A stretch of 42,265 nt of DNA, taken from Bacteroidia bacterium. Lineage in GTDB: Bacteria > Bacteroidota > Bacteroidia > NS11-12g > UBA955. Position 1 is the stretch's first letter; each line of letters starts with the position of its first letter. Below the pieces are notes generated by a model that saw only the letters and a list, made by a program, of their open reading frames with translations, ran no database searches and had not been told where the DNA came from. The stretch lies in NCBI GenBank assembly GCA_030158725.1, contig JAOASJ010000081.1:1-42265 (forward strand), given 5' to 3'. The position numbers and the translations under genes are program-made. This document shows, one piece after another, positions 1 to 42,265 of the stretch.

Positions 1-47
1 TCCCTTCCCATTATTCCCCCATTTCCCCCTAAATTTGAACTGCTTTT

Positions 48-695
48 ATGAACCCGAAAGTTGATGCCTTTTTAACCGATGCCAGTGCCTGGAAAGCCGA
101 AATGCAATGTCTTAGGAATATTGCAAACGACTGCGCCCTAAACGAAGATTTTAAATGGGGTGTTCCTTGTTATACATACAATTCCAGCAATGTATTGCTT
201 ATTCATTCGTTTAAGAATTATTGTGCCATCTTATTTATGAAAGGTGCGCTATTGAATGACCCAAACAAAATTTTGGTGCAACAAACCGAGAATACCCAAG
301 CCAGTAGACAAATTCGTTTTACCAGTGTTAAAGAAATACTAAGCCTTGAAGCCGATATCAAAGCCTATATTTACGAAGCCATAGAAGTTGAAAAAGCGGG
401 CTTGAAAGTTGAATTTAAACAAAGCAAAGACCTCACTTTTGTTGAGGAACTGCAAAATAAATTGGATGCCGATGCCTTGTTCAATGAGGCATTTATGGCG
501 CTAACTCCTGGAAGACAAAGAGGCTATAATATGTTTTTCTCAGACTCCAAACAATCTGCTACCCGCATTTCTAGAATTGAGAAATCGACCGCTAGAATCC
601 TAAAAGGAAAGGGACTTAACGATTGTGTTTGTGGTTTGTCTAAAAAAATGCCGTCTTGCGATGGTTCCCACAAAAGCCTCAAACAAATAGATTGA
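48..695 (+). CDS. YdeI/OmdA-family protein with C-terminal CDGSH iron-sulfur motif
   Basis: This 215-residue cytosolic protein resembles the DUF1801 / YdeI (OmdA) family: an N-terminal DUF1801-like part (about residues 1-120, with the typical 'FKWGVPCYTY' stretch) and a YdeI-like helical part (about 125-185, 'ALTPGRQRGYNMFFSDSKQ'). The family has no firmly known biochemical role. The C-terminus (C193, C195, C204, H208) fits the CDGSH-type 2Fe-2S pattern C-x-C-x2-S-x3-P-x-C-D-G-S-H exactly, so the protein may bind a redox-active cluster; that is inferred from the motif. The ATG at 48 is the only start near the beginning of the similarity. The next gene follows in the same direction after 32 bp. 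Confidence 0.8.
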   Translation: MNPKVDAFLTDASAWKAEMQCLRNIANDCALNEDFKWGVPCYTYNSSNVLLIHSFKNYCAILFMKGALLNDPNKILVQQTENTQASRQIRFTSVKEILSLEADIKAYIYEAIEVEKAGLKVEFKQSKDLTFVEELQNKLDADALFNEAFMALTPGRQRGYNMFFSDSKQSATRISRIEKSTARILKGKGLNDCVCGLSKKMPSCDGSHKSLKQID

Positions 696-727
696 TTTCA
701 AACCATTCAATCTTTACAAACTAAATA

Positions 728-1102
728 ATGAACCGATCAGAACAAATAATCTCCCTGCGCAGCGAAATTGCTACCGACGCTGAACGCAGCTCCTTGCCAC
801 TTGAACAATTCCAAAATTCAAGTCTGCGCCCTATACTTAAATTTCAAAACAATTTGTTCTTGACGTATTTCAAATCGCAATTAAACGGTGCCGAAATACC
901 CGACTTCAAAATGGAAATCGAACAGTTTGTCAAACTCCGTCTTCAAAAGGATATGACCATTAGAAATACCTTAATCGGTATGGTCTTGGCCCTTTTAACT
1001 GAAGAGGAATTGCTGTATTTCATTGAGAATAAAAATGAAATGAACAAGCGTATTGTTGATATGCTAAGCCAACGCATAGCCGAGCAGTTGGGTAAGAAAT
1101 AA
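728..1102 (+). CDS. conserved Bacteroidota hypothetical protein, 124 aa
   Basis: A small, soluble, helix-rich protein with no signal peptide or membrane segment. It resembles a group of short Bacteroidota proteins sometimes labelled 'glyoxalase' in databases, but I see no glyoxalase metal ligands, so I assign no function. Recognisable pieces are 'LRPILKFQNNLFL' (about residues 33-45) and a C-terminal 'NKRIVDMLSQRIAEQL' helix. It lies 32 bp after the YdeI/CDGSH gene and close ahead of the TspO gene on the same strand, so the three may share a transcript. Confidence 0.65.
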   Translation: MNRSEQIISLRSEIATDAERSSLPLEQFQNSSLRPILKFQNNLFLTYFKSQLNGAEIPDFKMEIEQFVKLRLQKDMTIRNTLIGMVLALLTEEELLYFIENKNEMNKRIVDMLSQRIAEQLGKK

Positions 1103-1133
1103 AACTTAAATTGAAATGGTCTGTTTAAGTAGC

Positions 1134-1604
1134 ATGAAATCTGTACTTAAGCTACTTGCTTGCATTGTATTGTGTTTGGCCATTGGCGGCGTCTCTGGGT
1201 TTGCTACCATAGATGGTTTAAAGTCTTGGTATCCCAATTTAATCAAGCCTAGTTTTAATCCGCCCAATTATTTGTTCGGACCAGTATGGTCTTCTCTCTA
1301 TGCCTTAATGGGGCTTGGCTTGTATTTAATTCTACAATCTGAAAAGAATGAAAAACGCAGTCTAGCGCTAAAGGTCTTTTTTTTACAATTGACTTTAAAC
1401 TTTTCTTGGAGTTTTCTTTTCTTCACCTTTCATTGGCTTGGCATATCATTTATAGAAATAATAGCCATTTGGTCTTGCATCATTTGGATGATCGTATCTT
1501 TTTGGCGCTGCAACAAAATAGCAGCACTTTCACAAATACCATATTTACTTTGGGTCAGTTTTGCTTCTGTATTAAACGGAAGTATTTGGTTCCTTAATTT
1601 GTAA
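1134..1604 (+). CDS. tspO: TspO/MBR family tryptophan-rich sensory protein
   Basis: TspO proteins are small five-helix membrane proteins that bind porphyrins and related ligands and take part in tetrapyrrole and stress responses. This one has the family's features: an N-terminal hydrophobic helix ending in 'GGVSGFAT', 'KPSFNPPNYLFGPVWSSLYALMG' (the conserved PSFNPP...FGPVW block), and 'LNFSWSFLFF' and 'SLIW'-like helices rich in Trp. I start it at the ATG at 1134 (MKSVLKLL), which matches the usual family N-terminus; an in-frame ATG at 1116 would add six residues. It ends just before a strong bidirectional terminator. Confidence 0.88.
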   Translation: MKSVLKLLACIVLCLAIGGVSGFATIDGLKSWYPNLIKPSFNPPNYLFGPVWSSLYALMGLGLYLILQSEKNEKRSLALKVFFLQLTLNFSWSFLFFTFHWLGISFIEIIAIWSCIIWMIVSFWRCNKIAALSQIPYLLWVSFASVLNGSIWFLNL

Positions 1605-1605
1605 A

Positions 1606-1642
1606 AAAAAATCCCGTCTTGTAAGTACAAGACGGGATTTTT
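1606..1642. terminator. bidirectional intrinsic terminator
   Basis: A perfect 12-bp inverted repeat (ATCCCGTCTTGT at 1611-1622, partner at 1627-1638, loop AAGT) is flanked by an A-run on the left (1603-1610) and a T-run on the right (1638-1642). It can therefore stop transcription from both sides: from tspO (plus) and from the T9SS gene (minus), whose ends meet here. Confidence 0.9.
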
Positions 1643-1662
1643 AATATCAGATAAATTCTATC

Positions 1663-3630
1663 TTAGTTGATAGTCATTTTCTTAGTTACAGAGTGGGTAG
1701 CAGTTTTTACTGTGTAGAAGTAAATACCAGCAGCCAAACCTTCAGCGTTCATGGTTAATGAGTGGTTACCAGCACCTTTAGAACCGAAGTTTTGAGTGCT
1801 AACAACTTGACCAGATACGTTGGTGATTTCGATGGTAACGTTAGATTCAGTGTTCAACCAGATAAGTACATCTGAATTGCTGCTGAATGGGTTAGGATAG
1901 TTTTGAGAAACCACGAATACTTCTTGGTTTGCATCAAATTGCTCAACACCTAAGCTCCAAAGCGTTTGGATAGAACCATCTAAAATTTTAGCAACTGGAA
2001 TAGCAGCATACATGATATCGTTAACACCAGCTGGGTGGTTGTTATCTGCAGTACTATTGTTTTGTAAGTTTGTACCAGCAGTTGCATCTTGTTGGAAAAT
2101 AACGTGAACGAAATTGTCAACTTTCTTAGCAACACAAGCAAATTCTTCTTCTAAACCTTGGATTTGAGTGATGTCTTGAGAAGCAGCCCAATTAGCGCCA
2201 CCATCTGTAGAGTGAACCATCATGATATCTCTTAAGTTTACATTGTTTGCATCAACGTCTTGCTCTAATGGGAAAGAGAAAGTTACGAAAATATTGCCAC
2301 TAGCATCGATACCAGCAGAAGGAGAGTGCAACAATGAAGTGTTACCCAATCTAGCTACAGATGAAATACCGTTGTTTTTTAAAGTTTGAGGAACCAATCC
2401 ACCAGACAAAGCTGCAGTGTTACCAGCAGATACATCTAAAGTACCGTTTTTGTCACGGTCAAATTGAGAACCACCAGCAATGAATTGAACTTGACCGGTG
2501 CTTTCGCTCCAATGTGCCAATAAAGCTGTTCCTGGGAAGAAGCTATAAGAAGCGTCAGTAGTATCATCATCAAATACTTTACTTACACCCCAAAATGCGT
2601 GTACATTGTTGTTGTTGTCAATTAACACCTCAACTGAACCATCACATACTGTTGGTGTATCCAACATTAACTTTTTGTCGTTGTATGGTGCGTAAGCAAA
2701 TGAATCAGCAATGATTTTTGTGAAAGTAGCACCGTTGTCTGTAGATTTCCATACAGTAACGTCTTTTAAATGGTCACCAGTTACAATTGCAACTACTGAA
2801 CCACGAACATCAATAGAGTATTCATCGCCACCACCTGAAGTCATACGGGTGCTGTCATAACCTGGCAATAGAGAATGTTGAATGTCCCAAGTAACGCCAC
2901 CGTCAGTTGAACGGCTATAGGTCAATGGAGCAAATACACCATTTCTTTTTGGTGCTCTAGGCTCACCTGGTTGAGATGAGTCAGCATAAGTACCAATGCA
3001 GTGGAAATAGTTACCGCTGTTTGCAACTCTACCCCATAATGGTCTCAAGTTGTTTTCTGTTAATACTGAAGTTCCTTGAGTCCAAGAAGTGCTTCCAATG
3101 CTTGCATTATTTGACATTACATAACCACCGTTGGCAGCATCGTGTCCCATAACCCATTCTTTGCCATTGTTAACACCAATTGAAGGCCATCCTAAACGAA
3201 CGCTTTCAATTCTGCTTGTTGGATTTCCAACAGTTAACCAGCTGCTTAAGTTGAAGTGGTTGTATCCAGTTCCACGGTTAGCATATGTAGCATCATTTGA
3301 AGTTGTCCAAGCCACAGATACTTTACCGTCATCGTGTAATACAACTCTTCTACCAATACTTGCGTTGGTTTGTAAATCGTAATACGTGCTTCCTACTTTA
3401 ACGAAACTGTAAGAAATAATTCCACGTTTTGCATTGCTTTGTGGAGCAGCTTTGCTAGCTCCTGCATTTGCCATTGAATCAAACGTGCTGTTGTCAACAG
3501 TACCAGCAGCTTGGCTGCTAAGCAACTGAGGACCTCCAACAGTCATTTGACTGAATTTTGAGGCGTCTTTGCTTTGTGAAAATGCCATGAATGGCAATAC
3601 CAAAGCGGTAATAAGTAATTTTTTGTTCAT
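1663..3630 (-). CDS. secreted Asp-box (BNR/sialidase-like) protein with T9SS type A sorting domain
   Basis: A 655-residue secreted protein. Residues 1-20 (MNKKLLITALVLPFMAFSQS) are a signal peptide. The body has three Asp-box motifs (S-T-D-x-G-x-x-W/F at about 241-248, 296-303 and 474-481), the beta-hairpin signature of sialidase/BNR-type beta-propellers; I see no complete set of sialidase catalytic residues, so it may be a non-catalytic propeller. The last ~85 residues ('QNYPNPFSSNSDVLIWL' to 'GIYFYTVKTATHSVTKKMTIN') are a typical T9SS type A C-terminal sorting domain, meaning export through the type IX system and surface attachment or release. The ATG at 3630 is preferred over an upstream in-frame TTG at 3639. 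The gene stands alone, with holA upstream on the same strand after a 174-bp AT-rich gap. Confidence 0.85.
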   Translation of the reverse strand: MNKKLLITALVLPFMAFSQSKDASKFSQMTVGGPQLLSSQAAGTVDNSTFDSMANAGASKAAPQSNAKRGIISYSFVKVGSTYYDLQTNASIGRRVVLHDDGKVSVAWTTSNDATYANRGTGYNHFNLSSWLTVGNPTSRIESVRLGWPSIGVNNGKEWVMGHDAANGGYVMSNNASIGSTSWTQGTSVLTENNLRPLWGRVANSGNYFHCIGTYADSSQPGEPRAPKRNGVFAPLTYSRSTDGGVTWDIQHSLLPGYDSTRMTSGGGDEYSIDVRGSVVAIVTGDHLKDVTVWKSTDNGATFTKIIADSFAYAPYNDKKLMLDTPTVCDGSVEVLIDNNNNVHAFWGVSKVFDDDTTDASYSFFPGTALLAHWSESTGQVQFIAGGSQFDRDKNGTLDVSAGNTAALSGGLVPQTLKNNGISSVARLGNTSLLHSPSAGIDASGNIFVTFSFPLEQDVDANNVNLRDIMMVHSTDGGANWAASQDITQIQGLEEEFACVAKKVDNFVHVIFQQDATAGTNLQNNSTADNNHPAGVNDIMYAAIPVAKILDGSIQTLWSLGVEQFDANQEVFVVSQNYPNPFSSNSDVLIWLNTESNVTIEITNVSGQVVSTQNFGSKGAGNHSLTMNAEGLAAGIYFYTVKTATHSVTKKMTIN

Positions 3631-3804
3631 GATTAACAATCGTATATTTTTTGTTTTAAAGGTGTAAAAATACCTTGAAAAATGGAAAATATAAAATAAA
3701 AATTAAAATAAATGTGAAGCAAATAAAAACCTTTTGTTATTTAATTGATTGTGTGGCTTAATGCTTAAAACTTAAGCCTTATAAAACAGGGTTTTGTGAT
3801 TTTT

Positions 3805-4854
3805 TTAAACCAATTTTAATTGATGTGGAATCTCTGCTATGCGCAAAATTTTAACCACCATTTCAATCATCAATTGTCCATCATCCGTTCCCGCATCGTC
3901 AACCCCTTTAGATCTTAAATCGTAGTACTTCAAAAATGCAAAGATTTGTTCTATCATCAATGGCAAATAGTTTTCACTTGCTTGTCTGTAATCCTCAATA
4001 AAGTACTCATTAACCCCTAAGGCAATAGCAATGTCTTTTTTTGGCTTACTCTTTATGCTGTGATACGTATATACTTTTGAAAAATATGAATACAAATTGG
4101 CAATCAAAGGTATGATTGAATGCTGTTTGGTGTTAGATGCAAAGTAATGGGTGATTTGTATCGACTTGTTAAAGTTCTTTTGTCCAATGGCTTTTTGCAA
4201 TTCAAATATATTGAAGTCTTTGCTTACACCTATGTTTTGCTCAATATGTGTGACACCAATAACAGCAACATCTTCTTTTACGTTGATTAATAGTTTGTCA
4301 ACCTCATTGGAAATCTTGCTTAAATCATTGCCCAAATAATCAGCAATCAACTGCACCGCCTTAACGTCTATGGCTCTGTGCTTTGATCTGAAATAGGTTT
4401 CTATCCAAGGAGTGATTTCATAATCACGCAATCTGTCAGCTGTAAAGTGGGTGTATTTGGCAAACAGTTTCCCGATTTTTTTGCGCTTGTCTACTTTCTT
4501 CCCTTTGTAACACAAAACCAAAATTGTGGTGGCACTTGGGTTTTCTACATAGTCTTCTAATAGTTCTATATCGCTGATGTTTTGCGCCTCTTTAATGATG
4601 ATTAATTGGTATTCACTCATCATTGGATAACGCTTGGCTGCCATTTTGATTTCTAAAGGACTGATGTCCTTTCCATAAGCAATGGTCTGATTAAAACTCT
4701 TTTCTTCAGGTTTTAAAACCTCTTGCTCCAATACCCTTGCAAGCTCATCTATGTAGAAAGTTTCGTCTCCTTCTAACAAATATAGGGGCGTGAATTTCCT
4801 GCGCTTGATGTCGCCAACAATTTGATCGAATTTTATAGTAGTCTGATTCGCCAT
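3805..4854 (-). CDS. holA: DNA polymerase III subunit delta
   Basis: HolA is the subunit of the clamp loader that opens the beta sliding clamp. The 349-residue length is normal for the family. The N-terminal 'FTPLYLLEGDETFYIDELARVLEQ' (about 17-41) is the degenerate P-loop region of delta, and the following 'RRYPMM'-like and 'LVLCYKGKKVDKRKKIGK' segments, 'LIADYLGNDLSKISNEVDKL' and the C-terminal helical collar fit the family. It is transcribed away from the small HsdR-N gene whose start lies only 20 bp upstream. The clamp itself (dnaN) is encoded separately at about 13 kb. Confidence 0.9.
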   Translation of the reverse strand: MANQTTIKFDQIVGDIKRRKFTPLYLLEGDETFYIDELARVLEQEVLKPEEKSFNQTIAYGKDISPLEIKMAAKRYPMMSEYQLIIIKEAQNISDIELLEDYVENPSATTILVLCYKGKKVDKRKKIGKLFAKYTHFTADRLRDYEITPWIETYFRSKHRAIDVKAVQLIADYLGNDLSKISNEVDKLLINVKEDVAVIGVTHIEQNIGVSKDFNIFELQKAIGQKNFNKSIQITHYFASNTKQHSIIPLIANLYSYFSKVYTYHSIKSKPKKDIAIALGVNEYFIEDYRQASENYLPLMIEQIFAFLKYYDLRSKGVDDAGTDDGQLMIEMVVKILRIAEIPHQLKLV

Positions 4855-4874
4855 TATGTTTTAAGTTCGCAGGA

Positions 4875-5324
4875 GTGAAACTGAATTTTAAGTCCTACAA
4901 TTTTACGACAAAAGAAGAACAAGGTAATACACTAATTTTCGACATTGTGAGGAAAAAGTATGTGGTCTTGACGCCAGAGGAATGGGTAAGGCAACATATA
5001 GTCCATTTCTTAGTCGATGAAATATCTGTTCCCTTAGGCTTAATCTCTCTTGAACGTGCCTTGACTTTCAATGGTTTGAAAAAACGATTTGACATTTGTG
5101 TGGCCAATAATACAGGAAAAATGTTTCTTCTCGTTGAATGCAAAGCCCCAGGCGTAGCTTTGTCTAATGCAACTTTGCACCAAGCTGGAATATACCACCA
5201 AACACTAGGGGTTCAATGTATTTTGCTAAGCAATGGACTCAACCATGTTGGTCTGCTTTGGGATGCCAATAATGAAAAATTTGTGCAAGTGTCTGAAATA
5301 CCAAACTATTCGCTTTGGTCTTGA
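4875..5324 (+). CDS. orphan type I restriction HsdR N-terminal-like nuclease-fold protein
   Basis: A 149-residue stand-alone protein resembling the HSDR_N_2 family, a PD-(D/E)xK nuclease fold found at the start of type I restriction HsdR subunits. The putative catalytic set is visible: D73 ('KKRFDICV') and E88-x-K90 ('LLVECKAP'). No helicase, HsdM or HsdS is present here, so it is not a restriction system. Such proteins are commonly found as single genes in Bacteroidota next to holA; their role is unknown. The start is a GTG at 4875, supported by the family N-terminus (KLNF...EEQGNTLIFDIVRKKYV); no in-frame ATG precedes it. Its 3' end overlaps the convergent GNAT-like gene by 19 bp. Confidence 0.75.
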   Translation: MKLNFKSYNFTTKEEQGNTLIFDIVRKKYVVLTPEEWVRQHIVHFLVDEISVPLGLISLERALTFNGLKKRFDICVANNTGKMFLLVECKAPGVALSNATLHQAGIYHQTLGVQCILLSNGLNHVGLLWDANNEKFVQVSEIPNYSLWS

Positions 5325-6490
5325 GCGCTGTTTGACTTAAATGGATTTCTTTTTTTCCAATCTTCGCCAATATTGCTGTCAAACCATGAGCCGATAAAGT
5401 TAAAGGCCATGCGAACGATTCCTGGTTTTACCCAAATATAATTGAAGTTTTCTACCGCATGTGCCCCTGCATTGGCTTTGGCTTCTCTGGCTGTTCTACC
5501 CATCTCTATGGTTTTGAATCCATTGATAATGGCGCATTTAATGCCGTCAAACAATAAATTAAAATACAAATTGTATTGGTTGTTGTAATTGTAATCCAAG
5601 CCAATGTAATGTATCTCCATTTTTTGCTTTTCTGGATAATAAATGTTGCTGCTAAATGCCAGCATCTTGTCGCCCAAGAAGTAGCCGTAAACCCTAAAGT
5701 TATCGCCCAACTTCTTTTTCATCTCAATAAAATATTCTGCATTTAAAATGCCTAAGGCTATACTTTGTTTTTGTACAATGTTTTGGTATAACTCTGTAAT
5801 CTGATTTTTTTCTGCAATCAAATCGTCTACACTCAAATCTCTCATTGCCAAACTTTGTATCGATTTTTGGATTTTAGCAGCCCTTTGACGGTACTTGCGC
5901 GATAAGGCGTTTAAGTAGTCGTCAAAACTTTTCCATTCATCGCGTAAATCCAATTCCATGGTTAAGTCTTGCTTAAAGGACTTAAACTGGTAACAGGTAA
6001 ATTGTTTGACCGTAAATTCTCTCGAACAATCTTTGAGCAAAATGCCACATAAACCGTTTTCTTTTTTTGTCTCTAAACGGTATAACTGAAGACAATCGAA
6101 TATCTGTTCTCTATTGCTCTTGTCAATAAAATAGAAGCCTTGAAAGTTAACCCTAAACAAGTTTCCGCATATTAAAAGCTTAACACTTTGAGATACTATG
6201 CATTGTTTTAAATGTTTTAAAACCGGTCTGTCAAATATATTGTGGTGGTAATGTTTGCTATTGAAATTCAAGCATTGCAAATACATCAAGCCAATGAGTT
6301 CATTGTTTTGGTATATGTTTACATACCTGAAATCAAGATCTTCTGGATTTGCGTTTTCTAATGCTTCAAGATCAGAATCTCGCAAGTGGTGCTTTTCTGG
6401 CAAAATTTTAGCCCATGTCTCCTTAACCTCATTAAAGGTATAAGCAGTTTGGAAACTAAAGCTGTTTTGAACAGAATTGCGGTAAAACAT
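5306..6490 (-). CDS. FemAB/GNAT-like acyltransferase
   Basis: A 394-residue protein without signal peptide. The C-terminal half resembles the GNAT-like fold of FemAB / 'BioF2-like' acetyltransferases: 'RKYRQRAAKIQKSIQ' (about 200-214), a central beta-rich stretch 'FRVYGYFLGDKMLAFSSNIYY', and 'INGFKTIEMGRTAREAKANAGAHAVENFNYIWVKPG' near the C-terminus. The acceptor substrate cannot be told from the sequence; relatives modify peptidoglycan, lipids or peptides. It starts 1 bp after the terC stop and so is very probably the last gene of the queA-trmN6-terC operon. Confidence 0.7.
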   Translation of the reverse strand: MFYRNSVQNSFSFQTAYTFNEVKETWAKILPEKHHLRDSDLEALENANPEDLDFRYVNIYQNNELIGLMYLQCLNFNSKHYHHNIFDRPVLKHLKQCIVSQSVKLLICGNLFRVNFQGFYFIDKSNREQIFDCLQLYRLETKKENGLCGILLKDCSREFTVKQFTCYQFKSFKQDLTMELDLRDEWKSFDDYLNALSRKYRQRAAKIQKSIQSLAMRDLSVDDLIAEKNQITELYQNIVQKQSIALGILNAEYFIEMKKKLGDNFRVYGYFLGDKMLAFSSNIYYPEKQKMEIHYIGLDYNYNNQYNLYFNLLFDGIKCAIINGFKTIEMGRTAREAKANAGAHAVENFNYIWVKPGIVRMAFNFIGSWFDSNIGEDWKKRNPFKSNSAQDQSE

Positions 6491-6491
6491 A

Positions 6492-7223
6492 CTATGGATT
6501 CGGACTCGTTTTCTTTCTTAAACGGATATTGAGCATTTCTACAAATAAACTGAAAGCCATAGAGAAATAGATATAGCCTTTCGGAACATGTATTTCAAAT
6601 GCTTCAACAATCAACATAAATCCTATCATCAATAAAAACGACAAGGCCAACATTTTTACAGTTGGGTGCTTTTCTACAAAACTTGAGATACTGCCACTAA
6701 CCACCAACATGATTATCATTGATAATACAATGGAGATAAACATCACAGGTATGCTTTGGGTCAGACCAATGGCTGTAACAATTGAATCGACTGAGAATAC
6801 TAAGTTTAGCAACAATATTTGACCCACTACTTTGCCCAAAGTTTGTTTGGTCTTCTTTTCAGATTCTAAGTGTTCGTCGACGTTAAATTTATGGTGTATT
6901 TCGGTGGTCGATTTGTAAATCAAAAACAAACCACCTGCAATTAGAATTAAATCTTTTATGCTAACATCTTTGCCTTCAAAATCAATAGGTAAGGTAAACA
7001 AGGTTGACTGGGCTTCAATGATTAATTGAATAACCACCAACAATATTAGACGCAAGAGCATGGCCAATAGTAAACCAATGTTTCTGGCTTTCTTTTGTTC
7101 GTGTTTTTCAACGCGACCAGCTACGATACTAACAAATATGATATTGTCTATACCAAGAACAACCTCCATGAAGGTCAATGTAATAAGGCTCATTAAGCCT
7201 GCTGAACTTAAAATTTCTTCCAT
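6492..7223 (-). CDS. TerC family integral membrane protein
   Basis: TerC-family proteins are multi-helix membrane proteins implicated in metal (for example manganese) export and tellurite resistance. The 243-residue protein has about seven hydrophobic segments and the signature acidic motifs 'EVVLGIDNIIF' (about 20-30) and 'VFSVDSIVTAIGL' (about 143-155). A candidate -7 element (TATTTTTG on the minus strand, 7239-7232) lies just 8 bp upstream of the ATG, so the gene may have its own promoter inside the queA operon. Confidence 0.88.
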   Translation of the reverse strand: MEEILSSAGLMSLITLTFMEVVLGIDNIIFVSIVAGRVEKHEQKKARNIGLLLAMLLRLILLVVIQLIIEAQSTLFTLPIDFEGKDVSIKDLILIAGGLFLIYKSTTEIHHKFNVDEHLESEKKTKQTLGKVVGQILLLNLVFSVDSIVTAIGLTQSIPVMFISIVLSMIIMLVVSGSISSFVEKHPTVKMLALSFLLMIGFMLIVEAFEIHVPKGYIYFSMAFSLFVEMLNIRLRKKTSPNP

Positions 7224-7231
7224 TCGATTCG

Positions 7232-7239
7232 CAAAAATA
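7232..7239 (-). promoter_or_regulatory. TAnnTTTG promoter element before terC
   Basis: On the minus strand this reads TATTTTTG, matching the Bacteroidota -7 consensus TAnnTTTG, 8 bp before the terC ATG. In an AT-rich region such a match can be chance. Confidence 0.4.
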
Positions 7240-7256
7240 AATGTTTAATTAGAATG

Positions 7257-7988
7257 CTAGTTGCTTCTTTTATACATTTCTGTGTTTTCAAGATAAAACC
7301 CGCTCATTAATAGACGAAAAACTTTCGTTTTTTGTCCATCTTCTCCTATCAAAAGCAATTCTTCAAACCTTATGTCCATTTCTTTTGCCTTTCCAAAACA
7401 AATTATGCTGCGGTAATGTTTGCCCGGCTTGTTGTAAATCTTTATTTCTTTAAGCGGATATAAGCTGTTTTCTATGGCCAATTTTTTGAAGTCTTCCGCC
7501 TCTTGGGGTGGGTAGATAAGCCAAAACCGTCCTTCGGGATTTAAGAAATCTTTTATGCGTGCAATCAATGACAATGAATCGAGCGTCTTGTTGTGAATGG
7601 CTCGGTTCTTTTCGCTGTCAATTTTTTCTAAATGGTTTTTAAAATAGGGTGGGTTGCATACAATCAAATCATATTTCACTTCATCGCTATAAAGCAAGGC
7701 ATCTGCATGAACCGTTTTTATACGCTTGGCAAATTTGCTTTTTTCAATATTTTCTTTGGCTTGCTCATACACAGCAGCCTCAATTTCTATTGCAGTGACA
7801 AATGTTTCAGGGAAACGTTGGGCAAGAAACAAAGCAATTACGCCTGTTCCAGTACCTATGTCTAGGCAGTGTTTAGGATTCTCAATGTCAGCAATGGCGC
7901 CCAATAAGCAGGCATCGCTGTTCACTTTTAATCCTTTCTCTTGACTGAAAATGCTGAATTCTTGGAAATGAAAAAAACTATTTCCCAC
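7257..7988 (-). CDS. trmN6: tRNA1(Val) (adenine(37)-N6)-methyltransferase
   Basis: A class I SAM-dependent methyltransferase of the YfiC/TrmN6 family, which makes N6-methyladenosine at position 37 of tRNA1(Val). The SAM-binding motif I is 'LDIGTGTG' (about 42-49) and the N6-adenine methyltransferase motif IV is N-P-P-Y-F (112-116). The N-terminal 'FFHFQEFSIFSQEKGLKVNSDACLLG' is typical. The start is GTG at 7988, seven bp after the queA stop, with no in-frame ATG upstream. Its place next to queA gives a small tRNA-modification operon. Confidence 0.85.
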   Translation of the reverse strand: MGNSFFHFQEFSIFSQEKGLKVNSDACLLGAIADIENPKHCLDIGTGTGVIALFLAQRFPETFVTAIEIEAAVYEQAKENIEKSKFAKRIKTVHADALLYSDEVKYDLIVCNPPYFKNHLEKIDSEKNRAIHNKTLDSLSLIARIKDFLNPEGRFWLIYPPQEAEDFKKLAIENSLYPLKEIKIYNKPGKHYRSIICFGKAKEMDIRFEELLLIGEDGQKTKVFRLLMSGFYLENTEMYKRSN

Positions 7989-7995
7989 CGCTAGA

Positions 7996-9042
7996 TTACA
8001 AAATCAACATGGCATCGCCGTAGCATTGGAAACTGTATTTTTTCTTTACAGCTTCTTTGTAGGCTTCCATCACGAAATCGTATCCACCAAACGCAGTAGC
8101 CAACATTAATAATGTGCTTTCTGGCGCATGGAAATTGGTGATAAAGGCGTTGGCAATAGAGAAATCATACATTGGAGAAATGAATTTATCGGTCCATCCA
8201 GTACTAGCGTTTAAGGTACCAGTTGATGATACAGATGATTCAATGGCGCGCATAGCTCCAGAACCAACGGCAACAATTCTTTTCTTTTCTATTTGAGTTG
8301 CATTAACCAAGGCAGCAGTTTGCTCGCTGATTGAATAACTCTCAGAATCCATTTTATGTTTGCTTAGATCTTCTACTTCCACATTTCTGAAAGTACCCAA
8401 TCCTTGGTGTAAAGTTAATTCAGTGAATTTAACACCTTTGATATCCATACGCATCATCAACTCTCTGCTGAAGTGCAAGCCTGCTGTTGGAGGAGCTACT
8501 GCGCCTTCTACAGTTGCAAATATGGTTTGGTAACGCTCTTCATCTTCTTTTTTAACCGCACGCTCTATGTATTTTGGAATTGGCGTTTCACCAAGTTTTC
8601 TAACAATATTGTTAAACTCTTCTTTGCTGCCATCAAATAAGAAACGGATAGTTCTTCCTCTACTTGTCGTATTGTCTACTACCTCAGCAACCAAGTCGTC
8701 GTCTCCGAAATACAATTTATTGCCTACACGGATTTTACGCGCTGGATCAACCAATACATCCCATAACTTGTGCTCTTCGTTTAATTCTCTTAACAAGAAA
8801 ACTTCGATTTTAGCACCTGTCTTTTCTTTGTTTCCATACATTCTTGCAGGGAATACGCGGGTGTTGTTCATGATGAATAAATCGTCTTCATCAAAAATGT
8901 CTAAAATGTCCTTGAATTTTTTATGCTCAATTTTTTGTGTTGCTCTGTTCAATACCATTAATTTGCTCTCATCGCGGTTTTTATGCGGGTCTTGTGCAAT
9001 TAAGTTTGCTGGTAAATCAAAGCTGAATTTAGATAATTTCAT
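7996..9042 (-). CDS. queA: tRNA preQ1(34) S-adenosylmethionine ribosyltransferase-isomerase
   Basis: QueA transfers and isomerises the ribosyl group of SAM onto preQ1 at tRNA position 34, giving epoxyqueuosine. Full length (348 aa) with the family blocks '[12 protein letters not shown]', '[11 protein letters not shown]', '[14 protein letters not shown]', '[13 protein letters not shown]' and '[21 protein letters not shown]'. It is the first gene of the queA-trmN6-terC-GNAT run; a TACTTTTG element on the minus strand (9078-9071) is a candidate promoter about 30 bp upstream. Confidence 0.96.
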
Positions 9043-9070
9043 TGGACTATATTTAGGGTAAAAAAGGGTG

Positions 9071-9078
9071 CAAAAGTA
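9071..9078 (-). promoter_or_regulatory. TAnnTTTG promoter element before queA
   Basis: TACTTTTG on the minus strand, about 28 bp before the queA ATG, would place the transcript start near 9066. It matches the Bacteroidota -7 consensus. Confidence 0.5.
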
Positions 9079-9138
9079 ACATACTTTTAGGTAAAAGGCA
9101 AGATTAATATTTAATTAATACGATTGAACTCTGAAAAG

Positions 9139-9744
9139 TTAATCGTCTTCTCCTTCTGCTCCCGCTCCAACTGCTTTGTCAGTCATGTCGCTTCCTTCAT
9201 TCAAACCCTCGCAAATAGCTTCTACCTTTTTTTGTGCCCTATCGTAAGCCAAATCAGTGTCTTTTAATGGTTTTAGAATTTTATCGGCTAAGGCATACAG
9301 CTTTGTAACATCTTCTTTTTCTTTTTTGAAATAGGTTAAGAAGGTCTCTTTCTTATAGTCTTTGCTGTGAGCCGATTCTTTTAATGTCTTTAATTGAATT
9401 AACAATTCCTCAATCTCCATAACGATTGGTTTAAAACTGTCTATAGCTTTGCCATACAATTTGCCATAGCTTTTGTATTCATCCATTAGCTGAGCTGTTT
9501 CCAAATCAACCACCATGTTTTTTTCTCTGTATCTTGAATCGCAAAACTCATAGTTATGCTTGATGATGTCTTTGCGCTCCTGGATTTCTTCCAATGGCAT
9601 ATAATCCAACCAAGTGCGGATGGTTTGCACACGCATTTGAAGCGTATCAATCAATTCTAGCTCAGCTTTAACCTCATAATCCGCCTTATAACCTTCTTTA
9701 CAAGACATTAGCAATAACACACAGGGAATAAAATATTTAAACAT
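9139..9744 (-). CDS. putative lipoprotein, unknown function
   Basis: A 201-residue protein with a lipoprotein signal peptide (MFKYFIPCVLLLMSC; lipobox LLMSC, lipidated Cys at 15). The mature part is highly charged and almost wholly helical, with coiled-coil-like heptads ('AELELIDTLQMRVQTIRTWL', 'IVMEIEELLIQLKTLKESA'), and ends in an acidic, glycine-containing tail. I do not recognise a family. A TAATTTTG element on the minus strand (9756-9749) sits only 4 bp before the ATG, so the mRNA may be leaderless or nearly so. Confidence 0.75.
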   Translation of the reverse strand: MFKYFIPCVLLLMSCKEGYKADYEVKAELELIDTLQMRVQTIRTWLDYMPLEEIQERKDIIKHNYEFCDSRYREKNMVVDLETAQLMDEYKSYGKLYGKAIDSFKPIVMEIEELLIQLKTLKESAHSKDYKKETFLTYFKKEKEDVTKLYALADKILKPLKDTDLAYDRAQKKVEAICEGLNEGSDMTDKAVGAGAEGEDD

Positions 9745-9748
9745 ACTG

Positions 9749-9756
9749 CAAAATTA
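9749..9756 (-). promoter_or_regulatory. TAnnTTTG promoter element abutting lipoprotein start
   Basis: TAATTTTG on the minus strand followed by 4 nt and then the ATG at 9744. The transcript start predicted about 12 nt from the TA falls on the start codon. Confidence 0.5.
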
Positions 9757-9769
9757 TATTATTTTTATA

Positions 9770-9777
9770 TAGTTTTG
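9770..9777 (+). promoter_or_regulatory. TAnnTTTG promoter element before chromate transporter
   Basis: TAGTTTTG on the plus strand, 16 bp before the TTG start of the chromate transporter. It lies back to back with the lipoprotein's element, 13 bp away, in the divergent intergenic region. Confidence 0.45.
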
Positions 9778-9793
9778 AACTCAAGTTTAAGAT

Positions 9794-11080
9794 TTGTTAA
9801 CCCGCACCGACTATAAACGCGTAAGAGAAATCGTTTTTCTAAAAGACGTTGCCCTCCTTGCTGTGTCTGCTTTTGGCGGACCAGAAATGCATATTAGTCT
9901 TTTCTTAAAGCATTTGGTTCGCGAGAAGAAATACATCAGCGAAACCGATTTACTGGAATTAAATAGCCTTTGTCAAATACTTCCAGGCCCTTCGTCAACA
10001 CAAACCCTGACTTCCATTGCCTATAAAATTGGAGGACCTCGTTTGGCATTCTTAGCACTCATGATTTGGATTTTGCCAGCTACCTTGCTGATGTCCTTTT
10101 TTGTGCTGTCAACCAGTTTTGTTAAACCAGAAGTGTTCACCTTTATCGGTCCCATGGCGCTCGGTTTTATAGTTGTTGCAGCATTTCAAATGTTCAAGTT
10201 GTTGAAAAAAGACAGAATAAATATTGGACTTGCCATTCTTGCAGCTCTCTTATCCTTTCTTTTCCATTCTCCTGTTGCCTTTCCTGTTTTGCTTTTGGCC
10301 GGAGCTTTGGTAACCGTTAATTTCGGAAAAAAGGATTTCATACCCAATAACAAGCCTTTGTTAAATATACGGTGGGCAAATCTGTCACTTATGTTTATGA
10401 TCCTTATCACTGTTGCAGTTGTGGGATTGTATACTAAAACCCAGTTTCCCCGCTTTTCACAACCCATTCGTTTGTTCGAAAATACCTATAGAATGGGTAC
10501 CATGGTTTTCGGTGGAGGCAATGTTTTGTATTCTATGATTCTTAAAGAATTTGTGGAATTTAAACCCAAACAGTACTTGACCTTGAACGAGTTTAATACG
10601 GGTTTGGGACTACTTCAAGCGGTTCCAGGACCGACTTTTTCACTCGCCACATTTGCCAATGGTATGGCTATGAAAAACCTTGGATATGGCTTCAATGGTC
10701 AACTTATTGGTTGTGCTGTTGGAACTTTGGCTATCTTTTTACCTGGAACCTTATTGATATTTTTTGTGTATCCAATTTGGAGCCAAGTAAAAGAATACCC
10801 AATTATTTACCGTTCCTTAGATGGGATAATTTCTGTGTCCATTGGCTTCATTTGGTCAGCCGCCATTTTTATGTTGTGGCCATATTTGCAATCCATCGTT
10901 TCAGAATGTGCTCTGTTTTTTGAATCTCAGAAAAAAGGGATAGCGATGCACGATTTAACGGATCAATATCTTTCTCTTATCGTTTTCATCATAACTTTGG
11001 TATATTTGCAATACAAGAAACTACCAACTGTTCTTTTAGTTTTTGTAACTTTGTTGGCAGGTTATTTGTTATATGCCTAA
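9794..11080 (+). CDS. chromate transporter, long-chain CHR family (ChrA-like)
   Basis: CHR-family proteins are inner-membrane permeases; some export chromate and others have unknown anion substrates. This 428-residue protein is the long form made of two homologous halves: the N-half has 'AVSAFGGPEMHISLF' and 'LCQILPGPSSTQTLTSIAYKIGG', the C-half 'VFGGGNVLYSMI' and 'LLQAVPGPTFSLATFANGMAM'. Many hydrophobic helices are visible. The start is a TTG at 9794: an in-frame TAA at 9788-9790 excludes anything longer and no ATG lies close downstream. Chromate as the substrate is only a family-level inference. Confidence 0.85.
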   Translation: MLTRTDYKRVREIVFLKDVALLAVSAFGGPEMHISLFLKHLVREKKYISETDLLELNSLCQILPGPSSTQTLTSIAYKIGGPRLAFLALMIWILPATLLMSFFVLSTSFVKPEVFTFIGPMALGFIVVAAFQMFKLLKKDRINIGLAILAALLSFLFHSPVAFPVLLLAGALVTVNFGKKDFIPNNKPLLNIRWANLSLMFMILITVAVVGLYTKTQFPRFSQPIRLFENTYRMGTMVFGGGNVLYSMILKEFVEFKPKQYLTLNEFNTGLGLLQAVPGPTFSLATFANGMAMKNLGYGFNGQLIGCAVGTLAIFLPGTLLIFFVYPIWSQVKEYPIIYRSLDGIISVSIGFIWSAAIFMLWPYLQSIVSECALFFESQKKGIAMHDLTDQYLSLIVFIITLVYLQYKKLPTVLLVFVTLLAGYLLYA

Positions 11081-11085
11081 TAGAA

Positions 11086-11733
11086 ATGATTAAAAAAATT
11101 GGACTTTATCTGTTTTTGCTTTTGCCTTTTTTTACAGAGGCTCAAACCCAATTGCAAAGGGATAGTGGATTGATACAATTTTCTGGTATTTTGCTTTCAT
11201 CCGACAGCATATACCCAATTCCATTTGCAAATATTTTTGTTCAAAAAAAGCCTTACGGTACCTACTCAAATTTAGAGGGCTATTTTTCATTCGTGGCTAG
11301 AAAAGGTGATACCGTTGTGTTTTCTCATGTAGAGTTTAAACGTTGCATATTCGTTATTCCAGATACCTTACGCGATTATAAATACAGTATTGTAAAATTG
11401 ATGACCCAAGATACGGTGTATTTCCCAGGAGTTGTTATTATGCCAATGCCTAACCGTGCAACCTTCGACCATTTGTTTGTGACCAAAGAAATTCCAAACG
11501 ATGATGTTCAAAGGGCTAAAAACAATATGGAGCGTGAAGAACTCAAGGAACAAGCTTTCTCTTTAGAAGGTTCAGATGCGTCTGAGGCTTACAAGCAAAT
11601 AACCAGAATGTATGCTCAAAAATCTTACTATTCTGGTGGTCAAATTCCGCCTATGAATATCCTTAACCCTTTTGCTTGGGCTCAATTCTTTGAAGCTTGG
11701 AAAAGAGGTGATTTTAAAAGGAAAACCCGTTAA
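11086..11733 (+). CDS. secreted protein with carboxypeptidase regulatory-like domain
   Basis: A 215-residue exported protein: signal peptide MIKKIGLYLFLLLPFFTEAQ (1-20), then a beta-sandwich 'carboxypeptidase D regulatory-like' domain (about 28-110: 'FSGILLSSDSIYPIPFANIFVQKKPYGTYSNLEGYFSF...GDTVVFSHVEFK'), the domain commonly found at the N-terminus of TonB-dependent transporters but here alone with a helical tail. Its role is unknown; such stand-alone proteins are frequent in Bacteroidota envelopes. It begins 5 bp after the chromate transporter and may be cotranscribed. Its last 4 bp overlap the convergent permease gene. Confidence 0.8.
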   Translation: MIKKIGLYLFLLLPFFTEAQTQLQRDSGLIQFSGILLSSDSIYPIPFANIFVQKKPYGTYSNLEGYFSFVARKGDTVVFSHVEFKRCIFVIPDTLRDYKYSIVKLMTQDTVYFPGVVIMPMPNRATFDHLFVTKEIPNDDVQRAKNNMEREELKEQAFSLEGSDASEAYKQITRMYAQKSYYSGGQIPPMNILNPFAWAQFFEAWKRGDFKRKTR

Positions 11734-12431
11734 TTAAACAGCTGCATTATTGGTCTAATAATGCTAACAATTCCAATAATGAGTATCAATATTAGTGAAC
11801 TCATTTTGAATTTGTCTTGAGGCAATTTGTTTAATATTTTCTTTCCCAAATAAGTGCCGATAAATCCGATTAAAAGCAATACAGGAACGTAGACAATATT
11901 CGTTTTGTTCAGATAGCCATTGTACACATAAACCACTGTGCGGCTTAAATCTATTCCTAAGTCAATTGCAGCAGAGGTTGCTACATACACACTCTTTTCT
12001 AAATTAAATGCAGACATGGTGATGCCACGCACTGCACCGCCCGTTCCAATTAATCCTGAGGCAAAGCCAGATATAGCGCCACCAAAAAACATTTGTGACT
12101 TACCTGTACTGATCTGCACATTGTTATTGATTAAAAAGTAAATGCTTAAGGCGATTAAAAAGCATCCTAAAAGCATTTCTAAAAGGGAAGAGCCCATTTT
12201 GTCGCTGAGCATGCCGCCTATTACCACAAAGATGATAGAGGGTATGCCAATGTTGATTAAAAGCTTTTTGTCTATTCCATCCCTGAACAATACAATCTTA
12301 CTGATATTGCTCGATAAGTGGAATAAGGCTGTTATGCCTAAAACCGAATGAAAATCTAAATAAAAGTTCGCTATTGGAACAAAGAATACCGAAGAGCCAA
12401 AACCTCCTACTGTGCCAATAATTTCGGCCAA
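11730..12431 (-). CDS. TauE/SafE family membrane permease, start uncertain
   Basis: A multi-helix membrane protein of the TauE/SafE family (anion or sulfite exporter type; substrate unknown). Recognisable are 'AEIIGTVGGFGSSVFFVPIANFYLDF', 'GITALFHLSSNISKIVLF' and the internal repeat 'GFASGLIGTGGAVRGITM'. The TTG at 12431 falls inside the first membrane helix: the reading frame continues open upstream (decoding QFSFIALALLAEIIG) to a TAA at 12483-12485, inside the end of dnaN, without any ATG, GTG or other TTG. The real start is therefore probably a rare codon (for example ATC at 12462-12464 or ATA at 12444-12446) or the base sequence has an error. The gene is probably coupled to dnaN. Confidence 0.8.
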   Translation of the reverse strand: MAEIIGTVGGFGSSVFFVPIANFYLDFHSVLGITALFHLSSNISKIVLFRDGIDKKLLINIGIPSIIFVVIGGMLSDKMGSSLLEMLLGCFLIALSIYFLINNNVQISTGKSQMFFGGAISGFASGLIGTGGAVRGITMSAFNLEKSVYVATSAAIDLGIDLSRTVVYVYNGYLNKTNIVYVPVLLLIGFIGTYLGKKILNKLPQDKFKMSSLILILIIGIVSIIRPIMQLFN

Positions 12432-12472
12432 TAGAGCTAAGGCTATAAAGGAAAACTGACGGATCGTAAGTC

Positions 12473-13594
12473 TTAGTAATTGTTAAGCATCATTGGCATC
12501 ACCAACATCACCACTTCTTCGTCTGCTTCATTTTCTGCAGGAACCAAAAGACCAGCACGGTTAGGTGTAGACAATTTCAATTTAACTGAATCGTGGTCTA
12601 CATTTGACAACAATTCCAATAAGAAACGTGAGTTGAATCCGATTTCGATGTCTTCACCATCGTATTCGCAAGCGCGTTTTTCATTTGCCTCGTTTGCCAA
12701 TTCAATATCCTCAGCACTTGCAGCCAATTCGTTACCCGTAATTTTGATTCTGATTTGGTGGGTGGTTTTGTTTGAGAAGTTAGCAACACGTTTAACAGTT
12801 TCTAAAAAGTCAATGCGGTTGATACCTACGATATTGTTGTTGTCTTGAGGAATTACTGCTTTGTAATCAGGATATTTCTCATCGATTAAACGACAAGACA
12901 ATTTTAAGTTGTTGCTGGTGAAGAATACGTTTGATTTGTTGAAATCAATTTGTATTGGTGTTACATCATTGCTTAATGATGATTTCAATAAGTTAAGCGC
13001 TTTTTTAGGCAAGATGAAAGTGTGCTCCATACCTGGCTTAATATCGTGACGGGTTAATTTAACCAATCTGTTGGCATCAGTAGCTACGAAGTTTAAACTG
13101 TCATTGTACAATTCAACATATACACCGGTTAGGTTTAATCTTAAATCGTCATTGCCTGTTGCAAATAAAGTTTTGCTGATGCATCTTAACAATACATTTG
13201 ATGGCATTGAAAATGCACTCTCTGATTCAATTTCAGGAACTTTAGGGAAGTCAGCGCCACTTTGACCAGCCAATTTGTAACGGCCATTCGCAGTGCCTAA
13301 CTCAATACCATAAGTTTCTTCGTTAACAGTGAAAGTAATAGGTTGGTCATTCAACATTTTCACGGTGTCAATTAACAACCTTGAAGGAATAGCTACCAAG
13401 ATATCATCTTTTGATTCAACTTGCAATGAAGTAGACATTGAAGTCTCTAAATCGGTGGTTGAAATGGTAAGCGTACCACTTTTAATGTCAAATAAGAAGT
13501 TATCTAGTATAGGTAATACAGGCTTCGATACGATTGCCCCGCTAACTTTGCTTAAATGCTCTAATAATTCTGGTGCCGCTACAATGAATTTCAT
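12473..13594 (-). CDS. dnaN: DNA polymerase III subunit beta (sliding clamp)
   Basis: The ring-shaped clamp that tethers DNA polymerase III to DNA. Full length (373 aa) with the three similar domains of the family; 'MKFIVAAPELLEHLSKVSGAIVSKPVLPILDNFLFDI' starts domain 1, 'ATDANRLVKL' lies in domain 2, and the C-terminus 'VMLVMPMMLNN' is the usual P-M-x-L ending that builds the partner-binding pocket. It is not next to dnaA here. A 5-bp inverted repeat (ACCCT-cgc-AGGGT, 13636-13648) lies in its upstream region. Confidence 0.96.
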   Translation of the reverse strand: MKFIVAAPELLEHLSKVSGAIVSKPVLPILDNFLFDIKSGTLTISTTDLETSMSTSLQVESKDDILVAIPSRLLIDTVKMLNDQPITFTVNEETYGIELGTANGRYKLAGQSGADFPKVPEIESESAFSMPSNVLLRCISKTLFATGNDDLRLNLTGVYVELYNDSLNFVATDANRLVKLTRHDIKPGMEHTFILPKKALNLLKSSLSNDVTPIQIDFNKSNVFFTSNNLKLSCRLIDEKYPDYKAVIPQDNNNIVGINRIDFLETVKRVANFSNKTTHQIRIKITGNELAASAEDIELANEANEKRACEYDGEDIEIGFNSRFLLELLSNVDHDSVKLKLSTPNRAGLLVPAENEADEEVVMLVMPMMLNNY

Positions 13595-13686
13595 ACTAAT
13601 TTCAGACTTTTTTATCTGATTGCGAAAGTAAATACACCCTCGCAGGGTATATTCACATATTTATCTCTTTTATTCACAAAATCAAC

Positions 13687-15087
13687 CTACATATCGAAGA
13701 TTTTTCCCGGATTCAAAATTAATTTTGGGTCAAAACTGCGCTTTATGCCCCGCATGATTTCAAACTGTGCTTCACTAAAAACAATATCTAAATATGGCTT
13801 CTGAACCAAACCAATTCCATGCTCGCCGCTTATCGTTCCACCATATTGTTTACACAATTCAAAAATCTGACGTATGGCTTCGGGTAAACCGCTGTTCCAA
13901 GCCTCATCATCCAAATCGTTTTTCAATATATTTACATGCAAATTGCCATCACCTGCATGGCCATAACAAACCGTTTCAAATCCGTATTTCTCACTTATTT
14001 TACTTACGCCTTCATAAAGGTCAGGTAAAAAAGAACGTGTTACCACTGTGTCTTCTTCTTTGTAAACCGAATGTTGTTTCACAACCTCTCCAATGGATCT
14101 TCTGATTTTCCAAAATTTCTCCTTGGTCTCGCTGTCATCTGCCATCAAGACATTCATAACATTGTTTGCTTCCAATGCCGCATATATTTTTTCGCATTGT
14201 GGCATCAAATCGTTTTCATTAAAGGCATCTACTTCAATTAATAAATAGGCTTTTTCTTCACCCATTTCAAAGGCTATATTGTTTTTATCTATCGATAGTT
14301 TAACCCCTTTACTGTCCATAAATTCAATAGCTGACGCTTGAACGCCTTCTGCGAAAATAGCTGGCACCGAGGCGCAAGCTTCTTTGGCATTGGCAAAACT
14401 GGCCAACATCAACGATCGATATGAAGGGTAGGGGATTAGCTTTAAGGTGATTTTACACACTATGCCTAATGTGCCTTCGCTGCCCACCATCAATTGTGTT
14501 AAGTGGTAACCTGTAGAATTCTTTAATACATTGGCACCCGTTTGTATAATTTCTCCATTGGCCAATACGACCTCTAAATTTAATACATAGTCTTTTGTTG
14601 TGCCATATTTAACGCAACGTGGACCTCCACTGCTGTGTGCAATATTGCCTCCTAAGGTGCAACTGCCTTTGCTGGCTGGATCTGGGGGGTAAAACAAACC
14701 CAAGGCTTGCGCTGCTTCTTGTAAAGCTTCGTTGATAACCCCTGGTTCTACTATGGCTTGGTGATTGACTGTGTCGATTTCCAAAATGCGGTTCATTTTT
14801 TCAAATCCCAATACCACGCCACCTTCTATTGGTAAGCATCCGCCACTTAATCCCGTGCCTGCTCCTCTGCAGGTTAATGCAATCATGTTCTCGTTGCAAA
14901 ACTTTGCAATTTGTGAAACCATTTCTGTATTGCTTGGAAATAAGACCAACTCGGGGGTAAAGCTTAAGTCTTCTGTATAGTCGCGGCCATAAAGGTCCAA
15001 CGATTCTAGGTCGGTTTTGTAATTACCTTCCCCAACAATTTGGCAAAGTGCATCTGCCATCGTTTTATCAATGCGGGTGTAGCCCAT
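13687..15087 (-). CDS. GlcD-like FAD-linked (glycolate/D-lactate) oxidase
   Basis: A 466-residue flavoprotein of the GlcD / D-2-hydroxyacid dehydrogenase group. The N-terminal FAD-binding domain shows 'LTCRGAGTGLSGGCLPIEGGVVL' and 'PPDPASKGSCTLGGNIAHSSGG'; the C-terminal FAD-oxidase domain shows 'CYGHAGDGNLHVNIL' and 'SGEHGIGLVQKPYL', carrying the substrate-binding and metal His residues. It probably oxidises a 2-hydroxy acid such as glycolate or D-lactate; the substrate cannot be told apart by sequence alone. No glcE or glcF partner is adjacent. An inverted repeat (15125-15139) lies between it and the upstream GH16 gene. Confidence 0.85.
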   Translation of the reverse strand: MGYTRIDKTMADALCQIVGEGNYKTDLESLDLYGRDYTEDLSFTPELVLFPSNTEMVSQIAKFCNENMIALTCRGAGTGLSGGCLPIEGGVVLGFEKMNRILEIDTVNHQAIVEPGVINEALQEAAQALGLFYPPDPASKGSCTLGGNIAHSSGGPRCVKYGTTKDYVLNLEVVLANGEIIQTGANVLKNSTGYHLTQLMVGSEGTLGIVCKITLKLIPYPSYRSLMLASFANAKEACASVPAIFAEGVQASAIEFMDSKGVKLSIDKNNIAFEMGEEKAYLLIEVDAFNENDLMPQCEKIYAALEANNVMNVLMADDSETKEKFWKIRRSIGEVVKQHSVYKEEDTVVTRSFLPDLYEGVSKISEKYGFETVCYGHAGDGNLHVNILKNDLDDEAWNSGLPEAIRQIFELCKQYGGTISGEHGIGLVQKPYLDIVFSEAQFEIMRGIKRSFDPKLILNPGKIFDM

Positions 15088-15124
15088 GCTGCGAAAATAG
15101 TGTTTAGATTTTGAAATCGTTTCT

Positions 15125-15139
15125 AACTCGCTACGAGTT
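15125..15139. repeat. short inverted repeat upstream of the GlcD-like gene
   Basis: AACTCG-cta-CGAGTT, a perfect 6+6 inverted repeat with a 3-bp spacer, 38 bp upstream of the gene start. There is no T-run after it, so an operator is likelier than a terminator, but it could be chance. Confidence 0.35.
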
Positions 15140-15149
15140 TACAAACAAG

Positions 15150-16076
15150 TTATTTTATTTTCGGGACTTGCTTTGCCGTGTAAACCCTTACCCAATCAAC
15201 AACAAATTCGTTGCGTTGAAAATTCTCAGGTAAATATTTTAAGTACTTGGCTTCAAAACAATTGTTAATGATAACAACCATTTCATCGTCTAACCATTTT
15301 CTTAAACGTGCATTTACCCGCATATAAGATACACATTTGCCATCGGTGTAAAGCTTTATCGAATATGGGGTCCACAAGCAGCCGTATACATGAAAACTGC
15401 TGTCTGTATTTTTGGGTAAATTGATTTTCCGACACAAATATCCCCTCGATTTTGATCCCGATTCTCCCCAATGAACCGTTGTGTATTGGGCATGAACGGT
15501 CTTGCCAGTTTTTTGTCCATACATCTCAAAAATATCAATTTCAGGAGGCCACTTGTTTGCCCCCGTTAACCAAAATGCTGGCCAGGTTGCCGCACCACTT
15601 GGATTCTTTGAGCGGATTTCAAAATAGCCGTATTTCTGTTTGAAGGATATGTCTGAATTAATCAATCCTATTGCATAAGGGACGTTTACTATGCTGTCTT
15701 TTACTTTAAATGTTTTGGGTTTGTAAGCACCACCTAAATACAAATAACCGTTTTTCGTTTTTACTTCTCCAGCATCGTAATACTGGTGTAAATTGTCTGG
15801 ATGAACTTCTCCCCAAGGCTGGCCTGGTCGCCATTTCTTAAGGTCTAAGGTGTCAAAATCATCTGAAAATGTTAATACCCAATTGCTGTCGGCAAACTGT
15901 TTCTTTAAAGGTTTGTACTTGCGTAAACTGTAAGAGAATTTTAAACCCGCATTTCTTACACTTAAGTTTTTCTTGATTAAAAAGGTTTGTATGGGCCTTT
16001 TGTTCTTGTCAACTGGTCGCTCAACTCTATAGCAAGCACTAAAAAATACCAGTATAAGCAGTAAACCTAAACGCAT
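15150..16076 (-). CDS. glycoside hydrolase family 16 lipoprotein
   Basis: A 308-residue secreted lipoprotein (lipobox FFSAC, Cys15) with a GH16 domain (about 65-300). GH16 enzymes cleave beta-1,3/1,4-glucans, agarose, carrageenan or related galactans by a retaining mechanism. The active-site signature E-x-D-x-x-E is intact as E179-I-D-I-F-E184, preceded by 'GYFEIRSKNPSGAATWPAFWL'. The absence of SusC/SusD neighbours means there is no polysaccharide utilisation locus here, and the substrate is not predictable. Two bp separate it from the pyrophosphatase gene, suggesting one transcript. Confidence 0.88.
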   Translation of the reverse strand: MRLGLLLILVFFSACYRVERPVDKNKRPIQTFLIKKNLSVRNAGLKFSYSLRKYKPLKKQFADSNWVLTFSDDFDTLDLKKWRPGQPWGEVHPDNLHQYYDAGEVKTKNGYLYLGGAYKPKTFKVKDSIVNVPYAIGLINSDISFKQKYGYFEIRSKNPSGAATWPAFWLTGANKWPPEIDIFEMYGQKTGKTVHAQYTTVHWGESGSKSRGYLCRKINLPKNTDSSFHVYGCLWTPYSIKLYTDGKCVSYMRVNARLRKWLDDEMVVIINNCFEAKYLKYLPENFQRNEFVVDWVRVYTAKQVPKIK

Positions 16077-16078
16077 TT

Positions 16079-16687
16079 TTATTGTTTCGCGATTTCTTTT
16101 TGATAATCTATTACAGCCAATTCTAAAACATGCTTACATTCTTTGGCCCCGTATACATCGGTTATTACAACTTTGTTTTCTTGGTTCTCAGGATTCAGTT
16201 TGTAGGTTTTGAAGTAATGAAGCAGCCTTTGCAATATGGCTTCAGGCAATTCAGAAATGTCTTGCATATGGCCATACATAAGGTCGTCTTTTAGAACAGC
16301 GATGATTTTATCGTCGGCTTCATTTTTGTCGACCATTCTCAATCCGCCAATAGGAATGCATTGCAGTAAAATGTTGTTGTGTTGTATCGGTCTTTCACTT
16401 AAAACACAAATGTCTAATGGATCGCCATCGCCTTTTACATTGCTGAGGCCTGATTTTTCCATGCAAAAATTTGCAATCTCTTTACCACAATAGGTTTGAG
16501 GAACAAATCCGTATAGTTCAGGACAAAGGTTGCTGAATTTTTGAGGGCGGTCTATTTTTAATAAGCCACTTTCTTTGTCCAACTCATATTTAACTGTATC
16601 AAATGGAGTAATCTCAATGTAAACATTGATAAGATCAGGAAAAGAAGCGCCTTTTGAAACGCCGTGCCAAGGATGGGCTATTTTCAA
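16079..16687 (-). CDS. ppa: inorganic pyrophosphatase, family I
   Basis: Hydrolyses pyrophosphate to drive biosynthetic reactions. Family I hallmarks are present: 'YELDKESGLLKIDR' (about 34-47), 'YGFVPQTYCGKE' (59-70) and the metal-binding D-G-D-P-L-D segment (87-92). The 202-residue length is within the range of Bacteroidota enzymes. The start is a TTG at 16687; the frame upstream holds a stop at 16709-16711 and no ATG. It lies 4 bp after the preceding lipoprotein gene. Confidence 0.92.
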   Translation of the reverse strand: MKIAHPWHGVSKGASFPDLINVYIEITPFDTVKYELDKESGLLKIDRPQKFSNLCPELYGFVPQTYCGKEIANFCMEKSGLSNVKGDGDPLDICVLSERPIQHNNILLQCIPIGGLRMVDKNEADDKIIAVLKDDLMYGHMQDISELPEAILQRLLHYFKTYKLNPENQENKVVITDVYGAKECKHVLELAVIDYQKEIAKQ

Positions 16688-16691
16688 TTTT

Positions 16692-17132
16692 TTATTTTTT
16701 GAAGAAGATTACTGCTGGGCTGCCATTGTAATCAACAGAAAGCTTTAATAAAGCGTCTTCTATCGTTACAACTGATGCTGTGTCTGTCATCCCTAAAACG
16801 GTTCCAATTAGTTTTTTCTTTCCATCATAAAACTCCCAATGGGTGGCTAAAGAATCAGGATTGCCAGAACAGATGTTTCCATTCTCGTATTGCATCAAAG
16901 TGCTGTCTTTGTAAAAACGGTAAGAATCGTCTTGCTGACAAGCAGGAACTGCTAATGAGTATACATCAAATCCATTAACTTCAACTCTATAGATTTTCCA
17001 TGGAGCAGAAGTAATCCTTTTCAATTCAAGATCTTCTGTAACTGCAGGTGGATTTGCGGGAGATTCAGTTTCTTTTTTACATGAAACCGCCCAAACGCTA
17101 ATTATTGCAAAAACTAAAAAGATTTTTTTCAT
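16692..17132 (-). CDS. lipoprotein, tandem paralogue 2 (lipocalin-like)
   Basis: A 146-residue lipoprotein (signal peptide with lipobox VSC, lipidated Cys18). The mature domain looks like a small all-beta lipocalin-type barrel seen in many Bacteroidota lipoproteins: 'ITSAPWKIYRVEVNGFD' followed by 'DDSYRFYKDSTLMQYENG' and 'FYDGKKKLIGTV'. It shares order and spacing of motifs with the gene immediately upstream (W-K, A-C-x-x-D-x-x-Y-R-F, C-x(1-2)-x-P-D-S, F-Y, L-K, Y-x-G-x-P-A-x-I-x-F), so the two arose by tandem duplication. Function unknown. Confidence 0.75.
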   Translation of the reverse strand: MKKIFLVFAIISVWAVSCKKETESPANPPAVTEDLELKRITSAPWKIYRVEVNGFDVYSLAVPACQQDDSYRFYKDSTLMQYENGNICSGNPDSLATHWEFYDGKKKLIGTVLGMTDTASVVTIEDALLKLSVDYNGSPAVIFFKK

Positions 17133-17134
17133 GC

Positions 17135-17611
17135 TTATGGGTGAGAAAAACTAATGGTTGCAGGTACACCGCTGTATACAGCGTTTATTTTCAACATGCT
17201 TTCACTCAACTCAACAATATCTGCTGTGTCGTTTAATGTATTGGTGCTGGTTAACTTAACATTTAAAATCAATTGGGTGTTGTTGTTGTAAAATTTGTAC
17301 ATACTAACACTTGAATCAGGGTCAGTTGGACTACATTTGCTAGCCATATCATACAAAGACAATGAGTCATCAGTTCTGAAACGGTATTGGTTGTCTTTGT
17401 TGCAAGCCTCTACTAAGAAGGTACCCCAAAGGTCGGTTCCACTGCTTACCAAACTAGAAACTTTCCAGTTTTTTTGAGTCAACAACTCTAACTTCGTTTT
17501 AGTGCTTCCACCATTATTGTTGTTGTTATTGGTGTTGTCATCCGTTTTTTTGCATGAATAAACAAATAAAGTAACAACGCTTAATAAGATAATTGGCTTT
17601 AATAATTTCAT
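17135..17611 (-). CDS. lipoprotein, tandem paralogue 1 (lipocalin-like)
   Basis: A 158-residue lipoprotein (lipobox VYSC) with an Asn-rich linker (NTNNNNNNGG) between the lipidated cysteine and the globular domain. The domain carries 'LTQKNWKVSSLVSSGTDLWGTFLVEACNKDNQYRFRTDDSLSLYD' and ends 'INAVYSGVPATISFSHP', matching the neighbouring lipoprotein in layout. The ATG at 17611 is chosen; an in-frame TTG at 17623 would add four residues and disturb the signal peptide. Only 2 bp separate the two genes. Function unknown. Confidence 0.75.
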   Translation of the reverse strand: MKLLKPIILLSVVTLFVYSCKKTDDNTNNNNNNGGSTKTKLELLTQKNWKVSSLVSSGTDLWGTFLVEACNKDNQYRFRTDDSLSLYDMASKCSPTDPDSSVSMYKFYNNNTQLILNVKLTSTNTLNDTADIVELSESMLKINAVYSGVPATISFSHP

Positions 17612-17660
17612 AATAGAAAGCAAATGTAAATTATTTTGGCTTATTTTGCAAGTTCATAAA

Positions 17661-18386
17661 ATGGCTTGGTTTAAAGATTGGTTCAATACCTCATACTATC
17701 ATACGCTGTATGGTCAAAGAGACGAAAATGAGGCGAAATTATTCATCAATAATTTACTTAATTTTCTAAACCCTCACGATGGCGCTGTGTTTTTAGATTT
17801 GGCCTGTGGGAAAGGTAGACACTCTTTCGACTTATCTAGCCATGGCTATAAGGTTTGTGGTGTTGACCTAAGCACAGAAAGTATAGCTGAAGCTAAGAAA
17901 TTGGCAAATACCCATCTTGAATTTGATGTGCACGATATGCGCAAACCATACAGATTGTCTCACTTCGATTACGTCTGTAATTTGTTTACCAGCTTTGGGT
18001 ATTTCGATGAACAAAATGACAATTTATTGACATTGTCTGCGGTTTTTCAAGAGCTAAAACCCAATGGTGTTTTTGTACAAGACTTCTTTAATGCCAGCAA
18101 AGTTCAAAAGAACTTAATCCCCTATGAACTTAAAAGTATAGCTGGTATTGATTTCGAAATCACCAAAGAAATTATTGACAAACGTGTGATAAAAACCATT
18201 CGTTTTACCGATCAAAATGAAGATTTCGAATTTCAAGAAAAAGTAAGTCTATTCGATTTGGAAGATTTTAAAACCATGTACCATAAATCAGGATTAGATT
18301 TGTTACACGTGTTTGGCGACTACCAACTAAATGCTTTTGACCCTGAAAATTCTGACCGTTTAATCCTAATTGCACACAAACCATGA
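17661..18386 (+). CDS. class I SAM-dependent methyltransferase
   Basis: A 241-residue cytosolic methyltransferase with motif I 'VFLDLACGKGRHSFDL' (about 45-60), motif II acidic residue in 'VCGVDLSTESI', and the following 'HDMRKPY' region. The substrate is unknown. The start is the ATG at 17661 (MAWFKDWFNTSYYHTLYG), a conserved family N-terminus; a TTG at 17646 is rejected. Its TGA overlaps the ATG of the PAP2 gene (ATGA), so the genes are translationally coupled. Confidence 0.85.
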   Translation: MAWFKDWFNTSYYHTLYGQRDENEAKLFINNLLNFLNPHDGAVFLDLACGKGRHSFDLSSHGYKVCGVDLSTESIAEAKKLANTHLEFDVHDMRKPYRLSHFDYVCNLFTSFGYFDEQNDNLLTLSAVFQELKPNGVFVQDFFNASKVQKNLIPYELKSIAGIDFEITKEIIDKRVIKTIRFTDQNEDFEFQEKVSLFDLEDFKTMYHKSGLDLLHVFGDYQLNAFDPENSDRLILIAHKP

Positions 18387-18946
18387 GCAACGCTTTTGAT
18401 ACCTATTTCTACCAATTAATCAACCAAACACTCAGCGCTGAATGGCTTGATGTTGTAATGGTGCGTTTCTCTGATAAATTGTTTTGGACACCTTTGTATG
18501 CCTTGTGCATCTATTTTATGGTGAAAGAATTTGGCAAGAAATCAATGATGATACTTCTTTGTTTGTTTATTGCCGTGGCAGCATCTGACCGTCTCACCAG
18601 TGGATTCATGAAACCTTATTTCGGTCGCCTTAGACCTTGTCATGAACTTGCGCTTACGCCACGCATACCTGAAGGTATTTCTTGCAGCGAAACAGGAAGT
18701 ATGGCTTCTTCCCATGCGGCCAACCATTTTGCATTTGCTGTCTTTATGGTTTTGTTGTACGGTCTTAAAAAACGTTCCAATACAATCTTTTGGTTGTCAT
18801 GGGCCACAGTAATTGCCTATAGCCGTGTATACAACGGTGTTCATTATCCAACGGATGTTATAGTAGGTGCTATGGTAGGAGCCTTGTTCGGGTTTTTAAG
18901 TTTTAAATTGTACAATTGGTCTTTAATTAAACTGAAATGGAAATGA
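18383..18946 (+). CDS. PAP2-family membrane phosphatase
   Basis: A 187-residue membrane protein of the phosphatidic acid phosphatase 2 superfamily (lipid phosphatase or undecaprenyl-pyrophosphatase type). All three catalytic motifs are present: K-x6-R-P (K77...R84-P85), a variant S-S-H motif (109-111, where S-G-H is usual) and S-R-x5-H-x3-D (S147-R148...H154...D158). About five membrane helices. It is the middle gene of a methyltransferase-PAP2-ZIP operon, overlapping both neighbours. Confidence 0.9.
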   Translation: MSNAFDTYFYQLINQTLSAEWLDVVMVRFSDKLFWTPLYALCIYFMVKEFGKKSMMILLCLFIAVAASDRLTSGFMKPYFGRLRPCHELALTPRIPEGISCSETGSMASSHAANHFAFAVFMVLLYGLKKRSNTIFWLSWATVIAYSRVYNGVHYPTDVIVGAMVGALFGFLSFKLYNWSLIKLKWK

Positions 18947-19659
18947 TATTGCCGATATTAATACTCTTGTCTGGTCCCCTTTTAGGCATAGTATTGCAAA
19001 GGGTGCTAAAGGTGCATTCACATAAATTCATTTCGCACACAGTGGTTTTTAGTGGTTCTTTCTTAATGGGAATTGCCATTTTTGGACTAATGCCTGAATT
19101 GTTTGACAACATTAAAACAGCAGGACTTTGGATAGTCTTTGGATTTTTATTTCAAATATTTTTAGAACGCTTTACTGGTGGTTTGGGCCACGGTCACATC
19201 CACAGCCACGAAGTGCCTAAAAGTGAATTGGTCTTATTTACCGGACTTATGATCCACGCGCTCTTAGAAGGTTACTCCGCTGGATTAAGCAATTATTTGA
19301 ACCCAGGGGTTATTAGCGGGATGATAGGAGGGATAGCGATTCACGAAATACCTGCCGCGTTTTCTCTTTCAGTGTTAATGCATTCTAAATGGCAAAAATC
19401 AGGGCACGTATACTTGTTCCTTGTTCTTTACATATTTGCCACTCCACTGGGTTATACAGCAGGTGTTTTTGTGCACAATGCAAACATTATTTCTGAGGAC
19501 CTTTCGCAAATCATTACAGCCATTATCGCTGGTACTTTCTTACACATAAGTACCACCATTGTGTTTGAAAATTCTTTGCGAAAAAAAGAGGGCCTCAGTA
19601 AATGGGCCCTCATTATATCAGGTTTAGGAATTTCTTATTTGGCTTGCTGGCTCGGTTGA
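18937..19659 (+). CDS. ZIP family metal transporter
   Basis: A 240-residue membrane protein of the ZIP (zinc/iron permease) family, which moves Zn2+, Fe2+ or similar ions into the cytosol. Seen are a His-rich cytosolic loop 'GHGHIHSHE' (about 88-96), the helix IV motif 'MIHALLEG' and the helix V signature 'GIAIHEIPAAFSLSVLMH' (H-E-x-P-A). The start overlaps the PAP2 end by 10 bp. The 3' end overlaps the convergent BadF-type kinase by 25 bp. Confidence 0.88.
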   Translation: MEMILPILILLSGPLLGIVLQRVLKVHSHKFISHTVVFSGSFLMGIAIFGLMPELFDNIKTAGLWIVFGFLFQIFLERFTGGLGHGHIHSHEVPKSELVLFTGLMIHALLEGYSAGLSNYLNPGVISGMIGGIAIHEIPAAFSLSVLMHSKWQKSGHVYLFLVLYIFATPLGYTAGVFVHNANIISEDLSQIITAIIAGTFLHISTTIVFENSLRKKEGLSKWALIISGLGISYLACWLG

Positions 19660-20501
19660 TCCGGATGCGCTAAGTGGTAATCAAACAGCGACTGTATCGG
19701 TTGCTTGATAATGGTTCCAATATTTACTTTAAACTCTTTGGCAACCATACGCAATTGTTTTTCGTAGATAAACGCTATCGATCCAACAAAATTAACTGGA
19801 ACCGATTTGTGTTTGCCATACTTCACAATATGGGTGCTGAAAAACTCTCTGAATGATGCCAATACAATTGACTCAATGTATTTGAAGTTGATATTGTCTC
19901 CAATGAATTTAGCATAAGAGGCCATATAGGTATTGCCGTTTTTGCCATATACATTTTCTACAATTTGATCTTTACTCTCGTGACAAGATTCAAAGAACAA
20001 GCGAATATTGATTGGCATATCGTTGTAGAAATAGGCTTTCAAAAGCAGTTTTCCCATATGCATGCCACTTCCTTCGTCGCCCAAAATGAATCCCAGTCCG
20101 AAGCTTGGAATTTGAGGTAAAATGGATTTGCCTCCCCAATAACAAGCATTACTGCCTGTTCCAAGTATGCAAGCTATACCTTCTTTGTTTCCGCAGGTAG
20201 CAATTGCAGCGCCATCTAAATCGTGGGTTACATGAATTACAGCATCTGTAAATACTTCACTTAATGCCTGTCTTACGGTGTCTTTATGTGCTTCACTTGC
20301 ACAACCAGCACCGTAATAATATACATGAGTGAATTTGCTAAGCGTGTGGTCTTTAAAGGTTTTCTTTATCTCTTTAGCAATAAATTCTTTTTTGTGAAAA
20401 AAGGGGTTGAAACCCATGCTCTCAATGATTCTAGGCGTTTTGGTAATGCCCATATACATCCAGTCGCATTTGGTACTGCCGCTATCTGCTACAAGTATCA
20501 T
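19635..20501 (-). CDS. BadF/BadG-type sugar kinase (N-acetylglucosamine kinase-like)
   Basis: A 288-residue ASKHA-fold protein of the BadF/BadG/BcrA/BcrD ATPase group. In Bacteroidota these stand-alone members are most like N-acetylglucosamine kinase. Phosphate-binding motifs are 'VADSGSTKCDW' (about 4-14), 'ILGTGSNACYW' (112-122) and 'GDEGSG' (141-146); the catalytic Asp is probably in 'THDLDGAAI' (92-100). The sugar specificity is inferred. It follows the universal stress protein gene by 15 bp, so it is likely cotranscribed. Confidence 0.8.
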   Translation of the reverse strand: MILVADSGSTKCDWMYMGITKTPRIIESMGFNPFFHKKEFIAKEIKKTFKDHTLSKFTHVYYYGAGCASEAHKDTVRQALSEVFTDAVIHVTHDLDGAAIATCGNKEGIACILGTGSNACYWGGKSILPQIPSFGLGFILGDEGSGMHMGKLLLKAYFYNDMPINIRLFFESCHESKDQIVENVYGKNGNTYMASYAKFIGDNINFKYIESIVLASFREFFSTHIVKYGKHKSVPVNFVGSIAFIYEKQLRMVAKEFKVNIGTIIKQPIQSLFDYHLAHPDQPSQQAK

Positions 20502-20516
20502 AGTCTAAGATTGGGA

Positions 20517-21404
20517 TTAATTAAACACACCGTCCATGATAACACCAGTGTCATGGCTGTTAATGCACATTACTGGAACTTTACCACTGTGGTTAACAAT
20601 TTGTTGTGCATAGCTGCCCAATAAGAATTCACTGAATCCTTTTTCTTGTTGGGTCATAATCATAATCAAATCGGCATTAATTTCTGATGCATAAGCCAAA
20701 GTATCTTCAGCAAAGCTGTCTGGGTATTTTTCTTCATCCAAACCACGCACAATATAATTGGCGTTGTTCTCAGACAATAAATCTTGTGTTTGATTTACTG
20801 CAGCGAAAATTCTGCCTTTTACTTCATTGTTACTTGAGTTTTCATATATCACATGGATTACGCTGTTGAAACGTTTTGCTAAATGAATAGCCCAAGTTAC
20901 TTTTTGTCTGCTTTCTCTTGATAAGTCAATTGGCAATACAATTTTCTCATATCCGTTTTTGCTGATAGATTGGTCTTTTACCACAACAACTGGAACTTTA
21001 GCGTAGTTGATAACACGGCTAGCGTTGCTACCAGTGATTTGTTGCAATCCACTAGCACCATTGGTTCCCATTACTATGCTGTCAAAATTTTCTTTTTCAG
21101 CGATTTCAGTAATTACTTTGTAAATTTTTCCAGTTTCAAAACGTTTGTTGATTTTTACATTTGGAAATGATTTTGCAGATTCTGCAATCAATTTATCCAT
21201 TTTCATTTCAACCGCTTCTTTGATTAAACCCATTTTTTCATCTGAGCCAAATAATCCAAAAAGACCACCTTCGTCTTGTATATTTAATAGTGTAATTTCA
21301 TTTTTGTAAACATCTGCAATTTTCAAGGCATGGCCTAATGCATTCTGTGCAATTTCTGAAAAATCTGTAGGAACTAAAATGTTGTTGTTGTTATTTCTAT
21401 TCAT
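20517..21404 (-). CDS. universal stress protein, two tandem UspA domains
   Basis: A 295-residue cytosolic protein with two Usp domains (about 1-145 and 150-285). Domain 1 has the ATP-binding loop G-x2-G-x9-10-G-S ('GTNGASGLQQITGSNAS'), so it is probably an ATP-binding type; domain 2 has 'LLGSYAQQIVNHSGKVPVMCI' with a weaker loop. Usp proteins help cells survive starvation, redox and other stress, with no single defined reaction. It lies between yebC (30 bp upstream) and the BadF-type kinase. Confidence 0.87.
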   Translation of the reverse strand: MNRNNNNNILVPTDFSEIAQNALGHALKIADVYKNEITLLNIQDEGGLFGLFGSDEKMGLIKEAVEMKMDKLIAESAKSFPNVKINKRFETGKIYKVITEIAEKENFDSIVMGTNGASGLQQITGSNASRVINYAKVPVVVVKDQSISKNGYEKIVLPIDLSRESRQKVTWAIHLAKRFNSVIHVIYENSSNNEVKGRIFAAVNQTQDLLSENNANYIVRGLDEEKYPDSFAEDTLAYASEINADLIMIMTQQEKGFSEFLLGSYAQQIVNHSGKVPVMCINSHDTGVIMDGVFN

Positions 21405-21434
21405 AATGAGGGAATATGTTTGTTTTAAATTTTA

Positions 21435-22142
21435 TTAAGCAATGTTCGAATACACGTTTTGTACGTCTTCGTCGTCTTCTAATTTATCGATTAAGTTTTC
21501 TACTTGCTCTTTCTCTTCGTCTGTTAAGTTGATTAAGCTGGTAGGCATTCTTTGTAATTCCGCACTTACCAAAACCAAACCTCTGCTTTCAAGTGCTTTT
21601 TGCATTGAGCCAAAGTTTTCAAATGATGTGGTAATTACCATTTCACCATCTTCTACTTCAATTTCTTCCAAACCAGCATCGATTAATTCAAATTCTAATT
21701 CTTCTGGATTAATGCCTTCTGTTTTGATAACAAAAACACTTTTGCGTTCAAAAGCAAAATCTAAACTACCTGATTTGCCTAATTCTCCACCACCTCTGTT
21801 AAGGTGCATTCTGATATTGGCTACGGTACGTGTAGGATTGTCTGTGGCTGTTTCAATAATTAAACCAACACCTTTCATGCACATTGCTTCGTAAGCAATC
21901 TCTTCATAGTTGCTGGTATCTTTGCCTGCTGATCTTTTAATCGCCGCATCAATACGGTCTTTAGGCATGTTTTGACTTTTTGCATTGGCAATAACAACCC
22001 TTAACTTGGCATTTGATTCTGGATCTGGTCCACCGGCTTTAATGGCAATGGCTATTTCCTTGCCATACTTAGTGAATGTTTTCGACATCTTGTCGAAACG
22101 CGCGAACATTTTATGTTTTCTTTTTTCGAATACTCTTCCCAT
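21435..22142 (-). CDS. yebC: YebC/PmpR family DNA-binding or translation-related regulator
   Basis: A 235-residue member of the widely conserved YebC family, described as transcriptional regulators and, for some members, as factors easing translation of difficult peptide stretches. The N-terminus 'GRVFEKRKHKMFARFDKMSKTFTKYGKEIAIAIKAGG' replaces the common 'MAGHSKWANIKHRK' form but keeps the layout; 'NPTRTVANIRMHLNRGGGELGKSGSLDFAFERK' is diagnostic. A good promoter candidate lies upstream: TTTG - 17 bp - TAACTTTG on the minus strand. Confidence 0.92.
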   Translation of the reverse strand: MGRVFEKRKHKMFARFDKMSKTFTKYGKEIAIAIKAGGPDPESNAKLRVVIANAKSQNMPKDRIDAAIKRSAGKDTSNYEEIAYEAMCMKGVGLIIETATDNPTRTVANIRMHLNRGGGELGKSGSLDFAFERKSVFVIKTEGINPEELEFELIDAGLEEIEVEDGEMVITTSFENFGSMQKALESRGLVLVSAELQRMPTSLINLTDEEKEQVENLIDKLEDDEDVQNVYSNIA

Positions 22143-22165
22143 ATAGAGGTAAATAAATAGCTCCG

Positions 22166-22194
22166 CAAAGTTAAATATTTATATCAAAATCAAA
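22166..22194 (-). promoter_or_regulatory. Bacteroidota-type promoter of yebC
   Basis: On the minus strand, TTTG (22194-22191, -33 element) is followed after 17 bp by TAACTTTG (22173-22166, -7 element). The predicted transcript start is near 22161, leaving a leader of about 19 nt. Confidence 0.55.
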
Positions 22195-22220
22195 ACAATT
22201 AAAATAGGATTATTATCAGT

Positions 22221-22255
22221 TTCTTAAATACCTGAAAACTTTAAGTATTTGAGAA
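22221..22255. repeat. 11-bp inverted repeat downstream of paaC
   Basis: TTCTTAAATAC (22221-22231) pairs with GTATTTGAGAA (22245-22255), one G-T pair, 13-nt loop. No T-run follows on the minus strand, so it could be a processing or stability hairpin for the paaABC mRNA rather than an intrinsic terminator. Confidence 0.35.
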
Positions 22256-22264
22256 TTAGAATTT

Positions 22265-22283
22265 GACCAATTGGTCTAGACCA
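22265..22283. repeat. two overlapping perfect palindromes after paaC
   Basis: GACCAATTGGTC (22265-22276) and TGGTCTAGACCA (22272-22283) share five bases. They lie 13 bp past the paaC stop. They could be a dimeric operator or an mRNA hairpin; I see no further support. Confidence 0.35.
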
Positions 22284-22295
22284 GCCTTGCTTGAA

Positions 22296-23057
22296 TTACC
22301 ATTCAGCCCCAGGATAAGCACGCTGCAGATACTGCATTTCAGCTAATATATAGCCCATGTGCTCACTGTGTAAGCCTGTTTTTCCACCTTTTTGTTGAAA
22401 GCTAGATTCAGGGATGTTTAAAGTTGCTTCATTTAAAATCTCTTCAACTTTAGATTTCCATTTTACTGAAAGTGCATTTAAATCAGCACCAATACCTTGG
22501 CTCTGCATTTCAATTTCAGTTGCTGATGGAATGAAAAATTCACCAGAATATTCCCAAAGGTCATTCAATGCATTTTGCATTTTTAAATGGCTGATTTCAG
22601 TTCCGTCACCCAAACGAATCATCCACTCACTGCTCCATTTTAAATGGTAAGTAGATTCTTTGATGGTTTTTTTAGCAATCTCTTTTAAACGTTCATCGCT
22701 ACTGTTTACAAGCGCTTCTTGTAAATAATAATGGAACACATCATAAAAGAATTGTCTTGTTATGGTATAAGCCCAATCGGTGTTTTTTTGCTCCAACAAC
22801 AATGTGTTGCGGTATTGCATAACATCACGAAGAAATGCCATGCTGTCTTCTGTGCTGTCGCCACCTTTTAGTTCAGCCGCATATTGGTATAAACTTCTGG
22901 CTTCTCCGATTAAATCTAAGGTAATATTGGTTAATGCAATGTCTTGCTCTAGCACTGGACCATGTCCACACCATTCGGCATTGCGCTGTCCCAATATCAT
23001 GCTGTTGTCTGCCAAATGCAGAACATAGTCAATTAGTATGTCTTTTGATTCAGCCAT
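22296..23057 (-). CDS. paaC: 1,2-phenylacetyl-CoA epoxidase subunit PaaC
   Basis: PaaC is the structural ferritin-like partner of PaaA in the oxygenase that epoxidises the ring of phenylacetyl-CoA. The 253-residue length and the blocks 'LADNSMILGQRNAEWCGHGPVLEQDIALTNITLDLIGEARSLYQYAA', 'FLRDVMQYRN' and 'TYHLKWSSEWMIRLGDGTEIS' are typical. Its ATG overlaps the paaB stop codon (TAATG), indicating coupled translation. The usual next genes, paaD and paaE, are not here: yebC follows. Confidence 0.93.
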   Translation of the reverse strand: MAESKDILIDYVLHLADNSMILGQRNAEWCGHGPVLEQDIALTNITLDLIGEARSLYQYAAELKGGDSTEDSMAFLRDVMQYRNTLLLEQKNTDWAYTITRQFFYDVFHYYLQEALVNSSDERLKEIAKKTIKESTYHLKWSSEWMIRLGDGTEISHLKMQNALNDLWEYSGEFFIPSATEIEMQSQGIGADLNALSVKWKSKVEEILNEATLNIPESSFQQKGGKTGLHSEHMGYILAEMQYLQRAYPGAEW

Positions 23058-23344
23058 TACATGTGGTTCAATTCTTCCGGCAAATTGTAAAAAGTCGGAT
23101 GTCTGTAAATTTTATCATTCGCTGGTTCAAACAAAGCTTCTTGTTCAGATGGCTCACTTGCATGAACATATTTGCTCTCAACCACCCAAATGCTCACACC
23201 TTCCATTCTTCGGGTGTAAACATCGCGCGCATTTTCTATAGCCATTTGTAAGTCTGCTGCATGCAAACTGCCAACATGCTTATGGTTTAATCCTTGTTTT
23301 GCGCGTATAAAAACCTCCCAAAGAGGCCATTCTTTTGTACTCAT
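23057..23344 (-). CDS. paaB: 1,2-phenylacetyl-CoA epoxidase subunit PaaB
   Basis: A 95-residue small subunit of the phenylacetyl-CoA epoxidase. The N-terminal 'WPLWEVFIRAKQGLNHKHVGSLHAADLQMAIENARDVYTRRMEGVSIWVVES' is diagnostic. It lies directly behind paaA with no gap and overlaps paaC by one base. Confidence 0.93.
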   Translation of the reverse strand: MSTKEWPLWEVFIRAKQGLNHKHVGSLHAADLQMAIENARDVYTRRMEGVSIWVVESKYVHASEPSEQEALFEPANDKIYRHPTFYNLPEELNHM

Positions 23345-24295
23345 TTATGCTGCTTCTATTTGATTCTTTACTTTTGCTTCTCTCTTTTCTGCGTATGCAC
23401 TTGCTGCTTCTCTAACCCAAGCTCCATTTTCCCAAGCATCTACTCTGGCTTTTAGTCTTTGTTTGTTGCAAGGTCCATTTCCAGCAACTACTTGGAAAAA
23501 TTCATCCCAATTAATTGTGCCGAAATCATAATGTCCTCTTTCTGCATTCCATTTTAAATCTTTATCTGGAATAGTCAAGCCAAGTATTTCAGTTTGTGCC
23601 ACGGTTACGTCAACAAATTTTTGTCTTAACTCATCGTTGCTGAAACGCTTGATTTTCCATTTCATGCTTTGTGCACTGTTTGGAGAATTGTCGTCATTCG
23701 GACCGAACATCATGATGCTTGGCCACCACCATCTATTTAAAGCATCCTGAGCCATAGCCTTTTGAGCTTCTGTTCCTTTGCTTAAAGTTAACATGATTTC
23801 ATAACCTTGTCTTTGGTGAAAAGATTCTTCTTTACAAACCCTTACCATTGCTCTTGCATAAGGACCATAACTGGTTCTGCACAATGGCACTTGATTCATT
23901 ATCGCAGCGCCATCTACCAACCAACCAATAGCACCCATATCAGCCCAAGTTAATGTTGGGTAATTGAAAATACTGCTGTATTTCGCCTTGCCACTGTGAA
24001 GTTCTTCCAACATTTCATCGCGGCTCATGCCCAAAGTTTCAGCGGCTGAATACAGGTATAAACCATGGCCAGCTTCGTCCTGAACCTTAGCCAATAAAGC
24101 AACTTTACGGCGTAAATTTGGAGCGCGGGTAATCCAATTTCCTTCAGGTAACATTCCAACAATCTCACTGTGAGCGTGTTGGGAAATCTGGCGCAATAAG
24201 GTCTTGCGGTATTTTTCCGGCATCCAATCTCTTGGTTCAATTTTAATCTCTTGATCGATTTTTTCTTGGAATATTTCTTCTAATTTGATTTCCAT
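23345..24295 (-). CDS. paaA: 1,2-phenylacetyl-CoA epoxidase catalytic subunit PaaA
   Basis: The diiron catalytic subunit that epoxidises phenylacetyl-CoA with O2, the committed step of the aerobic phenylacetate pathway. Ferritin-like iron ligand regions are visible in '[18 protein letters not shown]', '[20 protein letters not shown]' (E-x2-H) and '[17 protein letters not shown]' (E-x2-H). Length 316 is normal. Upstream, TAAATTTG on the minus strand gives a candidate promoter and an inverted repeat lies between it and the ATG. The operon is O2-dependent and is divergent from the cbb3 oxidase usp-ccoI operon. Confidence 0.95.
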
Positions 24296-24301
24296 AAGTG
24301 T

Positions 24302-24320
24302 TTATTTTAAAGTAAAATAA
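24302..24320. promoter_or_regulatory. inverted repeat, possible paaABC repressor operator
   Basis: TTATTTTA-aag-TAAAATAA, a perfect 8+8 inverted repeat with a 3-bp spacer, starts 7 bp upstream of the paaA ATG. Relative to the candidate -7 element it would cover about +1 to +20, a classic repressor position. It is AT-rich, so chance is a real alternative. Confidence 0.45.
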
Positions 24321-24325
24321 GATGA

Positions 24326-24360
24326 CAAATTTATAAATAAACAATCCACTTTACAAGTGG
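24326..24360 (-). promoter_or_regulatory. candidate paaA promoter with upstream inverted repeat
   Basis: TAAATTTG on the minus strand (24333-24326) matches the -7 consensus; a TTG (24356-24354) lies 20 bp upstream of it. A second inverted repeat, CCACTT-tac-AAGTGG (24346-24360), overlaps that -33 position and could be a regulator site. Confidence 0.45.
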
Positions 24361-24407
24361 TTTTCGTTTTTTGCGATTTTTTTCTCAATCTAAGTCTTAA
24401 ATAAAAA

Positions 24408-24444
24408 ATGACTTAGATCAGTTATTTTAACTGCTCTAAGTCAT
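24408..24444. promoter_or_regulatory. paired Crp/Fnr-like boxes upstream of usp-ccoI
   Basis: A 16-bp inverted repeat with one mismatch and a 5-nt centre. Each arm holds a TGA-N6-TCA-type box: TGACTTAGATCA (24409-24420) and TGCTCTAAGTCA (24432-24443; reverse complement TGACTTAGAGCA). Box centres are 24414.5 and 24437.5. The downstream box is 29.5 bp upstream of the TA of the -7 element, which puts it near -41.5, the class II activator position of Crp/Fnr proteins. Both flanking genes begin here, so a terminator role is excluded. Confidence 0.65.
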
Positions 24445-24466
24445 AAATGTCTTTTTCAATTAGCTA

Positions 24467-24474
24467 TAGTTTTG
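24467..24474 (+). promoter_or_regulatory. -7 element of the usp-ccoI operon
   Basis: TAGTTTTG matches TAnnTTTG, 28 bp before the ATG at 24503. There is no TTTG at the -33 position, as expected for an activator-dependent promoter. Confidence 0.6.
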
Positions 24475-24502
24475 TGCATTAGTATATTTAATCAACAGAA
24501 AT

Positions 24503-25327
24503 ATGAAACCCAATAAAATAGTCTTTGCTGCTCACGATTTTAGCTTGGCGTCTAAAAATGCCATTGAATTAGCTGCCGATTTAGCTTTTAAAACGGGATC
24601 TCGCTTGTTTATTTACCATGTCGTTTCAACTTCTGTACTGGCAGATAGCGAGAATTTATATACCTACAACCCGGAAACTGACATCAAAAAAGCTTCTGCT
24701 CTGATGCGCCGTGGAATTACCTACTTGAAAAAATCAAGACCTGGTATGCAAATCGCTTTTGAAGTCGATTATGGTTTCTTGATTCCAACCATTGCCGATA
24801 AAATTGAGCAATTGGCTCCATGGATTTCTGTTGTAGGGGTTAAAAAAAGAACTGGACTTGACAAAGTTATTTTTGGAGATGTTTGCACCACTTTGATTGG
24901 CAAAATTAAAAGTCCTTTGTTCGTGGTGCCCTTCAATACCAAGTCGCTTAAACTTGACCATATTGCTTATGCATGGGACGGAAAATCAGCTGAAGTACAT
25001 CAATTAATTGCCTTGAAAGAAATGTTGAACAGCAACAATGCAACGATTACTGCCATCAACGTTTCCCACTACGATGAAGCAGTAGAGCGCAATGCAGGTA
25101 ACTTTAAACAAGGACTTAAGAAAATGTTCTCTGCACAAACCACCGATTTAAAACAAATTCAAGGTCTCGACAAAGAGGTTGAGTTTGAAAAGGCCATCAA
25201 AAATATGAAACCTGATTTGTTGGTTGTGTACGCCCACCATTACAATGTTTGGCAAAATTTATTTCATAAACGTTTCTCTAGATACGCACTTAAATTTACC
25301 CAATCTCCAGTCCTTATCGTTTGTTAA
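24503..25327 (+). CDS. universal stress protein in cbb3 operon, two UspA-like halves
   Basis: A 274-residue protein with an N-terminal Usp domain ('KIVFAAHDFSLASKNAIELAADLAFKTGSRLFIYHVV', 'KIKSPLFVVPF' closing it near residue 150) and a second, more diverged half ending 'FTQSPVLIVC'. The ATP-loop G-x2-G-x9-G-S/T is degenerate ('GVKKRTGLDKVIFGDVCTT'), so ATP binding is doubtful. It lies 16 bp ahead of ccoI and under a promoter shared in design with the cbb3 structural operon, so it is probably induced at low oxygen. Its exact role is not known. Confidence 0.83.
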   Translation: MKPNKIVFAAHDFSLASKNAIELAADLAFKTGSRLFIYHVVSTSVLADSENLYTYNPETDIKKASALMRRGITYLKKSRPGMQIAFEVDYGFLIPTIADKIEQLAPWISVVGVKKRTGLDKVIFGDVCTTLIGKIKSPLFVVPFNTKSLKLDHIAYAWDGKSAEVHQLIALKEMLNSNNATITAINVSHYDEAVERNAGNFKQGLKKMFSAQTTDLKQIQGLDKEVEFEKAIKNMKPDLLVVYAHHYNVWQNLFHKRFSRYALKFTQSPVLIVC

Positions 25328-25343
25328 TTTAATTTTTTAAATT

Positions 25344-27779
25344 ATGGAAATTGATCTGAAAGCAGGTGTTTTAACCGAAGGGTTAAATCAATCCAAAGTT
25401 TCAAATATCAAAGAATGCGCCCATTGCGGTTTACCGTGCGACGACCATGTGGTTGTTGAATCTGACTTGACTTTTTGTTGTTCTGGTTGCGCTGCCGTAT
25501 TTACGCTGTTAAACGACAGCAACATGTGCCGTTATTATGAAGATGGTAAAGGTTTAACCCCCGAATCAACGGAAATTGGGGGCCTTGACTTTTTAGATGA
25601 GGCTGAAACCGCCGATAAATTTAAAATCTTTAGCCAAGGCGATACTGTTCAGTACAAATTTCGTATCCCAGGAATGCATTGCAATTCCTGCATATATTTA
25701 TTGGAACGTTTGGATAGATTAAACCAATCGGTCCTTTCTTCTAGGGTAGACTTTTTTAACAAAGAACTTATTGTTACCGTTAAAAATGGTCCGAAAGTTC
25801 TATCAAGTCTTGTTACTTTACTGTTCAGTCTAGGTTACAAACCAGACCTCACTCTGTCGAATAATTCTGGTGCAAACAAAAGTAAATTTTCTCCCCGCGC
25901 CATCAAAATAGGTATCGCTGGTTTTTGCTTCGGCAACATCATGATGCTAAGTTTCCCTGAATACTTAGGTTTGTCGCTCGACGCCTCAAGTATCGTTTTA
26001 AAGCATTGGTTCGATTACATCAGTTTGGCCCTGTCTTTACCTGTCTTGTTTTATTGTTCTTCTGAATTCTTCGAGAGTTCTTACAAAGCCATCAAAACAA
26101 GAACACTGAACATCGACTTGCCAATTACCCTTGCCATCGTTGCTGCATTTGGAAGAAGTTTATACGAACTTTTCGTTATGAACCACTCTGGGTATTTTGA
26201 CAGCATGACGGGTATCGTTTTTTTATTGTTAACAGGAAGGTATTTCCAAGATTTAAGTTACCATTCTTTAACCTTCGACCGCGATTACCGTTCATACTTC
26301 CCATTGTCAGCGCGTTTAATTGTCAATGGCAATTCTCAAGTTGTAAATATCTCTAAGCTTCAAGAAAACGATACCATAGAATTGAGAAATTCTGAATTGC
26401 TTCCTGCTGATGCAATACTAAGTTCTGGAATGGTAACCGTCGACTACAGTTTTATAACTGGTGAATCAAAACCGGTTGCCGTTCAAGAAGGTGAAAAGGT
26501 ATATGCCGGTGCGGTTATAAATGGCCGTTCTGCTCAATTTAAATTGCTGGGCTCTACAGACAATAGCCGTTTGGTTAAATTGTGGGCCATTGAAAAAGAT
26601 AAGTCTGATGTCGACAATTCATTAACTGAAAAGTTGAATTACTACTTTACACTGGGCTTGTTATTGGTTGGTGCATTTGCCTTTATTTACCAATACAATG
26701 TAAACGGATTGGAAGAGGCATTTAAGTCGCTTACCAGTGTGCTCATTGTTGCTTGCCCTTGTATTTTGTTATTGGCTACTACTTTTGCCAATGGCCACTT
26801 ATTAAGAACCTTGAAAAACAATGGCATGTTTGTGAAAAACAAAAACACTTTGAGTCAAATGGCCAAATGCGACACCTTTGTTTTTGATAAAACTGGCACC
26901 CTTACAGACAATAAAGCGTTTGAAGTTGACAATACCACTTCTCTTAATGCTGAAGAGTTGAACATGGTAGGCTTCCTGTGCCACCAATCGGTTCACCCAT
27001 ACAGTGTAGCAATCGCCCATGAATTTTATAAAGTGAATTTTCAATTGGATGCCTACACCGATTTTACCGGTAAAGGTCTTCAAGGCTTAATCAATTCTAA
27101 CCGAATTAAATTGGGCTCTGCACATTTCTTAAAACAAGAGCAAAGCAATATAGGAGAGGGGCAAAGTGCCATACATGTCGAAATTAATGGCGTGTACAAA
27201 GGCAGTTTCTTGCTTACGCATAGAATTAGACCTGAAACCAATGCCGTGTTGCTCGACTTAAAACTACAAGGATATTCTTTGTATTTGTCTAGCGGTGACA
27301 ATGAACTCAATCCGGAAATTAACCACTCTGTTTTTGAAGAAACGTTAATCAAACAACAACCAGAAGACAAGGTTGCTTTGGTTAAGGATTTGAAAAATCA
27401 AGGCAAGGTGGTTTGTATGGCCGGTGATGGTTTAAACGATGCACCTGCACTTAAAGAAGCCGATGTGGCAGTCTCTGTGGCCGATCACGAAAATTCATTC
27501 TTCCCAGCTTGTGATGTATTGCTAACAGCAAATGCATTGGGCAATTTACCTTCATTGATGCAAATGGTTAAAGCCGCAAAATGGGTGGTGATTGTAAGCT
27601 TTGCGTTTTCACTGATTTACAATGTTATTGGTTTGTACTATGCAATTACTGCACAATTGTCGCCATTAACAGCAGCGATATTAATGCCAAGTAGTAGCAT
27701 ATCTATGTTGATTATTACCTGGGTAATGACCAACGTAATGGCCAAATTGATTATTAAAAAAGAACAAATTACAGCGTAA
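25344..27779 (+). CDS. ccoI: CcoI/FixI-type copper-translocating P-type ATPase
   Basis: An 811-residue P1B-type ATPase that supplies copper for cbb3 oxidase assembly. Domain order: N-terminal Cys-rich metal-binding domain ('CAHCGLPC...CCSGC'), an HMA domain with G-M-H-C-N-S-C (copper ligands C113 and C116), membrane helices, the actuator T-G-E-S motif, the in-membrane C-P-C motif (471-473) that selects Cu+, the phosphorylated Asp in D515-K-T-G-T-L-T, the H-P motif ('SVHPYSVAIA') and the hinge 'GDGLNDAPAL'. The N-terminal Cys cluster plus HMA is typical of CcoI/FixI rather than CopA. It is followed by an intrinsic terminator, and the rest of the cco genes begin 0.4 kb downstream. Confidence 0.92.
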   Translation: MEIDLKAGVLTEGLNQSKVSNIKECAHCGLPCDDHVVVESDLTFCCSGCAAVFTLLNDSNMCRYYEDGKGLTPESTEIGGLDFLDEAETADKFKIFSQGDTVQYKFRIPGMHCNSCIYLLERLDRLNQSVLSSRVDFFNKELIVTVKNGPKVLSSLVTLLFSLGYKPDLTLSNNSGANKSKFSPRAIKIGIAGFCFGNIMMLSFPEYLGLSLDASSIVLKHWFDYISLALSLPVLFYCSSEFFESSYKAIKTRTLNIDLPITLAIVAAFGRSLYELFVMNHSGYFDSMTGIVFLLLTGRYFQDLSYHSLTFDRDYRSYFPLSARLIVNGNSQVVNISKLQENDTIELRNSELLPADAILSSGMVTVDYSFITGESKPVAVQEGEKVYAGAVINGRSAQFKLLGSTDNSRLVKLWAIEKDKSDVDNSLTEKLNYYFTLGLLLVGAFAFIYQYNVNGLEEAFKSLTSVLIVACPCILLLATTFANGHLLRTLKNNGMFVKNKNTLSQMAKCDTFVFDKTGTLTDNKAFEVDNTTSLNAEELNMVGFLCHQSVHPYSVAIAHEFYKVNFQLDAYTDFTGKGLQGLINSNRIKLGSAHFLKQEQSNIGEGQSAIHVEINGVYKGSFLLTHRIRPETNAVLLDLKLQGYSLYLSSGDNELNPEINHSVFEETLIKQQPEDKVALVKDLKNQGKVVCMAGDGLNDAPALKEADVAVSVADHENSFFPACDVLLTANALGNLPSLMQMVKAAKWVVIVSFAFSLIYNVIGLYYAITAQLSPLTAAILMPSSSISMLIITWVMTNVMAKLIIKKEQITA

Positions 27780-27825
27780 TTTTTAACCCATTTAGAACTC
27801 ATAATAGCCGCATAAAATTAAGAAT

Positions 27826-27854
27826 AAGGCACATCCGAAAGGATGTGCTTTTTT
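27826..27854 (+). terminator. intrinsic terminator after ccoI
   Basis: GCACATCC (27829-27836), tetraloop GAAA, GGATGTGC (27841-27848), then six T (27849-27854). The stem can be extended by three A/G-T pairs. It ends the usp-ccoI transcript. Confidence 0.9.
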
Positions 27855-28105
27855 GTTGCTTCACAGGTCTATTGCCTTGTTATTCAGGTTTGATTTTTTT
27901 GAGTTTGAAAATAAGATGATGCCGCTTAGTTCTTTTTAGGGTCAAAACTGAATTGTGTGAAATATGTAATTCAGCTTGATTTAAAGTGAATTCTTTTGGA
28001 TGCTTTTAAATGAAAATTAAGCTACAGTTTTATAGGTGCTTACGTTTATAGAATGTGGTTTTTGCTTGATTAGTTATCGATATTTTTTCGAACTACCAAG
28101 GCTTA
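27855..28105. other. AT-rich intergenic stretch between the two cco operons
   Basis: No plausible gene on either strand. It contains a 7-bp inverted repeat with a 13-nt spacer (CTGAATT at 27948-27954, AATTCAG at 27968-27974) of unknown meaning. Only the promoter part beyond about 28106 shows clear structure. Confidence 0.5.
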
Positions 28106-28143
28106 AAACTGACGAGCGTCAGTTTATTATCTGATTCAGGTCA
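28106..28143. promoter_or_regulatory. paired Crp/Fnr-like boxes upstream of ccoS-ccoNO operon
   Basis: The upstream box is a 20-bp inverted repeat, AAACTGACG-ag-CGTCAGTTT (28106-28125), with core TGACGAGCGTCA (28110-28121, centre 28115.5). The downstream box is TGATTCAGGTCA (28132-28143, centre 28137.5). The downstream box lies exactly 29.5 bp upstream of the TA of the -7 element, the same as in the usp-ccoI promoter. A direct repeat CTGATTCA (28131-28138, 28144-28151) overlaps it. The pattern TGA-N6-TCA is that of Crp/Fnr/FixK-type sites. Confidence 0.7.
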
Positions 28144-28166
28144 CTGATTCAAAAAACGCATCTAAA

Positions 28167-28174
28167 TACTTTTG
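28167..28174 (+). promoter_or_regulatory. -7 element of the ccoS operon, close to the start codon
   Basis: TACTTTTG matches TAnnTTTG and is followed by 4 nt and the ccoS ATG at 28179. The predicted transcript start falls on or next to the ATG, so the operon mRNA may be leaderless. There is no TTTG at -33. Confidence 0.6.
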
Positions 28175-28178
28175 AACC

Positions 28179-28346
28179 ATGGAAATCATGATACTTTTAA
28201 TAGGCGCTAGTTTGGTATTAGCCATGTTCTTTTTAATCATGTTTGTCCGTGCTGGAAAGCAAGGACAGTTCCGCGACACTTACACCCCATCTGTTCGAAT
28301 TTTATTCGAGGATGAAGAAACAGAAAATTCAAAAATTTCAAAATAA
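28179..28346 (+). CDS. ccoS: cbb3 oxidase assembly protein CcoS
   Basis: A 55-residue single-span membrane protein: MEIMILLIGASLVLAMFFLI (membrane helix, about 3-23) then a short cytosolic tail with 'GKQGQFRDTYTPSVRILFED', the conserved CcoS pattern (Q-F-D-D/x-x-x-T-P-S-x-R-I-L-F). CcoS is needed to insert cofactors into cbb3 oxidase. The start at 28179 is preferred over an in-frame ATG at 28188 because family members begin 'MEI'-like. It ends 6 bp before ccoNO. Confidence 0.88.
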   Translation: MEIMILLIGASLVLAMFFLIMFVRAGKQGQFRDTYTPSVRILFEDEETENSKISK

Positions 28347-28352
28347 TCAGAT

Positions 28353-30488
28353 ATGAATAAAGAAACCTTCCATTATGACAACAAAATCGTGAAATGGTTT
28401 GCCTATGCGACTATGCTATGGTCGCTTGTGGGCATGCTCGTTGGACTACTAGCAGCATTTCAGCTTGTATTTCCGGTATTAAACTTAGACTTAGCTCAAA
28501 CGAGTTTTGGTCGTATTAGACCAGTTCACACCAACGCCATCATCTTCGCTTTCGTAGGTAATGGTATCTTTATGGGTGTTTACTACTCATTACAACGTTT
28601 GTGTAAAGCACGTATGTTTAGTGATACCTTGAGTAAAATCCATTTCTGGGGCTGGCAATTAATTATTGTTCTTGCAGCAGTAACTTTACTTTCAGGTTTT
28701 ACAACTGGTAAAGAATACGCTGAATTAGAATGGCCAATCGACATCTTAATCGCTCTTATCTGGGTGATCTTTGGATGGAACATGTTTGGTACCATTTTAA
28801 AACGTAGAGAACGTCACTTATATGTAGCCATTTGGTTTTATATCGCAACCTTCGTTACTGTAGCAGTGTTGCACATTGTGAATTCATTCGAGTTGCCATT
28901 TAGTTGGATGAAGTCATATAGCTTCTACGCAGGTATGCAAGACGCCTTGGTACAATGGTGGTATGGTCACAACGCGGTTGCGTTTTTCTTAACCACACCT
29001 TACCTAGGTTTGATGTACTACTTCTTGCCTAAGGCTGCTGACAGACCAGTATATTCTTACAGATTGTCAATTATCCACTTCTGGGCTTTGATTTTCTTAT
29101 ACATCTGGGCTGGTCCTCACCACTTATTATATACTTCATTGCCTGATTGGGCTCAATCTTTAGGTGTTGTTTTCTCTGTTATGTTGATTGCTCCAAGTTG
29201 GGGTGGTATGATTAACGGTTTGTTAACCCTTAGAGGTGTTTGGGATAAAGTAAGAGAAGATGTGGTATTGAAGTTTATGGTAGTTGCAGTTACTGCTTAT
29301 GGTATGGCAACTTTCGAAGGTCCAATGCTTTCTTTTAAAAACGTTAACGCTATTGCCCACTTTACCGATTGGATCGTTGCTCACGTGCACGTTGGTGCTT
29401 TGGGTTGGAACGGTTTCTTAACCTTCGGTATCTTATATTGGTTAATCCCTCGAATTTTCAAAACTGACCTTTACAGCAAAAGCATGGCCAATACCCACTT
29501 CTGGTTAGGTACTCTTGGTATTCTTTTATACGCAATTCCTATGTATTGGGCTGGTTGGACACAAAGTTTAATGTGGAAAGAATTTACTCCAGACGGAACT
29601 TTGAAATACCAATTCCTTGAAACTGTTGTTCAATTAAAACCATTCTACTTATTGCGTTCTATCGGTGGTACTTTGTATTTCCTTGGTGCAATCTTAATGG
29701 TATACAACTTAATTAAAACCATTCGCGCAGGTAAAGCTGTTGATGATGAAGCTGCAGAAGCTGCTCCACTATCTGACAACTACGAGCCTCACCACACTGA
29801 ACACTGGCACCGTTGGGTTGAAAGAAGACCAGTTCAATTATTGGTATTGTCATTGGTAGTTATTTTAATTGGTGGTGCTGTTGAATTTATTCCTTCATTC
29901 TTGATTAAGAGCAATGTGCCTACAATCAGCAGTGTGAAACCATACACGCCACTTGAATTACAAGGTAGAGATATCTATGTCCGTGAAGGTTGTTATACTT
30001 GCCACTCTCAAATGGTTCGTCCATTCAGAAGTGAAACAGCAAGATATGGTGAATACTCTAAAGCTGGAGAATTCGTATACGATCATCCATTCCAATGGGG
30101 TAGTAAACGTACTGGTCCAGACTTAGCAAGAGAAGGTACTCAAAAAATCAGAAAACCAAACTCTTGGCACTTCAACCACATGTATGAGCCACAATCAATC
30201 TCTCCAGGTTCTATCATGCCACGTTACACTTGGTTGTTTGAAAATGATATCGATATGGATATCACTGAAGCAAAAATCAAAGCCATGCAAACGCTTGGTG
30301 TACCTTACGAACAAGGTTACGAGAAAGAAGCCAACAAAGATTTAATGAAACAAGCCAACGAAATCGTAGCTGATCTACAAAAGGAAAACATCAAAGCAAT
30401 GCCTCAAAAAGAAATTATTGCCTTGATTGCTTACCTACAAAGATTGGGAACTGATATCAGCGCTGAACCAACTAATACTCAAAAATAA
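28353..30488 (+). CDS. ccoNO: cbb3-type cytochrome c oxidase fused subunits I and II (CcoN-CcoO)
   Basis: A 711-residue fusion of the catalytic subunit CcoN (about 1-470) and the cytochrome c subunit CcoO (about 500-711). CcoN carries the heme b / b3 and CuB histidines, for example 'VHTNAIIFAFVGNG', 'WWYGHNAVAFF', 'AGPHHLLYTSLPDWAQ' and 'WIVAHVHVGALGWNGF'. CcoO begins with a membrane helix and has one c-type heme site C547-Y-T-C550-H551 ('REGCYTCHSQMVRPFRSE') with the usual 'TGPDLAREG' and an 'SIMPRYTWLF' Met ligand region. The fusion is common in Bacteroidota. The enzyme reduces O2 to water at high affinity and pumps protons in the inner membrane. Confidence 0.95.
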   Translation: MNKETFHYDNKIVKWFAYATMLWSLVGMLVGLLAAFQLVFPVLNLDLAQTSFGRIRPVHTNAIIFAFVGNGIFMGVYYSLQRLCKARMFSDTLSKIHFWGWQLIIVLAAVTLLSGFTTGKEYAELEWPIDILIALIWVIFGWNMFGTILKRRERHLYVAIWFYIATFVTVAVLHIVNSFELPFSWMKSYSFYAGMQDALVQWWYGHNAVAFFLTTPYLGLMYYFLPKAADRPVYSYRLSIIHFWALIFLYIWAGPHHLLYTSLPDWAQSLGVVFSVMLIAPSWGGMINGLLTLRGVWDKVREDVVLKFMVVAVTAYGMATFEGPMLSFKNVNAIAHFTDWIVAHVHVGALGWNGFLTFGILYWLIPRIFKTDLYSKSMANTHFWLGTLGILLYAIPMYWAGWTQSLMWKEFTPDGTLKYQFLETVVQLKPFYLLRSIGGTLYFLGAILMVYNLIKTIRAGKAVDDEAAEAAPLSDNYEPHHTEHWHRWVERRPVQLLVLSLVVILIGGAVEFIPSFLIKSNVPTISSVKPYTPLELQGRDIYVREGCYTCHSQMVRPFRSETARYGEYSKAGEFVYDHPFQWGSKRTGPDLAREGTQKIRKPNSWHFNHMYEPQSISPGSIMPRYTWLFENDIDMDITEAKIKAMQTLGVPYEQGYEKEANKDLMKQANEIVADLQKENIKAMPQKEIIALIAYLQRLGTDISAEPTNTQK

Positions 30489-30492
30489 ACCT

Positions 30493-30663
30493 ATGAAATT
30501 CATTCATTATTTAGAGAATATATCTGGTGTAAGCATTTACCCATTGACTTCACTACTCATATTTTTTATCTTTTTTGTGGTCCTACTTTGGTTCGTGCTA
30601 AAAACAGATAAACAATATTTAAAAGAAATAGAACAAATCCCATTCGATAACAACAAGCAATAA
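30493..30663 (+). CDS. ccoQ: CcoQ-like small cbb3 oxidase subunit
   Basis: A 56-residue single-span protein (MKFIHYLENISGVSIYPLTSLLIFFIFFVVLLWFVL, then a charged tail 'KTDKQYLKEIEQIPFD'). Size, topology and place between ccoNO and ccoP identify it as the CcoQ position protein, which stabilises the complex. The ATG at 30493 lies 4 bp after the ccoNO stop; the longer reading frame upstream overlaps ccoNO and is rejected. Confidence 0.82.
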   Translation: MKFIHYLENISGVSIYPLTSLLIFFIFFVVLLWFVLKTDKQYLKEIEQIPFDNNKQ

Positions 30664-30665
30664 TT

Positions 30666-31823
30666 ATGATGAGAACAATCAAATCAATAACCTTCGTCAT
30701 CGCGACCCTTATATCTTTCAATGCGTATTCATTAAGTCCTGCACCTAAAGAAGAATCTGTTGGAAGCAACCCACTTTTCTTAGCCATGGGCATTCTTGCC
30801 GCTGTTTTACTAATGGTTATTATGATTTTATCTGGCGTTCTTAGAACAGCAGTTAAAACAAAAATCCGTGAAATAGTTTCAAGTAAAGGAACCAAAACAC
30901 TTGCATTGCTTATGATGCTTTTTGCATCTGCCAGTGCTTTCGCTCAAGATGCTGCACCTGCAGCTACTGAAAGCATATATGAATCGAGCCCAATTGCTGG
31001 TATGCACCCGCTTGGATTCTATTCATTGTTTGCAGTATTATTACTTGAGTTGTTTGTCATCCTTTGGTTGTGTTTAGTAATTCTTAGAATTATTGTAAAA
31101 CGTGAAGCTGTAGCATCTGAAACTGCTGGTGAAAAAGTGAAAAAAGAATCTTTCTTAACCAATTTCGTTTCTAGAAAATTGTTAGGTGTTAAACCTGTAG
31201 AAAGCGATAAAGATGTAATGCTTGACCACGATTATGATGGTATCAAAGAATTGGACAACGATTTGCCACCATGGTGGAAATACGGTTTCTACTTAACCAT
31301 CGTTTCAGGTATCATTTATCTAATCAGTTACCACGTAACCCACAACTCTAAGTCAAGCTTAGAAGAATACGAATACGAAATGGCGGAAGCTGAAAAAAGT
31401 GTTAACGCTTACAGAGCAACGCTGGCTTCTAATGTTGACGAAACCAATGCAACATTTGCTACTGAAACAGGTAGTATTGATGCCGGTAAAGCTACTTTCG
31501 TTAAGAATTGTGCAGTATGCCACGGAAATGAAGGTCAAGGTTTGGTAGGACCAAACTTCACAGACAAATACTGGGTATATGGCAACAAAGCTGGTGACTT
31601 GTTTAAAATTGTTAAGAATGGTACCAACAAAGGAATGAAAGCTTGGAAAGATGAGCTTAGTCCAGTTGATATCCAAAACGTAATAAGCTATATCCACACT
31701 TTGCAAGGAACAACACCTGCTAATCCTAAAGCACCAGACGGTGTTTTGGTTGAAGATGAAGTTGCTGCAAGCAGTGATTCGACTAGTGTAAAAGATTCTG
31801 TGAAAGTAATTGAAGTAAAATAA
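30666..31823 (+). CDS. ccoP: cbb3 oxidase subunit III, mono-heme CcoP with N-terminal extension
   Basis: A 385-residue membrane-anchored cytochrome c that passes electrons to CcoNO. Layout: an N-terminal extension with several hydrophobic segments (about 5-25, 37-60, 78-93, 114-142), then the CcoP-type anchor 'LPPWWKYGFYLTIVSGIIYLISYHV' (about 197-223), then one cytochrome c domain with C282-A-V-C285-H286 ('NCAVCHGNEGQG'), a distal 'GMKAWK' Met ligand and a low-complexity Ser/Val/Asp tail. Proteobacterial CcoP has two hemes; only one CxxCH is present. The stop overlaps the ccoG start (TAATG). Confidence 0.9.
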   Translation: MMRTIKSITFVIATLISFNAYSLSPAPKEESVGSNPLFLAMGILAAVLLMVIMILSGVLRTAVKTKIREIVSSKGTKTLALLMMLFASASAFAQDAAPAATESIYESSPIAGMHPLGFYSLFAVLLLELFVILWLCLVILRIIVKREAVASETAGEKVKKESFLTNFVSRKLLGVKPVESDKDVMLDHDYDGIKELDNDLPPWWKYGFYLTIVSGIIYLISYHVTHNSKSSLEEYEYEMAEAEKSVNAYRATLASNVDETNATFATETGSIDAGKATFVKNCAVCHGNEGQGLVGPNFTDKYWVYGNKAGDLFKIVKNGTNKGMKAWKDELSPVDIQNVISYIHTLQGTTPANPKAPDGVLVEDEVAASSDSTSVKDSVKVIEVK

Positions 31824-33241
31824 TGAGTTCTGACCCGTTTGAACTTGAACACGTAGATCAATCTTACAGAGACTCTATAGGAACTATAGGTGCCGATGGA
31901 AAACGAAAATGGGTTTTCCCTTGGCAACCTAAAGGTAAATTATACAACTACAGAACCGCCTTATCCATCGTGTATTTGGTGGTTCTGTTTGGTTTGCCCT
32001 TCTTGAAATACAATGGGCATCCTATGTTTCTTTTTAATGTTTTAGAAAGAAAATTCATTCTCTTCGGTGCCATTTTCTGGCCACAAGATTTGGTGATATT
32101 TGGCGTGGCCATGATCACTTTTGTGCTCTTTGTCGTTCTCTTTACCGTTGCCTTCGGACGTGTGTTTTGCGGTTGGGTTTGCCCACAAACTGTTTTTCTT
32201 GAAATGGTGTTTCGCAAAATCGAATACTGGATTGATGGTTCTGCCGCCAATCAAGTAAAACTAAAAAACAGTCCTTGGACCAAAGAGAAAATCTTTAAAA
32301 GAACACTTAAACATACCATATTCTTCCTTTTCGCTTTTCTAATCTCCAATACTTTCTTGGCGTACATGATTAGCGTTGATGGATTGTATAAAATAATCAC
32401 TGAACCAGTTTCCGAACATATTGTAGGCCTCATACTTATTCTAATATTTAGTGGTGTTTACTATTTTGTGTTTGCTTGGTTTAGAGAACAAGTATGTCTT
32501 ATTGCATGTCCTTATGGCAGATTGCAAGGTGTCATGCTCGATAAGAATTCTATCGTTGTGGCATACGATTACAAACGCGGTGAACCACGTGGTCATATCC
32601 ATAAAGGTGAAGACCCTGCTTCAAAAGGCGATTGTATCGACTGCGGTATGTGTGTTAAGGTTTGCCCTACTGCCATCGATATCCGCAACGGTACTCAATT
32701 GGAATGTGTGAACTGCACCGCCTGTATTGATGCCTGCGATGAAGTGATGGAAAAAGTACACAAGCCAAAAAGGCTAATTAAGTTTACCAGCGAAAGTGCC
32801 ATCTCGACAGGAATTTCACATCTTTTCAATTGGAGAACCCGTGCTTACAGTGTGGTACTGATTTTGCTACTTGGTATACTTATAACTTTGATTGCCAGCA
32901 GAAAAAATATCGACACAACCATACTAAGGTCTCCAGGACTATTGTTCCAAAAACCTGACAGCACCCATTACTCTAACCTGTTTTTAATTAAAACCATCAA
33001 TAAAACATATTACGATGCAAATCTTAAAATTGTGGTGGTTGAACCTTCAGAGGCTATTGTGAAAAGCATTGGTCGCGATATTAAAATCAAAGCTGAATCT
33101 AAATACGATGGTCAATTCTTCCTAGTAATACCAAGCAGTCAAATGACTGGTCACAAAACCAAAGTGGTATTGGATATTTACAGGGATGGTGAAAAAATAG
33201 AACGTGTTAAAACCAACTTCCTAGGCCCAATTTATCAATAA
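31823..33241 (+). CDS. ccoG: cbb3 oxidase accessory protein CcoG (FixG/RdxA)
   Basis: A 472-residue membrane protein with polyferredoxin-type iron-sulfur sites, thought to reduce copper for cbb3 assembly. Seen are 'FGRVFCGWVCPQTVFLEM' and 'EQVCLIACPYGRLQG' (C-x3-C-P pairs in the membrane part), two 4Fe-4S clusters starting at C271 ('CIDCGMCVKVCP') and C295 ('CVNCTACIDACD'), and a C-terminal periplasmic Ig-like domain ('NLKIVVVEPSEAIVKSIGRDIKIKAES'). Translationally coupled to both ccoP and ccoH (TAATG on both sides). Confidence 0.94.
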   Translation: MSSDPFELEHVDQSYRDSIGTIGADGKRKWVFPWQPKGKLYNYRTALSIVYLVVLFGLPFLKYNGHPMFLFNVLERKFILFGAIFWPQDLVIFGVAMITFVLFVVLFTVAFGRVFCGWVCPQTVFLEMVFRKIEYWIDGSAANQVKLKNSPWTKEKIFKRTLKHTIFFLFAFLISNTFLAYMISVDGLYKIITEPVSEHIVGLILILIFSGVYYFVFAWFREQVCLIACPYGRLQGVMLDKNSIVVAYDYKRGEPRGHIHKGEDPASKGDCIDCGMCVKVCPTAIDIRNGTQLECVNCTACIDACDEVMEKVHKPKRLIKFTSESAISTGISHLFNWRTRAYSVVLILLLGILITLIASRKNIDTTILRSPGLLFQKPDSTHYSNLFLIKTINKTYYDANLKIVVVEPSEAIVKSIGRDIKIKAESKYDGQFFLVIPSSQMTGHKTKVVLDIYRDGEKIERVKTNFLGPIYQ

Positions 33242-33660
33242 TGAATTTCAAATATTTCATCATAGCCATTTACCTCATTTTTGTTGCCCTCATTGTTACA
33301 ATGGTTTTTAAAAGTTGTGGTCAAAATATAGACCTGGAAACGAAAAACTATTATGCTGAAGAGCTTCAATACCAAACAAAAATTGATGCTTTGAACAAAG
33401 GCAATCAATATGCTGATTCATTTGTTGTATATGAGGATGCGGGCATGATTAAATTAAAACAAGCAAGTTCGTTGGCTTGCGATTCAATAAAACTGGTGTT
33501 TAAAAAACCAGATAATGCAAAAGCCGACAGAAGCTTTGTTTTTAAAGGATCAGTGATTGAGCCAATATCAAAATCTAACTTTGTTCCTGGTGTGTATGGA
33601 TTAAACATTTATCTTTACTCAAAGGACATTTACCAAATCGAGAAAAAAATAAAACTTTAA
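33241..33660 (+). CDS. ccoH: CcoH/FixH family protein
   Basis: A 139-residue single-span membrane protein (helix about 5-25, 'IIAIYLIFVALIVTMVFKSC') with a small periplasmic domain starting 'NIDLETKNYYAEELQYQTKIDALNKG', the FixH pattern. FixH/CcoH takes part in cbb3 maturation. Its ATG overlaps the ccoG stop by one base. Confidence 0.88.
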   Translation: MNFKYFIIAIYLIFVALIVTMVFKSCGQNIDLETKNYYAEELQYQTKIDALNKGNQYADSFVVYEDAGMIKLKQASSLACDSIKLVFKKPDNAKADRSFVFKGSVIEPISKSNFVPGVYGLNIYLYSKDIYQIEKKIKL

Positions 33661-33661
33661 G

Positions 33662-34357
33662 GTGTTAATCAATGGGCTAATATTTGGATTGATTTCAACC
33701 CTGCACTGCGCAGGGATGTGCGGTCCTTTGGCCTTTTATATCCCATCGCAAGTTAAAGGAGACAAGCGTGTTTTTGCGGTCTTATACCAAGTCGGTCGTG
33801 TTTCAATTTATGTTGCCATCGGCTTAATGGTTTATCTACTTGGCATGTCTTTCTCTTTTTTCAAATTGCAACAAACCCTTTCCATAGTTATGGGTAGCCT
33901 AATGGTTATCTATGTGCTATGGCCTTTGTTGAAATTACCGAAAATTCAACTGTTCTCTAATCTCCAAGGCAATGTGCTTAAAAAAATATCTGCAGCAATT
34001 GGTGCAAATAGCAACAAGTCAGCTCTGGGATTAGGCATCATGAATGGTCTATTGCCTTGTGGCGCTATTTATATCGCTGCTCTATACTGTGCAAGTTTTA
34101 ACCAAGTCTCGGATGCCATCATTTATATGGTCTTATTCGGCGTTGGAACTATGCCGGTATTTATCGCTGCTTGGATGTTACTATCTAAGCAGTTTTCATT
34201 TAAAGTAAAACGTTTTACTTTTTTATACAAAGCCTTGCCTTTAATTGTTGGAATATTGATGATACTTAGAGGCGCAAACCTCGGAATACCATACCTAAGC
34301 CCTGAATTAGAGCATAACAACCAAACAGCAACCGTAAAGAATTGCTGTAAACATTAA
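33662..34357 (+). CDS. TauE/SafE (DsbD-2-like) membrane protein of the cbb3 locus
   Basis: A 231-residue, about six-helix membrane protein of the 'sulfite exporter TauE/SafE' / DsbD_2 (UreH-like) group. It opens with the diagnostic 'GLISTLHCAGMCGPLAFYIPS' (H-C-x-G-M-C-G-P), repeats a related turn at 'GIMNGLLPCGAIYIAALY', and ends with 'NCCKH'. The paired cysteines and the Cys-Cys-x-His tail suggest metal (copper) or thiol handling for oxidase assembly, inferred from context. The start is GTG at 33662, one bp after ccoH. This gene regularly sits behind ccoGH in Bacteroidota. Confidence 0.78.
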   Translation: MLINGLIFGLISTLHCAGMCGPLAFYIPSQVKGDKRVFAVLYQVGRVSIYVAIGLMVYLLGMSFSFFKLQQTLSIVMGSLMVIYVLWPLLKLPKIQLFSNLQGNVLKKISAAIGANSNKSALGLGIMNGLLPCGAIYIAALYCASFNQVSDAIIYMVLFGVGTMPVFIAAWMLLSKQFSFKVKRFTFLYKALPLIVGILMILRGANLGIPYLSPELEHNNQTATVKNCCKH

Positions 34358-34361
34358 TTTA

Positions 34362-35597
34362 ATGGAGAATTTAAACCATAACGAAATATTAGAAGGGATG
34401 TTCACTGATGCCACTGAAGGCATTATTGTTAGCAATTCAAAAGGGCAAATTGTAATGGCTAATCCAAAAGCATTGCAGATGTTCGGGTACGACAATGAAA
34501 CGATGTGTTCCTTAATTATAGAAGATTTAGTGCCTTCTCGTTTCTTGCACATGCACAATGAACACCGTTCTAACTACCACCATAACCCTTCTCCGCGCTC
34601 TATGGGTGTTGGAAGAGACTTGTGGGCCAAACGAAAAGATGGTTCTGAATTCCCTATAGAAATTAGTTTAAGTTACGTTAAAGCCACCGATGGTATGTTG
34701 GTGGTTTCTTTTATTATTGACATCACTGAAAGAAAGAAAAAAGACAACGAACTTAGAGAAGCCAATGAGTTGTTAAAGAAGACGAGTTTTCAGTTGTCTA
34801 AACTGAACCAAGACCTCGAACAAAAAGTTCAAGAACGTACTTTAGAGCTTGCTGAAATGATTCGAAAATTAACCGAATCAAAGAAGGAAGTGGATATGGC
34901 CTTGGAAAAAGAACGTGAATTAAACAATTTGAAATCACGTTTTATCAGCACCGCCTCTCACGAATTTAGAACCCCTTTGGCAACCATTATGTCATCGGTT
35001 TCCCTTACCGGTAAATACGCCGAAAGCATGGATAAAAACAGCATGTTCAAGCACATCGATAGGGTGAAAAGTTCAGTGAACCATTTGACCGATATTTTGA
35101 ATGATTTTTTGTCTTTGGATAAACTCGAAGAAGGTGCTGTAATGGCCAATCCTGAGTATTTAGGATTGAATGAATTAATCGGTACCATTACCGAAGAAAT
35201 AAAGTCAATTGCCAAAGCCGGTCAACGCATTAGCTTTACCGGACTTTTGGGAAATGATCAGATTTTTATTGACAAAAGGATATTAAAGAACATTATGCTA
35301 AACTTGATTAGCAATGCCATTAAATATTCAAATGAAAACACCAATATCGACATCAAATTGGCAAAGGATTCAAACACCTTAACAATTGAAATAAAAGACC
35401 AAGGCATAGGTATTCCTTTGGAAGATCAGCCCCATATTTTTGAACGTTTCTACCGCGCCAACAACAGTGGCAATATGCAAGGAACAGGCCTAGGCTTAAA
35501 CATCGTTAAAAAATATGTTGAGATATTAAAAGGCGATATCCAATTCAAAAGTGTTCCTGAAAAAGGAACCAAATTCACACTTAAATTTCCAGTATAG
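34362..35597 (+). CDS. PAS-domain sensor histidine kinase, FixL-like
   Basis: A 411-residue cytosolic kinase without membrane segments. PAS domain (about 5-124), coiled coil (about 125-190), HisKA with phospho-acceptor H200 in 'STASHEFRTPL', and HATPase (about 300-411) with N-box 'NLISNAIKYS', 'DQGIGIP' and 'GTGLGLNIVKKY'. The PAS region 'VPSRFLHMHNEHRSNY...MGVGRDLWAKRKDGSEFP' aligns without gaps, from memory, to the heme-PAS of rhizobial FixL; H65 falls on the heme-ligating His and R85 on the distal Arg. Heme binding is not proven, since related non-heme PAS domains share parts of this pattern. It sits 4 bp behind the cbb3 assembly genes and 14 bp before a response regulator. Confidence 0.88.
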   Translation: MENLNHNEILEGMFTDATEGIIVSNSKGQIVMANPKALQMFGYDNETMCSLIIEDLVPSRFLHMHNEHRSNYHHNPSPRSMGVGRDLWAKRKDGSEFPIEISLSYVKATDGMLVVSFIIDITERKKKDNELREANELLKKTSFQLSKLNQDLEQKVQERTLELAEMIRKLTESKKEVDMALEKERELNNLKSRFISTASHEFRTPLATIMSSVSLTGKYAESMDKNSMFKHIDRVKSSVNHLTDILNDFLSLDKLEEGAVMANPEYLGLNELIGTITEEIKSIAKAGQRISFTGLLGNDQIFIDKRILKNIMLNLISNAIKYSNENTNIDIKLAKDSNTLTIEIKDQGIGIPLEDQPHIFERFYRANNSGNMQGTGLGLNIVKKYVEILKGDIQFKSVPEKGTKFTLKFPV

Positions 35598-35611
35598 AAA
35601 ATAATAAAAAC

Positions 35612-36673
35612 ATGGCACATATATTATTAATTGAAGACAATGAAAACATGAGGGAAAACACCTCAGAGATTTTAACTTTAGCTGGCCATCAGGTCGAATC
35701 TGCTAGCAATGGCAAGGAGGGCGTGATTAAAGTTCAATTAAATAAACCAGATTTAATCATTTGCGATATCATGATGCCAGAATTGGATGGTTATGGTGTA
35801 TTGCACATGCTCAATAGAGACCCAAACACCAACCAAATTCCATTCATCTTTTTAACCGCAAAGGCCGATCGCTCAGATGTGCGCAAAGGCATGGAGCTAG
35901 GGGCCGACGATTATGTAACCAAGCCATTCGACGATGTTGAATTGCTGGCTGCTGTCGATACCCGTTTGAAGAAGTCAAGTTTGTTGACTGGTCAAAACTT
36001 CGCCCATAACTCTGAAGGATTCGATCATTTTATCCGCCAGGTAAAATCGATAGAAGAGTTTGCCCGCGTTGACGCCAACGCCCGCAACAAACAATACAAA
36101 AAGAAAGACATTATATATTCTGAAAGCAATACCCCTTTGTATTTATACCTGATTGAAAAAGGGAAGGTAAAGACGGTTAAAAACAACCGCCAAGACAAAG
36201 AGCTAATCACTGGCCTGTACAATGAAGGCGACTTCTTTGGCTACATCGCCTTGCTTGAGGACAATGTGTACGAGGACGAGGCTATAGCGATGGAAGAAAC
36301 CCGTTTGAAATTGATTCCTAAAGACGATTTTTACAAATTGATTTACCAAAATAGGGAAGTGGCCAACACCTTTATGAAGCTATTAAGCAAGGAAGTAAAG
36401 GAAAAGGAAGAACGTCTATTGAAAATAGCTTACGACAGCGTAAGAAAGAAAGTATCTGAAAGTTTAATGATGCTAAAAGACCGTTATGGAAATGAAGGCA
36501 GTGATGTGTTTAGTTTTCCAATTAGCAGAGAAGACCTAGCCCACATTGCTGGAACTGCTACAGAGACGCTTATAAGGACGCTGACAGACTTTAAAGAAGA
36601 AGGTCTGATAGAGATTAAAGGCAGCACCATTACCATCGTCGACGCGAATAAGTTGCGTTCGATGAAGAATTAG
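35612..36673 (+). CDS. response regulator fused to Crp/Fnr-type DNA-binding protein (FixJK-like)
   Basis: A 353-residue fusion. Receiver domain 1-122: acidic E8-D9, phospho-acceptor D52 ('ICDIMMPELDGYG'), T82 and K104. After a linker comes a cyclic-nucleotide-binding-like sensor domain (about 145-260, 'YSESNTPLYLYLIEKGKVK', 'YNEGDFFGYIALLED') that lacks the Arg/Ser pocket of cAMP-binding Crp, and a Crp-type winged helix (about 275-345). The recognition helix 'GTATETLIRTLTDFKEEGLIE' keeps E318 and R322, the positions that read TGA half-sites in Crp/Fnr. There is no Fnr-type cysteine cluster, so phosphorylation is the probable signal. Likely partner: the kinase 14 bp upstream. Confidence 0.9.
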   Translation: MAHILLIEDNENMRENTSEILTLAGHQVESASNGKEGVIKVQLNKPDLIICDIMMPELDGYGVLHMLNRDPNTNQIPFIFLTAKADRSDVRKGMELGADDYVTKPFDDVELLAAVDTRLKKSSLLTGQNFAHNSEGFDHFIRQVKSIEEFARVDANARNKQYKKKDIIYSESNTPLYLYLIEKGKVKTVKNNRQDKELITGLYNEGDFFGYIALLEDNVYEDEAIAMEETRLKLIPKDDFYKLIYQNREVANTFMKLLSKEVKEKEERLLKIAYDSVRKKVSESLMMLKDRYGNEGSDVFSFPISREDLAHIAGTATETLIRTLTDFKEEGLIEIKGSTITIVDANKLRSMKN

Positions 36674-36754
36674 AATACAATTACTTTATTTTGATGCTCT
36701 CAATTTATTGGGATAAGAAATCTATTGCCTAGTTATTTAAAAACAGAAGTCCAT

Positions 36755-36794
36755 AAAAAAATGGGAACCATTAAAAAACAGTTCCCATTCTTCT
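36755..36794 (-). terminator. intrinsic terminator of the LytTR/hybrid kinase operon
   Basis: ATGGGAAC (36761-36768) pairs with GTTCCCAT (36781-36788), loop 12 nt. On the minus strand the stem is followed by seven T. The plus strand has only a weak T-rich tail, so it may also act, less well, on the cco operon. Confidence 0.75.
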
Positions 36795-36923
36795 TACAAT
36801 ATAAATTTTATTTCCTGAGACAAAGATATGTGTACAGATCTTAGGTAAATTTTCTTTTCGATAATGAACGATGAATTTTCGAAATATGTATAAAATCTGT
36901 AGATAAACGAATTTTAGCTTGTC

Positions 36924-37613
36924 TTATAATAAGTTAAGTCGCTTGTAAACAGACTCCCTATATGTTTTTCCAATGGGAATAAACTTGTCGTAATACGAAA
37001 TGCAATTGTCTTCGATGTTGTTTATTCGGTCTATGCGTATAATAAATGAACGGTGAACACGCATGAATTCATTGGATGCAAACTTTTGTTCTATGGAATG
37101 CATGGTGGAGTGTACGATGAATTTTTCTTTTTCTGTATTTAAGGTGACATAATCGCCTAATCCCTCTATCCACAGTACATCCGACTTGTTGACCTTTACA
37201 ATAATATTTCCTTTTTTAATGAAAATGATGTCGTTTTCAATTTTGTCAATATTGTGTTTCTCGAACATGGCTTGTGCCTTTGCCACAGCGTTTAAAAATC
37301 TAGGTAAGGCAATAGGCTTAACCAAATAATCCAAAACATTATGCTCGTAGGCTTCCAATGCGAATTCAGGATGTGAAGTGGTTAAAACAATAAGCGGGTG
37401 AGGGTGCTTCATGGCTTTGATAAATTCGATACCATTGAGCTCGGGCATTTCTATGTCTAAGAAAATTAGATCAACAGGATTGCTTGCAATATAGGAAAGG
37501 GCTTGTAGGGCGTTGTTGAATGTTTTTACCAATGTAATCTGCTCCGCCTTTAATACACATTGCTGTGTGGCTAATAAGGCTATTTCATTATCGTCTATTA
37601 TGATGGCTTTCAT
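36924..37613 (-). CDS. LytTR-family response regulator
   Basis: A 229-residue transcription factor: receiver domain (1-120; acidic D7-D8, phospho-acceptor D53 in 'FLDIEMPELNG', conserved Lys in 'DYLVKPI') and a LytTR DNA-binding domain (about 130-229; 'IFIKKGNIIVKVNKSDVLWIEGLGDYVTLNT' and 'FMRVHRSFIIRIDRINNI'). Members bind direct repeats at promoters; the target here is unknown. It lies 18 bp downstream of the hybrid kinase gene and should form its output. Confidence 0.93.
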   Translation of the reverse strand: MKAIIIDDNEIALLATQQCVLKAEQITLVKTFNNALQALSYIASNPVDLIFLDIEMPELNGIEFIKAMKHPHPLIVLTTSHPEFALEAYEHNVLDYLVKPIALPRFLNAVAKAQAMFEKHNIDKIENDIIFIKKGNIIVKVNKSDVLWIEGLGDYVTLNTEKEKFIVHSTMHSIEQKFASNEFMRVHRSFIIRIDRINNIEDNCISYYDKFIPIGKTYRESVYKRLNLL

Positions 37614-37631
37614 AACTATTCTATTTCTTTT

Positions 37632-40607
37632 TTAAGGTTGTAGTTCTCTAATTTTATTCTCTAATTCTGGATAAAATGCGTCTAACATTATACGCATAGT
37701 ATCTACTTGTTTCAATAGTTCCGTTTTGTCTTTTCCGCTGGCTGTATCTGCTGAAAGTTTTCCTAGCAATTCGCTGATGTTTTGAAGTCCAAAAATATCG
37801 AAAGATGATTTCAATTTATGACACAAATCTCTAAGCTTTTGGATATCGTTGATTTCAATTGCATTTGCCATATTTTGCAATTCCTCGGGTATCTGTTTTA
37901 AAAACAATTGAATCATTTCCAATTCAAAATCGCTGTTCCCGCCAGACAATTCATTTAAATAATTCATGTTTATTTTTAATGATGATTCTTCAACCGATTC
38001 TGTTGGAGTTGTTTCTACCGTATTGATGATTAAGGCTTTTGAAAGTTTCTTAATAATCTTATGGTAAAGGGTGTCAGGATTAAATGGTTTTGAAATAAAA
38101 TCATTCATCCCTGCAGCTATGCATTTTTCTTTTTCTCCCACAATGGAGTGGGCGGTCATCGCTATAATTGGGGTGTTCAGTTTAAGGGTGTTTCGAATGA
38201 TTTTAGTGGTTTGGTAGCCATCCAATTCTGGCATTTGTATGTCCATTAGAATCAAGTCGTAATTCTTTGCTTTAAGCATTTCTAAACCTATCTGACCATT
38301 GATGGCCAATTCAACATCAAAATCAAAATTGTTCAATACGTTTTTCGCCAATTTTTGATTCAAATAATTGTCTTCTATCACCAAAATAATTGGTTTTCTA
38401 ATATGCGAACTCTTTTGACTTTGGTAATTCTCTTTTAAGGTTTCATTCTTGATTCCAATATCCAATTTTAATACAAAATGAAACTCAGATCCTACGCCTT
38501 CCTTAGACTTTAATTCCAGTTCTCCACCCATCAATTGAATTAAGTTTTTAGATATGCTTAAGCCCAATCCAGTGCCTTCATATTTGCGGTTAATGGCGTT
38601 GTTAACTTGGCTAAAACGTTCAAATATCTTTTCTTTCTTTTCGTCTTGTATACCAATGCCGGTGTCTTTTACTTTAAATAATACCTGGTGGTAGGTGCTT
38701 CCGCTGTTGATTAAGGTTGCAGAAAATTCAACCGATCCATTTTCGGTAAACTTAATTGCGTTTCCAACCAAGTTGATTAAAATTTGATTTAAACGCAAGG
38801 CATCACACATCAAAAATTGTGGTATGTTTGGGTCAAAGTTGAACGAGAAGTTAAGGTTCTTTTGATTGGCACTTATCTTCAATAAATCATACACATTCTT
38901 CATGATCAACTGCACATCAGAAGAGCTGGTTTCTATAGTAACAACGCCTGATTCTATTTTTGAAAAGTCTAATATGTCATTGATGATAGACAATAAGTTT
39001 TCTCCCGCAACTTTTACCGAGTTGGCATAGTCTTTTTGTAAATTGTTTAGTCCTGTTTGTGAAAGTAATCCCGTGAATCCAATAATGGCGTTCATTGGGG
39101 TCCTAATCTCGTGGCTCATATTGGCCAAAAATTGGTCCTTGGAAATAACCGATTCTTCAGCTTGTTTTTTGGCTTTTAAAAGTTCCTCTTCCGCAAGTTT
39201 ACGTTCTATAAATGCCCCAATTTGCAAGCCTGTGCTTTCAAACATCTGTATAATATTTACATCTGTTTTTTTAGATTTAGAACTTAAAAATTGCATAACC
39301 CCAATCACTTCGTTGTTAAACAATACAGGGAATAGGAGGGAAGATTTGATTTTATAGATGTCTGAAATGGTCTTTTCTACCTGTCCATTTTCAAACCCCA
39401 TATCAAATATCCATATCGGGCTTTTCTTTTGCCATACGCGACCTGAGAGCGATTCTCCGATATTGATTTTTTGTTGCTGAATAAACTTTTTCAACTCATC
39501 ATTATGCGGATAAGTGAATTGATAATAAGTATGCGCAATGAGTTCGTTGTTGTCTTGCTTGGTTCTCCAAAAAATTCCAATATCCCATTCCAAGCGGTAA
39601 CAAATTTGTTCAGCGATGTGTAAAATCGACGAGTTTATGCCATCGTTTTCACTCAGAATGGAAATAAGTCTAGCCTCTAGAGTCATGCGCTCTTGGGCAG
39701 ATTTTTTCTCAGTAATGTCTTGTTGAATGGCCATGTACTGATAGGTCTTTCCTTTTTTATCTAAAAAGGGAATGATGCTACAATCAACCCAAAAGAAATT
39801 GCCATTTTTATCTTTGTTTCTTATTTCTCCATGCCACAATTCACCATGGCTTATGCTTTCCCACATTTCTTCAAAGAAAATCTGGCTGTGGTGACCTGAA
39901 TTAAATATGCTGTAGGCTTGTCCCAGTAATTCCTCTTTAATATAGCCTGACGATTTACAAAATTTATCGTTGACAAACTTGATATATCCATTGCGGTCGG
40001 CAATTGCAACGCCTGATGATTGGTCTAAAGCAAACTTATACGCCGCTAAGTCAATTTCAGTTTGGTTGACACGCTCGTTGAGCAATTGATTAAGCTCGTT
40101 TTGTAGATTCTTGTTTTGCTTTCTGAGGTTAAGTAATATGGTGATCTGCTTAGAAAGACTGTAAAGTCCTTCAATTTGCTCACGACTTAAATGCTTGGCT
40201 TTGGGGTCTATGACATTAATGGTTCCAATCTTATATCCTTCAATACTGGTAATTGGAACACCGCCAAAAAATCTAAAATTCGGGTGACCAATAACCATTG
40301 GATTTTTAACCAATTCAGAATCCGAATAGGCATCTGGAATTTCAAAGTATTCTTTGCTCGAAATTAAATCAAAACAGAAGTCAAAGTCCCCACGCAAGTC
40401 GTAAATATTCAAGCCTATGCTTGACTTTATTTGGTATTGCTTGCCGTCAAAAATGGAGATAATGGCAACTTGGGTTTGGCAAAGTTGTGCCGCCATTTGA
40501 ACAACTGAATCTGTCTCAAATTCTGGGATTTTTTCCAAAATATTGAAATTGATGAGCGCCTCTAATCGTTCTCTCTCATTATCTGGTAAATTCAGGCGCT
40601 CATTCAT
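37632..40607 (-). CDS. hybrid sensor histidine kinase, GAF-PAS-GAF-HisKA-HATPase-REC-Hpt
   Basis: A 991-residue soluble kinase. Order: GAF-like (about 20-165; starts '[20 protein letters not shown]'), PAS (about 190-305), GAF (about 320-480), HisKA with H499 ('[17 protein letters not shown]'), HATPase ('[13 protein letters not shown]', 'DTGIGI', '[12 protein letters not shown]'), receiver with D789 ('[17 protein letters not shown]'), and Hpt with H930 ('[13 protein letters not shown]'). All phosphorelay residues are present, so phosphate could go H499-D789-H930 and on to the LytTR regulator encoded just downstream. No membrane segments, so the signal is cytosolic or diffusible. A TATATTTG element (minus, 40674-40667) is a promoter candidate. 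Confidence 0.92.
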
Positions 40608-40666
40608 TTTAAATTCATTTATTTACGTTTGTTTTAAACGCAAATGATTTTCAATAGTAATTTGTT

Positions 40667-40674
40667 CAAATATA
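40667..40674 (-). promoter_or_regulatory. TAnnTTTG promoter element before hybrid kinase
   Basis: TATATTTG on the minus strand, 59 bp before the start codon, matches the -7 consensus. No clear -33 partner at the right distance. Confidence 0.4.
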
Positions 40675-41022
40675 GTATGACGCCATTCAAGAAAGAGATA
40701 ATTGCCTCATTTTTACTTATTCACAAACAAAAGTTTTCGGTTTTATCCTTTGTTTACAGCTGTTTAAGTAAATGAGTTCAATTTAATGACTCATAAAAAA
40801 TACACAAATTTAGACATTTTTTTTGTTAAATGAAAAAAAACTAATGGTAGCAAGCGTTTTGCTTGTTTTTTGGCCTTGTAAATTGGATTACGTGGAAAAA
40901 CTCTTGATAATCGTTCATCTAAAAATTGAATCCATATTCCGAATTCAAATCGGCGATAATCGAAAACTTTTAAGGCAAGATTTAGTTCTACTTATTTTCG
41001 TTTCATTAATTTTATAAGCATT
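40675..41022. other. AT-rich intergenic region upstream of the beta-helix protein
   Basis: No convincing gene. It contains a terminator-like hairpin on the plus strand (40851-40871) and AT-rich stretches that probably hold the promoter of the secreted protein at 41023; only a weak -7 match (TATTTTCG, 40993-41000) is seen. Confidence 0.5.
40851..40871 (+). terminator. terminator-like hairpin without an upstream gene
   Basis: CAAGC (40851-40855), loop GTTTT, GCTTG (40861-40865), then six T. No plus-strand gene ends nearby, so it may close a small RNA or act as a leader attenuator; the stem is only 5 bp. Confidence 0.35.
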
Positions 41023-42265
41023 ATGAATATATTTTACAAACTGAAAGACAACTTGAAGATGGCATTTGCCATATTTCTTGTTGGCGCTTGTACTCAGGCA
41101 TTCGGTCAGTTGTCGGGGACTTACACCATCGACAATGGCAGTGCCACAGGCGGAACTAACTTTACGAATTGGACTGACTTTAGAAGTTCAATTGTAACAA
41201 ACGGTGTTAATGGTGCAGTAACAGTAAATGTTGTAACAGACATAACTGAAGCTGGTCAAATTTCATTTCCTGCAATTACCGGAACATCATCAACCAACAC
41301 CATTACAATTAATGGTAATGGCAAATTTTTGCAATCTGGTCCTTCAGATGGAGTGATTTTAATGGATGGTGCTGATTATATGACTTTCAACGGTCTAGTA
41401 GTTCGCAACACAGCCAATAATGTAAACGTTAAAGGTTTTAGAATTCAAAATGCTACAGATTACCTTACTATTAAGAATTGTACTATTGAGTTTTCAGCAT
41501 TAACTTTAACTTCTACTTCTTCTAGTGCTTACATCGCGTATTCAACTTCATCAACTTCTGCAACTACAACTTCTACAACCAACCATGGTTCGTATAATTT
41601 AATTGAAAAGAACTTGATGCGTACAACCAATGTAAATAGTGTAGGTCCTGCATTCGGTATCGCAATGCAAGGTAGTACTTCAACATACACCTCTACTGCA
41701 CAAGACAATACCATTACAGGTAATACCATTCAGAATTTCTATTCTATGGCTATTAGATTGTATTACACCAACGGTTGTCAAGTATTGGGTAACGATATTT
41801 CAAGAGCAAATGCAACTTCATACAATAGCAGTTCAACTTTGTATGGTATTTATTCTTACTACTCATATGCTGCAAGCCGTTCTACCAAATTAGATGGTAA
41901 CAGTCTACACGATATGCCGTTTTTTGGAGCTACCCCTTCAACTGCTCCTACAACTATGTATTCTTTTTATACATACTATAACTACGGTAACTCAAGTTAT
42001 AAATTTACAATTAACAACAACACCATTAAAAATGTAATGGCTTTTACCAATAACTATTTAGGTTATAATTATTTCAACTACTACTTTGATCTAATCGGTA
42101 ATATGGCTGACAACAATGACGTTACTGCTAGTACTTCATCTGCATATAATTTCCATGGTTGGAACAACTACGGAACATACAACGAATACCGTTACAACAA
42201 CAACACCATTCAAAACTGTGATGGTGGTTACTACTGGTATGGTATCAGAAGCGAATACCCAAGCA
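41023..42265 (+). CDS. large secreted beta-helix-like protein, cut by window edge
   Basis: An open reading frame from the ATG at 41023 running without stop to the right edge (414 codons seen). An N-terminal signal peptide is visible: basic 'NIFYKLKDNLK', hydrophobic 'MAFAIFLVGACTQAFGQ' (a lipoprotein is less likely). The mature part starts 'LSGTYTIDNGSATGGTNFTNWTDF', a common opening of Bacteroidota right-handed parallel beta-helix proteins, and then repeats N-N-T-I-x-N / G-N-x-I turns ('NNNTIKNVM', 'NNNTIQNCD', 'GNTIQNFY', 'GNDISRAN') typical of PbH1 coils. It is very rich in N, S, T and Y. A T9SS sorting domain is expected at the unseen C-terminus. Function: probably surface adhesion or polysaccharide binding, by family only. 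Confidence 0.85.
   Translation, partial: MNIFYKLKDNLKMAFAIFLVGACTQAFGQLSGTYTIDNGSATGGTNFTNWTDFRSSIVTNGVNGAVTVNVVTDITEAGQISFPAITGTSSTNTITINGNGKFLQSGPSDGVILMDGADYMTFNGLVVRNTANNVNVKGFRIQNATDYLTIKNCTIEFSALTLTSTSSSAYIAYSTSSTSATTTSTTNHGSYNLIEKNLMRTTNVNSVGPAFGIAMQGSTSTYTSTAQDNTITGNTIQNFYSMAIRLYYTNGCQVLGNDISRANATSYNSSSTLYGIYSYYSYAASRSTKLDGNSLHDMPFFGATPSTAPTTMYSFYTYYNYGNSSYKFTINNNTIKNVMAFTNNYLGYNYFNYYFDLIGNMADNNDVTASTSSAYNFHGWNNYGTYNEYRYNNNTIQNCDGGYYWYGIRSEYPS

Follow-up and report, generated by a model that had tools for sequence, protein, structure and literature searches.

We analyzed a 42,265-nt stretch of DNA (here called the window) from a Bacteroidia bacterium, in which genes for a cbb3-type cytochrome oxidase and its assembly follow one another on the forward strand. 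The first is usp (24503-25327), encoding a universal stress protein (Pfam PF00582), ahead of ccoI (25344-27779), which we assigned to the P-type ATPase of cbb3 assembly from P-type ATPase models and its position beside ccoS. Then come ccoS (28179-28346, Pfam FixS), ccoNO (28353-30488), a fusion of cbb3 subunits I and II (NCBIfam NF011053, above the cut-off), ccoP (30666-31823, FixP_N and Cytochrome_CBB3), ccoG (31823-33241, FixG_C and Fer4_18), and a putative ccoH/fixH (33241-33660), named by position and with matches in many cco loci. A gene for a DsbD_2-type cytochrome c biogenesis membrane protein (33662-34357, PF13386) separates these from two regulatory genes, which encode a histidine kinase (34362-35597; PAS-HisKA-HATPase) with a FixL-like PAS domain and a fusion of a receiver, a cNMP fold, and an HTH_Crp domain (35612-36673), termed REC-Crp and proposed below as the activator of the cluster.

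Paired Crp/Fnr-type boxes in two cbb3 promoters

The usp-ccoI and ccoS-ccoNO promoters each contain, on the forward strand, two boxes resembling TGA-N6-TCA and a TAnnTTTG element, as the first-pass annotation had claimed. Ahead of usp, the upstream Crp/Fnr-type box is TGACTTAGATCA (24409-24420), the downstream box TGCTCTAAGTCA (24432-24443) has a degenerate left half, and the -7 element is TAGTTTTG (24467-24474); the TGA/TCA of the upstream box and the right-half GTCA of the downstream box are kept in four genus relatives (L114, L115, L116, and L119). Ahead of ccoS, the corresponding elements are TGACGAGCGTCA (28110-28121), TGATTCAGGTCA (28132-28143), and TACTTTTG (28167-28174). The box centers lie 23 bp apart at the usp-ccoI promoter and 22 bp apart at the ccoS promoter, and in both promoters the TA of TAnnTTTG follows the downstream box at the same distance, 23 nt from its end and 29.5 from its center, which confirms the distance given in the annotation. 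In F. psychrophilum, the TAnnTTTG box spans -12 to -5 according to the promoter numbering in the text of PMC9723704. When this numbering is applied, the predicted transcript starts fall at 24479 and at 28179 (the A of the ccoS ATG), and both downstream boxes are centered at -41.5, the class II position relative to these predicted starts; the upstream boxes are centered at about -64.5 (usp-ccoI) and at -63.5 (ccoS).

Two inverted repeats had also been described. Both are present in the window: one of 37 bp (24408-24444, no strand assigned) spans the two usp-ccoI boxes with 16/17 arm positions matched, and one of 20 bp (28107-28126, 9/10 arm positions matched) is centered on the upstream ccoS box. 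They are not conserved as repeats in relatives, and we judged the 37-bp repeat to be incidental.

Taken by itself, the window provides little statistical support for these elements. It contains 16 TGA-N6-TCA cores against 15.5 expected, so that the earlier estimate of about 10 by chance was a little low. With at most one mismatch allowed, we counted two cases of a box followed after 23 nt by TAnnTTTG, where 0.74 would be expected (19 of 100 shuffles reach two), and a single 23-bp box pair, for which the expectation is 0.24 (24 of 100 shuffles reach one). With counts this close to expectation, a case built on the window alone was too weak and was abandoned. The matched spacing, put forward previously, together with the shared function, as the real evidence, is thus not significant within the window, and the case rests on its exactness and conservation among relatives.

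Conservation and exact spacing among relatives

We assembled 108 stretches, mostly from Bacteroidota, comprising 80 loci (the best 80 of a longer match list from a CcoNO search of named genomes), six genus relatives, the window, and 21 of the 22 stretches L182 to L203. We left out L202, in which CcoNO is cut, as well as L174 to L181, which repeat loci already included, and L125, a repeat of L010. The 108 stretches are not all independent, as they include several close relatives and were all selected by CcoNO similarity. A module was defined as a box, 22 or 23 bp, a second box, 23 nt, and TAnnTTTG, with 18 fixed bases of which up to two could be off, and was searched for in the 260 nt that precede ccoS or, in stretches for which no ccoS was found, ccoN.

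The whole module was found in 66 of the 108 regions ahead of ccoS/ccoN, and the remaining regions were clearly set apart, since none had 3 or 4 mismatches and 42 had 5 or more. When each region was shuffled 50 times under a Markov-1 model, a fraction of about 0.0002 of the 5,400 shuffles reached two mismatches or fewer. Both strands of the full stretches yielded 202 modules, versus 1 to 17 at other box spacings (12 to 35 tested), 1 to 10 at other gaps between box and TAnnTTTG (13 to 35 tested), and 0 or 1 with each of six scrambled boxes. Exact matches to the module numbered 75, versus 0 at the other spacings and gaps except for 4 at a gap of 24. For 87 stretches we also counted exact box pairs spaced 15 to 40 bp within the 220 nt preceding ccoS/ccoN and obtained 43 at 22 bp, 3 at 23 bp, and 0 elsewhere; the random-slice background for this count contains real promoters and is hence inflated.

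Overall, 86 of the 108 stretches have the module at some cco promoter: at both ccoI (or its preceding gene) and ccoS/ccoN in 40, at ccoS/ccoN only in 41, and at ccoI only in 5. The first-pass annotation had made its reading of activator-dependent paired Crp/Fnr boxes hinge on conservation in orthologous promoters, and that reading is supported, as both the box spacing and the distance to the -7 element are shared in these 86 stretches. The module occurs with one or two mismatches directly ahead of ccoN in seven Sphingobacteriaceae stretches and in one Flavobacteriaceae stretch. Two stretches have it only away from cco genes and 20 were found to have none. Ten of these 20 (L191 to L200) have only ∼1.5 kb of upstream sequence, and because several of them have ccoI or some other gene immediately before ccoS, their operon promoter may lie outside the stretch. 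Among the regions that missed the ccoS/ccoN threshold, L021, L072, and L078 still have an exact pair at 22 bp, L120 has a pair in which one base is off and the gap measures 24 nt, and L192 and L193, from genomes with an Fe-S-type regulator, have a single exact box located 34 nt before the -7 element.

The lack of a -33 TTTG in both promoters, which had been read as a sign of activator dependence, is real and general, as none of the 66 ccoS/ccoN modules has a TTTG beginning 0 to 6 nt past the box. It is weak evidence for activator dependence, because the box itself takes up that position.

Predicted leaderless transcription of ccoS

In the window, 4 nt separate the end of the ccoS -7 element from the ATG, and the transcript is therefore predicted to be leaderless. 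This geometry was found in 6 of the 66 modules (the window, L114, L115, L116, L118, and L121), all from the window's genus, and also at single-box promoters on contigs C25 and C119 of the genome to which the window belongs. The predicted leaders of the other 60 modules measure 12 to 25 nt in 46 cases, 4 to 6 nt in 9, and 91 to 164 nt in 5. For comparison, leaderless transcripts made up 5.5% of those measured in F. psychrophilum, as stated in the text of PMC9723704. An in-frame ATG at 28188, with a 9-nt leader, may serve as an alternative ccoS start, most of all in L120 and L121, whose ccoS begins with GTG or TTG. We favor the start at 28179, since the codon aligned with it is ATG, GTG, or TTG in 103 of 104 CcoS matches, window included.

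A receiver-Crp fusion and its FixL-like partner kinase

The REC-Crp protein carries the receiver domain of a response regulator (Response_reg, E value of 3e-29), and the phospho-acceptor motif D(I/V/N)xMP is present in 50 of 51 distinct REC-Crp orthologs. The N-terminal cysteine cluster of Fnr was not found in the window's protein, whose sole cysteine, C51, lies beside the receiver aspartate, and none of the 51 distinct REC-Crp proteins has a CxxC in its first 70 residues. A cNMP_binding fold was detected in the window's protein; by eye, the conserved arginine of the phosphate cassette, which belongs to the cAMP-binding pocket in CRP, seems absent. The FixK model NF050806 covers only residues 150 to 351 of the protein, with 75.5 bits against a cut-off of 300, and the arrangement of a separate FixJ and a receiver-free FixK was not encountered here, the REC and Crp domains being on one protein. 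As in proteobacterial Fnr, an N-terminal CxxC, here with further cysteines, is shared by 18 of the 20 stand-alone Crp proteins at L004 to L083, 10 of them with CxxC-x8-C, whereas the window's regulator has a receiver instead; the two stand-alone proteins without CxxC are that of L033 and a fragment at a contig edge. The recognition helix is of the type GTATE[ST]xIR in 33 of the 51 distinct REC-Crp proteins and in 13 of the 20 stand-alone proteins, and the remaining helices are variants such as GTAKETTIR, with TVSR endings in REC-Crp proteins of Sphingobacteriaceae.

The PAS domain of the adjacent kinase matches FixL structures (E value of 4e-11); its top PDB match, at 9e-16, is another multisensor kinase. 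Residues H65 and R85 align with the proximal heme histidine and the distal arginine of FixL. Of 73 stretches, a redundant and partly short set, 61 have a PAS match no more than about 3 kb from the REC-Crp gene, and no PAS kinase match was found within that distance in the other 12, several of which are short. Among 43 different partner kinases, the heme-histidine column contains H in 38, the other five having no histidine (one of them a gap), and the FixL-arginine column contains R in 21 and M in 9; these counts are biased toward the window's PAS because that PAS was the search query. Partner kinases from Pedobacter have motifs near those of FixL, for example MPEPD..HDGY..GREV.

The same promoter module with two types of regulator

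We compared the presence of the module at cco promoters with the regulator encoded nearby. The module was found in 31 of 33 stretches with REC-Crp only, in 17 of 18 with an Fe-S-type protein only (a label that here requires only a CxxC near the N terminus), in 4 of 4 with other or mixed regulators, and in 34 of 53 with no regulator in view. Of the 59 genomes of the window's family, 22 encode a REC-Crp match of nearly full length (E value of 7e-84 or better), 17 have a close Fe-S Fnr type (2e-66 or better), none has both, and 20 have neither, at cut-offs that were set after inspection of the lists. The Fe-S-type genera of the family (g3, g4, g5, g6, and g10) have the module in 11 of the 13 stretches used, with TC or GA mostly replacing TA in the -7 element. 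Weaker Fnr-like proteins, 35 to 40% identical, are found in three REC genomes (G047, G008, and G012); G047 has both regulator types, and its Fnr-like protein has the cysteines and a different helix. REC-Crp also occurs in relatives that have no close CcoNO (genus g8), and it is encoded on a different contig from ccoNO in G033, G036, and G044.

In a tree of 76 Crp parts, a branch supported at 98/96 separates 25 Fe-S proteins and two others from the REC-Crp proteins, among which the long row L003 also falls. Each label requires two changes on this tree and a single change was obtained in no bootstrap tree; a single origin of the REC-Crp fusion may nevertheless be compatible with the starred branches. 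The occurrence of the same module, together with a similar recognition helix, at both REC-Crp and Fe-S Fnr loci suggests, at the level of sequence comparison, that the regulator was exchanged while the cbb3 promoter module stayed.

Occurrence of the module outside the cbb3 genes

In 17 genomes of the genus, the distance from TGACNNNNGTCA to TAnnTTTG, scanned from 8 to 38 nt, peaks at 23 nt with 23 of 54 matches. The same gap accounts for 24 of 63 matches in other genera of the window's family, and a second family (f2) shows a weak peak at 23 nt (6 of 46) and more matches at 27 nt (9 of 46). The three matches in the window's own genome have gaps of 17, 25, and 30 nt, none at 23. A control with the reversed pattern in the 17 genomes (130 forward plus reverse matches versus 7) was set aside, because reversal also destroys the promoter element, and we relied on spacing controls instead. 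A scan of the own genome for TTGANNNNNNTCAA returned 186 places, versus 61 with the reversed pattern.

With up to two mismatches, the own genome contains four paired modules, namely that of ccoS with 22 bp between boxes and three with 23 bp, which precede usp-ccoI, a paaA-like gene on contig C109, and a gene for an unknown 230-aa protein on contig C57. The C109 module lies 11 nt ahead of its paaA-like gene, the second of this kind in the genome, which is followed by paaB- and paaC-like genes (all named by eye). The paired module is rare in the own genome yet not confined to cbb3 genes, and the idea that this form is restricted there to the two cbb3 promoters was dropped in view of the C109 and C57 modules; the weight given to the main reading stays as it was, since it derives from the comparison across species. 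A single TGA-N6-TCA box at 23 nt from the element has seven matches in the own genome, ahead of ccoS and six other genes, and such single-box class II sites also precede genes with no obvious tie to low oxygen.

The genes behind 26 module places that we examined encode Usp proteins, CcoG, a FixL-like kinase, ferrochelatase, cytochrome c, and a HemN-like protein, the last recognized by eye (no HemN model of Pfam matched its first 90 residues); several further genes are unknown or have no evident link. The named kinds of gene are those that commonly accompany Fnr and FixK regulons. Two small protein families encoded behind single-box promoters of the own genome (contigs C25 and C46) gave no Pfam or NCBIfam match. 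They recur elsewhere near REC-Crp and cbb3 genes, with the full module ahead of them in some loci and none found in many.

Discussion

Class II promoters of E. coli CRP and FNR have their site at -41.5 and need no -35/-33 element. The two cbb3 promoters of the window resemble the tandem variety of such promoters, in which a second site lies about two helical turns upstream. They differ in the -7 element, which is TAnnTTTG instead of TATAAT, in a box that has no outer TT/AA as the FNR site has, and in a pair spacing that is almost always 22 bp among relatives. We consider it probable that the boxes are tandem class II sites of one Crp/Fnr-family activator, here REC-Crp switched by the FixL-like PAS kinase. 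One activator dimer at the -41.5 box would contact RNA polymerase, its site substituting for the -33 element, and a second dimer, bound to the same face of the DNA about two helical turns farther upstream, would favor cooperative binding. The adjacent kinase would phosphorylate REC-Crp and, since its PAS resembles the heme-based O2-sensing PAS of FixL, we propose that it is active at low oxygen. Low oxygen could then lead in one step, through the active kinase and phosphorylated REC-Crp, to cbb3 transcription, with the oxidase subunits and their assembly genes switched on jointly. FixL, FixJ, and FixK would in effect be collapsed into two proteins. In relatives that have no REC-Crp, the same sites would be used by an Fnr-type Fe-S protein whose recognition helix is similar.

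Several other readings of these promoters deserve consideration. That two AT-rich upstream regions merely look alike by chance agrees with the near-expected counts in the window, but conservation and exact spacing across the 108 stretches refute it, and we give it practically no weight. Scarcely more credible is that the inverted repeats are the functional unit, as a hairpin or as the operator of a different dimeric regulator, with the Crp/Fnr likeness being incidental. The usp promoter repeat is almost perfect in the window, but it drops from 16/17 to 12/17 in the two nearest relatives (L114 and L115) and is not apparent by eye in L116, whereas TGA/TCA and the spacing stay; it also sits upstream of the predicted usp start, and we rejected this candidate.

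The identity of the activator is a more serious question. The own genome encodes three HTH_Crp_2 proteins, REC-Crp and two further HTH_Crp proteins on contigs C38 and C6, and either of the latter could bind similar sites and activate the same module, leaving REC-Crp to control other genes. Their helices, NSSREVISR (C38) and LRVETVIR (C6), both retain the Glu and Arg that presumably read TGA, and the single-box class II sites ahead of genes not obviously linked to low oxygen count in favor of this reading. We nonetheless regard this as unlikely, given that only REC-Crp lies within the cco cluster, that its helix type is the commonest among cbb3-linked regulators, whether stand-alone or REC, and that REC-only stretches almost always have the module at their cco promoters. 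From this linkage and helix type, REC-Crp is the most likely activator of both cco promoters. Somewhat more plausible, while still the weaker reading, is that REC-Crp is the activator and that its kinase senses redox, NO, or a metabolite rather than O2 through heme. Sequence by itself cannot reveal heme binding, about half of the partner kinases have another residue in place of the FixL arginine, and the histidine is missing from five of the 43; on the other side, the great majority keep the histidine, the Pedobacter partners approach the FixL motifs, and the target of the pathway is a high-affinity oxidase.

The proposed action of REC-Crp under its FixL-like kinase has parallels in Alphaproteobacteria, where, according to the portions of PMC4999443 on cco regulation, FixLJ-FixK and FnrN control fixNOQP/cco and, in Caulobacteriales, the FixL two-component system and the Fe-S protein FnrN can substitute for each other. 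Oxygen is sensed there by a two-component system or an Fe-S cluster, acting via Crp/Fnr proteins, as we propose for the Bacteroidota loci. In contrast to FixLJ-FixK, the receiver here sits on the Crp protein, which does away with a separate FixJ and with the transcriptional step to a FixK, and the phylum and promoter type are different. In F. psychrophilum, the cbb3 oxidase is strongly upregulated under oxygen limitation and promoters are of the TAnnTTTG type, as reported in the text of PMC9723704, in the main part of which the terms Crp and Fnr are absent. Carbon sensing has been predicted for Crp/Fnr homologs of Flavobacteriales, Saprospiraceae, and Ignavibacteria in the relevant section of PMC8510549, a prediction that may be worth revisiting in light of the Fe-S proteins reported above. 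In searches of open-licence papers, we recognized none that describes a receiver-Crp fusion at cbb3 genes or the promoter pair, which does not prove that none exists.

To our knowledge, low-oxygen sensing in Bacteroidota has been little studied. We see about even chances for the broader proposal that a cbb3 code widespread in Bacteroidota (a TGA-N6-TCA pair at 22 bp, centered at -41.5 and -63.5, with TAnnTTTG) is read by two exchangeable oxygen sensors, one of which replaced the other: an Fe-S Fnr-type protein, or a FixL-like heme kinase with a receiver-Crp fusion that combines FixJ and FixK in one. The comparison suggests an exchange of regulators, which may have gone in either direction. If true, the swap between a one-component Fe-S regulator and a two-component REC-Crp system would be a clean natural case of regulator replacement over fixed cis sites. 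A conserved and exactly spaced code for the high-affinity oxidase would make the regulon predictable from sequence, with two candidate types of regulator, and the module ahead of two small protein families that match no Pfam or NCBIfam model suggests that this response includes genes not yet studied.

Start of ccoS

In the window, only 4 nt separate the end of the ccoS -7 element (TAnnTTTG, 28167-28174) from the first start-like codon of ccoS at 28179 (28167-28181 for element and codon together), and the same 4-nt distance was found in six compared loci (L114, L115, L116, L118, L120, and L121). This first codon is ATG in these sequences, except for GTG in L120, where the gap between the box and the -7 element is 24 nt, and TTG in L121. 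From this spacing, we predict that ccoS is leaderless in the genus.

Other promoters with the boxes

The module consists of two TGA-N6-TCA-like boxes with centers 22 or 23 bp apart, followed after 23 nt by a -7 element. On contig C109 of the genome from which the window derives (L235, 1-2117), a second paaA-like gene, itself followed by paaB- and paaC-like genes (all named by eye), has directly upstream of it a paired module with 23-bp spacing and one mismatch. In the window, the boxes of the usp-ccoI promoter (24409-24443) sit between usp and the divergent paaA (23345-24295). The phenylacetate genes may belong to the same regulon as the module promoters. The minus strand carries TAAATTTG within 24320-24335 (element at 24326-24333, located by eye), which may be the promoter of paaA; the usp boxes lie ∼90 to 115 bp upstream of the start expected from this candidate TAAATTTG.

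Another paired module (23 bp, one mismatch), on contig C57 of the same genome (L234, 490-1276), precedes a gene for a 230-aa protein whose N-terminal part resembles a secreted or outer-membrane protein. Four genus members (L168, L171, L172, and L173) keep a TGACCATTATCA box followed after 23 nt by TAATTTTG upstream of a gene that, by eye, looks MBL-fold/rhodanese-like.

Two small protein families had no Pfam or NCBIfam match. Loci of the first (∼120 to 137 aa; L165 on contig C25 of the window's genome, and L010, L016, L029, L039, L057, and L123) often hold REC-Crp genes, which encode a receiver domain fused to a Crp domain, and several (e.g., L010, L016, and L123) have a module promoter upstream. 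The second is preceded by single-box promoters in L167 (contig C46 of the window's genome), L158, and L162 and by paired promoters in L213, L228, and L033.

Departures among relatives

In the related family f2, the gap between box and -7 element peaked at 27 (9/46) and not at 23 (6/46), part of these matches being near-identical orthologs. Genome G047, listed within the genus, gave 38 module matches at ≤2 mismatches versus 0 to 6 in its neighbors, and its REC-Crp genes are spread over several contigs. This genome is possibly a more distant one, or mixed. In g8, another genus of the window's family, REC-Crp was present with no close CcoNO (L096, L097, L099, L100, and L101), and the kinase lacked the heme-His motif in L097, L099, and L100 and kept it in L096. 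Since there is no close CcoNO and this motif is absent from three kinases, the REC-Crp system of g8 seems to serve another purpose.
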